Positions 1 to 64,000 of a stretch of 64,000 bases of DNA are shown one piece after another (the first letter of the stretch is position 1; each line of letters begins with the position of its first letter). Origin of the DNA: Roseococcus pinisoli (GTDB taxonomy: Bacteria; Pseudomonadota; Alphaproteobacteria; Acetobacterales; Acetobacteraceae); contig NZ_JAHCDA010000001.1 of the NCBI RefSeq assembly GCF_018413645.1, positions 992,001 through 1,056,000 on the forward strand, in the 5' to 3' direction. The notes under the pieces are model-generated. The model worked only from the letters and a program-made list of their open reading frames with translations, did no database searches and was not told the origin of the DNA. The translations under genes were made by a program, and so were the position numbers.

Positions 1-208
1 GGAATTCTCACCGGCGGCGCGGCGCTGACGCGCCCATAAATGCCACGGAACTGACACACGGCCGCCCGGTCGGACATGCTAAATCCCAGGCATGAAAAAA
101 GGATCTCGCTCGGGTAGCTCCCGGGCACGCGCCTGACAGCGTCCGCCTGGTCCTGAGGACCAGACGCCCCAAGGGGGCTTCGGACATCAACAATTCTGTC
201 AGGGTATC

Positions 209-829
209 ATGTCTTCGTTCCGGGGCTATTCGCCCCTCGTCTACCGCCGGATCGGCCGCGCCGATCTGGCTCGCGTGGAATTGCTGGATCTCGATCCGGA
301 GCAGGTCGAACGCTATCTCGACCCGCTGTCCGAGATCGTGGCGGCCGTCCGTAAGGGGCCGGCGCATTCGCTGATCGGCGTCGAGCTGGCTGGCGAGCTG
401 ATCGGCTTCTACGTCGTCCATCCCGATCGCCGCGACGCCGCCTGCTGGTGGCTGGGCTGGCTCGCCCTGTCGCGCGCGCATCAGGGCTCGGGTCATGGCG
501 GCGCCATCCTCGTCGCGGTGAGGGAGCGGCTGAGCCGCATCCCCGGCTGCCGGCGGATCCGCCTGCTGGTGGTCGCCGAGAATCACGGCGCTCGCCGCCT
601 CTATGCCCGGCACGGCTTCCGGCTCGTGGACATCCGTCCCCGGACCGGCGACCTCGTGCTGGAGCATGATTGCGGCGACGGCCGGCCGGAGGGGCAGGTC
701 ACCCCGCTTTCCCTCGGCCGGGGCTTCGCCTCCGACGCGTCGGGCCATCTGCGGCTGCGGCCGAAAGCCGGGCCGCATGCCGCCTGGGTCATCGGCGTGG
801 AGCGTGGCCCGCCGGGCCTCGCCCCTTAG
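209..829 (+). CDS. GNAT-family N-acetyltransferase
   Basis: 206-aa protein with the Gcn5-related acetyltransferase fold. The acetyl-CoA pyrophosphate loop is visible as QGSGHG (about residues 92-97), and the C-terminal signature ENHGARRLYARHGF lies at about 124-137, as in alanine/spermidine-type GNATs. The last 40 residues are proline/arginine-rich and outside the domain. The acceptor substrate cannot be read from sequence. The ATG at 209 follows about 200 bases with no convincing gene. The gene is monocistronic and converges on the crotonase gene. Family assignment is firm; substrate is unknown. Confidence 0.85.
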   Translation: MSSFRGYSPLVYRRIGRADLARVELLDLDPEQVERYLDPLSEIVAAVRKGPAHSLIGVELAGELIGFYVVHPDRRDAACWWLGWLALSRAHQGSGHGGAILVAVRERLSRIPGCRRIRLLVVAENHGARRLYARHGFRLVDIRPRTGDLVLEHDCGDGRPEGQVTPLSLGRGFASDASGHLRLRPKAGPHAAWVIGVERGPPGLAP

Positions 830-929
830 CGCCTCACCCCGATCAGATGGAATCATCCGGTCGGGTAAAGATCATCGGAAAACAAAAGGGTAGAGCGTTT
901 GCCGTGAGCCCTTGCGCACGGAAAATGAT

Positions 930-1649
930 CTAGCGGGAGGCGAGCATCTTCGCGCGATAGTCCTTCACGCGCTGGACCAGTCCGGGCCGCGCCATGGACC
1001 GCGCGAGGGCGGCGAGGTCGCCGTCGTCATCCGCCTGGCGCGAGCGGGCGTGCAGCATCGACACCGTCATGGGATCGAGCCGCTCGGCATCGCGCACGGC
1101 GGCGGGAACGACCTCATCCGCCGTGCCGATCGCGGTGGCGAAGCCCATCGCCAGGGCGGCCGGCGCATCGATCGGCTCGCCCTTGAGCAGCAGGGCCCGC
1201 GCCCGTGAATTCCCGACCAGCCCCGCCAGTCGCGCGGTGCCGAGCACCAGCCCGAAGGCCGGACCGGGGAAGCTGAAGCGCGCCTCTTCCTGCGCGACCC
1301 GATGGTCGCAGGCGGCGAAAAGATCCGCCCCCGCGCCGAAGATGCGGCCATTGCCGATGGCCATGGTCGTCACCGGTGCGCCATGCACCTTCTGCAGCAG
1401 CAGCTCGATCCGCAGGATGCGCAGCGCCAGATCGCCGTCGGAGATCGTGTCCAGGTCGCCGAGGTCGAGGCCGGTGCAGAAATGCTTGCCGGCGCCGCGC
1501 AGCACGATGAGCCGCGCGCCCGTCTCCACCGCCTCGTCGAAGGCGAGGGAGATCGCGTCCACCAGCTCGGCGCCCAGCGCATTGCCGCGATCCGGCCGGT
1601 CGAGCCATAGCGTCGCGACCGAGGCGTCGCGTTCAACCTTCACTGACAT
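930..1649 (-). CDS. Enoyl-CoA hydratase/isomerase (crotonase) family protein
   Basis: 239-aa crotonase-fold protein, a usual single-domain length. The oxyanion-hole segments are recognisable: RGAGKHFCTGLDLGDL (about 50-65) and the glycine-rich GRIFGAGADLFAACDHR (about 104-120). The catalytic-glutamate segment, normally P-E-x-x-L-G, reads PGPAFGLVLGTARL here, so the second catalytic Glu of classical hydratases appears absent. The protein may therefore be an isomerase, hydrolase or other crotonase chemistry rather than a hydratase. It is separated from the next minus-strand genes by about 50 bases downstream of their stop, so it may share their transcript. Confidence 0.85.
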   Translation of the reverse strand: MSVKVERDASVATLWLDRPDRGNALGAELVDAISLAFDEAVETGARLIVLRGAGKHFCTGLDLGDLDTISDGDLALRILRIELLLQKVHGAPVTTMAIGNGRIFGAGADLFAACDHRVAQEEARFSFPGPAFGLVLGTARLAGLVGNSRARALLLKGEPIDAPAALAMGFATAIGTADEVVPAAVRDAERLDPMTVSMLHARSRQADDDGDLAALARSMARPGLVQRVKDYRAKMLASR

Positions 1650-1700
1650 GGGGTGACTCCGTGACCCTGGCGGGCCTGGGCCCGATTTCCTGGCGCATCC

Positions 1701-2123
1701 TCAAGGCGAGGGCAGCAGAACGATCAGCGCCCCCGCCCGGCGATCCACGCCGCTGCGGGTGAAGCCGCGCGTCCGTGCCTCGGCGCGGATGCGGTCGCGC
1801 TCGATGCCCATCCGGGAGAGCTCCAGCCCCACGGCGCGGGCGCGCCGCGCGGCCAGGCGCGCGCCGGTCTGCGCCCCGCCCTCATTCGCCGAAGCGAAGC
1901 CCAGGACGCAGATATTCCTCTCGCGATCGCCGCGCGCGAGCTCGGCGAGCGGTTCCAGCACGCCGCGGGCATCTGAACCCACGCGGTCCGCATTGCGGGC
2001 GAAGGTGACGGTCGCCGCGTCGTCCTGCAGGCGCTCGACGCCCACGCAGGAGAATTCGCGCACCTGCGCCTTTGCGGGAAGAGCGGCCAGGATCAGGGGC
2101 AGCGCCAGTGCGAGGCGCTTCAC
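1701..2123 (-). CDS. Small OmpA-like periplasmic protein
   Basis: 140-aa protein starting at GTG, whose GTGA overlaps the stop of the cupin gene upstream (translational coupling). The N-terminus KRLALALPLILAALPAKA is a classic Sec signal peptide. The mature part resembles the C-terminal peptidoglycan-binding OmpA fold: VTFARNADRVG, a LGFAS strand, then SANEGGAQTGARLAARRARAV corresponding to the TDxxGxxxxNxxLSxxRA helix. The canonical Asp and Arg ligands for diaminopimelate are only partly conserved, so peptidoglycan binding is an inference. The longer in-frame extension upstream lies inside the cupin gene and was rejected. Confidence 0.65.
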   Translation of the reverse strand: MKRLALALPLILAALPAKAQVREFSCVGVERLQDDAATVTFARNADRVGSDARGVLEPLAELARGDRERNICVLGFASANEGGAQTGARLAARRARAVGLELSRMGIERDRIRAEARTRGFTRSGVDRRAGALIVLLPSP

Positions 2124-3349
2124 GTCGCCACCAGCAGGGCGGCGTCGCGCAGCTTGGCCAGCAGGCCAGCGGCATCGGCCTGGGGATGGGCCTTGCTCAG
2201 CTCCGCCTCCGTCACGTCCGGCCGCGCGAGCAGCCATTGGGCGGCCTCGGCCTCTCCGGGCGTGAGGGCGAGCGCGCCGGAAGCGGTCTTGAGGACCCAT
2301 TCGCTGCCGCGGCGGACGGGCTTCGCGCCGCCCACCACCACGCGGAAGGCGCCGCCCTCCGAGGTTTCGTCGGCACCGCCGGCCGAGGGCGCGGCCATGC
2401 CGCGCCAAGCCAGCAGGTCGTTTCCGCCCCGATGGAAGCGGTAGTCGGCCACGAAGCGCTCGAGCACTTCCATCACCTTGGGATCCTTGCACAGTTCCGC
2501 CAGGCGCGCGCCGAGCTGGCCCGCGCGCTGTGTCAACGCGAAGCGGGCCGCTGCGGTTCCATCCTGGCGCGGCAGCGGCTGCCGGAAAGCGGCATCATAG
2601 AGCACGCGCTCACCGAGGATGGTCATCAGGTCGATGCCGACGGGCGCATGTGCGCCATAGGCGACGTGCACGCTGGCCGGCGCCTCGGCCAGGGCGTCAT
2701 GGTACCAGCCGCGCGGCAGGTAGAGCAGGTCACCGGCCTTCAGCGTCACCTTGGCGCGAAGCTTGCCCTTGGCCTGCTCGTGATGCTCCTGCGTCTGCGA
2801 GCGGAAGACGGGGTGGCTGATCGGCCATTCGGCGCGGCCCTCCCAGACGTTCCAGGTCTTCTCGCCCTCGACCTGCACGGCCCAGACGTCATGCGTGTCG
2901 TAATGCGCGGGGAAGGCCTTGTGGCTCTGCCAGGAGATGTAGACGTTCGCCTGCGCTTTCCCGAGCCCGGCATCCTCGATGGCGGAGGAGACCGAGGCCA
3001 GGCCCGGCGTCAGGCTGTCCACGTCGTTCAACACCAGGCTCGCGCCCTTCGCGACCCATTCGCGCACGCGCTCGGCCACTGGCTGCATGAGCTGTGCATT
3101 GGTGTCGCGGCCCGGTGCGGTGGTGCAATATTGCTCGGCCGGAACGGACTTGCCGTCCAGCACGACCATCAGGGACTTGCTGGTCCAGGCATGGGTCATG
3201 TCCATCAGGCGGTTGATCTGCCGCCAGGACAGGACGGAGGCGAACTTTCCCGGGTCCCCTTTCACGTGAAGGGGAGCCTTATCGTGATACTCGGAAAAGA
3301 ACTGCTCCACCGTCATGGGGGCAAGAAGCTGAGCGAGCGTCATCGTCAT
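2120..3349 (-). CDS. JmjC/cupin-domain 2-oxoglutarate oxygenase (RoxA-like)
   Basis: 409-aa protein of the bacterial JmjC-like cupin family that includes ribosomal-oxygenase relatives (RoxA/YcfD, MINA53/NO66). The Fe(II) triad is visible: H149-x-D151 in AHYDTHDVW and H217 in LPRGWYHDA. The characteristic EKTWNVW strand follows the first motif. A C-terminal winged-helix-like region (about 300-409) ends in LLAKLRDAALL, as in other members. The likely reaction is protein hydroxylation using 2-oxoglutarate and O2. A ribosomal-protein target is a family-based guess. The gene is first of a minus-strand pair with the OmpA-like gene and is divergent from gdh. Confidence 0.8.
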   Translation of the reverse strand: MTMTLAQLLAPMTVEQFFSEYHDKAPLHVKGDPGKFASVLSWRQINRLMDMTHAWTSKSLMVVLDGKSVPAEQYCTTAPGRDTNAQLMQPVAERVREWVAKGASLVLNDVDSLTPGLASVSSAIEDAGLGKAQANVYISWQSHKAFPAHYDTHDVWAVQVEGEKTWNVWEGRAEWPISHPVFRSQTQEHHEQAKGKLRAKVTLKAGDLLYLPRGWYHDALAEAPASVHVAYGAHAPVGIDLMTILGERVLYDAAFRQPLPRQDGTAAARFALTQRAGQLGARLAELCKDPKVMEVLERFVADYRFHRGGNDLLAWRGMAAPSAGGADETSEGGAFRVVVGGAKPVRRGSEWVLKTASGALALTPGEAEAAQWLLARPDVTEAELSKAHPQADAAGLLAKLRDAALLVAT

Positions 3350-3444
3350 GGTAACATGCTAGCGCAGTCCCCACGGCCACGCCACGCTTGCGCCAACCGT
3401 CGTGGCCGGCGTTGACTGCCGCCCAAGACCATTCAGAGGACGCC

Positions 3445-6400
3445 ATGCCCGAAGCTCCGCTGCCCGCCGATCCCGTGCGGGATGAGGTCCTTGCCGCCGC
3501 CGCCCACGGCCTCCCGCCGCTGGCCGTGGCGCTGCTGCCTCGCCTCTTCGCCGGAATCCCGACCGGGGAGCTGGCCTCCCGCTCGCCCGCCGCGCTGGGC
3601 GAGGCCGCCGCCTCCCTCGCTTCCCTCGCCGCGCAGCGCCAGCCGGGGGAGGGGAAGCTACGCCTGCTTCCCCCCGCTTCCGGCCGCGGGGCCCATGGCA
3701 TCGCCGAGGTCGTCACCGACGACATGCCCTTCCTGGTCGACAGCGTGCTGGGTGCGCTGACGCGGCAGGGCCGCGTGGTGAAGGAATTGCTGCACCCCAT
3801 CCTGCCCATGACGCGCGAGGCTTCCGGCGCGCTGACGGCGATCGGCGAGGGGCCGCTGCGCGAAAGCCTGATGCGCGTCACCATCGCGGCCGGCGCGGGC
3901 AGCCTGCTGCCCGGCATGCAGCCCGGCGGCTGGCCGGAAGTCGAGGCCGCGCTGCGCAAGGCGCTGGACGATGTGCGCGCCGCGACGGGCGACTTCGACG
4001 CCATGGCAGCGCTGCTCGACCGCGCCGGGACCGAGATGGGCGAGGACGCTGAATCGCGCGAATTCCTGGCCTGGATGCGGGGCGAGAATTTCGTGCTGCT
4101 CGGCCATCGCCGCTTCATGCTGGAGGGCGAGGGCGCGCGCATCATCGAGGCGGAGAATCTCGGCCTGCTGCGCGATCCGCGGCTGCCGGTCTTCGACACG
4201 CTCGCGAACCTGCCTGCGCTTAATCCGCGCATCCGCGCCGCGCTGACCGAGCACGCGCCGATCACCGTCGCCAAGGCCAATATGCGCAGCACGGTGCACC
4301 GGCCGCAGCACGCCGACGTGATCGCCACGCGCATCCTCGGCGCGGATGGCCAGGTGGTGGGCGCGCGCCTCTTCCTCGGCCTCTTCGCGGCCGGCGCCTA
4401 CAACCGCAATCCGCGCTCCATTCCCCTGCTGCGCGGCAGGGTGGAGCGCATCCTGGAGGCGGCCGGCGTTGCGCCGGACAGCCATGACGGGCGCGCGCTG
4501 CGCAACATCATGGACACCTGGCCGCGCGACGAGCTGTTCCAGGCGACCGAGGCCGAGATCCTCGCCGGCGCGCGGCAGGCGCTGGACCTTTCGATCCGCC
4601 CGCGCCCTGCGCTCTACTTCCGGCCCGATCCCTTCGGGCGCTTCGTTTCCGTCATCGCCTGGCTGCCGCGCGAGAGCTTCGATTCCCAGCTCCGTTCACG
4701 CGTCGGCGAGATGCTGGCGCGGGCGCATGGCGGGCGGCTCTCCGCCTTCTACATCGCGCTCGGCGACAGCCCGCTGGTGCGCATCCACTACATCATCGGC
4801 ACCGACCCCGCGCGGCTCGTGGCCCCCGATCGCGTGGCGCTGGACGCCGCCGTCACGCAGATGGCGCGCAGCTTCGACGATCGCCTCGGCGAAGCGCTGA
4901 CGGCCGAGCGCGGCGAGGCCGCGGCCGCGACGGTGACGCTGCAATGGCGCGACGCCTTCCCCCCTGCCTATGAGGAGACGGAGAGCGTGGCGCAGGCCGC
5001 GGCCGACCTTGCTCTGGCCGAGACGGCGCTGGCGAGCGGCCGCACCGAGGCCGCGGTCATCAGCCCGCCGGGCGAGGGGCCACGCCGCCTCGTGCTGCGG
5101 CTGGCCGTGCCGGGTTCCTCGCTGGCGCTGGCCGATGCGCTGCCGCTCTTCGACAGCCTGGACCTCCGCGCCATCGAGGAGGTGACCTACAAGCTCACGC
5201 CGCAGGGATCGGCGCCGGTCTCGCTGCATGCTTTCGCGCTGGATACAGGCTGCGACATCCTGCCGGGGCGCGAGGCGCTGCTGCTGGACGCGCTGGAGAC
5301 GCTGATCGCGGGCGAGATCGAGGCCGATGGCTTCAACCGCCTCGTGCTCCGCGCCGGGCTCGACTGGCGCGAATGCTGGCTGATCCGCTCGATGTACCGC
5401 TGGCTGAAGCAGGTCGGCTTCCCCTTCGCGCAGGAGAGCGTGGCGGCGGCGCTGGCCGCGACGCCGGAAGCCGCGCGCCTTCTCGCCGACCTGTTCCACC
5501 GCCGCTTCGATCCGGCCGGCGCGCAGCGTGACGAGGCTACGCTGGACGCGGCCTGGGCGGCGATGCTCGAGAAGGTTTTCGATCCGGACACCGACCGCAT
5601 CCTGCAGCGCCTGCGCCGGATGCTCGACGGCATGCTCCGCACCAACTTCTACCAGCGGAAGCCCTACCTCGCCTTCAAGCTGGACAGCGCCATCGCCGGC
5701 GACATGCCCGCGCCACGGCCCTGGCGCGAGATCTTCGTGCACAACGCGGCCATGGAGGGCTGCCACCTGCGCGCCGGGCCCGTCGCGCGCGGCGGTATCC
5801 GCTGGTCCGACCGGCGGGAGGATTTCCGCACGGAGATCCTGGGCCTGCTGAAGGCGCAGCGGCTGAAGAACGTCGTCATCGTGCCGACCGGCGCGAAGGG
5901 CGGCTTCGTGCTGAAAGGAACCGTGCCCACCGAGCGCGAGGCCTTCCAGCAGACCGGCATCGCGGCCTACCGCACGCTGGTGCGCGCCATGCTCGACCTC
6001 ACGGACAACCTGCGCGGAACCGAGGTGATCACGGCGCCGGACACCATCCGCCGCGACGGCGACGATCCCTATATCGTTGCCGCGGCCGACAAGGGCACGG
6101 CCACCTTCAGCGACATCGCCAACGGGCTCTCGGCCGAATACGGCTTCTGGCTGGACGACGCCTTCGCCTCCGGCGGCTCGGCCGGCTACGATCACAAGGG
6201 CATGGGCATCACCGCGCGCGGCGCCTGGGTGATGATCGAGCGCCATTTCGTGGAGGCCCTGGGCCGCTCCATCCACGATGCACCCTTCACCGTGGCCGGC
6301 GTGGGCGACATGTCGGGCGACGTCTTCGGCAACGGGCTGCTCATCTCCAGGCAGACGAAGCTGCGCGCCGCCTTCGACCACCGCCACATCTTCCTCGACC

Positions 6401-8085
6401 CCGACCCCGACCCGGCGGGGAGCCATGCCGAGCGCGAGCGACTCTTCGCGCTGCCGCGCTCCTCCTGGGCGGATTACGACGCGAAGCTGATCAGCCAGGG
6501 CGGCGGCGTTTTTCCGCGCAACCTTAAGACCATTCCGCTGAGCAAGGAGGCGAAGGCCATGCTCGGCCTGACCGCCGACCGCGCCGAGCCGGCCGCCGTG
6601 CTGCAGGCCATCCTGCGCATGGAGGCCGACCTGCTCTATTTCGGCGGCATCGGCACCTACGTGAAGGCGGCCGCGGAGAGCCAGGCCGAGGCCGGTGATC
6701 GCGCGAACGACGCCATCCGCATCGACGGTCGCGAGATCCGCGCGAAGATCGTGGGCGAGGGCGCCAATCTCGGCGTGACGCAGGCGGGGCGCATCGAGGC
6801 GGCGCGCAACGGCACCCGCATCAACACCGACGCGCTGGATAATTCCGCGGGCGTCAGCACCTCGGACCACGAGGTGAACATCAAGATCCTGCTGGCCGAT
6901 GTCGAGGCCGAGGGGATGATGACGCGCAAGCAGCGCGACGAGCTGATGGAGCGCATGACCGACGAGGTCGCGGGGCTGGTGCTGCGCGACAACGAGCTGC
7001 AATCCGTCGCCGTCTCGCTGGAAGTGCGGGCGGGCGCGGCAGCGCTGGCCGCGCAGGGTGCGCTGATGACGCGGCTGGAGCAGGAGGGCCTGCTCGACCG
7101 GGCGCAGGCGGGGGGCCTGCCGGACGATGCGGCGCTGGCGGCGCGGATGGCGCGCGGCGAGGGCCTGACCCGGCCCGAGGTCGCGGCGCTGCTTCCCTTC
7201 GCCAAGCTCTGGCTCGGCGAGGCGGTGGTGGACAGTGCGCTGCCGGACGATCCGGTCTTCGCGCCGCTGCTGGCGGATTATTTTCCCACTCCCCTGCGCG
7301 AGGAGCGTTTCGCGAAATACGTCGCCCGCCACCGGCTGCGGCGGGACCTGATCGCGACCGGCCTCGCCAACCAGGTCGCGAACCGGCTGGGCTGCGCCGG
7401 GCTGGCGCGCCTGGTGGCGGAGGCGGAGCCGGCGGAGGTGGTCGGCGCCGTCTGGCTGGCCTCCGAGCTCTTCGGCCTCGAGGCCCGCTTCGAGGAGGCC
7501 GAGCAGGCGCCCGCCGAGCCGCGCCTCGCCGCGCAGGCCACGCTGCGCACGCTGCTGGAGGCGGCCGCCGTGGAGTTGATGGCACCGGCGCGGACGGGGC
7601 TGGCCGCGGCCATCGCCACCCTTCGCGACGGCATCGCGACGCTGGCCTCCGGCGAGATGGCGGCCCGGGCGGACGACGCCTCGGGCCTTCCGGGCGACCT
7701 GGGCGGTTTCGTGGCCGCCGCGCCCGGGCTGGCGGCCGCCCCCTCCATCGTGCAGCTCGCGCGCGCCAGCGGCGCGACGCCGGCCGCGGCCGCGGCGGCC
7801 TGGAACGAGGCGGGGGCCGCCGTTCATCTCGACGCCCTGGCCGAGGCCGCGCGGCGCATGCCGGTCCCCGGCCTGTACGGCGACCGGGCACGGGCGGCGC
7901 TGCTGGCCGACCTCCGCAACACCCAGGCGCGCCTCGCCGCCGGGCGCCTCGCCGGCAGTGCCGTCGAGGGGCCGGTGACGGAGGCGGTGCGCAAGCTGGT
8001 GCGCGAGGCGGCGGCAGCGGGCGATGTCGCGGCGGTCACGGTCGCGGCGCGCGCGCTGGCCACCCTCGCGGTGGCGTCGGCCTGA
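3445..8085 (+). CDS. gdhB: NAD-specific glutamate dehydrogenase, 180-kDa class
   Basis: 1546-aa protein, the length expected of the large L-GDH class that converts glutamate to 2-oxoglutarate and ammonia with NAD+. The catalytic block GGIRWSDRREDFRTEILGLL ... VPTGAKGGFVLKG lies near residues 790-835. The Rossmann and AANGLSAEYGFW/GSAGYDHKGMGITARG segments follow, and a C-terminal helical region ends the protein. The N-terminal half holds the ACT-like/PAS-like regulatory regions typical of the class. The ATG at 3445 is preceded by AGAGGA; the 19 extra codons upstream lack family similarity. It is transcribed alone, divergent from the cupin operon. Confidence 0.95.
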   Translation: MPEAPLPADPVRDEVLAAAAHGLPPLAVALLPRLFAGIPTGELASRSPAALGEAAASLASLAAQRQPGEGKLRLLPPASGRGAHGIAEVVTDDMPFLVDSVLGALTRQGRVVKELLHPILPMTREASGALTAIGEGPLRESLMRVTIAAGAGSLLPGMQPGGWPEVEAALRKALDDVRAATGDFDAMAALLDRAGTEMGEDAESREFLAWMRGENFVLLGHRRFMLEGEGARIIEAENLGLLRDPRLPVFDTLANLPALNPRIRAALTEHAPITVAKANMRSTVHRPQHADVIATRILGADGQVVGARLFLGLFAAGAYNRNPRSIPLLRGRVERILEAAGVAPDSHDGRALRNIMDTWPRDELFQATEAEILAGARQALDLSIRPRPALYFRPDPFGRFVSVIAWLPRESFDSQLRSRVGEMLARAHGGRLSAFYIALGDSPLVRIHYIIGTDPARLVAPDRVALDAAVTQMARSFDDRLGEALTAERGEAAAATVTLQWRDAFPPAYEETESVAQAAADLALAETALASGRTEAAVISPPGEGPRRLVLRLAVPGSSLALADALPLFDSLDLRAIEEVTYKLTPQGSAPVSLHAFALDTGCDILPGREALLLDALETLIAGEIEADGFNRLVLRAGLDWRECWLIRSMYRWLKQVGFPFAQESVAAALAATPEAARLLADLFHRRFDPAGAQRDEATLDAAWAAMLEKVFDPDTDRILQRLRRMLDGMLRTNFYQRKPYLAFKLDSAIAGDMPAPRPWREIFVHNAAMEGCHLRAGPVARGGIRWSDRREDFRTEILGLLKAQRLKNVVIVPTGAKGGFVLKGTVPTEREAFQQTGIAAYRTLVRAMLDLTDNLRGTEVITAPDTIRRDGDDPYIVAAADKGTATFSDIANGLSAEYGFWLDDAFASGGSAGYDHKGMGITARGAWVMIERHFVEALGRSIHDAPFTVAGVGDMSGDVFGNGLLISRQTKLRAAFDHRHIFLDPDPDPAGSHAERERLFALPRSSWADYDAKLISQGGGVFPRNLKTIPLSKEAKAMLGLTADRAEPAAVLQAILRMEADLLYFGGIGTYVKAAAESQAEAGDRANDAIRIDGREIRAKIVGEGANLGVTQAGRIEAARNGTRINTDALDNSAGVSTSDHEVNIKILLADVEAEGMMTRKQRDELMERMTDEVAGLVLRDNELQSVAVSLEVRAGAAALAAQGALMTRLEQEGLLDRAQAGGLPDDAALAARMARGEGLTRPEVAALLPFAKLWLGEAVVDSALPDDPVFAPLLADYFPTPLREERFAKYVARHRLRRDLIATGLANQVANRLGCAGLARLVAEAEPAEVVGAVWLASELFGLEARFEEAEQAPAEPRLAAQATLRTLLEAAAVELMAPARTGLAAAIATLRDGIATLASGEMAARADDASGLPGDLGGFVAAAPGLAAAPSIVQLARASGATPAAAAAAWNEAGAAVHLDALAEAARRMPVPGLYGDRARAALLADLRNTQARLAAGRLAGSAVEGPVTEAVRKLVREAAAAGDVAAVTVAARALATLAVASA

Positions 8086-8090
8086 CACGG

Positions 8091-8116
8091 CCGGTTTCCG
8101 CGTCGCGGCAAACCGG
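8091..8116 (+). terminator. Hairpin after gdh, possible terminator
   Basis: Starting five bases past the gdh stop, CCGGTTT pairs with AAACCGG, and the inner CCGC/GCGG extends the stem around a one-base bulge. There is no T tract, so this is a strong hairpin but not a classical intrinsic terminator. Confidence 0.4.
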
Positions 8117-8251
8117 GCTACAGCGCAACCCGATCGGGCGATATCGCTTGATCGGGTGGTGATGTTCGATGACCGCCACCGGCTTCGGCCCGGTGGTCCT
8201 TTCGCGGGACTCTCTCCTGCTCCGGTCCGTCGAGATCCGCGGGGGAACGGC

Positions 8252-9514
8252 ATGACGCGACGCGAATGGGCCTGGGCCAGCTATGACTGGGCGAATTCCG
8301 CCTTTCCCACGGTGGTCTCCACCTTCGTCATCGCCGCCTATTTCACGAAGGCCGTCGCGCCCGACCCGGTGACGGGCCAGGTGATGTGGGGCTGGATGCA
8401 GGCGCTGGTGGGGCTGGCCATCGGGCTGATCTCGCCGCTGCTGGGCGCCATCGCTGATGCGGGCGGCAAGCGGCGCTCCATGCTGCTGACGACCACGGCG
8501 CTCGCCGCCCTCGCCACGGCCGGCCTCTGGTTCGCGAAGCCGGACCCGGCCTATGCCCTCTGGGCGCTGGCCTGCGTCGCGCTGGGCACGCTGTTCTTCG
8601 AGCTCGGCACCGTCTTCTACAATGCCCTGTTGCCAGCCGCGACGACGCGCGAGCGGCTGGGCCGTATCTCGGGCATCGGATGGGCACTGGGCTATGCCGG
8701 CGGCCTTGCCTGCCTGGTGCTGTGCCTCGCCGTGCTGGTGCAGCCGGACCCGCCGCCCTTCGGGCTCGACCGCAGCCAGGCGGAGGAGGTGCGCGCGACG
8801 GCGCTGGTCGTCGCGGCCTGGATGCTGTTCTTCGGCTGGCCCGTCCTCGTCTTCGTCAAGGAAGGGCCCGGCGAGCGGCGGCCCTGGGGGCGGGCGGCGA
8901 TGCATGGCGTCACGGAGACGCTACGGCTGCTGCGCGGCCTGCCGCGTCATCCGGCGATCCTGCGCTTCATGCTCGCGCGGCTCTTCTACACGGACGGGCT
9001 GAACGTGCTCTTCGCCTTCGGGGCGGTCTTTGCCGCCGGCGTGCACCGCATGGGCATGGAGGAGATCCTGCTCTTCGGCATCGCGCTGAATGTGAGCGGC
9101 GGCATCGGCGCCTTCGCCGGCGGCTGGATCGAGGAGCGGCTGGGCGCCAAGCGCACCGTCCTGATCGCGCTTCTCGCGCTGATGGTGCTGGGCGGCGCCA
9201 TGCTGCTCGCGGAGAGCAAGAGCGTCTTCTGGGTGCTGGGCGTCGCGCTGGGCCTCTTCTTCGGTCCTTCCCAGGCGGCAAGCCGCAGCCTGATGGCGCA
9301 TCTGGCCCCCCCGGCGGAGGTCACGGCCTATTTCGGCCTCTATGCCTTCTCCGGCCGGGCGACGGGCTTCCTGGGGCCGGCCCTGCTGGCCCTCGTCACG
9401 GCCGCGAGCGGCAGCCAGCGCGCCGGCATGGCGGTGGTGCTGGTGATGCTGGCGGTGGGCGCCGCGATCCTGGCCGGCGTGCCGCAGCCGCGCGACGGGC
9501 GGTCGGCGAGATAG
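8252..9514 (+). CDS. MFS transporter, UMF1/Atg22-like family
   Basis: 420-aa integral membrane protein with about 12 hydrophobic segments. The N-terminus WASYDWANSAF is the signature of the UMF1 (Atg22-like) branch of the major facilitator superfamily, whose bacterial substrates are mostly unknown; the yeast relative exports amino acids from the vacuole. A loop motif between TM2 and TM3, DAGGKRRSML, matches the MFS G-x-x-x-D-R-x-G-R-R loop in position. The start at 8252 is chosen because the family begins right before the WASYDWANS motif; RBS-like GGGGGAACGG precedes it. It converges on the cyclase gene. Confidence 0.85.
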   Translation: MTRREWAWASYDWANSAFPTVVSTFVIAAYFTKAVAPDPVTGQVMWGWMQALVGLAIGLISPLLGAIADAGGKRRSMLLTTTALAALATAGLWFAKPDPAYALWALACVALGTLFFELGTVFYNALLPAATTRERLGRISGIGWALGYAGGLACLVLCLAVLVQPDPPPFGLDRSQAEEVRATALVVAAWMLFFGWPVLVFVKEGPGERRPWGRAAMHGVTETLRLLRGLPRHPAILRFMLARLFYTDGLNVLFAFGAVFAAGVHRMGMEEILLFGIALNVSGGIGAFAGGWIEERLGAKRTVLIALLALMVLGGAMLLAESKSVFWVLGVALGLFFGPSQAASRSLMAHLAPPAEVTAYFGLYAFSGRATGFLGPALLALVTAASGSQRAGMAVVLVMLAVGAAILAGVPQPRDGRSAR

Positions 9515-9530
9515 CGCGGGTAACTCCGGG

Positions 9531-9563
9531 TTCCCGGCCATGCAAAAGAGGCATGACCGGGAA
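9531..9563. terminator. Inverted repeat between convergent genes
   Basis: TTCCCGG-C-CATGC pairs with GCATG-A-CCGGGAA around a 7-base loop, between the stops of the MFS gene (plus) and the cyclase gene (minus). The position suggests a bidirectional terminator. It lacks a clear T run on either strand. Confidence 0.45.
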
Positions 9564-9569
9564 GAGACG

Positions 9570-10559
9570 TCAGAAGATCGCCGCCGGCGCCACCGTGCTG
9601 CCCGTGAAGCCCTGCATGCGCAGCGGCTGCATCACGAAGCAGAACTCGCTGCGGCCCGAGGCCACCAGCTCGTCCAGCTTCAGGTTCTCCAGCAGATGCA
9701 CGCCATGCACCACCAGCGCGATCTGATGCACGGGCAGCGAGGCATCCGGCATGGTCCGGGACGGCGCGCATTCGACCGGCCAGTTATCCGCGCCCAGCAG
9801 CAGCGGGTTGCGCGCGATGAGCCATTCCGCCGCCGCCACGCCGATGCCCGGGCAGCCGGCCACGTAGCGCGCATTCTCGCGGCCCCAGAGATGGGCCCAG
9901 CCGGTATTGATGATCATCGCATCGCCCTCGCGCAGCTCCACGCGCTGGCGGTTGAGGGCCTGCTGCAGGTCCTCGGGCGTGATCTCGTAGGTGTCGGGCA
10001 GGGTCTGCACGCCCTTGAGCCCGGCGACGTCGATCAGCACACCTCGGGTCATGATGGTGCCGATCGTGTCGACGCCCATCTCGGTGAAGCCGCCCCGCGT
10101 CATGATCGAGGGAACATTCACGCAATTGTAGGTTTCGTCCCCGATGGTCTGATGGGGGAAGCAGTCGAACTGGGTGCCGATCTGCGCGATCTCCCCCACC
10201 ACAAGCTCCTCGTTGGAGCCGCGGCGGTTGGCCTGCGGGTTCATGTAGGTCTGCTTGAGGTGCACGTCGAAACGCCGCGTGCCGAAGAAGGGCATGCTCT
10301 GTGCAAGGACGTGGCCGATCTCGATCTTGCGGCCCTCGCGGATGAGGGCCGAGGCGTCGCGCATGCGGGCCGGTGTCATCAGGTTCATGCTGCCGCGGCG
10401 GTCGTTCGGGCCCCAGCGGCTGGGGCAGCGGGCGGAGGCGGGCGGCGGCGACCAGGCCGCTGGCGTCTGGGCCTGGGCCGGCGTCGCGGCCAGGCCGAGA
10501 TGGGCGGAACCGCAGCCGACGCAAGCACCGAACAAAGCCCGACGTGACATCCCTCGCAT
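9570..10559 (-). CDS. Cyclase/kynurenine-formamidase-like hydrolase, Tat-exported
   Basis: 329-aa protein of the putative cyclase family (Pfam Cyclase; isatin hydrolase, KynB). The N-terminus MSRRALFGACVGCGSAHLGL followed by AATPAQA is a Tat-type signal with cleavage after AQA, so the enzyme probably acts in the periplasm. The metal site of typical members (H-x-G-T-H-x-D-x-P-x-H) reads QIGTQFDCFPHQ here, placing it in the divergent GTQFD subgroup with an altered metal ligand set. Further conserved blocks are GVLIDVAGLKG, NTGWAHLWG and HGVHLLENL. Substrate unknown. It is divergent from the TAXI binding protein, with which it may share a regulatory region. Confidence 0.75.
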   Translation of the reverse strand: MRGMSRRALFGACVGCGSAHLGLAATPAQAQTPAAWSPPPASARCPSRWGPNDRRGSMNLMTPARMRDASALIREGRKIEIGHVLAQSMPFFGTRRFDVHLKQTYMNPQANRRGSNEELVVGEIAQIGTQFDCFPHQTIGDETYNCVNVPSIMTRGGFTEMGVDTIGTIMTRGVLIDVAGLKGVQTLPDTYEITPEDLQQALNRQRVELREGDAMIINTGWAHLWGRENARYVAGCPGIGVAAAEWLIARNPLLLGADNWPVECAPSRTMPDASLPVHQIALVVHGVHLLENLKLDELVASGRSEFCFVMQPLRMQGFTGSTVAPAAIF

Positions 10560-10728
10560 GGTTTTTCTCCCTTTTTCATGAATTGGCGGCCTAAAGCCGC
10601 GGTAAAACATTAACTTGAAGAGAGAAATCGGCAAGACAACTTGCGAGGTCGTCAAGTAGGCCCTTGACCTCGGTTGGCGATTGCGTTCATCCCAAATGGG
10701 AGAAAACTCGCACGAGGAGAAACGACCA

Positions 10729-11715
10729 GTGAACCAAATCACCCGCCGCGGCGCATTCGGTGCCGGCCTTGGACTTCTCGCGACTCCCAGCATTCTCGCC
10801 CCGGCTTCTGCGCAGACCGCGCAGCAGATCGCCATCGCCACCGGCACGACGGGCGGCGTCTACTATCCGCTCGGCGGCGCGCTGGCGAACTACCTGACCC
10901 GCGGCATCCCGGGCGTCTCGGCCACGGCCGAGGTGACGGCGGGCTCGACCGCCAACTTCCAGCTGCTCGGCGCGAACCGCGCGCAGCTCGTCTTCGGCCA
11001 GGTCGATGCCGCCGTGGACAGCGTCCGCGGCGCCGGCCAGTTCCGCGGCCGCGTGGTCCCGACCCGCGCCATCGCGGTCCTCTACACCAACCGCATGCAG
11101 GTGGTGACGGTCGCCGACCGCAACATCCATTCCATCGCCGACATGAAGGGCAAGCGCATCTCGACCGGCGCGCCGCAGTCGGCCACGGAGCTCTTCGCGC
11201 GCCGCCTGATCGCCGCCGCCGGCCTCGACATCGCCAAGGATTTCCGCGGCGTGGAGCGTCTCTCCCCGGCCGAGAGCACGAACGCCATTCGCGACGGCAA
11301 GCTCGATGCCTACTTCTTCGTCTCGGGCATCCCGACCAGCGCGATCACCGATCTCGGCGCCACGCCGGGCACGCAGATCGTCATGGTGGACCATGCCGAC
11401 GCCCTGGCGAACATCGTCCGCGAGCACGGCCCGGTCTATTTCGCCGAGCAGATCCCGGCCGGCACCTATCCGGGCCAGACCACGCCGAACCACCAGCTCT
11501 CGGTCGCGAACATCCTCGGCATGCGTGAGGACGCGAACCCGCAGCTGGTGACCCAGATCCTGAACATCCTCTGGGACAACCGCGAGGATTGGGCGCGCGT
11601 CCATTCCGCCGCGCGCGACTTCTCGCTCGAGCAGCAGAAGACGACTGCCGCCGGCGTGCCCTGGCATCCCGCTGCCGAGGCCTTCTGGAAGTCGAAGGGC
11701 GCGAACCTCGGCTGA
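10729..11715 (+). CDS. TAXI-family TRAP transporter solute-binding protein
   Basis: 328-aa periplasmic binding protein. A GTG start at 10729 is favoured because AGGAGA lies 8 bases upstream and the signal NQITRRGAFGAGLGLLATPS (ending PASA) begins there; the arginine pair makes it Tat-like. The start of the mature domain, IAIATGTTGGVYYPLGGALA, is diagnostic of the TAXI (TRAP-associated extracytoplasmic immunogenic) family, as are AGSTANFQLL and GVPWHPAAEAFWK at the C-terminus. The ligand is unknown; glutamate- and carboxylate-type ligands are known for relatives. The permease gene follows 74 bases downstream. Confidence 0.92.
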   Translation: MNQITRRGAFGAGLGLLATPSILAPASAQTAQQIAIATGTTGGVYYPLGGALANYLTRGIPGVSATAEVTAGSTANFQLLGANRAQLVFGQVDAAVDSVRGAGQFRGRVVPTRAIAVLYTNRMQVVTVADRNIHSIADMKGKRISTGAPQSATELFARRLIAAAGLDIAKDFRGVERLSPAESTNAIRDGKLDAYFFVSGIPTSAITDLGATPGTQIVMVDHADALANIVREHGPVYFAEQIPAGTYPGQTTPNHQLSVANILGMREDANPQLVTQILNILWDNREDWARVHSAARDFSLEQQKTTAAGVPWHPAAEAFWKSKGANLG

Positions 11716-11789
11716 CCCCTAGTTTGACTGTCTGATGAACTCCGGCCGGGCCTGTAGCCCGGCCGCTCGCGTTTGGAAGAGATAAGCCG

Positions 11790-13805
11790 ATGTCCAGCAC
11801 GCTCCCGCCCGATATCGATCCCAATTCGATGGATGCCGAGACGAGCAAACGCGTCTCGGAGCTGATCGAGGCAGAAGAGGGGGCCATGAACCGTCTCCCC
11901 GGCCTGCTCGGTCAGGCCGCGGTGGCCATCGCCCTGGCGATGTCGCTGTTCCACCTCTGGGCGGCATGGGACATTGTGCCGACGACGACGCTGCGCTTCG
12001 CGCATGTCGGCTTCACCATGGTGCTGGGCTTCATGCTCTTCCCGGCGGCGGCCCGCTTCCGCGACCGCTTCCCGCCCTGGGACTGGGCGCTGGTCGCGGC
12101 CGGTGCCTATGTCACCTGGTACCTGATCTCCGGCGGTGACGACCTGCAGGACCGCATTATCTTCCCCGAGCCGATGGACATCATCGTCGGCTGGATGCTG
12201 ATCGCGCTGGTGCTGGAGGTGACGCGCCGCTGCACGGGCTGGATTATGCCCGTCATCGCCATCTCCTTCCTGCTCTACGCCTCCTTCGGCAGCCATTTCC
12301 CCGAGCCCTGGACGCATCGCGGCTACGATGCCGAGCGCCTGGTGCCGCACATCGCCATCACGCTCGAGGGCATCTACGGCACGGCGGTGGATGTGAGCGC
12401 GACGCTCATCATCCTCTTTACCATCTACGGTGCCATCCTCGCCTCGACGGGCGCGGGCAAGTACTTCGTCGACTTCTCCTTCGCCGCGACGGGCGCCAAG
12501 TCCTCCAGCGCCGGCCGCACCGTGGTGCTCTCGGCCTTCCTGCTGGGCGGCCCCTCGGGCTCCGGCGTGGCCACGACGGTCACCATCGGCACCGTCGCCT
12601 GGCCGATGATGAAGCGCGTGGGCTACACGGCCCATGACGCGGGCGGCCTGCTCGCGGCCGGCGGCCTGGGCGCCATCATCTCGCCCCCCATCATGGGCGC
12701 GGCGGCCTTCCTCATCGCCGAATACCTGAAGATCAGCTACCTCGACGTGCTGCTGATGGCGGTGATCCCGACCTGCCTCTTCTACGCCTCGCTGCTCTTC
12801 ATGGTGGAGCTGGACCAGCGCCGCATCCGCGCCGCGCGCGGCGGGATCGAGGACGTCAAGATCGACGTCGAGCCGGCGGGCGTGCTGTTCCGCAAGGGCT
12901 GGTACCATTTCAGCAGCCTGATCGCGATCGTCGCCTTCATGTCGGTCGGCTATTCGGCGACGCTGTCGGTGCTCTACGCCATGCTGCTGGCGATCGCGCT
13001 GTCCTTCCTCTCGAAGGAGCACGCGCTCTGGCCGCGGAAGCTGATCCGCACCCTGGCCGCCGGCTCCGAGCAGGCGCTGAGCATCGCCGCCACCTGCGCC
13101 AGCGCGGGCATCATCGTGGGCTGCATCACGCTGACCGGCCTCGGCCTGAAGTTCTCCGACATCGCCATCCAGGCGGCGGGCGGCAGCCTCGTGATCACGG
13201 CCATCTACACGGCGCTGATCGTCTGGGTCGTCGGCCTCGCGGTGCCGGTGACGGCCAGCTACATCATCTGCGCGGTCGTGGCCGCGCCGGCGCTGATGAA
13301 GCTGGGCGTGCCCGACTACGCGGCCCACATGTTCGTCTTCTACTACGCCGTGCTGTCAGAGGTCTCGCCGCCGACGGCGCTGAGCCCCTTCGCGGCGGCC
13401 GCCATCACCCGCGCCGGCCCCTACAAGACGACGCTGATGGCCTGGAAGTACACGCTGCCGGCCTTCCTGCTGCCCTTCGTCTTCGTGACGGATCCCCATG
13501 GCGTGGGCCTGCTGCTGAACATGACGCCCGACATGACCTGGGTCGACATCGCCTGGCAGACGCTGCTCGCCACGCTGGGCCTGGCCGCGCTCTCCTCGGC
13601 CACGCAGGGCTTCGGCGTCACCCGCATGAGCCAGCTGGAGCGCTGGGGCATGGCGCTGGCCGGCCTGCTGATGGTCTTCCCGGCGGTGGTCGAGGCCGCC
13701 TTCGGCGACCTGATCCCGGCGCCGCACCTGTTTGGCATCGTGCTCGGCGTGGCGCTGCTGGCCGTGCAGATCATCCGGTCCCGCCGGAGCCCGGCGCTCG
13801 CGTGA
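11790..13805 (+). CDS. TRAP transporter fused permease (DctQ-DctM, 4TM/12TM)
   Basis: 671-aa membrane protein with a soluble N-terminal stretch of about 35 residues, four TM helices of the small DctQ-like subunit, then the large DctM-like part. Conserved segments of the fused TAXI permease are visible: GGPSGSGVATTVTIGTVAWP and LGAIISPPIMGAAAFLIAEY in the transport core, and SEVSPPTALSPFAAAAI near the C-terminus. It works with the preceding binding protein as a Na+- or H+-coupled importer. The stop overlaps the ATG of the PHP gene, so the three genes form one unit. Confidence 0.93.
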   Translation: MSSTLPPDIDPNSMDAETSKRVSELIEAEEGAMNRLPGLLGQAAVAIALAMSLFHLWAAWDIVPTTTLRFAHVGFTMVLGFMLFPAAARFRDRFPPWDWALVAAGAYVTWYLISGGDDLQDRIIFPEPMDIIVGWMLIALVLEVTRRCTGWIMPVIAISFLLYASFGSHFPEPWTHRGYDAERLVPHIAITLEGIYGTAVDVSATLIILFTIYGAILASTGAGKYFVDFSFAATGAKSSSAGRTVVLSAFLLGGPSGSGVATTVTIGTVAWPMMKRVGYTAHDAGGLLAAGGLGAIISPPIMGAAAFLIAEYLKISYLDVLLMAVIPTCLFYASLLFMVELDQRRIRAARGGIEDVKIDVEPAGVLFRKGWYHFSSLIAIVAFMSVGYSATLSVLYAMLLAIALSFLSKEHALWPRKLIRTLAAGSEQALSIAATCASAGIIVGCITLTGLGLKFSDIAIQAAGGSLVITAIYTALIVWVVGLAVPVTASYIICAVVAAPALMKLGVPDYAAHMFVFYYAVLSEVSPPTALSPFAAAAITRAGPYKTTLMAWKYTLPAFLLPFVFVTDPHGVGLLLNMTPDMTWVDIAWQTLLATLGLAALSSATQGFGVTRMSQLERWGMALAGLLMVFPAVVEAAFGDLIPAPHLFGIVLGVALLAVQIIRSRRSPALA

Positions 13806-14704
13806 TGAGGGACCCGGCCTTCGCGGCGCCCGGTCGCTTCTGGAAGGGGAATATCCACACCCATTCCAACGCAACCGACGGCCGGCGCTCACCTGAGGAG
13901 GTGTGCGCCGCCTACCGGGAGGGAGGCTACGACTTCCTCTCGATCACCGACCACTTCATGGCGAAGTACGGCTTCCCGATCGTCGACACGCGCGGCTATC
14001 GGACCGAGGGCTTCACCACCATCCTCGGCGCCGAGGTCCATGCCCCGGCGACCTCCCTCGGCGAGATCTGGCACATCCTCGCCGTCGGCCTGCCGCTGGA
14101 CTTTGCCCCGACGGCCGAGGGCGAGACGGGCCCGCAGCTCGCGCAGCGCTGCCTGGAGGCGGGCGCTTTCGTCGCCATCCCGCACCCGGGCTGGTACGCG
14201 CTGACGGCCGAGGATGCGGCGACCATCCCGGGCGCCCATGCCGTGGAAATCTACAACCACACCAGCGCCGTCCGCACCGACCGGGGCGACGGCGGCTATC
14301 TCATCGACCAGCTCCTGGCCGGTGGCCGCCGGATCCAGGTGATCGCGACGGACGACGCCCATTTCGAGAGCCCCGACTGGTTCGGCGCCTGGATGATGGT
14401 GAAGGCCGAGGCCAATGAGCCGGAGGCGCTGCTGGCGGCGCTGAAGGCCGGGCATTTCTATGCCACGCAGGGCCCCGTGATCGAGGACCTCGCCTGGGGC
14501 GAGGACAGCGTGGAGATACGCTGCTCCACCGCCTCCGCCGTCATGGTGCTGGGCCGGGGCTCGGCGGCCAAGCAGTCGGTCGCGCCGGGGCAGAAGCGGG
14601 TTACCCTGCCGCTGGACGAAAGGATGCGGGCCGGAGGCTTCGCCCGCGTCGTGGTGGTGGATGCGGCCGGGAAGAAGGCCTGGTCCAACCCCCGCTGGTT
14701 CTGA
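13805..14704 (+). CDS. PHP-domain metal-dependent phosphoesterase
   Basis: 299-aa protein of the PHP superfamily. Metal-binding motifs are in order: HTHSNATDG (about 18-26), ITDHF (about 46-50), an E in ILGAEVHAP, HPGW, and DDAHFE near residue 180. The usual reaction is phosphate ester hydrolysis at a trinuclear metal site, with unknown substrate. ATG 13805 overlaps the permease stop (TGATG); a GTG at 13802 is an alternative. Coupling to the TRAP permease suggests a role in handling the imported compound, which is an inference from position only. Confidence 0.85.
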   Translation: MRDPAFAAPGRFWKGNIHTHSNATDGRRSPEEVCAAYREGGYDFLSITDHFMAKYGFPIVDTRGYRTEGFTTILGAEVHAPATSLGEIWHILAVGLPLDFAPTAEGETGPQLAQRCLEAGAFVAIPHPGWYALTAEDAATIPGAHAVEIYNHTSAVRTDRGDGGYLIDQLLAGGRRIQVIATDDAHFESPDWFGAWMMVKAEANEPEALLAALKAGHFYATQGPVIEDLAWGEDSVEIRCSTASAVMVLGRGSAAKQSVAPGQKRVTLPLDERMRAGGFARVVVVDAAGKKAWSNPRWF

Positions 14705-14916
14705 ACGGGGCGGCGCCGCGATCCTGCGCGGCGACCTTTTCCTGAGGCGAGCCGCCTGCCGGCCGGCCGCCATTGCCGCCGAAACGGCACCACACCACAT
14801 GGTAATCGCCCGCCGGAAAATTCGGCGGAACGGCGCATGCAACACGCTGTCGCAATCTGCTGACCTTTCCACTATATTGCAGCCAAGACAGAATTTCCGC
14901 TGGGGGATGCCCGACC

Positions 14917-15870
14917 ATGCGACGCACTGCTCGCTTCCTGACCATTCTGGCCGCGGCCGCCTTCGTGCTGGCACCGGCCCTCGCCGATGCACGCCCGGGC
15001 GGCCGGAGCTCCTCGGGCAGCCGCGGCGCCCGGACCTATTCCGCGCCGCCGAGCACGACGACCGCGCCGGCCGCGCCGCGCCAGTTCGACCGTACGATGC
15101 AGCAGCCGACCGCGCCCCGCCCCGGCACGCCGGGCGCCGGCGCGGCCAGCCCGGCGCGCCAGGGCGGCTTCTTCGCGCGCAATCCCTTCATGGGCGGCCT
15201 GATGGCCGGCATGCTGGGCGCGGGCATCTTCGGCCTTCTGGCCGGGGGCGGCTTTTTCGGCGGCCTCGGCAGCATGGCCGGCTTCCTGGGCTTCCTGCTG
15301 CAGATCGCGATCATCGCGGGCCTGGTGGCCCTCGTCGTCAGCTTCCTGCGCCGTCGTCAGCAGCCCGCGCCGGCCGGCCTGCCCAACGCCATGATGCGTG
15401 AAGGCGCCCCGCCGCAGCCCGCCATGACGGGCGGAAGCGCGGGACGCGGCCCCGCGGGCGACGCGATCACCATCGACGCCGCCGACTTCGCCGCCTTCGA
15501 GAAGTCGCTCTTCGAGGTGAACAGCGCCTGGTCGCGCGAGGATCTGGATGGCCTCACGCGCCTCGCGACGCCGGAGATGGTCCAGTACTTCCGCGACGAC
15601 TTCAACGCGCTCAAGGAGCGCGGCTGGAAGAACGAGACCCGCGACGTGAAGCTGGAGCAGGGCGACCTCTCCGAAGCCTGGAGCGAGGGCCCGCGCGACT
15701 ACGCCACGGTGGCGATGCGCTTCAGCCTCGTCGACGTGACGCGCGACCTGAAGACCGGCGAGGTCACGGAAGGCGACCCGAACGTGCGGTCGATGGCCAC
15801 GGAGCTCTGGACCTTCGTCCGCGTGCAGGGCGGTCCCTGGACGCTGAGCGCGATCCAGCAGGCCTCCTGA
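14917..15870 (+). CDS. Tim44-like domain membrane protein
   Basis: 317-aa protein. It has an N-terminal signal/TM segment (FLTILAAAAFVLAPALADA), a low-complexity Ser/Pro/Ala stretch, glycine-rich hydrophobic segments (MAGMLGAGIFGLLAGGGFF and FLGFLLQIAIIAGLVALVV) and, from about residue 190, a Tim44-like/NTF2-fold domain containing FEKSLFEVNSAWSREDLDGL and LWTFVRVQGGPWTLSAIQQ. This matches the alphaproteobacterial Tim44-domain inner-membrane family, whose exact function is undefined. It is preceded by about 210 non-coding bases with a possible TATATT -10 element. Transcribed singly. Confidence 0.85.
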   Translation: MRRTARFLTILAAAAFVLAPALADARPGGRSSSGSRGARTYSAPPSTTTAPAAPRQFDRTMQQPTAPRPGTPGAGAASPARQGGFFARNPFMGGLMAGMLGAGIFGLLAGGGFFGGLGSMAGFLGFLLQIAIIAGLVALVVSFLRRRQQPAPAGLPNAMMREGAPPQPAMTGGSAGRGPAGDAITIDAADFAAFEKSLFEVNSAWSREDLDGLTRLATPEMVQYFRDDFNALKERGWKNETRDVKLEQGDLSEAWSEGPRDYATVAMRFSLVDVTRDLKTGEVTEGDPNVRSMATELWTFVRVQGGPWTLSAIQQAS

Positions 15871-15890
15871 TCGCCTGACCAGAACGGGGT

Positions 15891-15911
15891 TTGAGGGGCG
15901 GCGCCCCTCAA
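15891..15911 (+). terminator. Hairpin after the Tim44-like gene
   Basis: TTGAGGGGC and GCCCCTCAA form a perfect 9-bp stem with a 3-base loop, 20 bases past the stop. No T tract follows, so function as a terminator is uncertain. Confidence 0.4.
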
Positions 15912-15925
15912 GCTACCGTGCCGGG

Positions 15926-16864
15926 ATGTTCACCCTTCCCGAGCTCGAAGCCGCCGCGCTTCTCGTCCACCGCCACTTCCCCGCCACCCCGCAATTCAAC
16001 TGGCCGCTGCTTTCCGCGCGGGCCGGCTGCGAGGTCTGGGTCAAGCACGAGAACCACACGCCCACCGGCGCCTTCAAGGTGCGCGGTGGGCTGACCTTCT
16101 TCGACACGCTCAAATCCAGGGGCGTCATCAGCGCCACGCGCGGCAATCATGGCCAGTCGCTCGCCTATGCGGGTTCGCGCGCAGGCATCCCCGTCACCAT
16201 CGTCGTGCCTGAGGGCAACAGCCTCGAGAAGAACGCCTCGATGCGCGCGCTGGGCGCCGAGCTGATCGAGCGCGGCCGCGACTTCGACGTGGCGCGGCAA
16301 TACGCCCAGCAGCTTGCAGCCGAGCGCGGGCTGGACTTCGCGCCCTCCTTCGCGCCGGCGCTGGTGATGGGCGTGGCCACCTACGCGTTGGAGCTGTTCC
16401 GCGCAGCCCCGCCGCTGGACACGCTCTACGTGCCGATCGGGCTCGGGTCGGGCATCTGCGGCTGCATCATGGCGCGCGACCTGCTGGGCCTCTCCACCGA
16501 GATCGTGGGCGTGCAGAGCACGGGTGCCGATGCCTATGCGCAGAGCTTCGCCGCCGGCCGCGTGATCGAGACCGAGGCCGCGAATACCCTGGCGGACGGC
16601 ATGGCCACCCGCGTGCCAGATCCCAAGGCGCTGGAGATGATCCTCCAGGGCGCGGCCCGCATCGTCACCGTCACGGATGACGAGGTGCGCGACGCCGTCC
16701 GCGCCTATTGGACGGACACGCACAACCTCGCCGAAGGCGCGGGCGCGGCCGGTTTCGCGGCGCTGATGCAGGAGCGCGAGAAGCTGCGCGGCAAGCGCGT
16801 CGCGGCGATCCTGTCCGGCGGCAATATCGACCTGCCGCTCTTCCGCGACTGGGTGATGGCGTGA
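15926..16864 (+). CDS. PLP-dependent threonine/serine dehydratase-like enzyme
   Basis: 312-aa fold-type II PLP enzyme. The Schiff-base lysine sits in TGAFKVRGG (about residue 51), the asparagine loop is TRGNHGQSLAYAG, and the phosphate-binding glycine loop is GLGSGICGC. The C-terminus ends with SGGN, as in threonine dehydratases, and there is no regulatory ACT domain. Hydroxyectoine-utilisation dehydratases (EutB) and catabolic threonine deaminases both look like this, so the substrate is not fixed. It overlaps the following amidohydrolase gene by 4 bases, suggesting a joint catabolic step. Confidence 0.85.
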   Translation: MFTLPELEAAALLVHRHFPATPQFNWPLLSARAGCEVWVKHENHTPTGAFKVRGGLTFFDTLKSRGVISATRGNHGQSLAYAGSRAGIPVTIVVPEGNSLEKNASMRALGAELIERGRDFDVARQYAQQLAAERGLDFAPSFAPALVMGVATYALELFRAAPPLDTLYVPIGLGSGICGCIMARDLLGLSTEIVGVQSTGADAYAQSFAAGRVIETEAANTLADGMATRVPDPKALEMILQGAARIVTVTDDEVRDAVRAYWTDTHNLAEGAGAAGFAALMQEREKLRGKRVAAILSGGNIDLPLFRDWVMA

Positions 16865-18015
16865 TCCTCGAACATGTCCGCCTGATGGGCGGCGCACCCG
16901 TCGATGTGCATGTCGCGGACGGCCGTATCGCGAAACTGGTGCCCAGCACGCGCCAGGGCGCGGCGCCGCTCCTGCTGCCCGGCCTGATCGAGGGGCATTG
17001 CCACCTCGACAAGACGCTCTGGGGCCGGCCCTGGTGGCGCAACGAGGTGGGGCCGCTGCTCCGCCACCGCATCGAGAACGAGAAATCCGTCCGCAAGTCG
17101 CTCGGCATGGATGCGGCGCGGGAGGGGCGCGCGCTGTGCCTCGCGCATCTCGCCGCCGGCACGACGCGGCTGCGCAGCCATGTGGACATCGACGAGGAAA
17201 GCCGCCTCGGACACGTCGAGAAGCTGCTGGAGCTGCGCGAATCCCTGCGCGGCGTGATGGAGATCCAGCTCGTCGCCTTCCCGCAATCGGGCCTGCTGCG
17301 CACACCGGGCGCGGAGGAATGGGTCGACGAGGCGCTGCGCCTGGGCTGCGACGTGGTGGGCGGCCTCGACCCCTCGGTGATCGATCGCGATCCGGTGAAG
17401 CACCTCGACATCGTCTTCAAGCTGGCCGAGCGCCACGGCAAGCCGGTCGACATCCACCTGCACGAGCCGCATGAGCTGGGCGCCTTCAGCATGGAACTGA
17501 TCGCCGAACGCACGAAGGCCATCGGCGCGCAGGGCCGCGTCACCATCAGCCACGGCTTCGCCCTGGGCGACGTACCCGCGCCACGCGCCGACGCGCTGCT
17601 GACGATGCTGGCGGAGGCGGGCGTGGCGGTCTGCACCTCCGCCCCGCCCTCGCGCCCCACGCCGCCGCTGCGCCGCGCGCGCGAGCTGGGCGTCACGCTC
17701 TTCGCCGGCAACGACAACATCCGCGACACCTGGAACCCCTATAACGCGCCGGACATGCTGGCCCGGGCCGCGATGGTCGGGCTGAAATACGAGCTGCGAC
17801 GCGACGAGGAGGTGGAATGGGCGCTGGCCACCGTCACCACCGAGGCGGCGCGCGGCTGCGGCTTCGCCGATTACGGGTTGCAGGTCGGCGATCGCGCGGA
17901 TCTCGTGCTGGTGGAGGCCGGGACCGTGGCCGAGGCCGTGGTCACGCGGAAGCCGCCGAAGCTCGTCGTGGCGCAGGGCCGCGAGGTGGCGCGGGATGGC
18001 AGCCCGCTGATCTGA
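16861..18015 (+). CDS. CodA-like amidohydrolase (cytosine-deaminase family)
   Basis: 384-aa metal-dependent hydrolase starting at GTG within the GTGA overlap with the dehydratase gene. Motifs match the cytosine deaminase branch: GLIEGHCHLDKT (metal HxH), SHVDIDEE, VDIHLHE, ISHGFALGD and AGNDNIRDTWNPY, where the Asp is the catalytic residue. Deamination or cyclic-amide hydrolysis of a nitrogen compound is expected; cytosine itself is not assured. An in-frame extension upstream lies inside the dehydratase gene and was rejected. The pair looks like a small nitrogen-catabolic operon. Confidence 0.87.
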   Translation: MILEHVRLMGGAPVDVHVADGRIAKLVPSTRQGAAPLLLPGLIEGHCHLDKTLWGRPWWRNEVGPLLRHRIENEKSVRKSLGMDAAREGRALCLAHLAAGTTRLRSHVDIDEESRLGHVEKLLELRESLRGVMEIQLVAFPQSGLLRTPGAEEWVDEALRLGCDVVGGLDPSVIDRDPVKHLDIVFKLAERHGKPVDIHLHEPHELGAFSMELIAERTKAIGAQGRVTISHGFALGDVPAPRADALLTMLAEAGVAVCTSAPPSRPTPPLRRARELGVTLFAGNDNIRDTWNPYNAPDMLARAAMVGLKYELRRDEEVEWALATVTTEAARGCGFADYGLQVGDRADLVLVEAGTVAEAVVTRKPPKLVVAQGREVARDGSPLI

Positions 18016-18060
18016 GGCAGCCCGCATGGTACGAAACCCCATCACCACGGCAGACGAGCA

Positions 18061-18408
18061 ATGAGCGACGGCTACACCATCTTCCACAACCCCAACTGCA
18101 CCACCTCGCGCAACGTCCTCGCGATGATCCGTGAGGCCGGACACGAGCCGGAAGTCGTGCAGTACCTGAAGACCGGTTGGACCGAGCCGCAGTTGCAGCA
18201 GCTGCTGAAGGCCATGGGGCGGACGCCGCGCGACCTCCTGCGCACCAAGGAAAGACTGGCGGCGGAGCTCGGCCTCCGCGATGCGCAGCCCGAGACGATC
18301 CTCGACGCGATGGTGGCGCATCCGGTGCTGGTGGAGCGCCCGATCGTGGTGACGCCGAAGGGCACGGTGCTGGCGCGGCCGAAGGACGCCATCACGCCCT
18401 TCCTCTAG
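18061..18408 (+). CDS. arsC: Arsenate reductase, glutaredoxin-type ArsC
   Basis: 115-aa thioredoxin-fold protein. HNPNCTTSRNVL contains the H-x3-C-x3-R signature of glutaredoxin-coupled arsenate reductases (Cys about 12), followed by LKTGWTEPQL and the cis-proline segment ERPIVVTPKG. It reduces arsenate to arsenite in the cytoplasm using glutathione. There is no ars operon around it, so a Spx/ArsC-like role other than arsenic resistance remains possible. Its stop overlaps the stop of the convergent helicase gene in a shared CTAG. Confidence 0.9.
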   Translation: MSDGYTIFHNPNCTTSRNVLAMIREAGHEPEVVQYLKTGWTEPQLQQLLKAMGRTPRDLLRTKERLAAELGLRDAQPETILDAMVAHPVLVERPIVVTPKGTVLARPKDAITPFL

Positions 18409-21221
18409 GGTTCTTCGGCGTCCGATCCCATGGGCGCCGGTAGGCCCAGCAGCTCCCGCGTACCGGCCACGGCCTGCGCGAGCGTCACGCGCTGCGCCGT
18501 CACGCCCTCGGGCAGGCCGGCCAGCAGGCGCGAGGGGCAGGCGCGGTCGAGCAGGACGAAGACGCCCCGGTCGTCCGCGCGCCGCACCAGCCGGCCGAAG
18601 GCCTGGCGCAGCTTATGGCGGGCATGGGTGTCGTCGTAATCCTGCGGGCGGCCGCCGGAGAGGTAGAGCCGGCGCTCGCGCTGGAGGATGGTGCGGCGCG
18701 GCCAGGGCACGCGGTCGAAGACCAGCAGGCGTAGCGCGCGCCCGGGCACGTCCACGCCGTCGCGCATCGCATCCGTGCCGAGCAGGCAGGAATTCTCCTC
18801 CGCGCGGAAGATGTCGACGAGGGTGGCATTGTCCATTGCGTCGACATGCTGGGCGTAGAGGGGGATGCCGCGGGCCTCGAGCGCCGGACCCAGCCGCGCC
18901 TGCACCTCCCGCAGTCGCCGGATCGCGGTGAAGAGGCCGAGCCCGCCGCCGCCCGACGCGAGGAAGAGCTGCTGCATCGCGCTGGCGATGGCACCGGGCT
19001 GGCGCGCATCCACATCCGTCACGACGAAGGTGCGCGTATTGGTCGCATAGTCAAAGGGCGAGGGCATGGCGGCGCGGATCGCCGGGTTGGGCAGATGCAG
19101 CGCCCCGCTGCGGGCCTCGGCCTCGTGCCAGGCGGCCTCGGGATCATGGCGCTTGGCGGCATCCGTCAGCGTCGCGGAGGTGACGAGCAGCCCATGGGCG
19201 GAGCCCGCCACGGTGCGGGCGAAGGGGATCGTGGGATCGAGCCAGTGGCGGTGCAGCCCGGCATCCACGTCGCGCCCCTCGCGCCGGTCGAGCTGCAGCC
19301 AATCCACCATGAGGGGGCGCGTGCCGGCCTCGCGCGGGGGGAGGTCGAGCTGCTTCAGCATGCCGCGCCAGGCTGCCAGCGGCATCAGCGCGCGCCGCTC
19401 GATGCCGCGCATGGCGGTCTCGAGGCGGATGCGCTCGCCCACCTCCATCTCCTCGTCGCCTTCGCCCTCGGGCACTTCGAGACGCTTGGCCAGGAGCTCC
19501 TTCAGGTAGGTCAGCGGCGCTTCCAGCGCCTGCAGGGCCCGGCCCAGCGCCGCGCCCGTCTCGGCCACTTCCTCGGCGACGGGCTGGAGATCGACTTCCA
19601 GCGTGTAGACGCCGTCATCCTCCGGCGCGCGGGCGAGGATCTGGCGGCGCGCGGCGTGCAGGAAGATCTCGGTCACGGCGTCCTCGGGCGGCGGCGTGCC
19701 CTCGGTCAGGCGGGCGTACCAGCCGCCGCCGGGAAGGCAGCGCGCCTCGCGCAGCGCGAGGTCGAGCGGCGGCAGCAGCTCGGGGATGTCGCCGGCCAGC
19801 TCCTCGATGCGCGCGCGCAGGCCCTTGGCGCGCGAGCGGCCGCCTTCCGCGCCCAGCAGCCAGCGCCGCAGCTCGGCCGTCTCCACGCCGTTGAGCTCGG
19901 CGGAGAAGGCGGCATCGGCGGCATCGAAGAGGTGATGGCCCTCGTCGAAGACGTAGCGCGTGGGCTTGCCGTCCTCGCCGCCGCCCAGCGCCGCCTGCAC
20001 CATCACCAGCGCGTGGTTCGCGACGACGAGCCGCGCTGTCCGCGCGCGGCGGATGGAATGCTCCACGAAGCACTTCTTGTAGTGCGCGCAGGCCGAGCGG
20101 ATGCATTCGCCGCGCCGGTCGCCCAGTCCGTATAAGGTTCCGGGCGGGAAGAGCTCGCCGATCCATCCTGGAAAATCGCCGCCGGTGATGTCGCCGTCGC
20201 GCGTGGCGCCGGCCCAGCGCGCGACCAGCGCCAGCGGCAGCGCCATGGGGCGCAGCCCGTACTGGCCGAGCGCCTCGTCCAGGTTCAGCAGGCAGAGGTA
20301 GTTCTCCCGCCCCTTGCGCACTGCCACACGGGCGCGGCGCTCCTCCGGGTCGGGGAAGAGCTGCATCAGCTCCTGGTCGATCTGCCGCTGCAGGTTGCGC
20401 GTGTAGGTGCTGAGCCAGACGGGCGCGCCATTGCGCTCGGCCCAGAGCGAGGCGGGCGCGATGTAGCCCAGGGTCTTGCCCGTGCCGGTGCCGGCCTCGG
20501 CCAGGACCATATGCGGTGCGCCCTCGGCATCGCGTGGCGCGAAGGCATGGGCGGCGGCCGAGGCGAAGTCGGCCTGCTGGGGGCGCTGCTCCGCGCCGCT
20601 GCCAAGCATTTCCGCCAGCCGCCGGCGGGCATCGGCGCCGGTGACATCGAAGCTGGAGGGCGGCGGTGGGGGCGCGGTCTCCTCCCAATCCGGCAGGCGG
20701 CGCCAGGGCTTGAAGGCGTCGCGCGAGGGCTTGGCGTCGGACTGGCCGAGCGCGGCGAGGACGCTGGCCGCCCAGGGCCAGTCGGCGGCGCCTGCGAGCT
20801 GCGCGGCCATGCCAGCCGCCTCCCGGCCCGAGGGGCCGCCGGCCTCGTCGGCGAGGGCGCGAAGCAGGCGCGAGGCGATCTCGGGCAGCAGCGCGGCCGC
20901 GGCCTCGTCATCCTCGGGCGGCGGCAGGTCCAGCGCCTGGGCCAGGCCGCGCGGCGTCGGCGCGGCGTGGCGGGCGGGCAGGGCGAAGGCGAAGAGCTCC
21001 AGCAGGTCCAGCGCATCGAGGAAGCGCGGCAGGTCGAGCCGACGGGCGGTGGCGGGCGCGTGGACGAGGAAGGGCGGCGGGTACTCGCCCAGCGCTTCCG
21101 CGATGTGCGAGCCCGTGAGGGTGAGAACCTCGCCATCCGGCGTGAGGAGCGTGGCGCGACCATGCGCCGCAACCAGGGCGGGGGCCTCGGGCATCAGCAG
21201 GCGCGGGCGAAGGGAGGCCAT
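18405..21221 (-). CDS. ATP-dependent DNA helicase, DinG/XPD-like (SF2)
   Basis: 938-aa helicase. After a lineage-specific N-terminal region of about 230 residues, the Walker A is AEAGTGTGKTLGYIA (about 240-254), the Walker B box is DEGHHLFD, and motif VI reads QAFGRLVRRADDRG. Four cysteines between motifs I and II (YLCLL, ECIRS, SACAH, KKCFV) match the 4Fe-4S cluster ligands of DinG/XPD enzymes. It should unwind DNA 5' to 3' and help resolve forks or R-loops. It is transcribed alone toward arsC. The family call is firm; calling it dinG itself is less so. Confidence 0.9.
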   Translation of the reverse strand: MASLRPRLLMPEAPALVAAHGRATLLTPDGEVLTLTGSHIAEALGEYPPPFLVHAPATARRLDLPRFLDALDLLELFAFALPARHAAPTPRGLAQALDLPPPEDDEAAAALLPEIASRLLRALADEAGGPSGREAAGMAAQLAGAADWPWAASVLAALGQSDAKPSRDAFKPWRRLPDWEETAPPPPPSSFDVTGADARRRLAEMLGSGAEQRPQQADFASAAAHAFAPRDAEGAPHMVLAEAGTGTGKTLGYIAPASLWAERNGAPVWLSTYTRNLQRQIDQELMQLFPDPEERRARVAVRKGRENYLCLLNLDEALGQYGLRPMALPLALVARWAGATRDGDITGGDFPGWIGELFPPGTLYGLGDRRGECIRSACAHYKKCFVEHSIRRARTARLVVANHALVMVQAALGGGEDGKPTRYVFDEGHHLFDAADAAFSAELNGVETAELRRWLLGAEGGRSRAKGLRARIEELAGDIPELLPPLDLALREARCLPGGGWYARLTEGTPPPEDAVTEIFLHAARRQILARAPEDDGVYTLEVDLQPVAEEVAETGAALGRALQALEAPLTYLKELLAKRLEVPEGEGDEEMEVGERIRLETAMRGIERRALMPLAAWRGMLKQLDLPPREAGTRPLMVDWLQLDRREGRDVDAGLHRHWLDPTIPFARTVAGSAHGLLVTSATLTDAAKRHDPEAAWHEAEARSGALHLPNPAIRAAMPSPFDYATNTRTFVVTDVDARQPGAIASAMQQLFLASGGGGLGLFTAIRRLREVQARLGPALEARGIPLYAQHVDAMDNATLVDIFRAEENSCLLGTDAMRDGVDVPGRALRLLVFDRVPWPRRTILQRERRLYLSGGRPQDYDDTHARHKLRQAFGRLVRRADDRGVFVLLDRACPSRLLAGLPEGVTAQRVTLAQAVAGTRELLGLPAPMGSDAEEP

Positions 21222-21301
21222 CGGCGCTTATTTGGGGGTAAATCGCGAACAAGGCCAGACTTCGCCAGGGGCACGGGTTTGTGCTATGGGCGAAAACGGT
21301 C

Positions 21302-21378
21302 GTCTCCGTAGCTCAGCCGGATAGAGCACCAGATTCCTAATCTGGGGGCCGTGGGTTCGAATCCCGCCGGGGACACCA
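21302..21378 (+). tRNA. tRNA-Arg (anticodon CCT)
   Basis: A complete 77-base cloverleaf can be folded by eye. The acceptor GTCTCCG pairs with CGGGGAC (21368-21374). The D stem is GCTC/GAGC. The anticodon stem CCAGA/TCTGG holds loop TTCCTAA with anticodon CCT at 21336-21338. The T stem GTGGG/CCCGC holds loop TTCGAAT. Discriminator A and CCA are genome-encoded. It decodes AGG. Its 3' end is duplicated downstream, marking it as an integration site. Confidence 0.97.
21362..21378 (+). repeat. Attachment-site core at tRNA-Arg 3' end (left copy)
   Basis: The 17 bases TCCCGCCGGGGACACCA, spanning the T-loop end, acceptor strand and CCA of the tRNA, recur exactly in the same orientation at 24006-24022. 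Tyrosine-recombinase elements that target tRNA genes leave this arrangement, with the complete tRNA at one end and a bare core at the other. Confidence 0.8.
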
Positions 21379-21728
21379 ATTTTTCAATTACTTAGGTTTC
21401 GTTGGCCTGGTTCGCCTCAGCCGCTCTCAATCTTGCGGACTCTTTGCGGACTCTTTGCGGACTCTTTGCTCGTGACATCACTAGCTCCTTCAGTGATGCG
21501 GAGAGCAGGTGAGTGTGGCCTCGTCTGATCGTCATGGCACTGGAAAAATTCCGGCGACCTTCGCCATGCTCCCAATCCATCGGGCGCACAGCGAATTCTG
21601 CCCGAAGAAAAAAACCTCTGCGTGAGACCCAATGCGGTCAGGGCTCCTAACGGGCTCCAGAGATTTAGTCCCCCCCTGGGGGACAGCTCCTCGCTACCTT
21701 ATCGCCCCCCATAGGAAGGAGACGGACG
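21379..21728. other. Non-coding start of the tRNA-bounded island
   Basis: About 350 bases with no supportable gene, visibly richer in A+T than the flanks. Contains the three 11-bp tandem repeats listed separately. Short minus-strand frames through these repeats end near the tRNA in a charged tail (ending AAEANQANET), but no integrase or excisionase motif is visible. Confidence 0.5.
21435..21467. repeat. Three tandem 11-bp repeats
   Basis: GCGGACTCTTT occurs three times head to tail, with exactly 11-bp spacing, i.e. one helical turn. Such iterations can be recombinase arm sites or simple slippage products. Confidence 0.7.
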
Positions 21729-22178
21729 ATGCACGCGCTTGTTGAGCCATCCGGCAACGTGGCTGACGTTGCGAAGAGCCCATTCGAGGTCCATCCGTCC
21801 CTTGTTTGGGTGCGAGTTCCCGAAGGGATGCCGGTGCAGGCCGGATGGAGCTATGATGGCTCGACGTTTCGGACTCCGGAGCCGGACAACGGCGGACGAG
21901 GCGGATCAGTTTATGGCGGCAACATCCTCTCGCAGGGCGGTCGCGGCGGCAGCGGAGGCGAGCGGGGCGGACGCGGGGGCGATGCTTTCGGTGCCGGCAT
22001 CTTGCTTGGCGGCGACGGGGGCGCTGGCGGTATCTCGGGAGGCCGAGGCGGCGATACCGGCCCCGTTCCCCGTGCCCTGCAAAGCAAGGCGGAACACCGA
22101 TGGGCCGAATGGAAAACCCCGGCCGCCATCCTCGGCGTCTTGGGTCTTCTGATTGCGGCGGCCCAGCTTCTACTATAG
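21729..22178 (+). CDS. Glycine-rich protein with C-terminal TM anchor, phage-tail-like start
   Basis: 149-aa protein preceded by a strong ribosome site (AGGAAGGAG). Residues 20-50 (SLVWVRVPEGMPVQAGWSYD then GSTFRTPEP) resemble the short W-x-Y-D-G-x-x-F motifs found in phage tail and virion proteins. Residues about 54-112 are a collagen-like glycine/arginine-rich tract with GGRGG-type iterations. The C-terminus KTPAAILGVLGLLIAAAQLLL is a single hydrophobic segment. No catalytic motif is seen. It lies inside the 17-bp-bounded element and may be phage-derived cargo. Function unknown. Confidence 0.55.
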   Translation: MHALVEPSGNVADVAKSPFEVHPSLVWVRVPEGMPVQAGWSYDGSTFRTPEPDNGGRGGSVYGGNILSQGGRGGSGGERGGRGGDAFGAGILLGGDGGAGGISGGRGGDTGPVPRALQSKAEHRWAEWKTPAAILGVLGLLIAAAQLLL

Positions 22179-22609
22179 CGCCTAGCTCTGAACTTCCCGT
22201 GTCGCATTCCGCCTGGGCCGCAGCGAGCAGATCTGGAAGGTTCACGACGGCCGGATCGTACTCGATCTTGACCGATCGGCTGTTAGCCATCGCCACGTTG
22301 AAGCTCTTGCCCCTCCTCGCGCGCCGGGTCGAGCCGGGGGCATGGGGGACAGCGGCTTTGCGCGCACACAGATATCCCGCTGCAAACCCCCGGCCAATTT
22401 TCGAACCGGCCTTCCACAGGGCCAAACCCCACGACATCCCTGCGGAACGCCTCGAGGATCATCACACCTGAGGGCATCCCACGGACTAGCCGGAGCAATC
22501 GGCGGGGGCGGCCGACTGGCTGTTTCGACGGACCCTCGGCGGCATTGCGTGACGGCGTTGTGAAATGATCATTTTCCCAACATGCTCTTAGCGGCCTACC
22601 CTTTCTTAG
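22179..22609. other. Gene-free stretch within the island
   Basis: About 430 bases without a supported gene. On the minus strand, starting at 22290, a short frame reads MANSRSVKIEYDPAVVNLPD, which looks coding-like but runs into shadow sequence of the glycine-rich gene and is at best a fragment. No repeats or RNA genes seen. Confidence 0.4.
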
Positions 22610-23131
22610 ATGGCCTATGAAGCGCGCGCCCTAACCAACAGACTTCTCGACCTTGCTGACATGCAGGGCCTCTCACTCACGCATATGGCTCTCCACAAGG
22701 TCGCATACTTTGCTCACGGTTGGCGGCTTGCTGAGCGGGCGGAGCCGCTGGTGTCGGAGTTGTTTGAGGCGTGGGAGCATGGGCCGGTGCTCTCGTCCGT
22801 TTATGGCGCGTTCAAGGGGTCTGGTCGGGCGCCGGTCACAACTCGAGCGGAACGGTTTGACCCCGTCACGCAAATCAAGGCAGTTGCAGCAGCTGAGTTC
22901 CTCGCAGAGGACGTCAAGTTCCTGGGAGACATCGTGCGGGCGTATGGCCGGCTAGACGCTCTGGCCCTATCCGACATGACTCACAAAGCTGGAGGTCCGT
23001 GGGATCGCGTGTGGAACGCAAGAGGCAAGAAGATCACGCTTGGGATGCGTATCAGCAACGAGACCATCAGGGCAGATTTTCTCGGTCAGTTGGTCGAAGA
23101 CGCTTCCAATAGCTCTAATATGGCTTCCTGA
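22610..23131 (+). CDS. Panacea-domain (DUF4065/SocA-like) protein, probable antitoxin
   Basis: 173-aa protein matching the Panacea domain: ALHKVAYFAHGWRLAERAEP (about 28-47), then FEAWEHGPVLSSVYGAFKG (about 52-70), the usual y-GPV-x-x-x-Y signature, and a C-terminal helical part with GGPWDRVWNARG. Panacea proteins include Caulobacter SocA (a proteolytic adaptor antitoxin) and antitoxins paired with many unrelated toxins. No clear Shine-Dalgarno precedes the ATG. It is followed after 48 bases by an unrecognised gene in the same direction, the natural toxin candidate. It lies within the tRNA-bounded element. Confidence 0.8.
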   Translation: MAYEARALTNRLLDLADMQGLSLTHMALHKVAYFAHGWRLAERAEPLVSELFEAWEHGPVLSSVYGAFKGSGRAPVTTRAERFDPVTQIKAVAAAEFLAEDVKFLGDIVRAYGRLDALALSDMTHKAGGPWDRVWNARGKKITLGMRISNETIRADFLGQLVEDASNSSNMAS

Positions 23132-23179
23132 CCGCTGATTTTGCGCTAGCGACTCCGTTGCCCAGTATATAGTCGCCCT

Positions 23180-23899
23180 ATGGCGATTCCCCCTCTGCCC
23201 CCGTCGCACGACCTAGTCCGCCTTATTCGCAGCAATCAAAAGGAGACCGAAGAGGCTCTCCTGGAGTATTTGCGCCAGAAACCCATCCCGTGGAATTACC
23301 AGCGAGCGCGGTCACTTTCGCCCTTCGCATACGCGCAGGAGGTACCGCTGTCGGCGCTGAAGCGTGCTTGCGACGCCGCGCGGATGCCCCAAGCGGGTCG
23401 CACGGCAACTTGGGACGTTCTGCAACTGGTCCGAATGGCCGGCAAAGGGCGGTCGCTCCAGTGTCACGGCATGGATGATGGCTTCGTAAGCATCCGCAAA
23501 GACCTGTCCGTGCGGGTCGCCGCTGACTTCTATTTCGTCGAAAATCGGCGCGCGACAGTGCTCTGGCTCCAGCCTCGGCGCGGCTATGCTCTCACGAATA
23601 GGCAATTGGCGATCTTCGGTTCGCTAATGCGAATCGCCCTTGTAAAAGGAAACTTCGTCGACGCGAATTTGGAAATCCTCGATCTCTCAGTTCCGCCTGA
23701 TGAGGCTGAGCGCCAGGTCAGAAGGCTCGGGCTTGAGGATTTGCCTCATGTGTCTGAGGCAGAAGTCACCGAAGGCCTCCAATGCGTCGCTGATGCGTAC
23801 GACACAATCGCTCGAATGGACATTAACTGGAAGGAGCTTCGGCAGCGTGGCAAGCCGAAGGATCGCCGTGACGACCAAGGCGACTTTTTCCGCGAATAG
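23180..23899 (+). CDS. Unrecognised 239-aa protein, candidate partner of the Panacea protein
   Basis: I do not recognise the family. The N-terminal 75 residues look helical and DNA- or RNA-binding-like (LIRSNQKETEEALLEYLRQK). A central block, SIRKDLSVRVAADFYFVENR and ATVLWLQPRRGYALTNRQL, is strand-rich and contains several exposed Arg/Trp residues, and the tail is highly charged (RQRGKPKDRRDDQ). No TM segment or signal peptide. A TATATA element at 23166-23171 lies 8 bases before the ATG, with no Shine-Dalgarno, consistent with a separate, possibly leaderless transcript. The gene order Panacea protein then unknown fits a toxin-antitoxin or defence pair, but that role is inferred from context alone. 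Confidence 0.6.
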   Translation: MAIPPLPPSHDLVRLIRSNQKETEEALLEYLRQKPIPWNYQRARSLSPFAYAQEVPLSALKRACDAARMPQAGRTATWDVLQLVRMAGKGRSLQCHGMDDGFVSIRKDLSVRVAADFYFVENRRATVLWLQPRRGYALTNRQLAIFGSLMRIALVKGNFVDANLEILDLSVPPDEAERQVRRLGLEDLPHVSEAEVTEGLQCVADAYDTIARMDINWKELRQRGKPKDRRDDQGDFFRE

Positions 23900-24375
23900 A
23901 ATGCCGTGTGTAACGGCGCGGAGCATGACGCCGTTACATCACTCCGAGGAGTTAACCTGCAGATTTTATGGAATTTTTAAAAGAAGTGTGTCAGCGCTGA
24001 TCCCCTCCCGCCGGGGACACCATTTAGGTTGATTATCTAGCTAATTTTGCTGAGGAAAATTTACCGCGATCAGTCGCAACCCCCAATCCTACCCCCAACG
24101 GCGGTGCGGGCTTGATCTAGACCCAGCGGGACGGCGTTCCTTCAACTACGTCGAGTGCCGCAGAGCAGGCGGCGGTAGAAGCGCGCTGCGCTGAGGTGTA
24201 GTCCATAGCATGTAAGCCAGCCCGGACCCTCCCTCCCTGCACCCTGGGCGGCCTGATCGTCTCTAAACAAGAGATACCGGCAATAGCTCAACCCGTCGGA
24301 GCGATAGCTGGCAAAGCACTTCCGGAACCGTTGCCTTCGGTATTCTCTAGGATGACGGGTACCTAAAGGCGGTTG
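23900..24375. other. Right boundary region of the island, no gene
   Basis: About 475 bases without a supported gene. It holds the second 17-bp attachment core (24006-24022), followed by an AT-rich stretch and a C-rich motif (CAACCCCCAATCCTACCCCC) near 24080. Nothing else recognisable precedes the cas3-like frame. Confidence 0.5.
24006..24022 (+). repeat. Attachment-site core, right copy of the tRNA-Arg 3' end
   Basis: Exact 17-base copy of the tRNA-Arg 3' end (see 21362-21378), same orientation, 2644 bases away. Flanking bases differ on both sides, so the identity ends sharply, as expected for a recombination core rather than a decayed second tRNA. Confidence 0.8.
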
Positions 24376-25260
24376 ATGATCAAGGTTTCGCAGCTTTTTT
24401 GGGGAAAGGCACGACCAGAGTATCGCTCCGAGCCGCAGACCCACCCTCTCATCGCTCATTCGCTGGATGTCGCGGCCGTCGTCGTTCTCTTGCGGCGCGC
24501 AGGTGAGCGGGAGTTGAGTGGCCAGACGCTTGGCTTCCTCGTCGCCTTGCATGACATCGGAAAATTCTCCCGGCCATTCCAGGCCATGGCGCCCGACCAT
24601 TGGCCCACCGCCGCCCTGGGCCACCTGCCCGCCAGCGGGGTCCCTGCCGGCCCGAAGCATGACGCGCTCGGCTACCACATGCTGCGCCGGCCCCTCGCCG
24701 CGACTTTGGATCGCGTCCTGCCGCCACGGATCGAGGGGCGCCGAGCCTGGAACGACGGCGGGCGCTCGGCCCTGCTTCGCGGCCTCACCGGGCATCACGG
24801 CCGCCCCCCGGCATCTCTGAACCTCGAGCCTGGGCCCGTCGTCCTCTGCAGGAACTGCCTCGACGCCGCAGAGGAATTCGTGGTGACCATGGAGCGGATC
24901 TTCGCTCCGCCTCCCGTTACCTTGCCGGCCGATCCCCAGGCCTTGGCCCGTCTGGGCTGGCGGCTTGCAGGGCTGACGACCCTGGCGGACTGGGTCGCCT
25001 CCCGCCAGGCTTGGTTCCCCTATGTCAGCCCCGAGGCGGTGGTCGATCCTGCCGACTACCTGTGGAACCACGCCATGACGCGCGCGGCCGGCGCGCTGAG
25101 CGCTGCCGGGCTCACGCCCGCCCGTTCCTCGGTGTTCACCGGCATCCGGGGGCTCTTCCCCCGCATCGCGCACCGCGTCGCGGCAAATCGGGGCGTGGGA
25201 GAATCCCTCTTCCGCCACTCTGCTTCGGTATTCGAGACGGCGACGGCGACGGCGCTGTAG
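24376..25260 (+). CDS. Cas3 HD-nuclease domain only (truncated cas3 or stand-alone Cas3'')
   Basis: 294-aa protein matching the N-terminal HD nuclease of type I Cas3, closest in style to type I-E (LFWGKARPEY ... HPLIAHSLDVAAV). All metal/catalytic positions look intact: H28, H59-D60 in LHDIGKF, H95, H140-H141 in TGHHGRPP, and D205 in LADWVASRQAWFP. After about residue 250, where the DEAD-helicase part should begin, the sequence turns into an unrelated tail and stops. Full Cas3 is 800-950 aa. No cas8, cas5-7, cas1-2 genes or CRISPR array are in the window. It could be a remnant of a lost system or a recruited nuclease. The start is ATG 24376; a TTG lies one codon upstream. Confidence 0.75.
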   Translation: MIKVSQLFWGKARPEYRSEPQTHPLIAHSLDVAAVVVLLRRAGERELSGQTLGFLVALHDIGKFSRPFQAMAPDHWPTAALGHLPASGVPAGPKHDALGYHMLRRPLAATLDRVLPPRIEGRRAWNDGGRSALLRGLTGHHGRPPASLNLEPGPVVLCRNCLDAAEEFVVTMERIFAPPPVTLPADPQALARLGWRLAGLTTLADWVASRQAWFPYVSPEAVVDPADYLWNHAMTRAAGALSAAGLTPARSSVFTGIRGLFPRIAHRVAANRGVGESLFRHSASVFETATATAL

Positions 25261-25288
25261 CAGGTGGTTGTCCTGACCAACCCGCGGC

Positions 25289-25933
25289 TTATTCCGCCCG
25301 GGGAGACCGGTGCCGGGCTTTTTGTTGCCGGGTGACGACTCCTAGGGCAAGGAGGCCAATCCCAAACGTTAGGATCGACGCCGGCTCCGGGACAGATTGC
25401 GCAAGCGTCCCATTGAACGTGCAGCCCCAGAAGCACGTCCCATCACCGACGATGGTGCCGGACACCATGTTGGTCCCATTGAAATTGAACGAGAGATCTA
25501 TTCTCGCTGCGGACTGATAATAAATACCGCCGACAGGCAAGCCACCCGGAGCCGACGTGATGCGAACCGATGAACGGTCTGTGGTCGACCTGTCCACGGT
25601 TATCATCAAGTCATGGATGTCCGCCCGGAAAGCGTCGGTCACGCCGAACAAGCCGAGATAGATTTGTGCCAACCCATCTAAGAGCCACATGGTACGGTCT
25701 CGGCCGCGATACTGCGTCCAGTCGACGCCGGATGCATAGGCTGTATCGCTGATGACGAACGACAACTCCACGATGTCGAGCTGCTGGGACAGTGGGCGCG
25801 GATCCATCTGGTTCTGGTTCATCATGACCGGCTCGGTCTGACTGAAGGTCAGGATGACATCAGCCCTGGCGGCTTGGACGCCAGCCGTCATCAGGACAGC
25901 AGCCAACAGTAGGCGACGAAGCATCGGGGGCAT
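25289..25933 (-). CDS. PEP-CTERM-anchored exported protein
   Basis: 214-aa protein. Signal peptide MPPMLRRLLLAAVLMTAGVQ ending AARA; the C-terminus has the PEP-CTERM sorting signal VPEPASILTFGIGLLALGVV followed by an Arg/Lys/His tail, recognised by exosortase. The middle is a strand-rich domain without a known enzyme motif. ATG 25933 is chosen because GGAAGGAAG sits 6 bases upstream. PEP-CTERM proteins go with exopolysaccharide-type exosortase loci; none is seen here, so the exosortase must be elsewhere. It is convergent with the cas3-like gene. Confidence 0.75.
   Translation of the reverse strand: MPPMLRRLLLAAVLMTAGVQAARADVILTFSQTEPVMMNQNQMDPRPLSQQLDIVELSFVISDTAYASGVDWTQYRGRDRTMWLLDGLAQIYLGLFGVTDAFRADIHDLMITVDRSTTDRSSVRITSAPGGLPVGGIYYQSAARIDLSFNFNGTNMVSGTIVGDGTCFWGCTFNGTLAQSVPEPASILTFGIGLLALGVVTRQQKARHRSPRAE
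25296..25323 (+). terminator. Possible terminator after the cas3-like gene
   Basis: GCCCGG pairs with CCGGGC, followed by TTTTT, 36 bases past the cas3-like stop. It overlaps the 3' end of the convergent PEP-CTERM gene, so it may be chance. Confidence 0.4.
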
Positions 25934-26780
25934 CTGAAGCTTCCTTCCGTTTGTCCACATGCCTAAGCAAAAAATGTTCCGTGATTTTTCTGAGGGAAAA
26001 TCAAATACTTGAAACCTGGCCCGCGACGGGTGCTGGAGCCGTGTCAAGTTGCTCAACCAAGACAAAGGCCATCATCCGGCACTCCTAGACGCTATGCCGC
26101 GCCCCAGAGCGCCCGTCCTCCTCAGGAGGGCGGGCGGTTTTGCGTTGAAGGTCCCTGCAAATTCGCGGGGACCCTCCCTGCAGGGCCAGCCGAAAGGTGC
26201 GGGCGGTGCTGGTCCGACAGAAAGTGCAGCTGCGGCAGATCCTGCTCCCGCGCCCCACGGGACCGAAACGCAGACGGTTAGCTCGCTCTTCCCGATCATA
26301 TCGAAAGCAGGACTCAAGTTCGGCCCCATACCGGCGCGTGGATCGATGACACCTGGGCGAAATTGATGGGCTCTATGGCAAAACGCCTTGATGACGCAGC
26401 AGTTTGGATTGAAGTCGGGGCGCCGTCCGAACAGCCGAGTGTTCTCGATGCCGTAACCCAGAGACTTCAGAAAATCTGAGTTCGGGGCTTCGTCAACCTC
26501 CAACTCGTCTGCCGTTTTGTCGCGTTTTCTCAATCTGCCAAAAGGCGGAGAGCAAACATTTTGCCCCCGCTCCTGGATTGAGACGCAATGCTCAATGGCT
26601 GGATTTTCAGCATCTGTCTGGGCGATTTGCGGCCCCGTAACCTGTGCCGAGGCGGGAGTTAGCTTACGCACAGCGCGACCCGGTCGAGGATAGAATGTCT
26701 CGCCCCTCGATTCTTGAGGCAACGACGTCGCGGCATGCGCCTTCCGATCCGGTTTTTCCTTTGGCCCAGGAGCCTTGTCG
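25934..26780. other. Long region without a supported gene
   Basis: About 850 bases. A 252-codon minus-strand frame crosses most of it, but its composition is Arg/Pro/Ala-rich without motifs, so I do not call it. The stretch holds a strong plus-oriented terminator hairpin (26111-26139). GGCTCTATGGCAAA at 26369-26382 resembles IS6-type terminal repeats, but no mate or transposase was found. Probably decayed accessory DNA. Confidence 0.4.
26111..26139 (+). terminator. Intrinsic terminator
   Basis: GCCCGTCCTCC pairs with GGAGGGCGGGC (11 bp, one G-T pair) around loop TCA, followed by GGTTTT. Well formed on the plus strand, yet no plus-strand gene is recognisable upstream, hinting at a lost gene or a small RNA. 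Confidence 0.65.
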
Positions 26781-27902
26781 ATGCTGCACATTGATCTTCC
26801 AACCCGCGCCGAGATCGAGGCCCTGGCCAACCATCGTGGCGCCGCTGCCGTCTCGATCTATCTTTCCACTTCTCCCCTGCCGCAGGCCTCAAATGGCGAT
26901 CGGATCGAGCTCAAGAATTTAGCCAAAGCCGCCATCGCCGAGATGGAGCAGAGCGGCACCGACAAACGCGACGTCCGCGCCATCGAGGATAGCGTTGAGG
27001 CGCTGATCGGCGATGACGATTTTTGGGCCGATCAGGCCAACAGCCTGGCCATCTTCGCCACGCCTCAGAGCATTCGGACTTTCAGACTCGGCAACAAGCT
27101 GGCGAACACGATCGAAGTCTCGGATCGGTTCCTGATCAAGCCGATCCTCCGTGCCGTTACCTTCCCGCACAATGCCTATGTGCTGGCAATCAGCATGGGT
27201 GCGGTTCGGTTGATCGAAGTTTCCGCCGACCTGCCGCCGCACGAGGTATCGGTGCCAAGCCTGCCTGATGGCGCAGCCGATGCGGCAGGCCGCAGCAGCC
27301 ATATTGAGCGAAAGGGCAACATGGCGAGCGGCGAAAGCACCAGCGAGAGCGCGCTGCTGATCCGCTATTCCCGTGCGGTGGACCACGCGCTGCGTCCGGT
27401 GCTGGCGGGCCACACGCGTCCACTGATCATTGCCGCGGCAGAACCGATGGCGTCGATCTTCCGAAGCGTTTGCAGTTATCCGCATGTAGCGGACGAGGTG
27501 ATGCCGGGAACCGCAGACCGCACTTCTGATCACGAAATCGCCGCTGCGGCGCGCGCGACGCTCGATCGAATCTACAGCTCCGAGATCACAGCGTTCGGTG
27601 AGGTTTTCTCTTCGCGCTCGACGCAAGACCGCGCGACAAGCGATCTCGGCCGCGCCGCCCGTGCCGCAACCTTCGGCGCGGTGGAAACCCTGATCGTGGA
27701 CATGGACGCCGAGGTGCCGGGCTTTGTCGCGGAGGACGACGGCGCCATCACCTACGCGAAGGCGGCAGACGGCGTGAATTACAGCGTCACCGATGAAATT
27801 GCCCGGCGGGCACTGTTGAGCGGCGCTCGAGTGATCGCAGCGCGGCGCGAAGATGTGCCGGGCGGCCACGAATTGGCAGCTGTGCTGCGCTACCCGATCT
27901 GA
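26781..27902 (+). CDS. baeRF11-type protein (bacterial archaeo-eukaryotic release-factor-like)
   Basis: 373-aa protein resembling family 11 of the bacterial eRF1-like proteins (baeRF). The N-terminal VSIYLSTSP, a central LFAT/IFATPQSIRTFRLGN strand region and the C-terminal block with GRAARAATFGAVETLIVDMD then EIARRALLSGARVIAARR, corresponding to the eRF1 domain 3/L7Ae-like part, support this. These proteins are proposed to act on stalled ribosomes or as host-virus factors. ATG 26781 has AGGAG 8 bases upstream; the TTG two codons earlier is less likely. A membrane-protein gene follows after 68 bases. Confidence 0.65.
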   Translation: MLHIDLPTRAEIEALANHRGAAAVSIYLSTSPLPQASNGDRIELKNLAKAAIAEMEQSGTDKRDVRAIEDSVEALIGDDDFWADQANSLAIFATPQSIRTFRLGNKLANTIEVSDRFLIKPILRAVTFPHNAYVLAISMGAVRLIEVSADLPPHEVSVPSLPDGAADAAGRSSHIERKGNMASGESTSESALLIRYSRAVDHALRPVLAGHTRPLIIAAAEPMASIFRSVCSYPHVADEVMPGTADRTSDHEIAAAARATLDRIYSSEITAFGEVFSSRSTQDRATSDLGRAARAATFGAVETLIVDMDAEVPGFVAEDDGAITYAKAADGVNYSVTDEIARRALLSGARVIAARREDVPGGHELAAVLRYPI

Positions 27903-27970
27903 TCTCCAACACGCAATCGGGCTTCGCCGGACGCGAAGCCCGATCTCTGTTGCTGGAGAGGAGGAACAGC

Positions 27971-28534
27971 ATGGCCGCACCGGCCCGTATCGACGTTCAC
28001 CTCCAAGATCCGGCGCAGCTTTTCCAACCGGCTGACCATTTCCCCTCCAACGAGAGCGGACTCAAACCGGACGCGGAGTTCTTTTTCCTTCGACAGGCGA
28101 GCCAGCACAGACGTCGGGCGCCTTTAGCGATCATTGTACACCTTGCGGCGTCGGATGGCTCGAAGGCGGCCAACTCTGGTTCTTCGGTTGAGCTGGTTGG
28201 CCGCTTGCGCTCTGGGTTCGCCGCGGCCGCCGCTGGCGAGCGGCGCGCAATCCACGATCATTTCCGCACGGGGCGCCGGACGCTGTTGATTGGCCTGGGC
28301 GTTTTGGCGGGATGCCTTTTGCTGGCAGCACAAAGCCAAAACCTGTTCGGCAACGGTGTGTCAGGCAGCCTGGTGAAGGAAAGCGCGATCGTCTTTGGAT
28401 GGGTCGCGATGTGGCGCCCGGCCAGTCTTTTCCTTTACGACTGGTTGCCCAAGGGCCTGAGGTTCTTCGACTTGCAGCGGCTGGCCAGGGCCGATGTCAG
28501 AATTGCCGTTTGTAATCCATCACAGGCTCGCTAA
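27971..28534 (+). CDS. Putative membrane protein downstream of baeRF11 gene
   Basis: 187-aa protein with start ATG 27971 behind GAGGAGG. The N-terminal 100 residues are soluble (starting APARIDVHLQDPAQLFQP), followed by two hydrophobic segments, TLLIGLGVLAGCLLLAA (about 105-121) and a second around AIVFGWVAMWRPASLFLYDW, and a short basic tail. I do not recognise the family; the juxtaposed LFNPxDPSPF-like start (here VHLQDPAQLF) resembles small membrane proteins often next to baeRF-like genes. Likely co-transcribed with the preceding gene. Its stop overlaps the convergent AraC gene. Confidence 0.6.
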   Translation: MAAPARIDVHLQDPAQLFQPADHFPSNESGLKPDAEFFFLRQASQHRRRAPLAIIVHLAASDGSKAANSGSSVELVGRLRSGFAAAAAGERRAIHDHFRTGRRTLLIGLGVLAGCLLLAAQSQNLFGNGVSGSLVKESAIVFGWVAMWRPASLFLYDWLPKGLRFFDLQRLARADVRIAVCNPSQAR

Positions 28535-29538
28535 AGCGCCGCAAGCAAACGGTTTAATGGCTGGCGGTCCAGAATGACCTGCGATGCAGGTTCGGCTGCG
28601 CCACCATCCATGGCGGCGAGCCGGATCTCGCTGGGCGATGCGCCGAACTCGCGGCGGAAGGTGCGGCTGAACTGCGATGCGTCCGTGAAGCCGAGCCGGG
28701 CGGCGATCTCCCCAATCGTGCTGGTGTTGGACACGTCGCTGAGCCTGGCATGGCTGACCTCCAGCCGGATCTTTCGAATGTAGCGCTCCACGCCGCCTTC
28801 ATGCTGCAGGAGACGGTAGAGCCGCGTGCGCGAGACGCCGAGCGCGCCACAGAGCATGCCGGCACCCAGCGCTGGCGATTCAATGTTCCGTCGCACGATC
28901 TGAGTGAGCTTTTGGAGCCGGGCCTCGTCGATCTGCGCGGCGGCGAGCTCCAGGCGGTCGGGCGAGGGGACCACGCAGGCGCCGATCATGGTGCGCACCG
29001 CGGCGGTCAAATTCGGCACGTCGTACGGCGTCAGTCCGGGCAGGCTGAGCGCCAGGTTGCGCACGAAGTGGCCAAGCAGCCGGCCGAGGCCTGTGTCGAG
29101 AATGATGCCGCGCGCGGCATCGAGTTGGCTTGCCATGTCGGCGAAGCCGTCGCGAGGGAGGTAGAGATGCAGGCGCTTATCGCTCGCGCGTTCGCTCGCT
29201 ATGTCGACGCCCAAGGAGACGAGGAAAGGTGTCTGCGCGGGCACGACGAGAGTATCTTTCGGGGTGAGGATCTTGGTCTCACGCTGGCCGAGAGTGAGGC
29301 ACCAATGGTCCACGGAATTGCGCCGTACCAGCTCTTTGGTCCGCGTGGCGCGCAGCGCCGGCGCCGAAACCTCCCCGATACCGAAGCCGTCCAGCGCCCA
29401 GTAGCGGCTTTCGGCGAGAAAGCCCTGGCTCGCCTGTGCTGGCTCCTCCAACTCGAACACCGAGGAGAACAAGGCACGCCAAGCGTCGCCCTGCTGCGTC
29501 GGCGGAAGGCCGTAGGTGGATAGGATCTCAGGTGTCAC
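28531..29538 (-). CDS. AraC-family transcriptional regulator
   Basis: 335-aa regulator. The N-terminal 200 residues form the effector/dimer domain of the AraC-binding-like type (SVDHWCLTLGQRETKI and LVVPAQTPFLVSL). The C-terminal 100 residues hold two helix-turn-helices: MLCGALGVSRTRLYRLLQHE, and TIGEIAARLGFTDASQFSRT with FRREFGASPSEIR. Effector and targets unknown. The gene stands alone with 374 empty bases upstream, and it converges on the membrane-protein gene. Confidence 0.9.
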   Translation of the reverse strand: MTPEILSTYGLPPTQQGDAWRALFSSVFELEEPAQASQGFLAESRYWALDGFGIGEVSAPALRATRTKELVRRNSVDHWCLTLGQRETKILTPKDTLVVPAQTPFLVSLGVDIASERASDKRLHLYLPRDGFADMASQLDAARGIILDTGLGRLLGHFVRNLALSLPGLTPYDVPNLTAAVRTMIGACVVPSPDRLELAAAQIDEARLQKLTQIVRRNIESPALGAGMLCGALGVSRTRLYRLLQHEGGVERYIRKIRLEVSHARLSDVSNTSTIGEIAARLGFTDASQFSRTFRREFGASPSEIRLAAMDGGAAEPASQVILDRQPLNRLLAAL

Positions 29539-29912
29539 GAGGTTCCTAGCTGGATCGGACCGGGTGAGGGAGGCGACGAGCTTCCTATAAAGGCAGGGTG
29601 ATCGCTCTTGGCATGCGAGAATCGCAGATCACCAACCCATGAGCTCTTTCGCCTGACCCGCGATGCCAATGGATCAGCCGCCGCGGCGGTGCTCGACCGC
29701 CTCTCGACGCCGAAACCTCGTGAGCATGTTAGTGGCCCAACCGGCTTCGGAAGGCTCAGTCTCGTCTAATCCTGCGGATGGAATCGAGCACGACCCATTC
29801 TGCTTCATCATTCCTATATTGCTGCAGCCTATTGGTCGCGCAGCTCTGGAACGGTACAGCAGCTAAGGTTCGAATGTTATCGTCCTACTCTGTTTTGGCG
29901 TGACTTCATTCG
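29539..29912. other. Gene-free boundary before the glycan cluster
   Basis: About 370 bases; no supported gene, repeat or RNA. It probably contains the AraC gene promoter at its left end and marks the junction between the accessory region and the polysaccharide locus. Confidence 0.4.
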
Positions 29913-30725
29913 TCACAACGCGCGGCTTGTACCAGCTCCAGGCGTGATGAAATCCTCAGTGAGGGATTCCAGGCCGCCAATAGACGCACGCTCGACCGGT
30001 CGCCCACCCTCGAGCCAAATCGGTTTCTTGGCCACTAGATCTTGGGCTTGCGCATAGTCATCAGGACGACCGATATCGAGCCAGAGGCACTCGCCGCGCC
30101 ATGTCATGACACGGCGCCCCCGACCCACCATTCGCGTCAGCAGATCCGGCACGTCGAGAGGCTGCCCGGGCGGGACGAGGTCGCGCACCGCTTCCCGTCG
30201 CAGGACGTAAAGCCCCATGCTGACGAGCGATTCGGTGCGCGGCTTTTCGCGATAGCTCTGCAGCCAGCCCTCGGCATCGACATCGAGGACGCCGTACTCC
30301 ATCTGATGAACCCGCAGCGCGCTGGCGACCGTCGCATCGGCATTGGCCGCATCATGCTGCGCCAGCAGATCGCCGAGATCGATGTCGGTCAGCAGATCGC
30401 CATTGAGCAGCAGGAAGCGATCCTCAAGCCGGTCGAACAACGAGCCGATCGGTCCGCAGGTGCCGAGCGGTTCGTCCTCGACGGCGTATTCGATGCGCAT
30501 ACCGAGCGCACTGCCGTCGCCGAAGAAGCTCTGGATCAGATGCCGCAGGTGATTCACCGCCACGATCACCGAGGTGATGCCGTGGCGGCGGAGCAGCGTG
30601 AGCAGCAATTCCATAACCGGCTTGTCCCCGACCGGCACCAGCGGCTTGGGCAGCACGGCCGTGTAAGGGTAGAGGCGGGTACCGCGCCCGCCGGCCATCA
30701 GAACCGCCTGGGCGCGCCGCGTCAC
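29913..30725 (-). CDS. Sugar-1-phosphate nucleotidyltransferase
   Basis: 270-aa nucleotidyltransferase of the NTP_transferase family. The signature VLMAGGRGTRLYPYTAVLPK is followed by PLVPVGDKPVMELLL and the metal Asp motif LLNGDLLTDIDL, near residues 108-118. It should activate a sugar phosphate to an NDP-sugar; base and sugar are not determinable, though LegF/PtmE-like guanylyltransferases look similar. It starts with GTG inside a GTGA overlap with the upstream dehydratase gene, so the two are translated together. The C-terminal 30 residues are outside the domain. Confidence 0.85.
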   Translation of the reverse strand: MTRRAQAVLMAGGRGTRLYPYTAVLPKPLVPVGDKPVMELLLTLLRRHGITSVIVAVNHLRHLIQSFFGDGSALGMRIEYAVEDEPLGTCGPIGSLFDRLEDRFLLLNGDLLTDIDLGDLLAQHDAANADATVASALRVHQMEYGVLDVDAEGWLQSYREKPRTESLVSMGLYVLRREAVRDLVPPGQPLDVPDLLTRMVGRGRRVMTWRGECLWLDIGRPDDYAQAQDLVAKKPIWLEGGRPVERASIGGLESLTEDFITPGAGTSRAL

Positions 30726-31708
30726 GTGGCGTATTCCTGCGTGGGCAGCAGGCCCGGATGCGCGCGGAAGAAGTCGATCGTCGCCCGCAGACCCTCGTCG
30801 AGACTGACGCGCGGCGCCCAGCCTGTCGCCTTACGGAAGGCGGTGTTGTCGGAGATCAGCCTGTCGACCTCGCTGGCGGGCGGGCGCAGCCGTTGCGGAT
30901 CCAGCGTCACCTCGGCCTCCGTGCCGAAGGCCGCGACGATACGCGCGGCGATTTCCCCGACGCTCTCGCCATGGCCGGTTCCGAGATTGAAGGTTCTGCC
31001 CTCAATGCCCGCGGCCGTCGCCGCGGTGATCATGCCGTCCACCGTATCGGTCACGAAGGTCATGTCGCGGATCGGCGTCGTCGCTCCGAGCATGACCTGC
31101 TTTGCGCCGCCCAGAAGCTGGCCGATCACGGTGGGGATGACGGCGCGGGCGGATTGGCGCGGGCCGAAGGTATTGAAGGGCCGGACGGTCACCACCGGAA
31201 GCCCGAAGGCGGCGTGGTAGCTCTCCGCCAGCTTGTCAGCGCCGATCTTGGTGGCGGCGTAGGGCGACTGGGCGCGCAGCGGATGCGCCTCGTCCATCGG
31301 GATGTATTGCGCGCTGCCATAGACCTCGGAGGTCGAGGTGTGGACGACGCGCTGCACCGCCGCCGCACGCGCAGCTTCCAGCACGTTCAGCGTGCCGACC
31401 GTGTTGGCCTCCACGAAGCTGCGTGGCGCACGATAGGAATGCGGGATGGCGACCATCGCGGCGAGGTGGAAGACGACCTCCTGGTTCGCGGTGGCACGGG
31501 CGATGAACTCGCCGTCGAGCAAATCGCCGTGGAGCCATTCCACCGCGAGCCGTGCCTCGCGCGGCATGAAGCGCGCATTGCCGAACCCGCCTTCCGCCCC
31601 GTAGTGCAGCAACGCGCGAACCTTCGCTCCGGCCGCGACGAGGCGTTCTACGAGGTGGCTGCCGATAAAGCCGCCCGCGCCCGTCACTAAAACCCGGGTA
31701 CCTTCCAT
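30722..31708 (-). CDS. NAD-dependent sugar-nucleotide 4,6-dehydratase, LegB-like (SDR)
   Basis: 328-aa extended SDR. NAD-binding motif VTGAGGFIGSHLVERL at the N-terminus, catalytic TSTSEVYG, and YAATKIGADKLAE with the YxxxK pair. The segments VRALLHYGAEGGFGN, EVYGSAQYIPMDE and TVRPFNTFGPRQSARAVIPT match the LegB/GDP-sugar 4,6-dehydratase branch used for legionaminate- and perosamine-type sugars. With the following nucleotidyltransferase it forms a two-gene minus-strand operon divergent from the large glycosyltransferase gene. The precise nucleotide sugar is not fixed. Confidence 0.82.
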   Translation of the reverse strand: MEGTRVLVTGAGGFIGSHLVERLVAAGAKVRALLHYGAEGGFGNARFMPREARLAVEWLHGDLLDGEFIARATANQEVVFHLAAMVAIPHSYRAPRSFVEANTVGTLNVLEAARAAAVQRVVHTSTSEVYGSAQYIPMDEAHPLRAQSPYAATKIGADKLAESYHAAFGLPVVTVRPFNTFGPRQSARAVIPTVIGQLLGGAKQVMLGATTPIRDMTFVTDTVDGMITAATAAGIEGRTFNLGTGHGESVGEIAARIVAAFGTEAEVTLDPQRLRPPASEVDRLISDNTAFRKATGWAPRVSLDEGLRATIDFFRAHPGLLPTQEYAT

Positions 31709-31869
31709 CTTATAAGTATCCCAAATACAGAGCGCGCGATCTTACGCTCATATGCAAGTGCCTCATAGCAATCACGTACAGCATTCACAACGCTACTTGT
31801 CGATAAGTCAATCCTGCCGCAGATTTCCGCCTCCGAGAAGGGAATGGGCCGGGTGAGTCGAACAACGAT

Positions 31870-34635
31870 ATGACGAGTGTCACGAGGCCCGATCAGCCCG
31901 CACCGTCACACCCGCTCGTCAGCATCGTGATCCCGGTTTTCAACGGGGCCGACTATCTGGCGCAGGCGATCGACAGCGCACTCACCCAGACCTGGCCAGC
32001 CATCGAGGTGGTCGTCGTCGATGACGGATCGGACGACGATGGTGCAACGCGTGCGATCATTTCCGGCTACGGCGACAGGGTGCGCCTCGTCGCCAAGCCG
32101 AACGGCGGTGTCGCGACGGCGCTGAACGCCGGGCTGGAAGCCATGCGCGGCGAGTGGTTCTCCTGGTTGAGTCACGACGATTTTTATCACCCCGAGAAGG
32201 TGGAGCGGCAGATGGCGGCGCTCGCGGGGGCTCCCGGGGACAGCATTGCCTTCGGCGGCTACGAGGTCGTGGCCGCTGATGGCAGCCAAATCGAGGTCAT
32301 CGACGCCTGCCGCGATTTCGATCCTGCGCGCCAGCTGTGGGCTGTGCTCGAGGGTCGCATCAACGGTTGCACGCTCCTCGCGCCGGCCCGCCTGCTACGG
32401 GAGGCCGGTGGCTTCGATTCCGGCTTGCCGACAACGCAAGATTATCACCTCTGGTTCACCCTCGCCCGCCGACACAGGCTCGTCCCGGTGTCCGACGCCC
32501 TGGTGAGCCATCGCCGGCACCCGAACCAAGGGTCCCGTTCCGAACGTCATCTCGTGGAAGCCGGGCTGCTCTGGGCCGAGATGCACGAACGCCTGACGCG
32601 CGAGGAGATGCAACATCTCGGCGGGTCGCATCTCGGTTTCCTGTGCCGGCTCCAACGCTTTTTGGACGCGTCGCCCTATCGCCTGGCGCAGGCTGCGGCG
32701 CAGGCCCGGATGGCTGAGTGCATGGCCGGCATTTCGGTGACCGTCGCCTGGGTACCGGATGGTGAGCCACAGATGGCTCCGGCGATCATGACACTGCAGG
32801 CCGCCGGCATACGCCAGTTGGACCAGGTGGTCATCGATTGGCGCAACGGGGCGATGTCCAGCTACGCGCTGCATCAGGCTATGCCAGGGGCAAAGGTCTT
32901 CATCGCCACCAGCGAGCGCCTCTTGCCTGCCGCTCTCGAAGCCGCGCTGCTCGGCGGCGAAGGCGCGCTGATCGTCTTTGCGGATTCGGCGACCGCGATG
33001 GATCCGGCGGCCTGGCGGCGAGGGCTCGAGGCGGTTGCGTCCGGAGAATGCGAGGCCTGGCCGCTGCCGCGCTTGGATACCGGCCGGTCAGTGCCGCCGC
33101 CCCTGTCGGGCGCGGTGCTGTCGCGATCCGCTTATGAGGGGGCGCTGGCCCGCCATGGCGATCCACACGCGGCGCTCGCCCAATTGCATTGGCCGCCGAC
33201 GGCCGTTAGCCCACCGCCACCGCCACCGCCACCGCCACCGCCACCGCCACCGCCACCGCCACCGCCACCGCCACCGCCACCGCCACCGCCGGAGGCCCCG
33301 GTCGCCCCAGTTGTCTCCAGCCCACTCCCCGGCGCGCGCCTCGGGGCATTTCGCCTGCTCAAGGCGGCATATCGGGCGCTCCCCTGGAGCCGGCGGCGCA
33401 CGACCGTGTGCGCCAAGGGGGAGCTCGAGATAACCGCGCTGCCTGCCTCACCGCCCGCTCCCGCGGCCGCCACGCCAGAAACGCCGCCCGACCCGCCGCC
33501 AGCCGCGCCGCCGGGCCGCGCAAGACTGCTCGTGCTCCATTCGCTCGGCGGTGGCACGCAACGCTATGCCGAGCTGCTCGGCCTGCACCTCCGGCAGCAC
33601 CGGATCGCGCCGGTCTTCGCCTGGGGCACGGACGGCAGCCGGCTGTTTGTCTCGACGGCCTCGCCTGCCATGGCCGAGCGCAGCTTCGTGCTTCCCGATG
33701 AGCTCGGCGACGCGGTCGCCTGGCTGCGCGAGCAGGGGGTCGATCGCGCCGATCTGCTGCACGCCATGGGGCTCGAGCAGCAGATCATGCCGCTGCTCTC
33801 GGCATTAGGCTGCCCCTACGACGTGACCTTCCTCGACTACCACCTAGTGGCCTCCACGCCGCATCTGATGAATGCAGATGCCCATACCGCCGCGCGCGGG
33901 CAGGCAGCAGAGGCGCGGGAACTGGCCCACCTGCTGCGGGCCGCGCCACATCCGGTCATAGATGGTGCCGCCAACCTCCTGGCCTGCAGCCGGGATCTCG
34001 CCGCCCGCCTCGGGCGTTTGGTGCCCGGGCTTGAGGTCCGGCCGGTAAGGCCGCCGGAGCCCGGCCGGCCCGAGGCCTTTCGCGTGACGCCGCCGCGACC
34101 GCTCGCCGGGAAGGAGACGCTGCGCATCCTGCAGCTGGGTGCCACGGCCTCCCACAAGGGCCGGCAGGCCATCATCGATGTCGGCCGGCTGATCAAGTCC
34201 CGCGGCCTGGCGATGGAGGTGCATGTCCTCGGTCATTGTCACTCGCCCCCGGAGCCGGTCGAGCAGAATCCGGGCACCGTCTTTTGGTACGGGAGCTTCG
34301 CCGCCGAGGACCTGCCCGCCCTCATCGGGTCCATTCGACCGCATCTCGCCTGGTTCCCCGCACGGGCGCCGGAGACCTTCGGCTTCGCGTTGTCCGAGGC
34401 GATGCTGCTCGGCCTACCGATCGTCGCGCAGGCGCTGGGCGCCTATGCCGAGCGCCTGGCGGATCGTCCCTTCACCTGGAGCCTGCCGCCCGACCACATC
34501 CTCTCGGGTGAGGAGTGGGTTGACCTGTTCATGACCCTGCGCGAGAGCGGGTTCTCGGCCCCGATCCGCCAGGCCCTGCCGCCCTCACTGCCCCCGCTCG
34601 ACGAGGAATTCTATCGCGATGCCTATTTGCGATGA
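31870..34635 (+). CDS. Two-domain glycosyltransferase (GT2-polyproline-GT4)
   Basis: 921-aa protein. Residues about 15-240 are a GT-A family 2 transferase (HPLVSIVIPVFNGADYLAQA, VVDDGSDDD, LSHDDFYHPEKVE). A linker follows that contains 27 consecutive prolines at residues 448-474. From about 550 to 900 there is a GT-B family 4 transferase (RARLLVLHSLGGGTQRYAEL, and the E-x7-E motif in ETFGFALSEAMLLGLPIVA). Two different transferase activities on one chain suggest ordered addition of two sugars. It has no signal or TM segment, so it is cytoplasmic. First gene of the plus-strand glycan operon. Confidence 0.88.
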   Translation: MTSVTRPDQPAPSHPLVSIVIPVFNGADYLAQAIDSALTQTWPAIEVVVVDDGSDDDGATRAIISGYGDRVRLVAKPNGGVATALNAGLEAMRGEWFSWLSHDDFYHPEKVERQMAALAGAPGDSIAFGGYEVVAADGSQIEVIDACRDFDPARQLWAVLEGRINGCTLLAPARLLREAGGFDSGLPTTQDYHLWFTLARRHRLVPVSDALVSHRRHPNQGSRSERHLVEAGLLWAEMHERLTREEMQHLGGSHLGFLCRLQRFLDASPYRLAQAAAQARMAECMAGISVTVAWVPDGEPQMAPAIMTLQAAGIRQLDQVVIDWRNGAMSSYALHQAMPGAKVFIATSERLLPAALEAALLGGEGALIVFADSATAMDPAAWRRGLEAVASGECEAWPLPRLDTGRSVPPPLSGAVLSRSAYEGALARHGDPHAALAQLHWPPTAVSPPPPPPPPPPPPPPPPPPPPPPPPPPPEAPVAPVVSSPLPGARLGAFRLLKAAYRALPWSRRRTTVCAKGELEITALPASPPAPAAATPETPPDPPPAAPPGRARLLVLHSLGGGTQRYAELLGLHLRQHRIAPVFAWGTDGSRLFVSTASPAMAERSFVLPDELGDAVAWLREQGVDRADLLHAMGLEQQIMPLLSALGCPYDVTFLDYHLVASTPHLMNADAHTAARGQAAEARELAHLLRAAPHPVIDGAANLLACSRDLAARLGRLVPGLEVRPVRPPEPGRPEAFRVTPPRPLAGKETLRILQLGATASHKGRQAIIDVGRLIKSRGLAMEVHVLGHCHSPPEPVEQNPGTVFWYGSFAAEDLPALIGSIRPHLAWFPARAPETFGFALSEAMLLGLPIVAQALGAYAERLADRPFTWSLPPDHILSGEEWVDLFMTLRESGFSAPIRQALPPSLPPLDEEFYRDAYLR
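33211..33288 (+). repeat. (CCACCG)13 hexanucleotide microsatellite encoding polyproline
   Basis: Thirteen perfect tandem copies of CCACCG, all in frame (Pro-Pro per unit), form the hinge between the two transferase domains. Gain or loss of units stays in frame and would only change hinge length by two residues per unit. Confidence 0.95.
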
Positions 34636-34680
34636 CAGCGGGCCCATCCCGCTTGCAGGCCGGAAAGTAAGGCGGGAAGC

Positions 34681-35550
34681 ATGACCATGCGCGTTCTCGT
34701 TCTCGGAGCGAGCGGTATGCTCGGACAGGCGATGTACAGCGTCCTCTCGGCGCATCGCGGGCTTGAGGTGAGCGGCACGCTGCGCAGCGAAGGGTCGCGC
34801 CGCCTGTTTCCGGCGGCGTTGCAGGCAAGCCTGGTCGCCGGCGTCGACGCACTCGACATCGACGCGCTCGCCGCCTGCCTTGCCGAGCGGCGCCCCGATG
34901 TCGTCATCAATTGCGTCGGCCTCGTGAAGCAGCTCCAGGAAGCCGAGGATCCGCTTCGGGCCTTGCCGATCAACGCTCTTCTGCCGCACCGCCTGTCGCG
35001 CCTCTGCGCGCTGGCGGGCGCCCGGCTGATCCAGATCAGCACGGACTGCGTGTTTCGCGGCGATCGCGGCTCCTATACGGAGGACGACGAGTCGGATGCG
35101 ACCGACTTCTACGGTCGCTCGAAGCTACTGGGCGAGGTGGATGCGCCGCATGCCGTGACGCTGCGCACCAGCATCATCGGCCGGGAACTCGCGAGCCGTC
35201 ATGGGCTGGTAGAGTGGTTCCTCGCGCAGACGGGACAGGTGCGCGGCTTCACCCGCGCGATCTTCAGCGGACTGACGACCGATGCGCTGGCCGATGTCGT
35301 GGCGCAGCATCTGCTGCCGAAACCCGAGCTCCGCGGCGTCTGGCATGTCGCGGCCGCCCCCATCGCGAAGCACGAGCTGCTGCTGATGCTGCGTGAGGTC
35401 TACGAACGCGACGTCGAGATCGTGCCCGATGACACGCTGCGTATCGACCGCTCGCTAGACGGCGGCCGGTTCCGTGCCGCGACCGGCTTCGTGGCGCGGC
35501 CATGGCCGGAGATGCTGCGGCAGATGCGCATGCGGAGCCTCCGGCCATGA
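34681..35550 (+). CDS. RmlD-like sugar-nucleotide reductase (SDR), WbvR/CapF-type step
   Basis: 289-aa extended SDR with VLGASGMLGQAM at the N-terminus, STDCVFRGDRG and YGRSKLLGE (YxxxK), and family resemblance to dTDP-4-dehydrorhamnose reductase. Placed directly before CapE-like and CapG-like genes, it should reduce the 4-keto-6-deoxy-L-hexosamine made by CapE. CapF of the L-FucNAc pathway is about 370 aa with a C-terminal cupin; that cupin is missing here, which fits the RmlD-like WbvR of UDP-L-RhaNAc/L-QuiNAc routes. The stop overlaps the next start (ATGA). Confidence 0.82.
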   Translation: MTMRVLVLGASGMLGQAMYSVLSAHRGLEVSGTLRSEGSRRLFPAALQASLVAGVDALDIDALAACLAERRPDVVINCVGLVKQLQEAEDPLRALPINALLPHRLSRLCALAGARLIQISTDCVFRGDRGSYTEDDESDATDFYGRSKLLGEVDAPHAVTLRTSIIGRELASRHGLVEWFLAQTGQVRGFTRAIFSGLTTDALADVVAQHLLPKPELRGVWHVAAAPIAKHELLLMLREVYERDVEIVPDDTLRIDRSLDGGRFRAATGFVARPWPEMLRQMRMRSLRP

Positions 35551-36581
35551 CGGCGACCAACATTATCCGTGACCGAACCATCATGGTGACGGGCGGGACG
35601 GGCTCCTTCGGCCATGCCGTGACGCGCCGTTTCCTGCGCGATGGCGCGCGGGAGGTCCGCATCCTGTCGCGTGACGAGAAGAAGCAGGACGACATGCGCC
35701 GGCGCTTCGGCGACCAGCGGCTGAAGTTCTTCCTGGGAGATGTGCGGGAATATCGCAGCGTGCTCGATGCCATGCAGGGCGTCGAGCTCGTCTTCCACGC
35801 AGCGGCCCTGAAGCAGGTGCCGTCCTGCGAGTTCCACCCCATGGAGGCAGTGCGCACCAACGTCCTCGGCGCGGAGAACACCATCGCCGCGGCCGTGGCC
35901 TGCGGAGTCCGCTGCCTGGTTGCATTGAGCACCGACAAGGCCGTCTACCCCATCAACGCCATGGGACTGTCCAAGGCGCTCATGGAGAAGATCGTCGTCG
36001 CCAAGAGCCGCTCGGCCGGCCCGACGACGCTCTGCATCACGCGCTACGGCAACGTCATGGGTTCGCGGGGCTCGGTGATCCCGCTCTTCATGCGCCAGAT
36101 CCGAGAAAGGCGTCCGCTGACCATCACGGATCCGCACATGACGCGCTTCCTGATGTCGCTGGAGGAGTCGGTCGATCTCGTGCTGCATGCCTATGCCCAT
36201 GCCCGGCCCGGCGACACGTTCGTCCGCAAGGCTCCTTCCTGCACCGTCGGCACCTTGGCGGAAGCGGTCCAATCGGTGCTCGGCAGCCGGCTGTCGGTCG
36301 AGATCATCGGCACTCGGCACGGCGAGAAACTCTACGAAACCCTGGTGTCGCGCGAGGAAATGGTCCGCGCCGAGGATATGGGCCGGTTCTATCGCATCAG
36401 CGCCGATGCGCGGGACCTCAATTATGAGAAGTTCTTCAGTGACGGAGAGCCCTCGATCTCCGACGCTGTGGACTACAGCAGCCACAACGGCGAGCTGCTT
36501 GGCCCGGATGCCGTGGAACGACTGCTGCGCGACCTCGACTTCATGCGCGGCGAACGGTCGCAACAGCACGACGCGGCCTGA
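35547..36581 (+). CDS. UDP-GlcNAc 4,6-dehydratase/5-epimerase, CapE/WbvB-like
   Basis: 344-aa SDR of the polysaccharide-biosynthesis CapD/CapE group. Nucleotide site VTGGTGSFGHAVTRRFL, then FHAAALKQVPSCEFHP, and STDKAVYPINAMGLSKALME, in which the usual catalytic Tyr is Met (MxxxK), as in CapE. It would convert UDP-GlcNAc to UDP-2-acetamido-2,6-dideoxy-L-arabino-4-hexulose and its epimers. ATG 35547 sits in the ATGA overlap with the reductase; a longer frame upstream is rejected. The 2-epimerase follows 3 bases after its stop. Confidence 0.88.
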   Translation: MTATNIIRDRTIMVTGGTGSFGHAVTRRFLRDGAREVRILSRDEKKQDDMRRRFGDQRLKFFLGDVREYRSVLDAMQGVELVFHAAALKQVPSCEFHPMEAVRTNVLGAENTIAAAVACGVRCLVALSTDKAVYPINAMGLSKALMEKIVVAKSRSAGPTTLCITRYGNVMGSRGSVIPLFMRQIRERRPLTITDPHMTRFLMSLEESVDLVLHAYAHARPGDTFVRKAPSCTVGTLAEAVQSVLGSRLSVEIIGTRHGEKLYETLVSREEMVRAEDMGRFYRISADARDLNYEKFFSDGEPSISDAVDYSSHNGELLGPDAVERLLRDLDFMRGERSQQHDAA

Positions 36582-36584
36582 CCG

Positions 36585-37700
36585 ATGCGCAAGGTAATGA
36601 CGATCCTCGGCACGCGGCCGGAGCTCATCAAGATGAGCCTGGTCATCGAGCGGCTCGACCGGGTGACGCAGCATGTGCTGGTGCATACCGGGCAGAATCA
36701 CGACTACACGCTGAACAAGGTCTTCTTCGACGAACTCGGTATCCGCCAGCCGGATCATTTCCTTGCTGTGGCGGGTAGCGGTCCGATCGATACGATCGCC
36801 AGGGTGCTGACGGCCGTCGATGCCGTGCTGGAGCAGGAACGGCCCGATGCCGTGCTGATCTACGGCGACACGAATTCCGGCCTGGCGGTGATCCCCGCCA
36901 AGCGCCGCCGCATCCCGGTCTTCCACATGGAGGCAGGCAATCGCTCCTTCGACCAGCGCGTGCCTGAGGAACTGAACCGAAAGATCATAGACCATCTGAG
37001 CGACGTCAACATGACGCTGACGGAACACGCGCGCCGCTACCTGCTTGCGGAGGGCCTGCCGCCGGATCGCGTCTTCAAGGTCGGCTCGCATATGGAGCAG
37101 GTGCTCCAGCGCTACCGCCCGCAGATCGACGCCTCGGACATCCGCGAGCGCCTGGGCTTGCAGGCCGATCGCTACTTCGTCGTCAGCCTGCATCGCGAGG
37201 AGAATGTCGACGCGCCGGATCGCCTCCGCCACGGGCTGGACTGTCTGGAGTGCGTGGCGGAGAGCTTCGGCTGGCCGGTCATCGTCTCGACCCATCCGCG
37301 GACGCGCAAGCGCCTGACGGATCTCGGCGCCGAGGCCTCACCCCTGATCCGCTTCCTGCCGCCCTTCGGCTTCCCCGACTACATCCACCTCCAGTCGCAC
37401 GCCCATTGCGTGCTGTCCGACAGCGGCACAATCACCGAGGAAGCCGCTCTGCTCGGCTTTCCCGCCGTGATGCTGCGCGATGCGCATGAGCGGCCGGAGG
37501 GCATGGATGCGGGCGTGCTGGTCATGTCGTCGCTGCATCCCGATCGCGTGATGGAGGCGATCGCCTGCGTCCGCAGTGGCCTACCCGAGCGGGCCGCTGG
37601 GCGGGTGCCGGACTACGAGGCGGGGGATGTGGCGGGAAAGGTTGTGCGCATAGTATTGTCGTACATCGATCAAATCAATCATTTGGTCTGGAGATCGTAG
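36585..37700 (+). CDS. Non-hydrolysing UDP-N-acetyl-hexosamine 2-epimerase, CapG/WbvD-like
   Basis: 371-aa epimerase of the WecB family: ILGTRPELIKMS at the N-terminus, HTGQNHDY, YGDTNSGLAV, HMEAGNRSFDQRVPEE, LHREENVD, and SDSGTITEEAALLGFP at the UDP site. As third enzyme after CapE- and RmlD-like genes it should invert C2 of the 6-deoxy-L-hexosamine nucleotide, yielding UDP-L-FucNAc or UDP-L-QuiNAc. Length and motifs are complete. About 130 bases separate it from the next transferase gene. Confidence 0.88.
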   Translation: MRKVMTILGTRPELIKMSLVIERLDRVTQHVLVHTGQNHDYTLNKVFFDELGIRQPDHFLAVAGSGPIDTIARVLTAVDAVLEQERPDAVLIYGDTNSGLAVIPAKRRRIPVFHMEAGNRSFDQRVPEELNRKIIDHLSDVNMTLTEHARRYLLAEGLPPDRVFKVGSHMEQVLQRYRPQIDASDIRERLGLQADRYFVVSLHREENVDAPDRLRHGLDCLECVAESFGWPVIVSTHPRTRKRLTDLGAEASPLIRFLPPFGFPDYIHLQSHAHCVLSDSGTITEEAALLGFPAVMLRDAHERPEGMDAGVLVMSSLHPDRVMEAIACVRSGLPERAAGRVPDYEAGDVAGKVVRIVLSYIDQINHLVWRS

Positions 37701-37833
37701 AATCGCCAAGAATTCGCGTCTTGACACCCCGCGAAGCGCGCACGTAAATGTCGCCCGCCGCTCGAGGATTGGTGATTATAATATTGCCACTCAGACCCGG
37801 ATCAGTGGCGCAGCATGGTGAACAGAGGCGCTG

Positions 37834-40338
37834 ATGATCAGCGAAGGTCGCGCGGAACGCCGGAAGCCACCGCGGGTCACCGTCGTCACCCCCACCTACA
37901 ACCGCGCTGATCTCATCGGCCTCACCATCCAGAGCGTCCTCAGCCAGACGTTCCGGGACTTCGAATACCTCATCATCGATGACGGCTCCTCTGACACCAC
38001 GGAGGCGGTCGTTCTGGGCTTTGGCGATCCCCGACTGGTCTATCTGCGCCACGAGAATCGCGGCGAGGCCGCGACGACGAATCGCGGTTGGGCCATGGCA
38101 CGTGGCGAATACTTCGCGGTGCTTTCCTCCGACGACTTGGTGACGCCAAACTGGCTCGAGCGCATCGTGGCCCTGATGGACGAGAAGCCGGAGCTTCTGG
38201 TCGCGTATCCGGACTACGACGTCATCGACGGTGCCGGGTGCCGACAGCAGGACATCCTGCTGCCGGATTATGATCGCGACCTCATGATCGGCTGTTTCCG
38301 GACGATTCCCGGCGTCGGGACCCTGATTCGTCGCGCGACGCTGCCGGACATGCATCGACTGCGGAATCCCGACTACCGCCACGCGCCGGATCTGGATTCC
38401 TGGCTGCACCTGTCGCTGCGTGGCCCCTTCGCGCGCCTGCCGGAACGGCTGGCGTCCTGGCGCAGCCATGCGGGTTCCATCACCGTTGCCGAGCGCAATC
38501 GCGCCCGCGCCGACGAGCTTCTTCGCATTGCCAGCCGCTTCTTCGACACGTCGGGGCTACCCGCGGATGTCATCCGCCTCCGGCGTTTCGCGATGGCGGA
38601 GGCCCAGGCCCTCGCTGCCTGGATCCTGCAGGACAGCAATCCGCTTCGGGCGGCGCTTCACCTTCGGCAATCCTACAGTATCTCGCCCGCGCAACTTTCC
38701 TTCGTTCCAGCGTATTGGCGTCGCGAGGAGCAGCCGGATAACCGCTTCCTCCTCCGGCTCCTGGTACGCAGCCTTCGCCACCGCACCCTGCGAAGACTCC
38801 GGAGCGTCGCGATGCGGCTTCCGGCGAGGGTTCGGCGGCCGCTTCGGCGCGGCGCGGAACAGCTCGGCCTCGTGGCGCCCATTCCTGCGAGCATGACGCC
38901 ACCTGCCGCCCCACCGCCACCGCCGGTCGAATCGAATGCACCGCTGCCGGCGCCGCTTTCCGTCGATGTGACGCCACCGGCCGAAGCGAGTGCACTGCCT
39001 CCGGCGCCGTTAGGGGACGAGGCGCAACAGCGGCTCGACGCGCTCCTGCCGCAACTGCGCGACGACCTGAGCGCATTCCGCCACATCGTCGCCCCGCTCT
39101 CGCCGACGCCGACAGTCCTGAATCATCTGCGCGCGGGGGTCCATAGGCTCGCCACGCCCTCCCTCGGCCTCCTGATGAGCCGGGCGATCGACCATCTGCC
39201 GTCCCGGATCGATCACCTCCTCCTCCTGCCATGGATCAGTGGTGTGGGCGGTTCGGAAACCGTCACCGCACGTCTGATCGAGGCTCTGCGACGCCTGCGG
39301 GACGAGGCCGGGATCTGCATCATCGCTCCTGACGGCAGCCAGCCCGCGACCGGCGCCCGCCACCATAACGGCATCGCCTTTCTCGGCTTGTCGGACATCG
39401 ACGCATCGATGGATGATGGCGCGCGGCAGGAGATCCTGGATCGCATCCTCATTCAGCGCCGGCCCGGGACCGTGCATTGCATCAACAGCCGCATCGGGTG
39501 GCTGGCATTCCGCGACCGAGCTCGCCAATACGCCGCGGACAGTGCGCTCTTCGCGAACATCTACAGCGACATCCGCCTCGGTGATGGCGCCCCGGCCGCC
39601 CTCTATTATTACGACTTTCTGCCGCACTGCATCGAGCATCTCGCCGGCGTGCTCGGCGACAATTTCACGATCCTCCGCAAGGCGGCCGCAGCTTTCGGTG
39701 CAGGTGCCTCGGCCGGGGAAAGAATGCATGTCGTGCGCACGCCGGTCATCGGGCTTGGCGGGGGCGATCCGGCACGGGATCTGCGGCTCTTCCAGCCCTC
39801 GGCGGAGCGTCGCTCGCTGTGGCTCAGCCGCATCGCGGCGGAAAAGCGCCTCGACATTGTCGCACGTCTCGCCGAGCGCTTGCCGGCACGCCGTTTCGAG
39901 ATGTTCGGCGACAGCGGCATGGCTTCGGTCGACCTCTCCGAGCTCCGCGCTCAACCCAATGTGACCATCCCCGGCGCCTTCCGGTCGCTGGGCGACATCG
40001 CGATGGACGGTTTCGATTCCTACGTCTTCACCACGTCGGGCGAGGGCATGCCGGTGGCGTTGCTCGAGGTCGCGGCATGCGGCCTGCCCGTCATCGCGCC
40101 GGATATCGGCGGCATAGGCGAATTCGTCACCGATGATACCGGCTGGCTCGTTCCGACGGCCGGGACCGTGGCGCAGTATGCCGATGCCCTGGCGCAGATC
40201 GAAGCGGCGCCGGAGGAGGCGCGCCGTCGGGTGCAGGCGGCACAGGCCCTGTTGTTGCGCGACTATAGCCGGGACGCCCTCGACCGCAGCCTGGCATCCA
40301 TACCTGGCTACCTGGGCAGGTCCGATGACCGGCATTGA
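37834..40338 (+). CDS. Second two-domain glycosyltransferase (GT2-GT4)
   Basis: 834-aa protein with the same plan as the 921-aa transferase. GT2 domain (about 10-250): VTVVTPTYNRADLIGLTIQS, IIDDGSSDTTE, LSSDDLVTPNWLE. Next comes an Arg-rich region, then a proline/alanine linker at about 350-395. The GT4 domain (about 455-800) has LLLPWISGVGGSETVTARL, LWLSRIAAEKRLD and TTSGEGMPVALLEVAACGLP. The C-terminus overlaps the next gene by 14 bases. Sugar specificities unknown. It is presumably involved in assembling the repeat unit that carries the 6-deoxy-L-hexosamine. Confidence 0.87.
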   Translation: MISEGRAERRKPPRVTVVTPTYNRADLIGLTIQSVLSQTFRDFEYLIIDDGSSDTTEAVVLGFGDPRLVYLRHENRGEAATTNRGWAMARGEYFAVLSSDDLVTPNWLERIVALMDEKPELLVAYPDYDVIDGAGCRQQDILLPDYDRDLMIGCFRTIPGVGTLIRRATLPDMHRLRNPDYRHAPDLDSWLHLSLRGPFARLPERLASWRSHAGSITVAERNRARADELLRIASRFFDTSGLPADVIRLRRFAMAEAQALAAWILQDSNPLRAALHLRQSYSISPAQLSFVPAYWRREEQPDNRFLLRLLVRSLRHRTLRRLRSVAMRLPARVRRPLRRGAEQLGLVAPIPASMTPPAAPPPPPVESNAPLPAPLSVDVTPPAEASALPPAPLGDEAQQRLDALLPQLRDDLSAFRHIVAPLSPTPTVLNHLRAGVHRLATPSLGLLMSRAIDHLPSRIDHLLLLPWISGVGGSETVTARLIEALRRLRDEAGICIIAPDGSQPATGARHHNGIAFLGLSDIDASMDDGARQEILDRILIQRRPGTVHCINSRIGWLAFRDRARQYAADSALFANIYSDIRLGDGAPAALYYYDFLPHCIEHLAGVLGDNFTILRKAAAAFGAGASAGERMHVVRTPVIGLGGGDPARDLRLFQPSAERRSLWLSRIAAEKRLDIVARLAERLPARRFEMFGDSGMASVDLSELRAQPNVTIPGAFRSLGDIAMDGFDSYVFTTSGEGMPVALLEVAACGLPVIAPDIGGIGEFVTDDTGWLVPTAGTVAQYADALAQIEAAPEEARRRVQAAQALLLRDYSRDALDRSLASIPGYLGRSDDRH

Positions 40339-41041
40339 TCTTTCCGTCGTCCTGGCCGTGGGCCGGGAGGCCGCTGCGCTGCACGCGACCCTCTTCGCGT
40401 TGCGGCGTGCGGCGGGCGCGCTGGCGCCAGGCATCGGCATCGAAGTGCTGTTGCTGCACGATCCCGATACTTCGGATCTTGCCGCGCGCTTCGCTGGCGA
40501 CATGGACGCCATGTGCCTGCGCCCACTCGCGCTGATCGATCCGCTGGATGCTCAGCGTCATGCTGTCGCCTCGGCCCGGGGGCGTTATCTGGCCTTCCTC
40601 ACCGCCGGCGATCTGTGTTCGGGCAACCTTCTGACCGAGGCCATGTGTGTCATCGGGCGCGAGGACCTGCGCCATTCCGTATGGCGCCCCGAAGTCATCG
40701 TGTCCTGCGGTCGTAACTACTTCGACCTGGCCTTGGATACGGTCCTTCAGGAGCCGATGCTCAACCAGGCGGCCGGCGCCGGGTTGTTGCAATCCTGCCC
40801 CTATGCCACGTGCTTCTTCGCCCATCGCGCGGTGTATCAGCGCGTGCCCTTCCCGATGGCCGATGCCCGGCGAGACTGGTTGGACGTGGATGCCTGGTGG
40901 ATTGCCAACTGCCTGGGTGCCGGTATCGCCCAGCGCATCCTCGCCGGCACGGCGCTGTATCGATGGAACGCGGAGCAACCCTTGCCGTATGCCACGCGCA
41001 TAGGACCCAGCACGCTCTTCAATCCGTATGTGATGCCATGA
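40325..41041 (+). CDS. Small GT2-like glycosyltransferase
   Basis: 238-aa protein starting within the end of the preceding transferase gene. It begins IDLSVVLAVGREAAALHATL, with a GT-A-like order of strands and the segment SARGRYLAFLTAGDLCSGN at the place of the GT2 S-D-D motif. The acidic DxD is replaced by TAGD, so catalytic competence is doubtful. The C-terminal half (about 110-238) has Trp/Tyr-rich segments without a known motif. It is either a divergent GT2 or an acceptor-binding homologue. Its stop overlaps the epimerase start (ATGA). Confidence 0.6.
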   Translation: MTGIDLSVVLAVGREAAALHATLFALRRAAGALAPGIGIEVLLLHDPDTSDLAARFAGDMDAMCLRPLALIDPLDAQRHAVASARGRYLAFLTAGDLCSGNLLTEAMCVIGREDLRHSVWRPEVIVSCGRNYFDLALDTVLQEPMLNQAAGAGLLQSCPYATCFFAHRAVYQRVPFPMADARRDWLDVDAWWIANCLGAGIAQRILAGTALYRWNAEQPLPYATRIGPSTLFNPYVMP

Positions 41042-41961
41042 CGTCTGCGCTTGTCACCGGAGCCACCGGCTTCATCGGAGCGGCGCTGGTCCGTGTCCTG
41101 CTCGCCTCGGGTTGGGACGTGCAGGCCGTCGGCCGCCGCCCCGCCGCGGTGCGCACCCACCTGCTCGACATCGAGGACGTGTCACGGGATGGATTGCTTG
41201 ATCTGCTGAAGCAGAGTGGGTGCGACGTGGTCTTCCACCTCGCGGGCACCGCCGGCGGCGCCGGGGCTTCGCTGGAGCGGGTGAATGTCGGTTTTGCCAA
41301 GGCGCTCCTGGAAGCCGCAGCCCTGGCGCCGCGGCGCCCCTCCGTGGTTCTGGCCGGAACGGCAGCTGAATACGGCGAAGTGTCGGAACGCGATCTGCCG
41401 GTCCGCGAGGATCATCCCTGCCATCCGGCTACGCCCTACGCAGCCAGTAAGCTGCGACAGACCCAGCTTGGCCTCGCGGCCGCCGCCACGGGGCAGACCG
41501 TTTATCTTCCGCGCCTGTTCAACGTCGTCGGCTGCGGGATGCGCCCGCACTTGGCGCTCGGCCGCTTCGCGCGCGAGGTCTCGGCGCTGGGCAAGGATGG
41601 CGGTGTGCTCACCACTGGGCGGCTGGACGCCTATCGGGACTTCATCGCGCTGGACGATGCGGTTCGCGTGCTGATCGGGCTGAGCCAGTCTCCATCGGCG
41701 GCTGGCCGCGTGGTCAACCTGTGCTCGGGCGTGCCGCTGCGCATGGATCACATGCTGGACGCCTTGTTGCAGGCGACCGACGTGCCGGTAAGGCTCGAGA
41801 TCGATACGGCCCTTTCGGGTGTCAGCGCCGTACCGTGCATGTATGGCTGCACACGTCGGCTTGCGTCCCTCGGCTTCACCTTGGCTGTGCCGGACGTCGC
41901 CGCCGAGATGGCGCGGCTGCTCAACGGATACGATGACGCCATGATGTCGACCGCATGCTGA
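41038..41961 (+). CDS. NAD(P)-dependent sugar epimerase/reductase (extended SDR)
   Basis: 307-aa SDR: VTGATGFIGAALVRVLLASG, then VFHLAGTAGGAGASLERVNV, catalytic LAGTAAEYGE and YAASKLRQTQ (YxxxK), LPRLFNVVGCGMRPH and a DAYRDFIALDDAVRVL binding segment. Members of this type reduce or epimerise 4-keto sugar nucleotides, e.g. GDP-6-deoxy-lyxo-4-hexulose reductase (Rmd). It could complete the pathway begun by the LegB-like dehydratase on the opposite strand; that link is inferred. It starts in ATGA coupling with the GT2-like gene. Confidence 0.82.
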   Translation: MTSALVTGATGFIGAALVRVLLASGWDVQAVGRRPAAVRTHLLDIEDVSRDGLLDLLKQSGCDVVFHLAGTAGGAGASLERVNVGFAKALLEAAALAPRRPSVVLAGTAAEYGEVSERDLPVREDHPCHPATPYAASKLRQTQLGLAAAATGQTVYLPRLFNVVGCGMRPHLALGRFAREVSALGKDGGVLTTGRLDAYRDFIALDDAVRVLIGLSQSPSAAGRVVNLCSGVPLRMDHMLDALLQATDVPVRLEIDTALSGVSAVPCMYGCTRRLASLGFTLAVPDVAAEMARLLNGYDDAMMSTAC

Positions 41962-42434
41962 TCGGGGCGATCAGGGACATGGTCGCGCCCGGGCCGCAGC
42001 GCGTGCTGCTCGATCTGCGCGAAGGCGGCGGGATGCGCGGCTTTCACCTGACGGCGAGCCTGTCCCATCTGATGGCACACGGCGTCGAGGCCGAATTCTG
42101 GGCCATCCATGCGGACAAGGACGATGTCCTGCTGGAACTCGAGCTGATGCGCCGCCGCAGCGATCAGCTGATCCTTCGCTGGACGCCGAACGTCCCCGCG
42201 GTCCGCTTCTCGTATTATGTCGCCATGGCGGACGCGCTGCCGCATGGCTCCACCTGGGACGCTGCAAGGCGCTGCTGTCGGCACGCCATCCTGGGCCTGA
42301 TGTTTCCCGATCCCGGCACAAGGCCGAAGAAGAACATGACCATTCTCGACGGCCACGACCTCCGTGCCTTCGCAATGTCCCTGGAAACGCGTCTGCAGCC
42401 GCGTACCGGCTTGCGCCGCCTGCTTGGCGCATGA
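41955..42434 (+). CDS. Unrecognised 159-aa protein in the glycan operon
   Basis: The family is not recognised. Soluble, mixed alpha/beta look: GAIRDMVAPGPQRVLLDLRE, an LMRRRSDQLILRW strand, FSYYVAMADALPHG, and a C-terminal helix. Two adjacent cysteines occur in ARRCCRHAILGL. No signal or TM segment. It overlaps both neighbours by a few bases, so it is translated in step with the SDR and the GT4 gene and is probably a real operon member rather than noise. Confidence 0.6.
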   Translation: MLIGAIRDMVAPGPQRVLLDLREGGGMRGFHLTASLSHLMAHGVEAEFWAIHADKDDVLLELELMRRRSDQLILRWTPNVPAVRFSYYVAMADALPHGSTWDAARRCCRHAILGLMFPDPGTRPKKNMTILDGHDLRAFAMSLETRLQPRTGLRRLLGA

Positions 42435-43624
42435 CGACGCGCCTTCTCGTCATCGGTCTGGCCAATAGCCCGCATCTGCACCGCTGGGTGCGGGCAGTGG
42501 CGGATGCGGATATCAGCGTCCTCGTTTTCCCCGCTCTGCAGGGGCAGGGCTGGGACGGGCTCGACACCGTCTCCATGGCGGAGCTCCAAGAGGATCTGCC
42601 GCCCGGCATCCATTGCCTCGACGCCCGTGACGTGCGCGGCGACGATTCCGCGGCCATCGACCGCGATTGGCGGTTCCAGCCGCTGACGCATCAGTTCGTT
42701 CCGGTCGGGGCTCTGGCCGCCGCCGATCGCCTGGCCGAGGCCGTCACGCGCTTCCGCCCCGATCTCCTGCACAGCATGGAGAGCCAGATCGCCGGCTATA
42801 TCGTCGCCGAGTTGTGGCGGCGGCAGCCGCGCAGCCTGCCCTGGATCCACTCCACCTGGGGCAGCGATCTCGCGCTCTACGGCAGCTTGCCGGATCACGA
42901 AATCCGGCTGCGGGCCATGTTCCGCGGCGTGGATTTTCATCTGGCGGATTGCCGCAATGATCTCGGTCTGGCCCGGAAGCTGGGTTACATTGGACCTGAA
43001 CTGCCGGTACTGCCATCGAGCTGCGGCATCGATGTCGCGCAGCTTACCGCGCGGCCCTCCCTGCCGCCCTCGCAGCGCCGCCAGATCCTCGTCAAAGGCT
43101 ACCAGAACTGGGCTGGCCGCAATCTGTCGGCCCTGTCCGCCCTGATGCTCATCGCCAAGGAGGTCGAGCCCTACGAGATCGTGATTCCGAACGCCGATGC
43201 CGCGTTGCGGGAATGGGCTGGCATCATGGCCAACCGCACCGCCCTGAAGGTGACCGCCTTGCCGCGCCTGCCCGAACCGGAGAACGTGCTGACAGAGCTG
43301 GCCCGCTCGCGTCTGCTCGTTTCGCTCAGCATTTCCGATGGCCTGCCGACGATGATGCTGGAGGCCATGGCGCTCGGCGCCTTTCCGATTCAGAGCGGCG
43401 CCGGCTGCGGCTGCGACTGGTTCGAGGATGGCGTCACCGGCTTCTCCGTGCCGGTGAACGATACCGCCGCGGTGGCTGACGCCATCTCCAGGGCCCTGCG
43501 CGACGACCGCATGGTCGACGCCGCGGCGACGCGCAACCTCGCTACTGTGAGCGAGCGTTGGGATGCGGCCACCAATGCTGCCATCGCGCGCGCCGTGTAC
43601 CGGCGTGGGATGGAGGGGCGTTGA
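42431..43624 (+). CDS. Family 4 glycosyltransferase
   Basis: 397-aa GT-B transferase. The N-terminal Rossmann strand LLVIGLANSPHLHRWVRAVA is typical of PelF/WbaZ-like GT4 enzymes. In the C-terminal half come the retaining-GT elements ILVKGYQNWAGRNLSALSAL, a loop with LPRLPEPENVLTELARSRLL, and the E-x7-E motif region SDGLPTMMLEAMALGAFPI. Donor sugar unknown. ATGA-coupled to the gene before it and TTGA-coupled to the one after it. Confidence 0.85.
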   Translation: MTTRLLVIGLANSPHLHRWVRAVADADISVLVFPALQGQGWDGLDTVSMAELQEDLPPGIHCLDARDVRGDDSAAIDRDWRFQPLTHQFVPVGALAAADRLAEAVTRFRPDLLHSMESQIAGYIVAELWRRQPRSLPWIHSTWGSDLALYGSLPDHEIRLRAMFRGVDFHLADCRNDLGLARKLGYIGPELPVLPSSCGIDVAQLTARPSLPPSQRRQILVKGYQNWAGRNLSALSALMLIAKEVEPYEIVIPNADAALREWAGIMANRTALKVTALPRLPEPENVLTELARSRLLVSLSISDGLPTMMLEAMALGAFPIQSGAGCGCDWFEDGVTGFSVPVNDTAAVADAISRALRDDRMVDAAATRNLATVSERWDAATNAAIARAVYRRGMEGR

Positions 43625-44751
43625 GCACCCCGCCTCTCCCCACCCTGCCGGCGGACTGGACCTACGGGCAGGGGCTGGAGTGCGACGCGGCGATTCGGGC
43701 GCATATGGCCGAGCACGGCTTTTCGGCCGAGGCGATAAGCGCGCTGGCGCAGGTCAGGCTTGGCCGCTGCGCCTACCAGTCCGCGGTAGCGGCGCTTGAG
43801 GAAGGTCTGTCGCGCGGGCCGGACATCAATCAACCCTATCTCGGCGTCAGCGGGCGGCTTCTGGTGATCGCCGCGGCAATCCATGGCGGGCGGCAGGGCG
43901 AGGCCGAACGCTGGGTGGCCGACCTCGCCCGTCATCCTGTCGTCTGGCCCTACGCCGCCGACCCGATCCTCCGTCATGTCCGTGGGACGGGCTTGCAGAA
44001 CGCGGCACGCGACCTGCTCGCAGGCTGCCTTCCTCACCTCGATCCAGACACACCGCTGGCTCAGCAGGCGACCACCCTGCTTCGCGGCTACGACGAGGCG
44101 CTGGCCGTCGCCTCGAAGGTGCGGCTCATCTCGCTGGGGTCGGGCTGCTATCCCTGGATGCAGCCCAACCGCTACATGCTGCGCCATGTCGATGCCGTGG
44201 ACGCGCTGATGCCGTTCAACATGAGCGTCACGGTCGAGAGCAGCATCGTCCTGGCGCTCGAGGACGGCTTCTCGGCCTTCTTCGACGCCGCGGCCTTCGA
44301 TCTTACGACCATCACGCGCGGCATCCCGGTTGGCCGCATCCGCCGCTACGCCATGCTGTTCAACCACGATTGCGACGAGGATTTTCTGCGGGATGGGATG
44401 GCGGAGCTTCGTGCGCGCTGCGCGAGGCGCGCGCATAATTTCCTCGCCGAAGCCTGTACCGGACCGCGCGTCTTTCTCTGCGTGCTGCCCGAGGTCACGG
44501 ATCTGCACCGCCTGGAAACAGCCCTCGCGGGCCTGATGCGGGACGAGGCGTATCGCCTGCTGGTCCTGCTGACTTCTCCGAGCGAAAAGCCAGGCCTGCC
44601 GGCACCACGGCTGCCGACCACGCGCGTCGTGCCCCTGCCTGTGCCGTCACCGAGCTACAACTGGACATTGGAGGACGGCACCCCCGAAGGCATCCGCTAC
44701 GATCTCGCGATGCGGCAGACCGTCCTCGATACGATGCGGGAACTGGCATGA
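43621..44751 (+). CDS. DUF1796-like papain-fold protein, putative cysteine peptidase
   Basis: 376-aa protein starting at TTG inside a TTGA overlap. The first 160 residues are helical and repeat-like. From about 168 the segment LISLGSGCYPWMQPNRYMLR followed by LMPFNMSVTVESSIVLAL resembles DUF1796 (SLG-x-x-C ... L-R ... FD), a papain-like domain with presumed nucleophile Cys176. A matching His-containing segment is LFNHDCDEDFLRDG. Such domains occur in exopolysaccharide and glycan loci with unknown substrate. Its stop overlaps the acyl-ligase start. Moderate certainty on family, low on activity. Confidence 0.6.
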   Translation: MSTPPLPTLPADWTYGQGLECDAAIRAHMAEHGFSAEAISALAQVRLGRCAYQSAVAALEEGLSRGPDINQPYLGVSGRLLVIAAAIHGGRQGEAERWVADLARHPVVWPYAADPILRHVRGTGLQNAARDLLAGCLPHLDPDTPLAQQATTLLRGYDEALAVASKVRLISLGSGCYPWMQPNRYMLRHVDAVDALMPFNMSVTVESSIVLALEDGFSAFFDAAAFDLTTITRGIPVGRIRRYAMLFNHDCDEDFLRDGMAELRARCARRAHNFLAEACTGPRVFLCVLPEVTDLHRLETALAGLMRDEAYRLLVLLTSPSEKPGLPAPRLPTTRVVPLPVPSPSYNWTLEDGTPEGIRYDLAMRQTVLDTMRELA

Positions 44752-46370
44752 CGGCCTGCGGCAATCGCTTCCTGGAGCGCCTGGCCGGGATACTCGCCGC
44801 CGATCCAGAGCTGCCCTTCGTCTATCTGCGCCAGAACGACGCCTATCTGACCGTCACCCGTTCCGAGCTTGCGGGAAGGATGGGCGCGCATGCGGCGGCC
44901 TGGCGCGCGGCGGGTGTCGGGGAAGGCGACGTCGTCTTCATCATCCTGCGGCATGGTGCCGACGCCATGCCCGCCTTCCTCGCCGCAATGTGGATCGGCG
45001 CCGTCCCGAGCTTCCTGCCCTTTCCCAATCCGCGCCAGGATCTCGCGCTCTATCGAGAGGTCCATGCGACCGTCCTGCGCCGGACGGGGGCCAAGGCACT
45101 GATGGCCGAACCCGACCTGGCGGCGGAGTTCCTTAACCTGCTCGGGCCGCAGGCGACGGCCGTGCTGGCGCCGCCTGCGGTCGGCTGCACCGCGCTCCTC
45201 CCGCCGCCGGCGGCGATCGCGGAGGAAGGTGCGGCATTGCTGCAGCATTCGTCAGGCACCACTGGCCTCAAGAAGGGCGTCGTTCTCAGCTACCGCGCCG
45301 TCCTGGCGCAGCTGGACGCCTATGCGCCGACGCTCGGCCTCGATCCGCGATCCTGCGTGGCGAGCTGGTTGCCGCTCTATCACGACATGGGACTGATCGC
45401 GTGCTTCCTCCTGCCGAGCGTGTCCGGGGTTCCGATCGTGGCCCTCGATCCCTTCGAATGGGCCCTGAAGCCGCAGCTGCTCCTGGAAGCCATCGGGCGG
45501 TTCCGCGCAACGCATGTCTGGATGCCGAATTTCGCCTTCGCGCATCTCACGCGAGGCGTGCCGCGGAACGAGCGCTACGACCTGTCCTCGGTGGCGATGC
45601 TGATCGGCAGCTCGGAGACGAACCGCGGCCACACGCAAGATCGCTTCCTCGCGCGCTTCGGCTCCCATGGGTTGCGGGCGGGTACGCTGCAAACCTCCTA
45701 CGGCATGGCGGAGACCGTCTTCGCCGTCAGCCAGTCCCAGCGTGGCGTGGAACCGCGCCGCATCGGCATCCGCATCGAGAATGCCTGCGTGTTTCCTGGG
45801 GATACCGAGCTGCTGTCCAACGGCAAACCATTGGCGGGCGTGGAGATTAAAGTGCTGCACGGAGGCCGGATGCGCAGCGAGGAACGCATCGTCGGCGAGC
45901 TCTGCGTCGCTTCGCCCTTCAACTTTTCCGGCTACCTCGGCAGCGGCGGTACACCTGACCGTTTCCACCGCACCGGCGATATCGGTTTCCTCGACGAGGG
46001 CGAGGTCTTCGTGCTGGGGCGCATCAAGGATCTGATCATCGTCAACGGGCGCAACATCTACGCGCATGATGTCGAGGCGGCGGTCAATGACGTTCCCGGC
46101 ATTCACCCGGGGCGATGCATTGCCCTGGGCGTGGCGTCCGACCGCACGGGTTCGGAGGAGATCGTCGTGATCGGAGAGACGTCGGCGCCGTCGCCGGATC
46201 TCGTCGCCGCGGTGAATCGGGCCGTGCTTGCGCATTTCGGGATGCCCTGCGCGGCGGTCGAGCTGGTGCCGCCAGGTTGGCTGGTCAAAACCACCTCCGG
46301 TAAGGTGTCGCGAGAGCGGAACCATCAAAAGTATCTGATCCGGGCGGCGCATGCCGATGCAACGCCATGA
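44748..46370 (+). CDS. Acyl-AMP ligase (ANL superfamily, FAAL-like)
   Basis: 540-aa adenylate-forming enzyme. The P-loop SSGTTGLKKG lies at residues 168-177, the A5 motif region has LQTSYGMAETVFAVSQ, the A7/A8 motifs read HRTGDIGFLDEGEVFVLGRI then KDLIIVNGRNIYAHDVEA, and catalytic Lys lies in the C-terminal KTTSGKVSR. NGRNIYAHDVEA is typical of fatty-acyl-AMP ligases that load carrier proteins rather than CoA. The adjacent ACP gene (ATGA overlap) is the likely acceptor. The acyl substrate, fatty or amino/hydroxy acid, is undetermined. Confidence 0.87.
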   Translation: MTACGNRFLERLAGILAADPELPFVYLRQNDAYLTVTRSELAGRMGAHAAAWRAAGVGEGDVVFIILRHGADAMPAFLAAMWIGAVPSFLPFPNPRQDLALYREVHATVLRRTGAKALMAEPDLAAEFLNLLGPQATAVLAPPAVGCTALLPPPAAIAEEGAALLQHSSGTTGLKKGVVLSYRAVLAQLDAYAPTLGLDPRSCVASWLPLYHDMGLIACFLLPSVSGVPIVALDPFEWALKPQLLLEAIGRFRATHVWMPNFAFAHLTRGVPRNERYDLSSVAMLIGSSETNRGHTQDRFLARFGSHGLRAGTLQTSYGMAETVFAVSQSQRGVEPRRIGIRIENACVFPGDTELLSNGKPLAGVEIKVLHGGRMRSEERIVGELCVASPFNFSGYLGSGGTPDRFHRTGDIGFLDEGEVFVLGRIKDLIIVNGRNIYAHDVEAAVNDVPGIHPGRCIALGVASDRTGSEEIVVIGETSAPSPDLVAAVNRAVLAHFGMPCAAVELVPPGWLVKTTSGKVSRERNHQKYLIRAAHADATP

Positions 46371-46618
46371 CGATCCTCGACACGCTCGGCGCCGTCCTTC
46401 GCCGTACCTTTCGCCAGCCGAATCTCGTCGTCAGCCGTTCGATGTCGGCGGCCGATGTGCCGGGCTGGGACTCCCTGAATCACCTCTTCCTGGTCATGGA
46501 GCTGGAAGCGGAATTCGACGTGGACATCGCCGCCGACGAGGTCGCCCGCCTGCCGGATATAGGAGCGCTGGCCGACCTCGTGGCTGAGCGCCTGGCGCGC
46601 AAGGACACACCCGGCTGA
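46367..46618 (+). CDS. Acyl carrier protein
   Basis: 83-aa carrier protein. The phosphopantetheine serine is S36 in GWDSLNHLFLVMELE, followed by the acidic helix EAEFDVDIAADEVARL. It is translationally coupled to the acyl-AMP ligase and is the last gene of the plus-strand glycan operon. It should present the activated acyl group to a transferase; none of the acyltransferase families (MBOAT, GNAT, Acyl_transf_3) is obvious nearby, making the DUF1796-like protein or an unlinked enzyme the candidate. Confidence 0.9.
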   Translation: MTILDTLGAVLRRTFRQPNLVVSRSMSAADVPGWDSLNHLFLVMELEAEFDVDIAADEVARLPDIGALADLVAERLARKDTPG

Positions 46619-46798
46619 GGTGGCGGGTGGGAGGCACCTCTCGGACCGCGCTCTACGCGGCACGGCGGGTCGCAACTCCAGGGCGACCGCGAACTTCCAG
46701 AAGCTCTTCGAATAAAAGCCAGTTACGGACGGAGCTTCATTCCGCCCCCTAAGCCCCCATTTGAATGATCCGAAAGTCACCAATCTGGGGATACACGG

Positions 46799-48310
46799 AT
46801 GCGGGACGTTCTCATCGTGGGAGCCGGGCCGACCGGCCTGATCCTGGCCCTCTGGCTGACCAGGCAAGGGGTGGGCGTCCGAATCATAGACAAGAGCGTC
46901 GGGCCGGGGGAGACCTCGCGGGCCATGGCGGTCCAGGCCCGCACGCTGGAGCTCTACCGGCAGCTCGATCTGGCGGAGAGCGTGATCGCGGCCGGGCATC
47001 CAAACCTCTCGCTCAACCTCTGGGCACGAGGCAAGCGCCGGGCACGTGTTGTCATTGCTGATTCGGGGGGGAGCGCTACGCCTTACCCCTTCATCCTCAT
47101 CTACCCCCAGGACGAGCATGAGCGTCTCCTGGTCGAGCGCCTGGAGGCGCTGGGCGTCACGGTCGAGCGGCAGACCGAGTTGGTCGCCTTCGAGGAAAAG
47201 GAGGATCACGTCGCGGCCCGACTGCGGATGCCGGACGGGAGCGAGCAGCTCTGCGAAGCGCGCTATCTCGCCGGCTGCGACGGGGCCCGCTCACCCATTC
47301 GCCATCAGATGGGAGCGAGCTTCGAAGGCGGAACCTACAAGCACGTCTTCTACGTTGCTGACGTCCAGGTGAGCGGTCTTGAGCCGCCGGGGGAGGTGCA
47401 TGTTGCTCTCGACAGTTCCGACTTTGTGGCGGTGCTTTCGTACGGCAAAGCCGACCTCGGTCGCCTCATCGGCACCGTCAGCGACGAGCGCGCGGAGCAC
47501 GCGGAACATCTGACCTTCGATGATGTGGGTCATCGGGCCATCGATGGCCTGGGCGTGAAGGTCAACAAGGTGAATTGGTTCTCCACCTACCATGTTCACC
47601 ACCGTGTCACCGACCGGTTCCGGCTCGGTCGCGCCTTCCTGCTGGGCGACGCGGCTCATGTGCACAGCCCGGTTGGCGGTCAGGGCATGAACACCGGCAT
47701 CGCCGATGCGATCAACCTGGCCTGGAAGCTGGCGGCCGTCCTGAAGGGGCAGGCCCCGGACAGCCTGCTCGACAGCTACCAGCAGGAGCGCCAGGCGTTT
47801 GCTCGCCAGCTGGTGGAAACGACGGACCGCGTGTTCACCTTCGTGACGGCCGAAGGCCGTTTCGCGAATGTCGTACGCACCCGTATCGCGCCCGTCTTTG
47901 CGAGCATCGCCTACAAGTTCGAAGGCGTGCGTGGGTTCCTCTTCCGCAGGGTTTCCCAGACGGCGCAGAACTATCGCGACAGCGCCTTGAGCGAGGGTAA
48001 GGCGGGCTCTGTTCAGGGGGGCGATCGGCTGCCCTGGGTGTCTGGTGCGGACAACTACCGGCCACTCTCCACGATCGGGTGGCAGGTTCACGTCTACGGC
48101 GCCGCCAGGCCCGATCTGCAGGGATGGTGTGATCAGCACGGCATCCCCTTGCATGTGTTCGCGTGGAGCCGCGCGCATCGCAAGGTCGGCCTGGCGCAGG
48201 ACGCCGCCTACCTGCTCCGGCCTGATACCTATGTGGCGCTCGCCGATCCGCAGGCCTCTCCCGTGACCCTGAGCCGGTACCTTGCCTCGCGCGGCTACAC
48301 GCTTCGGTGA
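46799..48310 (+). CDS. FAD-dependent aromatic-ring monooxygenase (PheA/TfdB type)
   Basis: 503-aa flavoprotein hydroxylase. FAD motifs: VLIVGAGPTGLILALWLTRQ at the N-terminus, the DG motif CDGARSPIRHQMG (about 160-172), and GRAFLLGDAAHVHSPVGGQG (about 278-297). A thioredoxin-like C-terminal domain (about 390-503) is typical of phenol/3-(3-hydroxyphenyl)propionate hydroxylases. It should hydroxylate an aromatic substrate with NAD(P)H and O2. It stands alone, about 180 bases beyond the ACP gene, so it is probably not part of the glycan operon. Confidence 0.87.
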   Translation: MRDVLIVGAGPTGLILALWLTRQGVGVRIIDKSVGPGETSRAMAVQARTLELYRQLDLAESVIAAGHPNLSLNLWARGKRRARVVIADSGGSATPYPFILIYPQDEHERLLVERLEALGVTVERQTELVAFEEKEDHVAARLRMPDGSEQLCEARYLAGCDGARSPIRHQMGASFEGGTYKHVFYVADVQVSGLEPPGEVHVALDSSDFVAVLSYGKADLGRLIGTVSDERAEHAEHLTFDDVGHRAIDGLGVKVNKVNWFSTYHVHHRVTDRFRLGRAFLLGDAAHVHSPVGGQGMNTGIADAINLAWKLAAVLKGQAPDSLLDSYQQERQAFARQLVETTDRVFTFVTAEGRFANVVRTRIAPVFASIAYKFEGVRGFLFRRVSQTAQNYRDSALSEGKAGSVQGGDRLPWVSGADNYRPLSTIGWQVHVYGAARPDLQGWCDQHGIPLHVFAWSRAHRKVGLAQDAAYLLRPDTYVALADPQASPVTLSRYLASRGYTLR

Positions 48311-48460
48311 TGTGCGGGGACGACGTGACAGGCCGTCCAATGGACGAAGCGCCGGCGAGGGGGGGCGGCTCAACGGCAATCCGGAAGCGAGAATCCCTAT
48401 GCGCGGCGCCTCATCTGGGATATTGGAACAAATAAAGAACATACAGTAAGGATTATCCAG

Positions 48461-48799
48461 ATGGGATCTGTGACCAGGCCGCGCGCCGTAGCCGTCGCCA
48501 CGGCGCTCGCACGGCTTCAGGAACTGGCCGCCCGGGCGGCTTCGCCGGCCCGAATGGCGCGGGAAGTCCAAATCATCCTGCGCGAATGGAGCGCGGAAGA
48601 GTCCGACTTGCTGGCTGTCAGCAGCCGCAAAACCGACTTCCTCTCGAAGTTGGAGAACGGTGTTGCGGACGCCGAGGAGCAATTGGCGGATGTCGACCGC
48701 GAGGACCGCGCGGCCCTGCTTCAGGCGGAGACAACCCTCGCCGCCCTCACGGCCTGCAGGGAGGCGGCGGCCAATGATGCCGAGGCGCTGCCGATTTAA
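48461..48799 (+). CDS. Hypothetical helical protein
   Basis: 112-aa protein, mostly helical, with heptad-like spacing in the second half (LSKLENGVADAEEQLADVDR), suggesting a coiled coil. An AAGGA element lies about 10 bases before the ATG. No signal, TM or known motif. Family not recognised. It is an isolated gene between two non-coding stretches; coding status rests on codon composition and the ribosome site only. Confidence 0.45.
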   Translation: MGSVTRPRAVAVATALARLQELAARAASPARMAREVQIILREWSAEESDLLAVSSRKTDFLSKLENGVADAEEQLADVDREDRAALLQAETTLAALTACREAAANDAEALPI

Positions 48800-49252
48800 G
48801 GCCATGGCCCTCTTTGAGCCGGGCAGGTGAGGCCGAATGGGAGATGGGGGAATTCAGCCGGTTTTCGGGAAGGCATAGGCCCTTCACCGGAGATTTCCGA
48901 CCTGGGTCGTAGATCAGAATTTCGCCATAAGTGAAATTTTTCAATAGGTTAATAACAAATTCATCGCCATGTCTGGCGAGTTTTTAGGCTGGCTGCTATG
49001 GCACGGCCTCCGCTCTCCCAGGCTGGGCAAGAGCGAATCCGCGAGGCGTCTGACGGGTGCTTCGCGGCTCGATCAGGAAGGTGGCTCGATGACCGAGCCA
49101 CCGGTACATTTGCCCATCCACGGGGCGCCGCCGGCAACAGGAAGGCCACCAGTCTCCCTCATTGAGCCGCAAAAATGGGCGCCACGCCCTGCTCCGGCCA
49201 TCCTTCCCGCATTAAATGCCGGCTGAACCTTTCTCGCCCACCAGGAGGCTCG
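48800..49252. other. Intergenic region with one inverted repeat
   Basis: About 450 bases with no supported gene and an AT-rich patch (near 48925-48962). GGTGGCTC (49080-49087) and GAGCCACC (49095-49102) form a perfect 8-bp stem with a 7-base loop, lacking a T run. The lipoprotein ribosome site AGGAGG lies at 49243-49248. Confidence 0.45.
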
Positions 49253-49690
49253 ATGCTCAAGCGTCTGTCCGTTCTTCCCCTTCTCATCCTCGCCACCGCC
49301 TGCGCGACCACGGCCACCCGCAGCAGCGATCCGGCGGTTCGCCGGGCGCAGATGCAAGCCCTGCCCGCCCAGGGAAGCTGCCAGCCCGTCCAGCCGGAAG
49401 GCGCGCGGGCCTGCACCATGCGGCTTGGCACGAAGGAGGTGCGGGTTTCCCAGTTCCGGAACCTGACCACGATCCGCTACAACGAGGCCGACACCGCCGA
49501 GCCGGCCTTCCTCAACGACATGCGGCGGGTGCTGACCACGGCCGAGACGCCCGAGATCGATCGCGCCATGTCGGTCATCAGCAGCCATGGCATGTCCGGC
49601 GTGATGGTCGATTTCACGAGCGGCTGCTTCGCGGACAGCAGCACACCTGCTGCCCAGGGCCGCGCCTGCTTCGTGTCGCTGACCTACTGA
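49253..49690 (+). CDS. Small lipoprotein
   Basis: 145-aa protein with a lipoprotein signal peptide: MLKRLSVLPLLILATACATT with lipobox LATAC, Cys17. AGGAGG 4 bases upstream fixes the start at 49253. The mature part contains four further cysteines (GSCQPV, RACTMR, SGCFAD, RACFVS), likely disulfide pairs, and a VSQFRNLTTIRYNE strand. The family is not recognised; it is expected to be anchored in the outer or inner membrane facing the periplasm. An upstream in-frame extension lacks support. Confidence 0.7.
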   Translation: MLKRLSVLPLLILATACATTATRSSDPAVRRAQMQALPAQGSCQPVQPEGARACTMRLGTKEVRVSQFRNLTTIRYNEADTAEPAFLNDMRRVLTTAETPEIDRAMSVISSHGMSGVMVDFTSGCFADSSTPAAQGRACFVSLTY

Positions 49691-49896
49691 TCTCGGCCGT
49701 CTAAGCGCCGCGGTCGCTGCCGACGAAAGCCTGTCGGGTGGCGCGCCACCCGCAGGTCCGACCGAGGCGACCGCAATCCCGCTCCCCGGGGGCTCCAGCC
49801 TGCGACAGGGAGCGGGTGAGGGCGACTGGCGGCCTACCTGCTCGCCACGCATTGCCGCGTGAGCCCCGAGCTCCTTCGAGCCTCCACGATGTGCGA

Positions 49897-49921
49897 CGCC
49901 TGCCCCGTGAAGGGGCAGGCG
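49897..49921. terminator. Hairpin between convergent lipoprotein and hmp genes
   Basis: CGCCTGCCCC pairs perfectly with GGGGCAGGCG (10 bp, 5-base loop), 8 bases past the hmp stop on the minus strand. No T tract; plausible as a factor-assisted or bidirectional terminator. Confidence 0.45.
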
Positions 49922-49929
49922 CTTCCCAC

Positions 49930-51141
49930 TCAGGCCGCGAGCAGCTCGTCGGCCGGGCCGAAGAACTCGTAGTGAATCCGCTCGGAAGGCACGCCCGCGA
50001 GCGACAGCGCGGAGACGAAGGCGCGCAGAAAAGCGCGCGGTCCGCACAGATAATAATCCGCGACCTCGATGGGCGTCTGCGCCGCCAGCCAGGCGCTGTC
50101 GATGAGGCCCGCCCGGTCGTAGTCCTGGCCCTCGCGATCCGTGGGGCGCGGTGTCTCGTAGAAATTCGTGACCCGGATGTTCCGGCGCCCGCCTTCGAGA
50201 CGCCGGACATGCTCGGCGAAGGCATGCGTGGAGCCGTCCAGCGTGCCGTGGACGTAATGCACCGGCACGTCCGCTTGGTGCCGGGCAATGGTCTCCAGCA
50301 TCGCGACCATGGGCGTCAGCCCCACGCCGCCCGAGAGCAGGACCACGGGACGGTCGACACGTTCGGGCAGGAAGAACTCGCCGGCGGGCGTGCCCACCTT
50401 GAGAACATCGCCCGGCTTCACCTGCCCGTGCAGCCAGCGCGAGGCCAGGCCCAGCGGCTCGCGCTTGACGGAGACGCGATAGGTCTCGCCATCGGCGGCG
50501 GCGGAGAGGCTGTAGTTGCGCTTCGCCGGCGGCTGGCCAGGGATCTCCAGCCAGAAGGTCAGGTACTGGCCAGGCTTGTGCCGCAGCACCGGCCGGCCGT
50601 CGGTCGGGCGCAGGGTGAAGGAGGTGACGAGGGCGCTCTCGGGCCGGATGCTCTCGACGGCGAAGTCGCGCCATCCGTTCCAGCCGCCCTCTGCCGCCGC
50701 ATGCTCTTCGTAGATGCGCTTCTCGCGGGCGATGAGGATATTCGCCAGGAACCAATAGGCCTCGCCCCAGGCGGCGAGGATGTCGTCGGTCGCAGCATCG
50801 CTGAGCACGGCCTTGATCGCGCCGAGCAGCGCCTCGCCGACATGCGGGTAGTGCTCGGGCAGGATCTGCAGGCCGACATGCTTCTGCGCGATGCGCTCCA
50901 CCGCGGGGGCCAGCGCCGCCAGATTCTCGATGTTGTTGGCATAGGCGAGGATCGCGTTGGTCAGCGCGCGCGGCTGCGAGCCGCTGTCGCCGTGATGCGA
51001 CTGGTTGAAGAGGTCGCGGATCTCGGGGTTCTGGAACATCCGCGCATACATCTCGCGTACGATGTCGAGGCCATGGGCCTCGAGCGCGGGAACAGTGGCC
51101 TTCACGAGGGCGATCGTGCGCTCGCTGAGTGGGGATGACAT
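49930..51141 (-). CDS. hmp: Flavohemoprotein, nitric oxide dioxygenase
   Basis: 403-aa protein with three domains: globin (1-140), FAD-binding (about 150-255) and NAD-binding (about 260-400). Heme-site residues are present: B10 Tyr32 (EMYARMF), E7 Gln56 (GSQPRAL) and proximal His88 (AQKHVGLQ). The flavin motif is RNYSLS and the NAD motif is GGVGLTPMVAML. It oxidises NO to nitrate. ATG 51141 is the family start; the extra 22 codons upstream are rejected. It is the last gene of a minus-strand operon headed by a candidate NsrR operator. Confidence 0.95.
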   Translation of the reverse strand: MSSPLSERTIALVKATVPALEAHGLDIVREMYARMFQNPEIRDLFNQSHHGDSGSQPRALTNAILAYANNIENLAALAPAVERIAQKHVGLQILPEHYPHVGEALLGAIKAVLSDAATDDILAAWGEAYWFLANILIAREKRIYEEHAAAEGGWNGWRDFAVESIRPESALVTSFTLRPTDGRPVLRHKPGQYLTFWLEIPGQPPAKRNYSLSAAADGETYRVSVKREPLGLASRWLHGQVKPGDVLKVGTPAGEFFLPERVDRPVVLLSGGVGLTPMVAMLETIARHQADVPVHYVHGTLDGSTHAFAEHVRRLEGGRRNIRVTNFYETPRPTDREGQDYDRAGLIDSAWLAAQTPIEVADYYLCGPRAFLRAFVSALSLAGVPSERIHYEFFGPADELLAA

Positions 51142-51184
51142 CAACGTCTCCTGCAGTGGCAACGGGAAGGTGTGGAAGGCGGCG

Positions 51185-51454
51185 CTAGCCGCCCGGCGGC
51201 TCGTCATAGAAGTCGACGCGCAGGCGCATGGGGCCGACCGGCTCGACGAAATGCGGCTGCCCCGGCGCCAGGGGCCCCGCGCGATCGGGCGTCAGCAGGA
51301 GGGTCGAGAAGGGCTCGAGATAGGTGAGCTGCACCTGCCCCTCGATCACGCGGATCATTCCCCAGGTGCCGGCCTTGGTGCTGTGCCGCGCCCTCAGGGC
51401 GGCGGGCAGGGTGGTCTCGTCGAAGACCGGCGTGGACCGGTAGGGCGTCGCCAT
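51185..51454 (-). CDS. DUF1971 (TehB-like cupin) protein
   Basis: 89-aa protein matching DUF1971: STPVFDETTLPAALRARHST at the N-terminus, AGTWGMIRVIEGQVQLTY, and PGQPHFVEPVGPMRLRVDFY. This fold resembles the C-terminal part of some TehB tellurite-resistance proteins, and the family is commonly found next to NO-stress genes. Its biochemical role is not established. It lies 43 bases upstream of hmp and 10 bases downstream of the 50-aa ORF, in one NsrR-type operon. Confidence 0.8.
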   Translation of the reverse strand: MATPYRSTPVFDETTLPAALRARHSTKAGTWGMIRVIEGQVQLTYLEPFSTLLLTPDRAGPLAPGQPHFVEPVGPMRLRVDFYDEPPGG

Positions 51455-51464
51455 GGCGCCGCTC

Positions 51465-51617
51465 CTAGACGAACGGAAGGACGGCGAGGACGGCCAGCAG
51501 GTTCCAGAACAGCATGTTCACCAGGGTGCGGATCATCGTGCGGCTATCGGCATCGCCCACATGCAGGGCGTCGCTGGTGAGGTTGCCGGGGAGCAGGAAG
51601 AGGTCTTTCGGGCTCAT
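51465..51617 (-). CDS. 50-aa single-span membrane protein at head of the hmp operon
   Basis: A short gene: MSPKDLFLLPGNLTSDALHV, then a charged stretch GDADSRTM, ending in a hydrophobic helix MLFWNLLAVLAVLPFV at the extreme C-terminus. A perfect AGGAGG lies 6 bases before the ATG. It starts the minus-strand operon directly behind the candidate NsrR operator, so expression under NO is expected. I do not recognise a family. Small C-tail-anchored peptides often adjust membrane oxidases or transporters, but that is only a suggestion. Confidence 0.65.
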   Translation of the reverse strand: MSPKDLFLLPGNLTSDALHVGDADSRTMIRTLVNMLFWNLLAVLAVLPFV

Positions 51618-51628
51618 GGGAGCCTCCT

Positions 51629-51651
51629 AAGATGCATTATCCATACACCTT
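51629..51651. promoter_or_regulatory. Candidate NsrR operator
   Basis: Half-sites AAGATGCAT and ATACACCTT, separated by 5 bases, form the 11-1-11 imperfect palindrome known for NsrR (consensus half AAGATGCAT). A further perfect half-site, ATGCATCTT (51686-51694), lies just before nsrR, suggesting autoregulation. The operator overlaps the likely transcription start of the hmp operon. Confidence 0.75.
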
Positions 51652-51677
51652 ATAGAAAGGCCATGCTTGTAAAGCAA
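51649..51677 (-). promoter_or_regulatory. Promoter of the small ORF-DUF1971-hmp operon
   Basis: On the minus strand TTGCTT (-35, 51672-51677) is followed after 17 bases by TATAAG (-10, 51649-51654). Transcription would begin inside the NsrR palindrome, a classic repression layout. Confidence 0.6.
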
Positions 51678-51700
51678 TACGCTTGATGCATCTTATCCCC

Positions 51701-52132
51701 ATGCGCCTCACCACCTTCACCGACTTCTCCCTTCGCATGCTGATCCACATCGCGCTGAAGCCTCAGGGCCGGGCGACGATCGCCGAGGTGGCGCAGGCCT
51801 ATGGGATCTCCGAGAACCACCTGATGAAGGTGGCGCATCTGCTCGGCCAGGCCGGATACGTGACCACGCTGCGGGGGCGCGGCGGCGGCCTCGTGCTGGC
51901 CAGGCCGGCCACGGACATCACGGTGGGCGAGGTGGTGCGGCGCATCGAGCCGGACCTGGCGCTGGTGCCCTGCTTCGCGAAGGGCGACTGCGTCATCCTC
52001 CCGGCCTGCCGCCTGAAGCACGCGCTGCATGCCGCGCGCGAGGCCTTCCTGGCGGTGCTGGACGCCACGACGCTCGCCGACATTGCCGTGCCCGATGCGG
52101 AGCTGCGGGGACTGCTGGGCATCGCCGCCTGA
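51701..52132 (+). CDS. nsrR: NsrR, Rrf2-family nitric-oxide-sensing repressor
   Basis: 143-aa Rrf2 protein: MRLTTFTDFSLRMLIHIALK, helix-turn-helix with EVAQAYGISENHLMKVAHLL, wing RGRGGGLVLA, and cysteines C91, C97, C103 (CFAKGDCVILPAC). The C-x5-C-x5-C spacing equals that of NsrR Fe-S ligands. NO destroys the cluster and relieves repression. ATG 51701 is the family start; TTG and ATG codons 15-18 bases upstream overlap the operator half-site. Divergent from the hmp operon it should control. Confidence 0.9.
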   Translation: MRLTTFTDFSLRMLIHIALKPQGRATIAEVAQAYGISENHLMKVAHLLGQAGYVTTLRGRGGGLVLARPATDITVGEVVRRIEPDLALVPCFAKGDCVILPACRLKHALHAAREAFLAVLDATTLADIAVPDAELRGLLGIAA

Positions 52133-52146
52133 GGCGACGGTAGCTC

Positions 52147-53013
52147 CTAGCCGGCCGGCACCTCGGCGAGGCGCGCGGCCTGGGCCACATGGCGCAGCCC
52201 CTCGAGCGCCTCTTCGAGCAGGCCCATATCGTTGCCACCCTCGCTGAAGATGGCATAGGCCGGGTAGAGGAATTCCGGCGCCTCCGGCACCAGCGCCAGC
52301 CGCCCGGCATCGAGATGCGGCTTCACCGCGCCGAGCCGGAAATAGCCATGGCCGCCCGCCTCCAGGATATAGCCGAGGCCGAGCGGGCCGAGATCGACCA
52401 CCAGGCTCGAGTCGGGCCGCCCCGCCTGGCCCATCGCGTGATGCAGAGCGAGGTCCTGGCCCCATTCCACCTGGACGTAGTCGTCCGGCGCCGGATCCGT
52501 CCGGGTCGCACGGACCATCACCAGCCGCTCCTCCGTCAGGTGCTCGACGCGCAGCCCCGCCCGGTAGCGGGGCGCATAGACCACGCCGATATCGACGATC
52601 CCCTCGACGACCTGCCCGATCACCGTGCTGGAGCTGCCGACCTGCGCCCGCAGCGCGACGTCGGGGCAGGCGCGGCGCATCCAGAGGAGCCAGCGCAGCA
52701 GCAGCGGGTCCCACAGGCTGTTCTCGCAGCCGATGGAGAGGATGGCGCGCCGGCCGGCCGGCACCGCGACCTGATGGCGCGCCCGCTCCCAGAGCTGCAC
52801 GAGCGCCGGCGCGTGGCGGAGGAAGTTCTCCCCCGCGGGCGTCAGCGTGGCGCCGGCCTTGTTACGGATGAAGAGGGATCGGCGCAGCTGCTCCTCCAGG
52901 GAACGGATGCGGGCGCTGACGGTCGTCTGGCTGACATGCAGCCGCTCCGCCGCGCGCACGAAGCTCCCCGCCGAGACGATGGCGAGGAAGGTGCGGGCGA
53001 GCTCGATATCCAT
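52147..53013 (-). CDS. LysR-family transcriptional regulator
   Basis: 288-aa LysR protein. The N-terminal winged helix contains FLAIVSAGSFVRAAERLHVS and QTTVSARIRSLEEQL. From residue about 90 the periplasmic-binding-like effector domain begins (LSIGCENSLWDPLLLRWLLW). ATG 53013 gives the canonical LysR start MDIELARTFLAIV; a 41-codon extension is rejected. Target unknown; it is convergent with nsrR and divergent from the CBS gene, which could be its regulated neighbour. Confidence 0.9.
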   Translation of the reverse strand: MDIELARTFLAIVSAGSFVRAAERLHVSQTTVSARIRSLEEQLRRSLFIRNKAGATLTPAGENFLRHAPALVQLWERARHQVAVPAGRRAILSIGCENSLWDPLLLRWLLWMRRACPDVALRAQVGSSSTVIGQVVEGIVDIGVVYAPRYRAGLRVEHLTEERLVMVRATRTDPAPDDYVQVEWGQDLALHHAMGQAGRPDSSLVVDLGPLGLGYILEAGGHGYFRLGAVKPHLDAGRLALVPEAPEFLYPAYAIFSEGGNDMGLLEEALEGLRHVAQAARLAEVPAG

Positions 53014-53198
53014 GCCGGAACAATAAGGATTATCGGCATTAAAGCTGCATTTAAATTCGTTTGTCAGCAGATAGACGCCGGGATCACTCTCTGCGTGCTC
53101 ACCTCCCGTGGCTCCTCGGATGCAGGCAGCATCCACTCCCGCCGCGGTTTGCCGAAGGTCAGCACGGCCGGCCCCCGCCAGGGCCAGGAGTGACGAAG

Positions 53199-53903
53199 AT
53201 GAGAGAGCCGAATGCCAGGGAGCTGATGTCGGAGCCGGTCGTGACGATCCCGCCGGACATGCCGGTGGCCGATATCGCCCGCCTGCTGGCCGAGCGCGGC
53301 ATCTCCGCCGTTCCCGTCGAAGGCGAGGAGGGGGTGCTGCTGGGCCTCGTGACGGAGGCCGATCTCATTTGCCGCCTCGCCGCGCGGCTCGACCACGCGC
53401 CGTCCTGGGTCGGGTCGCTGTTCGTCAATGCCGACAAGGCGGCCGAACGCTATGCGCGGGCCCATGGCTGGATCGCGGAGGAGGTCATGACCCAGGACGT
53501 CGTGACCGTGGGCCCCGATGCGCCGGCCTCCGCCATCGCGGCGGCCATGGAGCAGCATGGCATCCGGCGCGTGGTCGTGGTCGAGGCCGGCCGCATCCAG
53601 GGCGTCGTCAGCCGGCGCGACCTGCTGCGCGCCCTCGACGTCTCGCCGCCGGAACCGGCCATCGATGTTCCCTCGGACGATCGCATCCGCAGCGCGGTCG
53701 TCGCCATCATGCGCCGCGAGGCATGGGCGGGGACCGCCCACGCCTCCGTCGAGGTTCATGAGGGCGTCGTCGAGTTCCACGGGCTCTGGCCGGGCCGGTC
53801 GGTCCAGCGTGGGCTGCGCGTGCTGGCCGAGCAGGTTCATGGGGTGAAAGGCGTGTCCGACCAGACCATCCAGGGAACCGAGGATCTCTACTGGATCGGC
53901 TGA
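53199..53903 (+). CDS. Paired CBS domains plus BON domain protein
   Basis: 234-aa protein. Two CBS motifs (about 5-65 and 90-148): VVTIPPDMPVADIARLLAER, then LLGLVTEADLI; and VVTVGPDAPASAIAAAMEQH, then IQGVVSRRDLLRAL. A C-terminal BON domain (about 160-232) has VEVHEGVVEFHGLWPGRSVQ. CBS pairs bind adenine nucleotides, and BON domains are linked to membranes or phospholipids. These fusions are usually stress-related sensors of unknown output. ATG 53199 is favoured by AGGAG 8 bases upstream. Confidence 0.88.
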   Translation: MREPNARELMSEPVVTIPPDMPVADIARLLAERGISAVPVEGEEGVLLGLVTEADLICRLAARLDHAPSWVGSLFVNADKAAERYARAHGWIAEEVMTQDVVTVGPDAPASAIAAAMEQHGIRRVVVVEAGRIQGVVSRRDLLRALDVSPPEPAIDVPSDDRIRSAVVAIMRREAWAGTAHASVEVHEGVVEFHGLWPGRSVQRGLRVLAEQVHGVKGVSDQTIQGTEDLYWIG

Positions 53904-54748
53904 GGGGCTGAGCGTTTCGTGAGGGCCGTATGGAGGTTGAAATACGACCCCATCCGGAGCGGCTGGTGCTGCGCCGGATGTTTGGCCGTGAGTCATCTCA
54001 ACCGAACGCGGCGTGAGCCAGGTGACGGCTCTGCACACGAGAATGCGCAGCTGAGCGGGAACGCGCGATGTGTCTCAAAGGCGAATACGCATCGGCCCCC
54101 AATGCTCCAGCCGACACGTGATCCTCCGCAGACCGTGCAGCACCTTCTGCCTTCGATCTGCAAGACGAAGACCTCCCTCTCGCGAGCGCGCTGCTGATCG
54201 TTCGCCTGGCAACTCCGTATGCTGAAATCGCTCCGCTGATGGAGCTGCACATGGTGTTGAGGACCATCGGTGCCGTAGGCGGAGAATTCAGTGCCGACGA
54301 CTGATCGCTTCCCATCGCAGGAGGTCGTGCAACGCGCACGTATCGGCAGGCGCGTCAGTGGTGGGCTTTCGCCTGGCTTTCTCGAGCTTCGCCACGTCCA
54401 TCGCCGTCCTTGATTCAGTTGAAGGCCGTGACCGGCGCGCTCCGAGCGGGACGAATGATTTTTCGCGGCTTCGATCTGCGCTCTTTCAGAATCACTGAAT
54501 CACCAAGCGCTGCCAGCAGCTTGCGAGCGCCGAACCTCGATTCATCCTCTCGCGTCAGATGGGCGAGACGAGAAAGAATCACGTGATGTTTGACACGGGG
54601 CACCTGATCTGCGCCATTGGTCGCGCCTTCGTCCGGCCGTTCTGATCCCAGAAGCTCCTAAAGGCCAACTGGATAAGTCCCATTTGTCCGGCTTGAGTTG
54701 GCGTTTTGCGTCGGAAATCACCGTACGCATTTGATCAGGATAACTAAC
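53904..54748. other. Long intergenic region before cspA
   Basis: About 845 bases without a supported gene. Short frames exist on both strands (e.g. a plus-strand tail ending VLRTIGAVGGEFSADD at 54303, and a basic 62-codon minus frame at 54415-54603), but none has a ribosome site or family. The last ~100 bases presumably hold the long 5' untranslated leader usual for cold-shock genes. Confidence 0.4.
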
Positions 54749-54952
54749 ATGGCTTCAGGCACCGTTAAGTGGTTCAACTCGACCAAGGGCTTCGGCTTCA
54801 TCACGCCGGCTGGCGGCGGCTCCGATGTGTTCGTGCACATCACGGCTGTCCAGGCGGCGGGCCTTCAGGGCCTCAATGATGGCCAGCAGGTTTCCTTCGA
54901 CCTGACGGAAGAGCGCGGCAAGACGTCTGCGGTCAACCTCAAGGTCAGCTGA
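54749..54952 (+). CDS. Cold shock protein, CspA family
   Basis: 67-aa single cold-shock domain. [20 protein letters not shown] contains RNP1 (KGFGFI), followed by RNP2 (VFVHI) and the [20 protein letters not shown] strand. It binds single-stranded nucleic acid as an RNA chaperone. It has its own terminator immediately downstream and is monocistronic. ATG 54749 gives the standard start; the longer frame is leader sequence. Confidence 0.96.
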
Positions 54953-54980
54953 ACTCCTCGAACTTCGAGGTTTCATCTGA

Positions 54981-55009
54981 AAGGGCGGCCCGCAGGGGCC
55001 GCCCTTTTT
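54981..55009 (+). terminator. Intrinsic terminator of the cold shock gene
   Basis: AAGGGCGGCC pairs with GGCCGCCCTT (10 bp) around loop CGCAGG, and the T run continues to five Ts. It lies 29 bases past the stop. Textbook form. Confidence 0.95.
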
Positions 55010-55246
55010 CATTGGGGCTGCGATGAGCGGTCCGGCAACATCGCGGCGTTGCTCGCATGGCGAAGCACCGCTCGGTCAGCACAGCTGTGATGCGACGATT
55101 CACAACTTGCCTTCGTCATCTCCAGATGCACACGACGTCGAGCGACGGACACTGAAAGCATTGGCGAAACCTATCGCTCCGGCGAAGAGCGCGCGCCTCC
55201 ATCGCACGCGGCGACATCGGCGGAATTTCTGCAGGCCGATTTCTTT

Positions 55247-56092
55247 TCAGATCCCGAGACGCCGCGCCGCTGCGAGCGAGGCCTGTCGCGCCTGCCCATC
55301 CATCCAGACGCGTCCCGCCCGCGCGACCGTCAGGCGATCCGGCCCAATTTCCTCTGGCGTGCCGGCGCGGAACGGCGGTTGCGGCGAGTATTCGAGGATG
55401 AGTTGTACCCGCTCCGCCGCCTCCTGCCCGCGGAGCAGGGCCGCGAGGGTCAGCCCGAAGTCGAGGCCCGAGGTGGCGCCGGCGCCGGTGAGCCGGTTGC
55501 GGTCCCGCACCACGCGGCCCGGATCGCGGATCGCGCCCATCAGCGGGAGCAGGTCCGCCACGCCCCAATGCGCCGTCGCGCGATATCCACGGAGCAGGCC
55601 CGCGGCCGCGAGGACGAGGCCGCCCGTGCAGACGCTCGTCACGTAGCGCGCACGCCCACCGCGATCGACCAGGAAATCGAGGACGGTGGTGTTGCCCATC
55701 GTCGCGATGGAGCCCATCAGCCCGCCCGGAACGAAGAGCACGTCCAGCTCCCGCGGGCAGTCCGCCAGCGTCATCGTCGGCGTGACGTTGATGCCCACAT
55801 CCGTCGAGACGGGATCGAGCGTCTCGCCCACCAGATGGATGTCCGCGCCGAGGATCTTCAGGATGGTCTGCGGCCCGGCCAGGTCGAGCAGGATCATCTG
55901 CGGATGAACGAGCATCGCTACGGTGATCGGCGGGCCGGCCGGGCGCGGCGGCCGTGACGGCCCGGCTGGCGCGGGGCTGGCGGGCTGTGCCGAAGCCTGC
56001 GGTGCGGAGAGCAGTGCGCTGCCCATCGCCGCGGCCGCGAGCCCGCGCCGCGCGAGGCCGCCTGGTACGGGCGAGGAGGTGTCGTGCGTCAT
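55247..56092 (-). CDS. Tat-exported DJ-1/PfpI family protein (isonitrile hydratase-like)
   Basis: 281-aa protein. The N-terminus GLARRGLAAAAMGSALL ending QASA is a Tat-like signal, followed by a Pro-rich spacer and a DJ-1/PfpI domain (about 55-250). The nucleophile elbow is VTSVCTGGLVLAAAGLLRGY with Cys155, matching isonitrile hydratases; TAHWGVADLLP follows. Family members hydrate isonitriles or degrade glyoxals, normally in the cytoplasm; a periplasmic location is unusual. ATG 56092 is chosen because the signal starts there. Divergent from an AraC regulator. Confidence 0.82.
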   Translation of the reverse strand: MTHDTSSPVPGGLARRGLAAAAMGSALLSAPQASAQPASPAPAGPSRPPRPAGPPITVAMLVHPQMILLDLAGPQTILKILGADIHLVGETLDPVSTDVGINVTPTMTLADCPRELDVLFVPGGLMGSIATMGNTTVLDFLVDRGGRARYVTSVCTGGLVLAAAGLLRGYRATAHWGVADLLPLMGAIRDPGRVVRDRNRLTGAGATSGLDFGLTLAALLRGQEAAERVQLILEYSPQPPFRAGTPEEIGPDRLTVARAGRVWMDGQARQASLAAARRLGI

Positions 56093-56325
56093 GCGGGAGT
56101 TCCTGGAACGGCCTGCTGAGCCGGGCGGTGGCATTGGCGTCGCCCGGATACGCCGGTTCGCGCTGTTCTGCACGCCGGGCTTCGCCGGCCGAGACGGCTG
56201 CCGCCGCAATTCGCTCGGACAGTGTCGTTTCGGCACTGTCCGGTGACGAGGACTTGTCAGATCTTCCCGGTGATTGTTAATGCCGAGTCCAGCTCATGTA
56301 ATGGGCCTGGACAGAAGTGGCATCG

Positions 56326-57189
56326 ATGTCGCAAGGCTTCTCCGCTGCGTATCATGATCGCGGGCTCGGCCGCGGCCACTATACCGCCTGGACCTTGTCC
56401 TCGGGCGCCGAGCTCATGCGCGCCGTGAATCCGTCGATCGGCTGGGCCCGCGCCCGCCACGACATGGCGCTTGCACTGCACCTCTGCCTCGGCCGCACGC
56501 CCGGCCGCATCACGCGCCATGTGGGTGATGTGCGTGAGCTGCCGCCGCCGCGCGTGGGCCTGATGACCTTGTCGCCCGGCGCTACCGACCTCGAATACGA
56601 GGCCGAGGGCGGCACGCGGATGCTCACCCTCTCGCTCCCCGCCGTGACCTTCACGGCCGTGGATGGCCGCGCCGAGGACGCCTTCCTGCGCGGGCTGCTG
56701 CCCTTCCGCGACGATGCTCTGCGGAGCGTGCTGCTGGAGCTCGCCGAGCGCGCCGCGCAGGGCGTGAGCGAACGCCTCTACATCGACCACGCGATCGCCT
56801 TCCTGGCCGCTTCCCTCGCCGCGCCCAGGCGCCTCGGGGCGCGGCGGGCCCTGGGCGAGATCCAGCTGAAGCGCGTGCTGGAAGCCATCGAGGCGGCGCT
56901 GGACCGCAATCCTTCCTCGCCGCCTTCGCTCGACAGCCTCGCCGCGACGGCCGGGCTGTCGCTCTCGGAGTTCACGCGCGGCTTCCACGCGGCCATGGGC
57001 GAGAGCCCGCATGCGCATCTGACGCGCAGCCGGATCGCGCGGGCCCAGGCGCTGATGCGCGCGCAGCCGCACCTGCCGCTGGCCGATCTCGCGGTGATGC
57101 TGGGCTTCGCGGACCAGGCGCATTTCAGCCGCCGGTTCCGGCATGTCACCGGGACCACGCCCGCGCGATTCCGGCGCGGCACCCGCTAG
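56326..57189 (+). CDS. AraC-family transcriptional regulator
   Basis: 287-aa regulator. C-terminal two-HTH domain: LDSLAATAGLSLSEFTRGFH and LADLAVMLGFADQAHFSRRF followed by RHVTGTTPARFRR. The N-terminal 170 residues are a cupin-like sensing domain with no readable ligand. ATG 56326 or the GTG three codons before (56317) may be used. Its divergent placement against the DJ-1/PfpI gene suggests it controls that enzyme, a common arrangement. Confidence 0.9.
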   Translation: MSQGFSAAYHDRGLGRGHYTAWTLSSGAELMRAVNPSIGWARARHDMALALHLCLGRTPGRITRHVGDVRELPPPRVGLMTLSPGATDLEYEAEGGTRMLTLSLPAVTFTAVDGRAEDAFLRGLLPFRDDALRSVLLELAERAAQGVSERLYIDHAIAFLAASLAAPRRLGARRALGEIQLKRVLEAIEAALDRNPSSPPSLDSLAATAGLSLSEFTRGFHAAMGESPHAHLTRSRIARAQALMRAQPHLPLADLAVMLGFADQAHFSRRFRHVTGTTPARFRRGTR

Positions 57190-57328
57190 AAGCCGGTTCG
57201 CTTCCGCGGCGGCCCTCGCGCAGAAATCGACAATTCCCGCTTGCCCTTCAAGACGTCGTTCCTCGGGCGCGCGAGAGCACCCCCGCACACGCCATCGCGG
57301 CGTGAGGAACAGGGTGGGAAGCACGCAG

Positions 57329-58078
57329 ATGCCTGCAATGACGACGATGACGACGCTGGGATACGCGACCCTGGCCGACGGCGTTTACTACGATACGGTC
57401 AGCCAGCTGGGCTCTTTCGCGCGGCAGACGCTGCGCCCCAATGAGATCAGCGGCTTCCACGCCGCGCTCTACATGCGTGCCGTGGGCGGACAGCTCGAAT
57501 ACGTCGTGTCCTTCGCCGGCTCGGAAACGGATCAGGTGATGGTGGACTGGCGTGCCGATCTCGGTTTCGGTGGCAGCAAGGGACAGATCGCGCTGGCCGC
57601 GCTCGGCGGATTGGCCGGCATCGGGCTCGCGGCGCATGCGGAACGCCTTCTCGCGCAGCAGCGCGCTTCCGCCATCGCCTTCACCATCCAGGCCATGCAG
57701 GCGGCCAAGAGCAGCAGGCTGACGTTGACGGGCCATTCCCTGGGCGGGGGCCTGGCCCAGATGGCCGCTGCCGCGACCGGCGTCGCCGCCGTCACCTTCT
57801 CCGCCCCGGCGGTGAGCGCCGTGAAGGGCGTGGAGGCTTCCTTCGGCCGCAACCGGCCGAAGATCGTCAACTTCCGGGTGAAGAATGATCCGGTGAACAT
57901 CTCGGAGCAGGCCGGCAAGCGGTTGGGCGTGGTGGTGACCATGATGAGCCCGCGCGGCATCGATGCGGCGCACCAGATCCCCAACACGCTGGAGGAATTG
58001 CGGCCGCAGGGTCAGTTCTCGACGACGGGCGCCCGGGATCCCTTCTCCTTCCAGGGCGACATGTCGATCTCGAGCTGA
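57329..58078 (+). CDS. Class 3 lipase-like alpha/beta hydrolase
   Basis: 249-aa protein of the lipase-3 (fungal-lipase-like) fold. The nucleophile elbow is LTGHSLGGGLAQ with Ser137. Upstream strand YVVSFAGSETDQVMVDWRAD is the family's oxyanion region, and VKNDPVNIS supplies the Asp. A His candidate is in DAAHQIPN. No signal peptide is visible, so it is either cytoplasmic or secreted by a C-terminal route (type I). Ester substrate unknown. GGGAAG about 9 bases before ATG 57329 supports this start. Confidence 0.85.
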   Translation: MPAMTTMTTLGYATLADGVYYDTVSQLGSFARQTLRPNEISGFHAALYMRAVGGQLEYVVSFAGSETDQVMVDWRADLGFGGSKGQIALAALGGLAGIGLAAHAERLLAQQRASAIAFTIQAMQAAKSSRLTLTGHSLGGGLAQMAAAATGVAAVTFSAPAVSAVKGVEASFGRNRPKIVNFRVKNDPVNISEQAGKRLGVVVTMMSPRGIDAAHQIPNTLEELRPQGQFSTTGARDPFSFQGDMSISS

Positions 58079-58234
58079 CGGGGAAAGGCGGCCGGAGATC
58101 CACCAGACGGCGCGGCGTCGCCGGAAGGACAGACGCGTTCTCAAATCTTGCGCGATAGCAAATTAATGAAACTTGTATCGCTGGGGATTTCGCCTCATGC
58201 AGTGCAGAACAATGCCCGAATGGGATGCTGAAAA

Positions 58235-58534
58235 ATGATAGGGAAGACGGCCGAGCGTCAATTCAGAGCACTGATTTCTCTGCATAATAGCCCCGAACGC
58301 TATCTGTCGCTCGGCGAACTGCCGCGCGGCATCGGCTGTACGATCATGGAGACCCTGACACGCGGCGGATATGCCGAGGCAGGGCCCTCCTGCAGATTCC
58401 CCCGTCAGGCCGGCTGGAAGATCACGACGCTGGGCATTCATGCCCTCGAGAAGGCCCTGCAACCTGACGCGGTGCCCGAACCGGGAGAGGACCGGCTTAC
58501 CGATTGGGCGGCCACTAGCCAGCTCCAGAACTAA
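58235..58534 (+). CDS. Small hypothetical protein, winged-helix-like
   Basis: 99-aa protein. The pattern RQFRALISLHNSPERYLSLG, a helix-turn-helix-like TIMETLTRGGYAEAG, and GWKITTLGIHALEK resembles a winged-helix domain in which TxxG-H-A is the wing (restriction- or MarR-like). No strong ribosome site. Its stop overlaps that of the convergent gene. Family not assigned. Confidence 0.5.
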   Translation: MIGKTAERQFRALISLHNSPERYLSLGELPRGIGCTIMETLTRGGYAEAGPSCRFPRQAGWKITTLGIHALEKALQPDAVPEPGEDRLTDWAATSQLQN

Positions 58535-58851
58535 CCCAGCAGGGCTCCCTCTTCCGCCTGCTCCGGGCTGTGCGGGCTTGGGGCGAGGTGGCCGGGGGCA
58601 CGCCAACGACCGGCGACCGGGCCGTCCGTACTGATCAGCTCCGCCACGCAGACTTCCTGTCCGCCCCCGGTCCAGATGGAACACTGAAGGGGGCCGAGCT
58701 CATGCGAGCCGCGGCCATTGGCGCCGAGATGCTCCAACCGGCTCCTGGCCCAGGATCGCGCGCCGAAAATGCCGCCGCTCCAATAGACGTCGGGCACGCC
58801 GAGGTCGCCCGGCTCGGCAAAATAGAATCTCAGGATGTAGTGGTCCGTCAT
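58531..58851 (-). CDS. Small hypothetical protein
   Basis: 106-aa protein, start ATG 58851 behind AAAGGAGG, an excellent ribosome site. The first strand MTDHYILRFYFAEPGDLGVP and a glycine/serine-rich middle (SHELGPLQCSIWTGGGQE) suggest a small beta fold. The C-terminal 25 residues are Pro/Glu-rich. No known family or localisation signal. Confidence 0.6.
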   Translation of the reverse strand: MTDHYILRFYFAEPGDLGVPDVYWSGGIFGARSWARSRLEHLGANGRGSHELGPLQCSIWTGGGQEVCVAELISTDGPVAGRWRAPGHLAPSPHSPEQAEEGALLG

Positions 58852-59085
58852 CGCCGCCTCCTTTCCAAAAGGCGGTCGCACGAAGCGCTCGCGCCTCGGT
58901 TGCGGGAAGGGCAACCTATGCCATCGGAAGTAGTTTAGCCAGCAAAATGCCGGAGCTGTCGGTCGGGCTGACAGTGTCGGCACAGAATGATGCGAGACGA
59001 CCGACGGCTGAGGGCAGCACAGCGGGGCGCCCTAAACTTATCGGCCGCTCGCGAGTTTCACCCCTGGACAGACGGAGACCAGGCC

Positions 59086-59394
59086 ATGCCTCGTGGAGAG
59101 AAGTCCAAATACACCGACAAGCAGGAACGCAAGGCCGACCACATCGCCGCGGGCTACGAGAAGCGCGGTGTCTCGGAGACGGAGGCCGAGCGCCGGGCCT
59201 GGGCCACCGTCAACAAGGATGACGGCGGCGGCAAGCAGCCCGGCGGTTCGGGGCGCGGCCAGGAAACGGGACATCCGGCGGCGCATCGGGGCGGCAAGGT
59301 CGCGGCCTCACGCTCCGCGGAAGCCAGGTCGGCCTCCGCCAAGAAGGCGGCCGCCACCCGCAAGCGGAACGCGGCTGCGAAGAGAGCCTCCTAG
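59086..59394 (+). CDS. Plasmid-stabilisation-like basic protein
   Basis: 102-aa hydrophilic protein. The N-terminal block MPRGEKSKYTDKQERKADHI then GYEKRGVSETEAERRAWATV is the conserved segment of proteins annotated as plasmid stabilisation protein. The second half is Gly/Arg/Ala/Lys-rich, like histone-H1-type tails (RSASAKKAAATRKRNAAAKR), and likely contacts DNA. GGAGA lies 7 bases before ATG 59086. A real role in plasmid stability is unproven. Probably a stress-induced chromosomal protein. Confidence 0.75.
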   Translation: MPRGEKSKYTDKQERKADHIAAGYEKRGVSETEAERRAWATVNKDDGGGKQPGGSGRGQETGHPAAHRGGKVAASRSAEARSASAKKAAATRKRNAAAKRAS

Positions 59395-59450
59395 TACGAG
59401 CCGGACGCCCGGAATCCCCGGGCGCGGCGCAACATCCAGGGACAACTGCC

Positions 59451-60422
59451 ATGAACCGAACGACCCGCGTGGTCGATCGCCAGCGCGCGATCCAGGCCCA
59501 GGTCCAGGCGGCGGACAAGGCTCGCCCGCCGGAGAAGATGAAGGGCGCCATGCAGGCCGGCGCACGCCGCTATCCCGAACCGCCTTTCCCCAAGCAGCTC
59601 CTGGAGAAGCCGGGGCTGGAAAGCGAGCAGGAATTCGCCCCGATGTACGACGCGCCCTACTGGAAGGGCTCCGGCAAGCTCGAGGGTAGAAAGGCCATCG
59701 TCACGGGCGGTGATTCCGGCATCGGCCGTGCGGTGGCGGTGCTCTTCGCGCGCGAGGGCGCCGACGTTGCCATCCTGCATCTGCCCGAGGAGCAGGCGGA
59801 TGCGGAGGTCACGCTCGCGGCCATCGGGAAGGAGGGGCGGCGCGGCCTGTCGATCGCCGGCGACGTCACGGATCGCGCCTTCTGCGACAAGGCCGTGTCA
59901 CAGGTCGTGAGCGACCTCGGCGGGCTGGACGTGCTGGTGAACAATGCCGCCTTCCAGTTGCATGTCAGCCGTTTCGAGGATCTGACGGAGGATCACTTCG
60001 ACCTGACCGTCAAAACCAATCTCTACGGCTATTTCCACATGGTGCAGGCCTGCCTGCCCCATCTCCGGCCGGGTTCCGCCATTGTGAACACCGGTTCGGT
60101 GACCGGCCTCTTCGGAAGCTCGTCGATCGTGGACTATTCGATGACCAAGGGCGGCATCCACGCCTTCACCCGCGCGCTTTCGGGCAGCCTGCTGCCGCGT
60201 GGGATCCGCGTGAATGCGGTGGCGCCCGGCCCGGTCTGGACGCCGCTGAACCCCAGCGACAGTGCGGAGAAGGCCAAGGAATTCGGATCCGGCACGCCGA
60301 TGAAGCGGCCTGCCCAGCCGGAGGAGCTGGCGCCGGCCTACGTCTTCCTCGCCTCGCCGCAGATGTCGAGTTTCATCACCGGGGAGGTGCTTCCCGTCAT
60401 CGGCGGCTATTCGAGCCACTGA
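59451..60422 (+). CDS. SDR-family oxidoreductase, YghA-like
   Basis: 323-aa short-chain dehydrogenase with a 75-residue N-terminal extension typical of the YghA/general-stress group (PFPKQLLEKPGLESEQEF). Cofactor site VTGGDSGIGRAVAVLFAREG, NNAAFQ, catalytic Ser in NTGSVTGLFG, and YSMTKGG with the YxxxK pair. The C-terminus GEVLPVIGGYSSH is standard. Substrate unknown. Lies 56 bases after the plasmid-stabilisation-like gene and may be co-transcribed with it. Confidence 0.9.
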   Translation: MNRTTRVVDRQRAIQAQVQAADKARPPEKMKGAMQAGARRYPEPPFPKQLLEKPGLESEQEFAPMYDAPYWKGSGKLEGRKAIVTGGDSGIGRAVAVLFAREGADVAILHLPEEQADAEVTLAAIGKEGRRGLSIAGDVTDRAFCDKAVSQVVSDLGGLDVLVNNAAFQLHVSRFEDLTEDHFDLTVKTNLYGYFHMVQACLPHLRPGSAIVNTGSVTGLFGSSSIVDYSMTKGGIHAFTRALSGSLLPRGIRVNAVAPGPVWTPLNPSDSAEKAKEFGSGTPMKRPAQPEELAPAYVFLASPQMSSFITGEVLPVIGGYSSH

Positions 60423-60449
60423 TGCGCGGCATCCTCCACACAAAAATGC

Positions 60450-60478
60450 GCCCGGCCGAGGGGATGGCTCGGCCGGGC
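60450..60478 (-). terminator. Terminator for the minus-strand small gene (possibly bidirectional)
   Basis: GCCCGGCCGAG pairs perfectly with CTCGGCCGGGC (11 bp, 7-base loop). On the minus strand the stem is followed by GCATTTTTG, giving a T run; on the plus strand it lies 27 bases past the SDR stop. Confidence 0.75.
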
Positions 60479-60575
60479 TGGATGTAGAGGAACGGGGAGA
60501 GTGAAGGGATAACGCGCTGCTTCCCGTTCAGTTGCAGCGCACAATAACGCTTGCCGAAAATCAGGCGGACATCGT

Positions 60576-60764
60576 CTAGCGCCCGGTCTGGTCCTTCAGC
60601 GCGCCCGCGGTCTCGCCGGCGCGGGGAGACTTCTCGGCAGGCTTATCGGAGGCCTTCTCGGCGTGGGATTTCACCTCGTCGGCCTGCTTGCCCTGGGCGT
60701 CGCTGCTGCGCAGGTCGATGTCGCCCTTCTTCGAGCTGCCGGGATTGGGCTTTCCGGTGGTCAT
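60576..60764 (-). CDS. Small hydrophilic stress-type protein
   Basis: 62-aa protein, MTTGKPNPGSSKKGDIDLRS at the start, then Lys/Glu/Ala-rich repeats (HAEKASDKPAEKSPRAGE), highly charged and probably disordered. AGGGAG 7 bases upstream fixes the start, and a terminator lies downstream. Similar tiny proteins accompany YghA-type genes in related bacteria; function unknown. Confidence 0.65.
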   Translation of the reverse strand: MTTGKPNPGSSKKGDIDLRSSDAQGKQADEVKSHAEKASDKPAEKSPRAGETAGALKDQTGR

Positions 60765-60820
60765 GGCGTTCTCCCTTCGGGGTTGAGCCTGTTCAACGCG
60801 CCCCGGCGCCGATCGTTCGA

Positions 60821-60889
60821 TCATCCCGCGAGAAGCAGGACGAGGCTGGCCAGGAGGGCCGTGACGCAGATCATGCTGGCGATGTGCAT
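60821..60889 (-). CDS. Possible 22-aa hydrophobic peptide
   Basis: MHIASMICVTALLASLVLLL followed by AG and a stop: one complete transmembrane-length helix. The upstream AGGGA is a modest ribosome site. It sits between the AraC gene and the 62-aa gene on the same strand. Too short for certainty. Confidence 0.3.
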   Translation of the reverse strand: MHIASMICVTALLASLVLLLAG

Positions 60890-60904
60890 GGCTGTCCCTG
60901 GAGC

Positions 60905-61345
60905 TCAGCGCCGCAGGGCGGAGGGCGACACGCCGTAGCGGCGGCGGAACATCAGCGCGAAATGGCTCGGATTGGCGTAGCCCACGGCCATCGCCACCTC
61001 CGTGACGCTGCTCCGGCCTTCCAGCAGCAGGCGGTGCGCGGCCCGCAGCCGGACATCCTGCAGAAAGCCGATCACCGAAGTGCCGAACTGCGTGCGGAAG
61101 CCCGCCTTCAGCTTCTTCTCGTTCAGGCCGACCTGCCGGGCGAGGCCCATCAGCATGTCGTAGAGCGTCAGGTCGAAGTCGGGACGAATGGCGAAGCTGC
61201 GGCACAGGCCGCTCACCTGCGGCGAGGTGAGCCTCCGGCGCTCCATCTCCGTCTGCAGCGAGCGTTTCGCCGTGTGGTCGGGCGCAGGGCGAAGGGTGAA
61301 CTCCTCAAGGCGGAGCGGCGCATGGAGTTGGAGCGCTTGCGGCAT
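60905..61345 (-). CDS. Short AraC-type regulator
   Basis: 146-aa protein, essentially only the C-terminal AraC DNA-binding domain: MLMGLARQVGLNEKKLKAGF and VTEVAMAVGYANPSHFALMF followed by RRRYGVSPSALRR. The N-terminal 50 residues are too short for a sensing domain. VGLNEKKLKAGFRTQFG is typical of PchR-like regulators of siderophore uptake. It has its own Fur-like palindrome 20 bases upstream, so iron control is plausible. It could be a truncated copy of a full-length regulator. Confidence 0.78.
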   Translation of the reverse strand: MPQALQLHAPLRLEEFTLRPAPDHTAKRSLQTEMERRRLTSPQVSGLCRSFAIRPDFDLTLYDMLMGLARQVGLNEKKLKAGFRTQFGTSVIGFLQDVRLRAAHRLLLEGRSSVTEVAMAVGYANPSHFALMFRRRYGVSPSALRR

Positions 61346-61364
61346 GGCCGGGTTCCGGGGCTAA

Positions 61365-61381
61365 TTGAGAACGATTCGCAA
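61365..61381. promoter_or_regulatory. Fur-like palindrome upstream of the short AraC gene
   Basis: TTGAGAACGATTCGCAA has matching arms (TTG-n-GAA and TTC-n-CAA around three bases), resembling Fur operators ahead of iron-uptake genes. It is 20 bases before the AraC start and 21 before the flavoprotein remnant. Confidence 0.5.
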
Positions 61382-61401
61382 AATATCATGACAAGCGGTC
61401 T

Positions 61402-61722
61402 GTGAACAACCGGCGCGGCGCATCGCCGCTGGTCTCGGGGCAGGGGGCCGGGATGGCGCTGACCTCCGCGCGGATCCTGGCGGAGGAGCTGGGGCGGGAC
61501 GACGCCGTGCCGGCGGCGCTGGCGCGGCACGAGACGCGTCTGCGTCCCGCGATCCGGCGACTGCAGGAGCACAGCCGCAAGTCGGCCTCCTGGTTCGTGC
61601 CGGCCACGCCGCTGGCCTTCCACCTGCGCAACACGGTGATGCGATGGACCCCGCGCCCGCTTCTCGGCCGGCGCCTCATCAAGGCGATCCGTTCGGAGCA
61701 GCTGCTGGCGCTGGAGCGCTAG
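61402..61722 (+). pseudogene. C-terminal remnant of an FAD-dependent monooxygenase
   Basis: The 106-codon frame begins (after an in-frame stop at 61366) with SPLVSGQGAGMALTSARILA, which corresponds to the last third of PHBH/UbiH-type flavoprotein monooxygenases, just past the GD-x-A motif. It continues through ALARHETRLRPAIRRLQEHS to a normal C-terminus. The FAD-binding N-terminus (about 280 residues) is missing, so the product cannot be functional. The break lies within 40 bases of the Fur-like site, suggesting a deletion or insertion joined this fragment to the AraC promoter. Confidence 0.75.
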
Positions 61723-62279
61723 GCGGGAAGGGGCGGCCCCCGGCGCCGGGCTGCCTTCCATCATGGGCCCTGGACGGGTGGCGCCTGACTCAGGCCACTA
61801 ATAAACTATTTATAATTGTATATTTAACGTGTACCGACAGGCCGGTGACAGTCAGGCTTCTGCTCGAGACGTGACGATTCAGATCGCGAAGGGCGGGACG
61901 ATATTTCCCCCACAAAGCTGCCTAATGCCAAGGGAATAGCCATTTTCTCGCGGGGAGGTCGTGAACTAACTTCTTTGATCCACCCGTCATCCCAACCCAT
62001 CCAGGCTTGCCGTGATCCGCGCCCGCAGCGCGGCTGGCGCCTGAATTTGACCGGCGCAAGCCATATACACGTTATTGCATTGTGCAATTTACGCATATAC
62101 GATCTCCAAATGAAGAATTCCACGCCAGCGCTTCGCCTGTGTCGGCTGCCTGACATGCCTGCAACGGCAGGGCGCTGCCGCTTCTCGAACGGCGCCTGAC
62201 GCGCGGCCATCGGCCGCCTTCGAAATCCAGGCCGGCCGCTGCCCGGCCCGCCGAATCATCCCCATTCCAGGAAATCGTG
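61723..62279. other. Intergenic region before the ABC binding-protein gene
   Basis: About 555 bases with no supported gene. A strikingly AT-rich segment (61799-61830, including AATAAACTATTTATAATTG) and a second AT-rich patch near 62060-62110 stand out from the GC-rich context and likely contain promoters. AGGAAA before ATG 62280 is the ribosome site of the next gene. Confidence 0.4.
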
Positions 62280-63917
62280 ATGAACGCTGATCGTCGTAGC
62301 TTCGGTCTGCTGATAGGCGGCGGGATCGCCGCCCTTGCCGGAAATGCCGTCCTGCCCCGCCCTTCGCAGGCCAGCACGGCCGCCGGTAGCCGGCGGGAAG
62401 GCGGGCACGCCACCTTCCTCCTCAGCAGCCTCGAAAGCGGGTGGGGCCTGAACGAGAAGGTCGATACCTATACCGGCATCGTCTGGGGCCAGATCGCCGA
62501 CAAGCTCGTCCACGTCGATGCGCAGGGCAACGCCACGGCCTGGATCGCCGAGCGCTGGGACGAGAATCCCGACCAGACCGAATTCGTCCTGCACCTGAAG
62601 CGGGGCGTGACCTTCTCGGACGGCACGCCGCTCGACGCGCGGGCCGTCGCGGCGAATATCGACCTCTGGGCCAAGGGCGATACCTCCCGCGGCGTCGGGC
62701 GCCTCGGCCTCTTCCCGTCCAGCACCTACCGCGCCTCCGAGGTGATCGACGACCACACGCTGCGGGTGAGCTTCACGGCGCCCACCCTCAGCTTCATCCC
62801 CACGCTGGGCTATCACAAGGCGGTGCTGCGTGCGGTCTCGAGCCTCAATCTGCGGCCGAACGAACTCGGGGATCTGAGCAAGCAGTTCGGCAGCGGCCCC
62901 TTCGTGCTGCAGTCCTGGCAGGAGAGCGACAATGTCGTGCTCGTGCGGCGGCAGGACTACAATTGGGGCCCCAAGGCGATCGACCATTCCGGGCCGGCCA
63001 GCCTGGAGCGCATCACCTTCAAGGTCGTCAGGGACGCCTCGCTGCGGGGCTCGGCGCTGCAGGCCGGCCAGGCCGAGATTGTGCTGAACATCGCGCCCCA
63101 TGAGCTGGCTGCGCTGCGCACCCGGGGGCTGAGCGTCGTCGCGCCGGAAAGCCTCGGCTTCGTCAGCGGCTTCGTCGTCAACACGCGCGCCCCGCATTTC
63201 GGCGAGCTCAGCGTCCGCCAGGCCGTCCAGCACGCGATCAACCGGCAGGAGATCGTCGACACGGTCTTCACCAGCGACTGGGCGCCCGCACGCACCTTCC
63301 TGCAGTCCAACGTCCCCGAGGCCGGCGATTTCAGCAGCCTCCTCGCCTACGACCCCGACAAGTCCAAGCGCCTGCTGGACGAGGCCGGCTGGCGGCCGGG
63401 CCGCGACGGCGTGCGCGTGAAGGACGGCCAGCGTCTGAGGTTCAACCTTTATGCCAGCCCCTGGGTCAGCACCTCGCGTCCGGTGGACGAGGTCGTCACG
63501 CAGCAGCTGCGGAAGGTGGGCATCGCCGCCACGCTGCAGGTCGTCGACATCTCGACCTACAATGCCCGTGTGCGGGGCAACGACAATGTCCCGCTGGTCG
63601 AGATCAGCCGCAGCTTCCTGGACGCCGGCGTGGTCGGGAACATCCTGACGGACGCCAATGGCGGCGAGGATCTGTTCAGGTACGGGCAGACGAACGCGAC
63701 GCTGAACCGCCTCGCCGGTGAGGTCGCCAATGCCGTCGATCGCCGGGCGCGCGCCGCGACCTTGCAGGAGGTGCAGCGCCATGTGCTGGAGCAGGGGCTG
63801 TTCATCCCCACGGCGCAGCTGCTGCAGCGGCTCTACGTGCAGACGCCGAAACTGAAGGGCGAGATCTACAGCGGCGCGGCCTACCCGCTCTACTACGGCG
63901 CCTGGCTCGAGGCTTAG
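62280..63917 (+). CDS. ABC transporter solute-binding protein, family 5
   Basis: 545-aa periplasmic binding protein of the peptide/opine/nickel class (SBP_bac_5). The N-terminus MNADRRSFGLLIGGGIAALA ending in QASTA is a Tat-type signal. Conserved segments are WDENPDQTEFVLHLKRGVTF then SDGTPLDARAVAAN, FGSGPFVLQSW, and VRQAVQHAINRQEIVDTVF. Resembles the TIGR04028 subgroup. Ligand unknown. The permease genes are expected just beyond the right edge of the window. ATG 62280 follows AGGAAA; a GTG one codon earlier is the alternative. Confidence 0.9.
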   Translation: MNADRRSFGLLIGGGIAALAGNAVLPRPSQASTAAGSRREGGHATFLLSSLESGWGLNEKVDTYTGIVWGQIADKLVHVDAQGNATAWIAERWDENPDQTEFVLHLKRGVTFSDGTPLDARAVAANIDLWAKGDTSRGVGRLGLFPSSTYRASEVIDDHTLRVSFTAPTLSFIPTLGYHKAVLRAVSSLNLRPNELGDLSKQFGSGPFVLQSWQESDNVVLVRRQDYNWGPKAIDHSGPASLERITFKVVRDASLRGSALQAGQAEIVLNIAPHELAALRTRGLSVVAPESLGFVSGFVVNTRAPHFGELSVRQAVQHAINRQEIVDTVFTSDWAPARTFLQSNVPEAGDFSSLLAYDPDKSKRLLDEAGWRPGRDGVRVKDGQRLRFNLYASPWVSTSRPVDEVVTQQLRKVGIAATLQVVDISTYNARVRGNDNVPLVEISRSFLDAGVVGNILTDANGGEDLFRYGQTNATLNRLAGEVANAVDRRARAATLQEVQRHVLEQGLFIPTAQLLQRLYVQTPKLKGEIYSGAAYPLYYGAWLEA

Positions 63918-64000
63918 TCCGGCCCGGCGCGGCGGGGACCGGCATGCGCCGCTCCGCCGCGCCGGCGCCGCCAACTTCTCCGGAATGTGAAGCGCGATGA

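Follow-up and report, generated by a model that had tools for sequence, protein, structure and literature searches.

Why does a polysaccharide locus of Roseococcus pinisoli end in a ligase and an acyl carrier protein (ACP), and what does the protein encoded directly upstream of this pair do? We addressed this question by computational analysis of a 64,000-nucleotide stretch of contig NZ_JAHCDA010000001.1, here called the window. Our answer is that the three genes closing the operon probably form an ACP-dependent glycan acylation cassette, in which the first of the three proteins, termed family A, moves an acyl group via Cys176 to a sugar of the locus.

Gene order and the ligase–carrier pair

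All genes named here lie on the forward strand. Domain searches identified a two-domain GT2 + GT4 glycosyltransferase of 921 residues (31870–34635), an RmlD-like reductase with a putative FnlB-like role (34681–35550), an FnlA-like UDP-GlcNAc 4,6-dehydratase/5-epimerase (35502–36581) that matches TIGR04130 with 472 bits, below the cut-off of 730, a WecB-like member of the UDP-GlcNAc 2-epimerase family that may play an FnlC-like role (36585–37700), and a second two-domain GT2 + GT4 glycosyltransferase of 834 residues (37834–40338). The next ORF (238 residues, 40325–41041) overlaps this preceding gene by 14 bases; it gave no Pfam match when scanned as 40133–41041 and appears GT2-like by eye. It shares 4 bases with a gene assigned by domain search as an NAD-dependent epimerase/dehydratase (41038–41961), which in turn shares 7 bases with an ORF of 159 residues (41955–42434) that has no Pfam or NCBIfam match and overlaps its neighbours at both ends.

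Downstream follow a GT4-type glycosyltransferase (397 residues, 42431–43624; PF00534, E 1.6e-11), the family A protein, which is DUF1796-like (376 residues, 43621–44751), a fatty acyl-AMP ligase-like enzyme (FAAL; 540 residues, 44748–46370) and the ACP (83 residues, 46367–46618). The first-pass annotation had described these four genes as joined by 4-base overlaps, and reading the joints in the window confirmed this: ATGA at 42431 (with the upstream ORF), TTGA at 43621, and ATGA at 44748 and at 46367. The chain of overlaps is longer than that annotation stated and also takes in 40325–41041, 41038–41961 and 41955–42434. From these overlaps we infer that the genes of the operon may be translated in step. 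The earlier statement that the locus holds no visible acyltransferase agrees with our domain search, which found no acyltransferase family among the 20 window proteins scanned, a part of the window's ORFs. Ketosynthase and NRPS families were likewise absent from the window genes scanned.

The AMP-binding domain of the ligase is well recognized (PF00501, E 9.4e-46). Its best solved relative is 3pbk, a fatty acyl-adenylate ligase, followed by the AMP ligases FadD23, FadD28 and FadD32. Among NCBIfam models, PRK07768 scores best (272 bits, cut-off 572) and carries the name of a CoA ligase; FAAL models come next, and none of the models shown reaches its own cut-off. The spacing from YGMAE to GxP, taken as an indicator of the FAAL-specific insertion, measured with a crude pattern without structural alignment and variable among related FAALs, is 41 residues in the window enzyme, compared with 23 (L001), 24 (L008), 23 (L004), 34 (L007) and 58 (L003) in other ligases of the genome. 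Judged by its solved relatives, the enzyme appears to sit nearer the FAALs than the CoA ligases. The ACP matches PF00550 with E 3.2e-4 (21.3 bits, cut-off 20.8) and contains the serine of the DSL motif in its phosphopantetheine site, GWDSL. Its closest solved relative is 2lml, which we take to be GmACP3 and through which we compared it with specialised ACPs of that type.

Sequence and predicted fold of family A

A TTG at 43621 is the start codon of the family A gene, and GGAGG stands shortly before it. Counted from this codon, the motif cysteine of SLGSGC is indeed residue 176, as proposed previously. Seven residues are invariant in all 19 aligned family A proteins, including that of the window: G173, C176, P198, H249, P342, W348 and G357. 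The protein resembles DUF1796 (PF08795) in motif order, SLGxxC followed by PF and then His (here C176, P198 and H249), and differs in that its match (E 0.066, 13.5 bits) stays under the gathering cut-off of 23. This motif description is our own and not Pfam's; the same order can be seen by eye in L174. Five of 10 family A members match DUF1796 at E ≤ 1 (best E 0.0041). The cysteine is absent, by eye, from some DUF1796 relatives (L180, L181, L183, L186, L187 and L193). The literature searched yielded no publication naming DUF1796. No signal peptide or membrane segment was seen by eye in the family A protein, and helices, perhaps of TPR type, make up its N-terminal half.

The papain fold assigned by the first-pass annotation found no support, as the DUF1796 match falls below the cut-off and the structural models have no Foldseek match in the PDB. 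The latter search, at E ≤ 0.001, returned nothing for the family A model or for that of family B, a distantly related Cys-His family, although such an absence does not prove a different fold. In the family A model, C176 precedes a helix (residues 177–184), a placement examined as a sign of a papain-like cysteine; the models arrange strands and helices in an order that looks Rossmann-like. The model of the window protein has an overall pLDDT of 77, and its highest Foldseek probability belongs to a TPR protein (0.85, though with E 0.57). Sequence searches of the PDB gave marginal matches for family A, mainly to helical repeat proteins (best E 0.0015), and nothing at E ≤ 1 for family B. Against Pfam, the window protein matched only DUF1796 at E ≤ 0.1 and not BtrH_N (PF14399); WcbI (PF18588) matched neither this protein nor anything else in the source genome.

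Families A and B are joined by profile comparison, in which their cysteines coincide and their invariant histidines are offset by a few columns. A common origin of WcbI with the two families was considered and left unsupported (hhalign P 0.42 against family A); a second WcbI profile comparison gave P 0.0054, yet was confined to TPR-like columns.

The third-gene slot in related loci

For comparison we used relatives of the window FAAL at E ≤ 1e-60 with at most three candidates scored per genome, giving 43 FAAL loci from one bacterial family, probably Acetobacteraceae, a selection that does not represent all FAALs. Genes in the fetched loci were called with a crude custom script. In 8 of the 43 loci the family A gene immediately precedes FAAL and ACP, with order and strand kept. 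Family B is found in 14, WcbI beside FAAL and/or ACP in 9, and an Acyl_transf_3 or AlgX-like acetyltransferase in 2; no candidate transferase was seen in the remaining 10, five of which are on short or cut contigs. WcbI may be undercounted, the Pfam search covering 200 genomes and our own profile being used for loci elsewhere. Our profile missed WcbI in L090, where the Pfam search placed it 0.9 kb from FAAL; this locus, in which GDSL is matched weakly too (E 0.0095), is counted as WcbI and labelled 'other' in the FAAL tree. On that tree, the A, B and WcbI labels require at least 7 changes. A pair with near FAALs, L096 (WcbI) and L084 (family B), was dropped as a clean natural swap because the L096 FAAL is short (about 400 residues of domain, matching only query positions 161–534).

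The ligase–ACP pair is thus literally kept without the family A gene in 35 of the 43 loci, a pattern that the first-pass annotation had set against its own proposal. Since 25 of these 35 loci hold another candidate acyltransferase (family B in 14), we read the pattern as replacement rather than irrelevance of family A. The third position looks like an exchangeable acyltransferase slot, because family B, WcbI and Acyl_transf_3 or AlgX-like proteins replace family A there and MBOATs are found beside related ACPs. Co-occurrence points the same way: apart from the window genome, all six genomes that carry family A also carry this FAAL, which 22 of the 199 genomes have overall (P 9e-7). Three of eight family A matches (L070, L073 and L075) have neither FAAL nor ACP in the fetched stretch, and in Acetobacter sacchari (L112), which carries three tandem family A copies, FAAL is missing and the ACP match lies no closer than 3.6 kb. 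No match to the family A protein turned up on plasmids at E ≤ 1e-3, a class-wide search found the window alone among 385 genomes, and a phylum-wide search for family B found 1 of 200 at E ≤ 1e-10.

Starting from the carrier instead, A, B or WcbI lies within 6 kb of 56 of 114 ACP matches, with family B taken from the matches listed (131 used, E up to 7.5e-23; 19 weaker ones left out). About 1 would be expected if the genes were scattered at random over a 4.4 Mb genome, a null that ignores the clustering of glycan genes; polysaccharide-gene clustering by itself could bring such families together. Among the best 20 ACP matches, only 9 are near A, B (among the matches listed) or WcbI, and conversely 85 of the 131 listed family B matches and 63 of 81 WcbI matches have no such ACP within 6 kb. 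Eight of the 58 partnerless ACP loci were fetched and five of them scanned in part; an MBOAT directly adjoins the ACP in four of the five, and in the fifth an AlgX/GDSL protein is encoded some 2 kb from it. Because FAAL is missing from the stretches of all eight, these loci speak for the role of the ACP and not for the whole cassette.

These MBOATs also suit an alternative that we consider unlikely, in which an unlinked membrane MBOAT or Acyl_transf_3 protein moves the acyl group from the FAAL-ACP pair to the glycan and family A is an accessory or adaptor. The genome contains three MBOAT and three Acyl_transf_3 matches, and the TPR protein at the top of the Foldseek probabilities would fit an adaptor; however, every one of these transferase genes lies outside the window, an invariant Cys176 and His249 would be unusual for a scaffold, and family B or WcbI takes the same position in 23 other FAAL loci.

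Proposed chemistry and known counterparts

In the cassette that we favour, the enzyme families suggest that FAAL would adenylate a carboxylic acid and then load the phosphopantetheine arm of the ACP. Family A would receive the acyl group from acyl-ACP, bind it most likely in a thioester with Cys176, aided by His249, and hand it on to a sugar that the locus makes or transfers, at a hydroxyl or amino group. Family A being seemingly soluble by eye, the cytoplasm would be the site of transfer, with either a sugar nucleotide or a lipid-linked glycan as acceptor. The Cys/His pair is equally fit for hydrolysis, and the association with ACP would be identical if family A were a thioesterase or editing hydrolase clearing acyl-ACP. 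We give this idea little credence, as sibling loci hold acyltransferase families in its place and a dedicated hydrolase would waste a dedicated ligase. Least credible is a cassette whose product is a small acyl metabolite or a modified protein, with its place in a glycan operon incidental: FAALs commonly supply lipid or polyketide biosynthesis and the few neighbours scanned in three FAAL loci from a single genus (L074, L082 and L085) include aldolase-like, porin, chemoreceptor, solute-binding and ABC proteins and no glycan genes, but here short overlaps couple the cassette to glycosyltransferase and sugar-nucleotide genes, and the window genes scanned offer no ketosynthase or NRPS partner.

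The proposed cassette would be a variant of known ligase–carrier–acyltransferase systems such as Dlt and BtrH. D-alanylation by Dlt employs the ligase DltA, the carrier DltC, the MBOAT DltB, and DltD. The likeness lies in combining an AMP-forming ligase, a small carrier and an acyltransferase acting on an envelope polymer, and in the MBOATs that adjoin relatives of the window ACP. In contrast to Dlt, the family listing for the window genes scanned shows no MBOAT or DltD family, the transferase candidate appears soluble and the ligase is FAAL-like. In butirosin biosynthesis, BtrJ is the ligase and BtrI the carrier protein. BtrH is a papain-like ACP:aminoglycoside acyltransferase (PMC10318531). 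The parallel is that a ligase-charged carrier serves a soluble cysteine acyltransferase, there with an amino sugar as acceptor. Family A differs in having no BtrH_N match and a predicted fold with no papain-like structure match, and it would act on a glycan precursor. WcbI takes the place of family A in other loci. According to PMC4104973 it binds CoA, and its Cys14 and His201 hold the acetyl group at the acetyl-CoA thioester. It has no sequence relation to family A and is known only as a CoA binder for which no activity was detected. By title, the literature searched on FAAL, ACP and glycans contained nothing on such a cassette.

We prefer the cassette reading because of the linkage to FAAL and ACP, the co-occurrence, the Cys/His invariance, the exchangeable slot, the ACP neighbours and the parallels with WcbI and BtrH. 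Counted against it were the family A genes without FAAL or ACP, the FAAL loci without a candidate, the unlinked MBOAT and Acyl_transf_3 genes, the DUF1796 relatives that lack the cysteine, the NCBIfam match named for a CoA ligase and the lack of a solved relative of A or B. The original idea of an uncharacterised acylation with this protein as the transferase therefore gains from the ligase–ACP coupling, the invariant Cys and His and the slot comparison, and loses its papain fold. We advance a wider proposal more tentatively, as possible rather than probable: the SLGxxC proteins of families A and B would together be a new superfamily of soluble enzymes that acylate glycans from ACP, with a Cys-acyl intermediate and a fold not described before. 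They would be functionally interchangeable with WcbI, and the donor still lacking for WcbI would in that case be FAAL-loaded acyl-ACP.

When surface glycans are acylated, this influences immune recognition, phage binding and the properties of biofilms. The cassette reading turns an unstudied DUF1796-like family into a testable enzyme class, for which the three genes are a ready experimental system. A further suggestion concerns WcbI, whose crystal structure is solved but for which no activity was found: its acyl donor may be an ACP instead of acetyl-CoA.

Operon structure and the ligase–carrier pair

The first-pass annotation had four overlapping genes at the end of a glycan operon, and reading of the window bore this out: genes for a GT4 glycosyltransferase (42431–43624), a DUF1796-like protein (43621–44751), a ligase (44748–46370) and an acyl carrier protein (ACP; 46367–46618) stand where described, with a 4-base overlap at each joint. 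The last three, all on the plus strand, form the cassette considered here. The DUF1796-like gene starts with TTG at 43621, just 3' of a GGAGG, and with this start the numbering of Cys176 is correct. The chain of overlaps begins at 40325 or earlier in this 4.79-Mb genome. RmlD-like, FnlA-like and WecB-like genes lie 5' of the chain (FnlA below its cut-off); judged by these family matches, the set suggests UDP-L-FucNAc synthesis. Two large two-domain glycosyltransferases are also encoded upstream. Between the two domains of the glycosyltransferase encoded at 31870–34635, the translation shows an uninterrupted stretch of over 20 prolines.

By sequence, the ligase is fatty acyl-AMP ligase-like (FAAL), since its best solved relative, 3pbk, is a named fatty acyl-adenylate ligase. 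Seventeen PDB sequences match it at E ≤ 1e-20, including the AMP ligases FadD23, FadD28 and FadD32. The top NCBIfam model is PRK07768, named long-chain-fatty-acid-CoA ligase; models for fatty acyl-AMP ligase and MbtM come next, and every match shown is below its cut-off. The ACP contains the DSL serine and narrowly passes the Pfam cut-off. Its closest solved relative is 2lml (E 2.4e-15), which we take to be a Geobacter ACP linked to lipopolysaccharide.

Two related Cys-His families

The DUF1796-like protein (376 residues) scores below the Pfam cut-off for DUF1796. It belongs to what we call family A, proteins with an SLGxxC motif; G173, C176, P198, H249, P342, W348 and G357 are invariant in 19 aligned members, the window protein included. 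Other FAAL–ACP pairs adjoin members of a second group, family B, with the motif FESLGxNCEFG and one Cys and one His invariant across 15 aligned members. Profile comparison joins the two families (P 2.2e-5 and 8.5e-7 in two comparisons); in the alignment the cysteines coincide and the histidines are off by a few columns. WcbI (PF18588) was also considered as kin, and is unrelated to either family by profile comparison.

AlphaFold2 produced a good model of family B (pLDDT 86.3) and a model of the window protein (overall pLDDT 77.1) that is good over a large share of its C-terminal part; from residue 201 on, blocks of the latter mostly reach 89 to 97, with dips to 59 and 79. Its N-terminal half is predicted to be helical. 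The papain fold assigned to this protein by the first-pass annotation is unsupported here, because a Foldseek search with each family's model found nothing in the PDB at E ≤ 0.001. The label originates from the Pfam name. DUF1796 (PF08795) is absent from the main text of a 2023 census of papain-like families, and the literature searched yielded no paper with the word DUF1796.

Exchange of partners around FAAL and ACP genes

With up to three candidates scored per genome, a search of 397 Acetobacteraceae genomes with the window FAAL gave 43 matches at E ≤ 1e-60, spread over 40 genomes, the window counted. We retrieved the DNA around all 43 and screened it using profiles of families A and B, WcbI, FAAL and ACP. 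In eight (the window and fetched loci L067, L068, L069, L103, L104, L105 and L198), a family A gene immediately precedes FAAL and ACP on the same strand; four of these have a tandem pair of family A genes (L069, L104, L105, L198). In 14 others the partner is from family B (L076–L080, L084, L086–L089, L091, L093, L094, L199); it is WcbI in nine (L072, L083, L096–L101, and L090 via the Pfam WcbI search), Acyl_transf_3 in L071 and an AlgX-like acetyltransferase in L092. No candidate partner is seen in the remaining ten (L074, L081, L082, L085, L095, L102, L106, L195–L197), two of which lie on short contigs (L081, L082) and three of which run off the end of their contig (L095, L102, L195). In all 31 loci with an A, B or WcbI partner, at most 1 kb separates its match from that of the FAAL or the ACP. 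For L087 and L096 it is the ACP that the partner adjoins, the FAAL lying about 6 kb off in L087 and 3.5 kb off in L096.

On a FAAL tree of 39 rows, the A, B and WcbI labels require at least seven changes, which indicates that partners have been exchanged. The window FAAL is nearest to L067 and falls in no well-supported group. The FAALs of L084 (family B) and L096 (WcbI), the latter a short one, are closely similar, at a tree distance of about 0.02, and the two loci have other genes in common. Partners of the family B, WcbI and AlgX-like kinds carry TPR repeats in some cases (among loci L077, L078, L079, L092 and L100; by Pfam in L077, L092 and L100), and four consecutive family B genes occur in L079.

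Centered on the carrier, the window ACP has 114 matches in 200 family genomes. Family A, B (among the matches listed) or WcbI occurs within 6 kb of 56 of these, where about one is expected under random placement in a 4.4-Mb genome, uncorrected for glycan-gene clustering; at 2.5 kb the count is 36 and at 1.5 kb it is 26. The same holds at 6 kb for nine of the best 20 ACP matches. Conversely, a related ACP lies within 6 kb of 5/8 family A, 46/131 family B (among the matches listed, E up to 7.5e-23) and 18/81 WcbI genes, leaving the majority of B and WcbI genes without such an ACP nearby. Eight of the 58 ACP matches without A, B or WcbI were fetched (L200–L207), and no FAAL was found in any of these stretches. 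Five (L201, L203–L206) were scanned in part: an MBOAT gene directly adjoins the ACP in L201, L203, L204 and L206, a Dlt-like arrangement, and in L205 an AlgX/GDSL protein is encoded about 2 kb from the ACP.

By genome, FAAL is present in all six non-window family A genomes versus 22 of 199 overall (P 9e-7), in 12 of 62 family B genomes (among the matches listed; P 0.014) and in 13 of 51 WcbI genomes (P 4e-4). Family A, B (among the matches listed) or WcbI occurs anywhere in 21 of 22 FAAL genomes versus 86 of 199 (P 7e-8). At the thresholds applied, the window's genome has no B and no WcbI match.

Family A itself is rare: it was found in seven of 200 family genomes, the window's counted, and in a sample of 385 genomes from the class the window was its sole occurrence. 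Three of eight family A matches (L070, L073, L075) have no FAAL in the fetched stretch. A Caulobacteraceae MAG carries a family A gene (L111:1–1038) followed directly by an ACP, without FAAL in the 6.6-kb stretch, and in Acetobacter sacchari three family A-like genes stand in tandem (L112:5455–9295), with no FAAL match in 12.7 kb. None of the 13 same-genus genomes listed has a match to the window FAAL at E ≤ 1e-60, which suggests that the cassette is an accessory feature of the window's genome.

A putative acyl-transfer module

Papain-fold transacylases partnered with ACPs were proposed earlier (PMC2922099). BtrH sets a precedent for a papain-like, ACP-dependent acyltransferase: it acylates an aminoglycoside with groups drawn from an ACP (PMC10318531). 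In WcbI, Cys14 and His201 hold the acetyl group of acetyl-CoA, but no activity was shown, and the need of a partner was proposed (PMC4104973). WcbI genes adjoin FAAL and/or ACP in nine of the 43 FAAL loci, which may provide the partner sought in the WcbI structure paper; for this missing part, an ACP charged by a FAAL is a candidate. In the window, transfer would involve a thioester on Cys176, an acid and an acceptor, all of which we infer. Our results agree with a ligase–carrier–acyltransferase module, the last part of which is exchanged between families.
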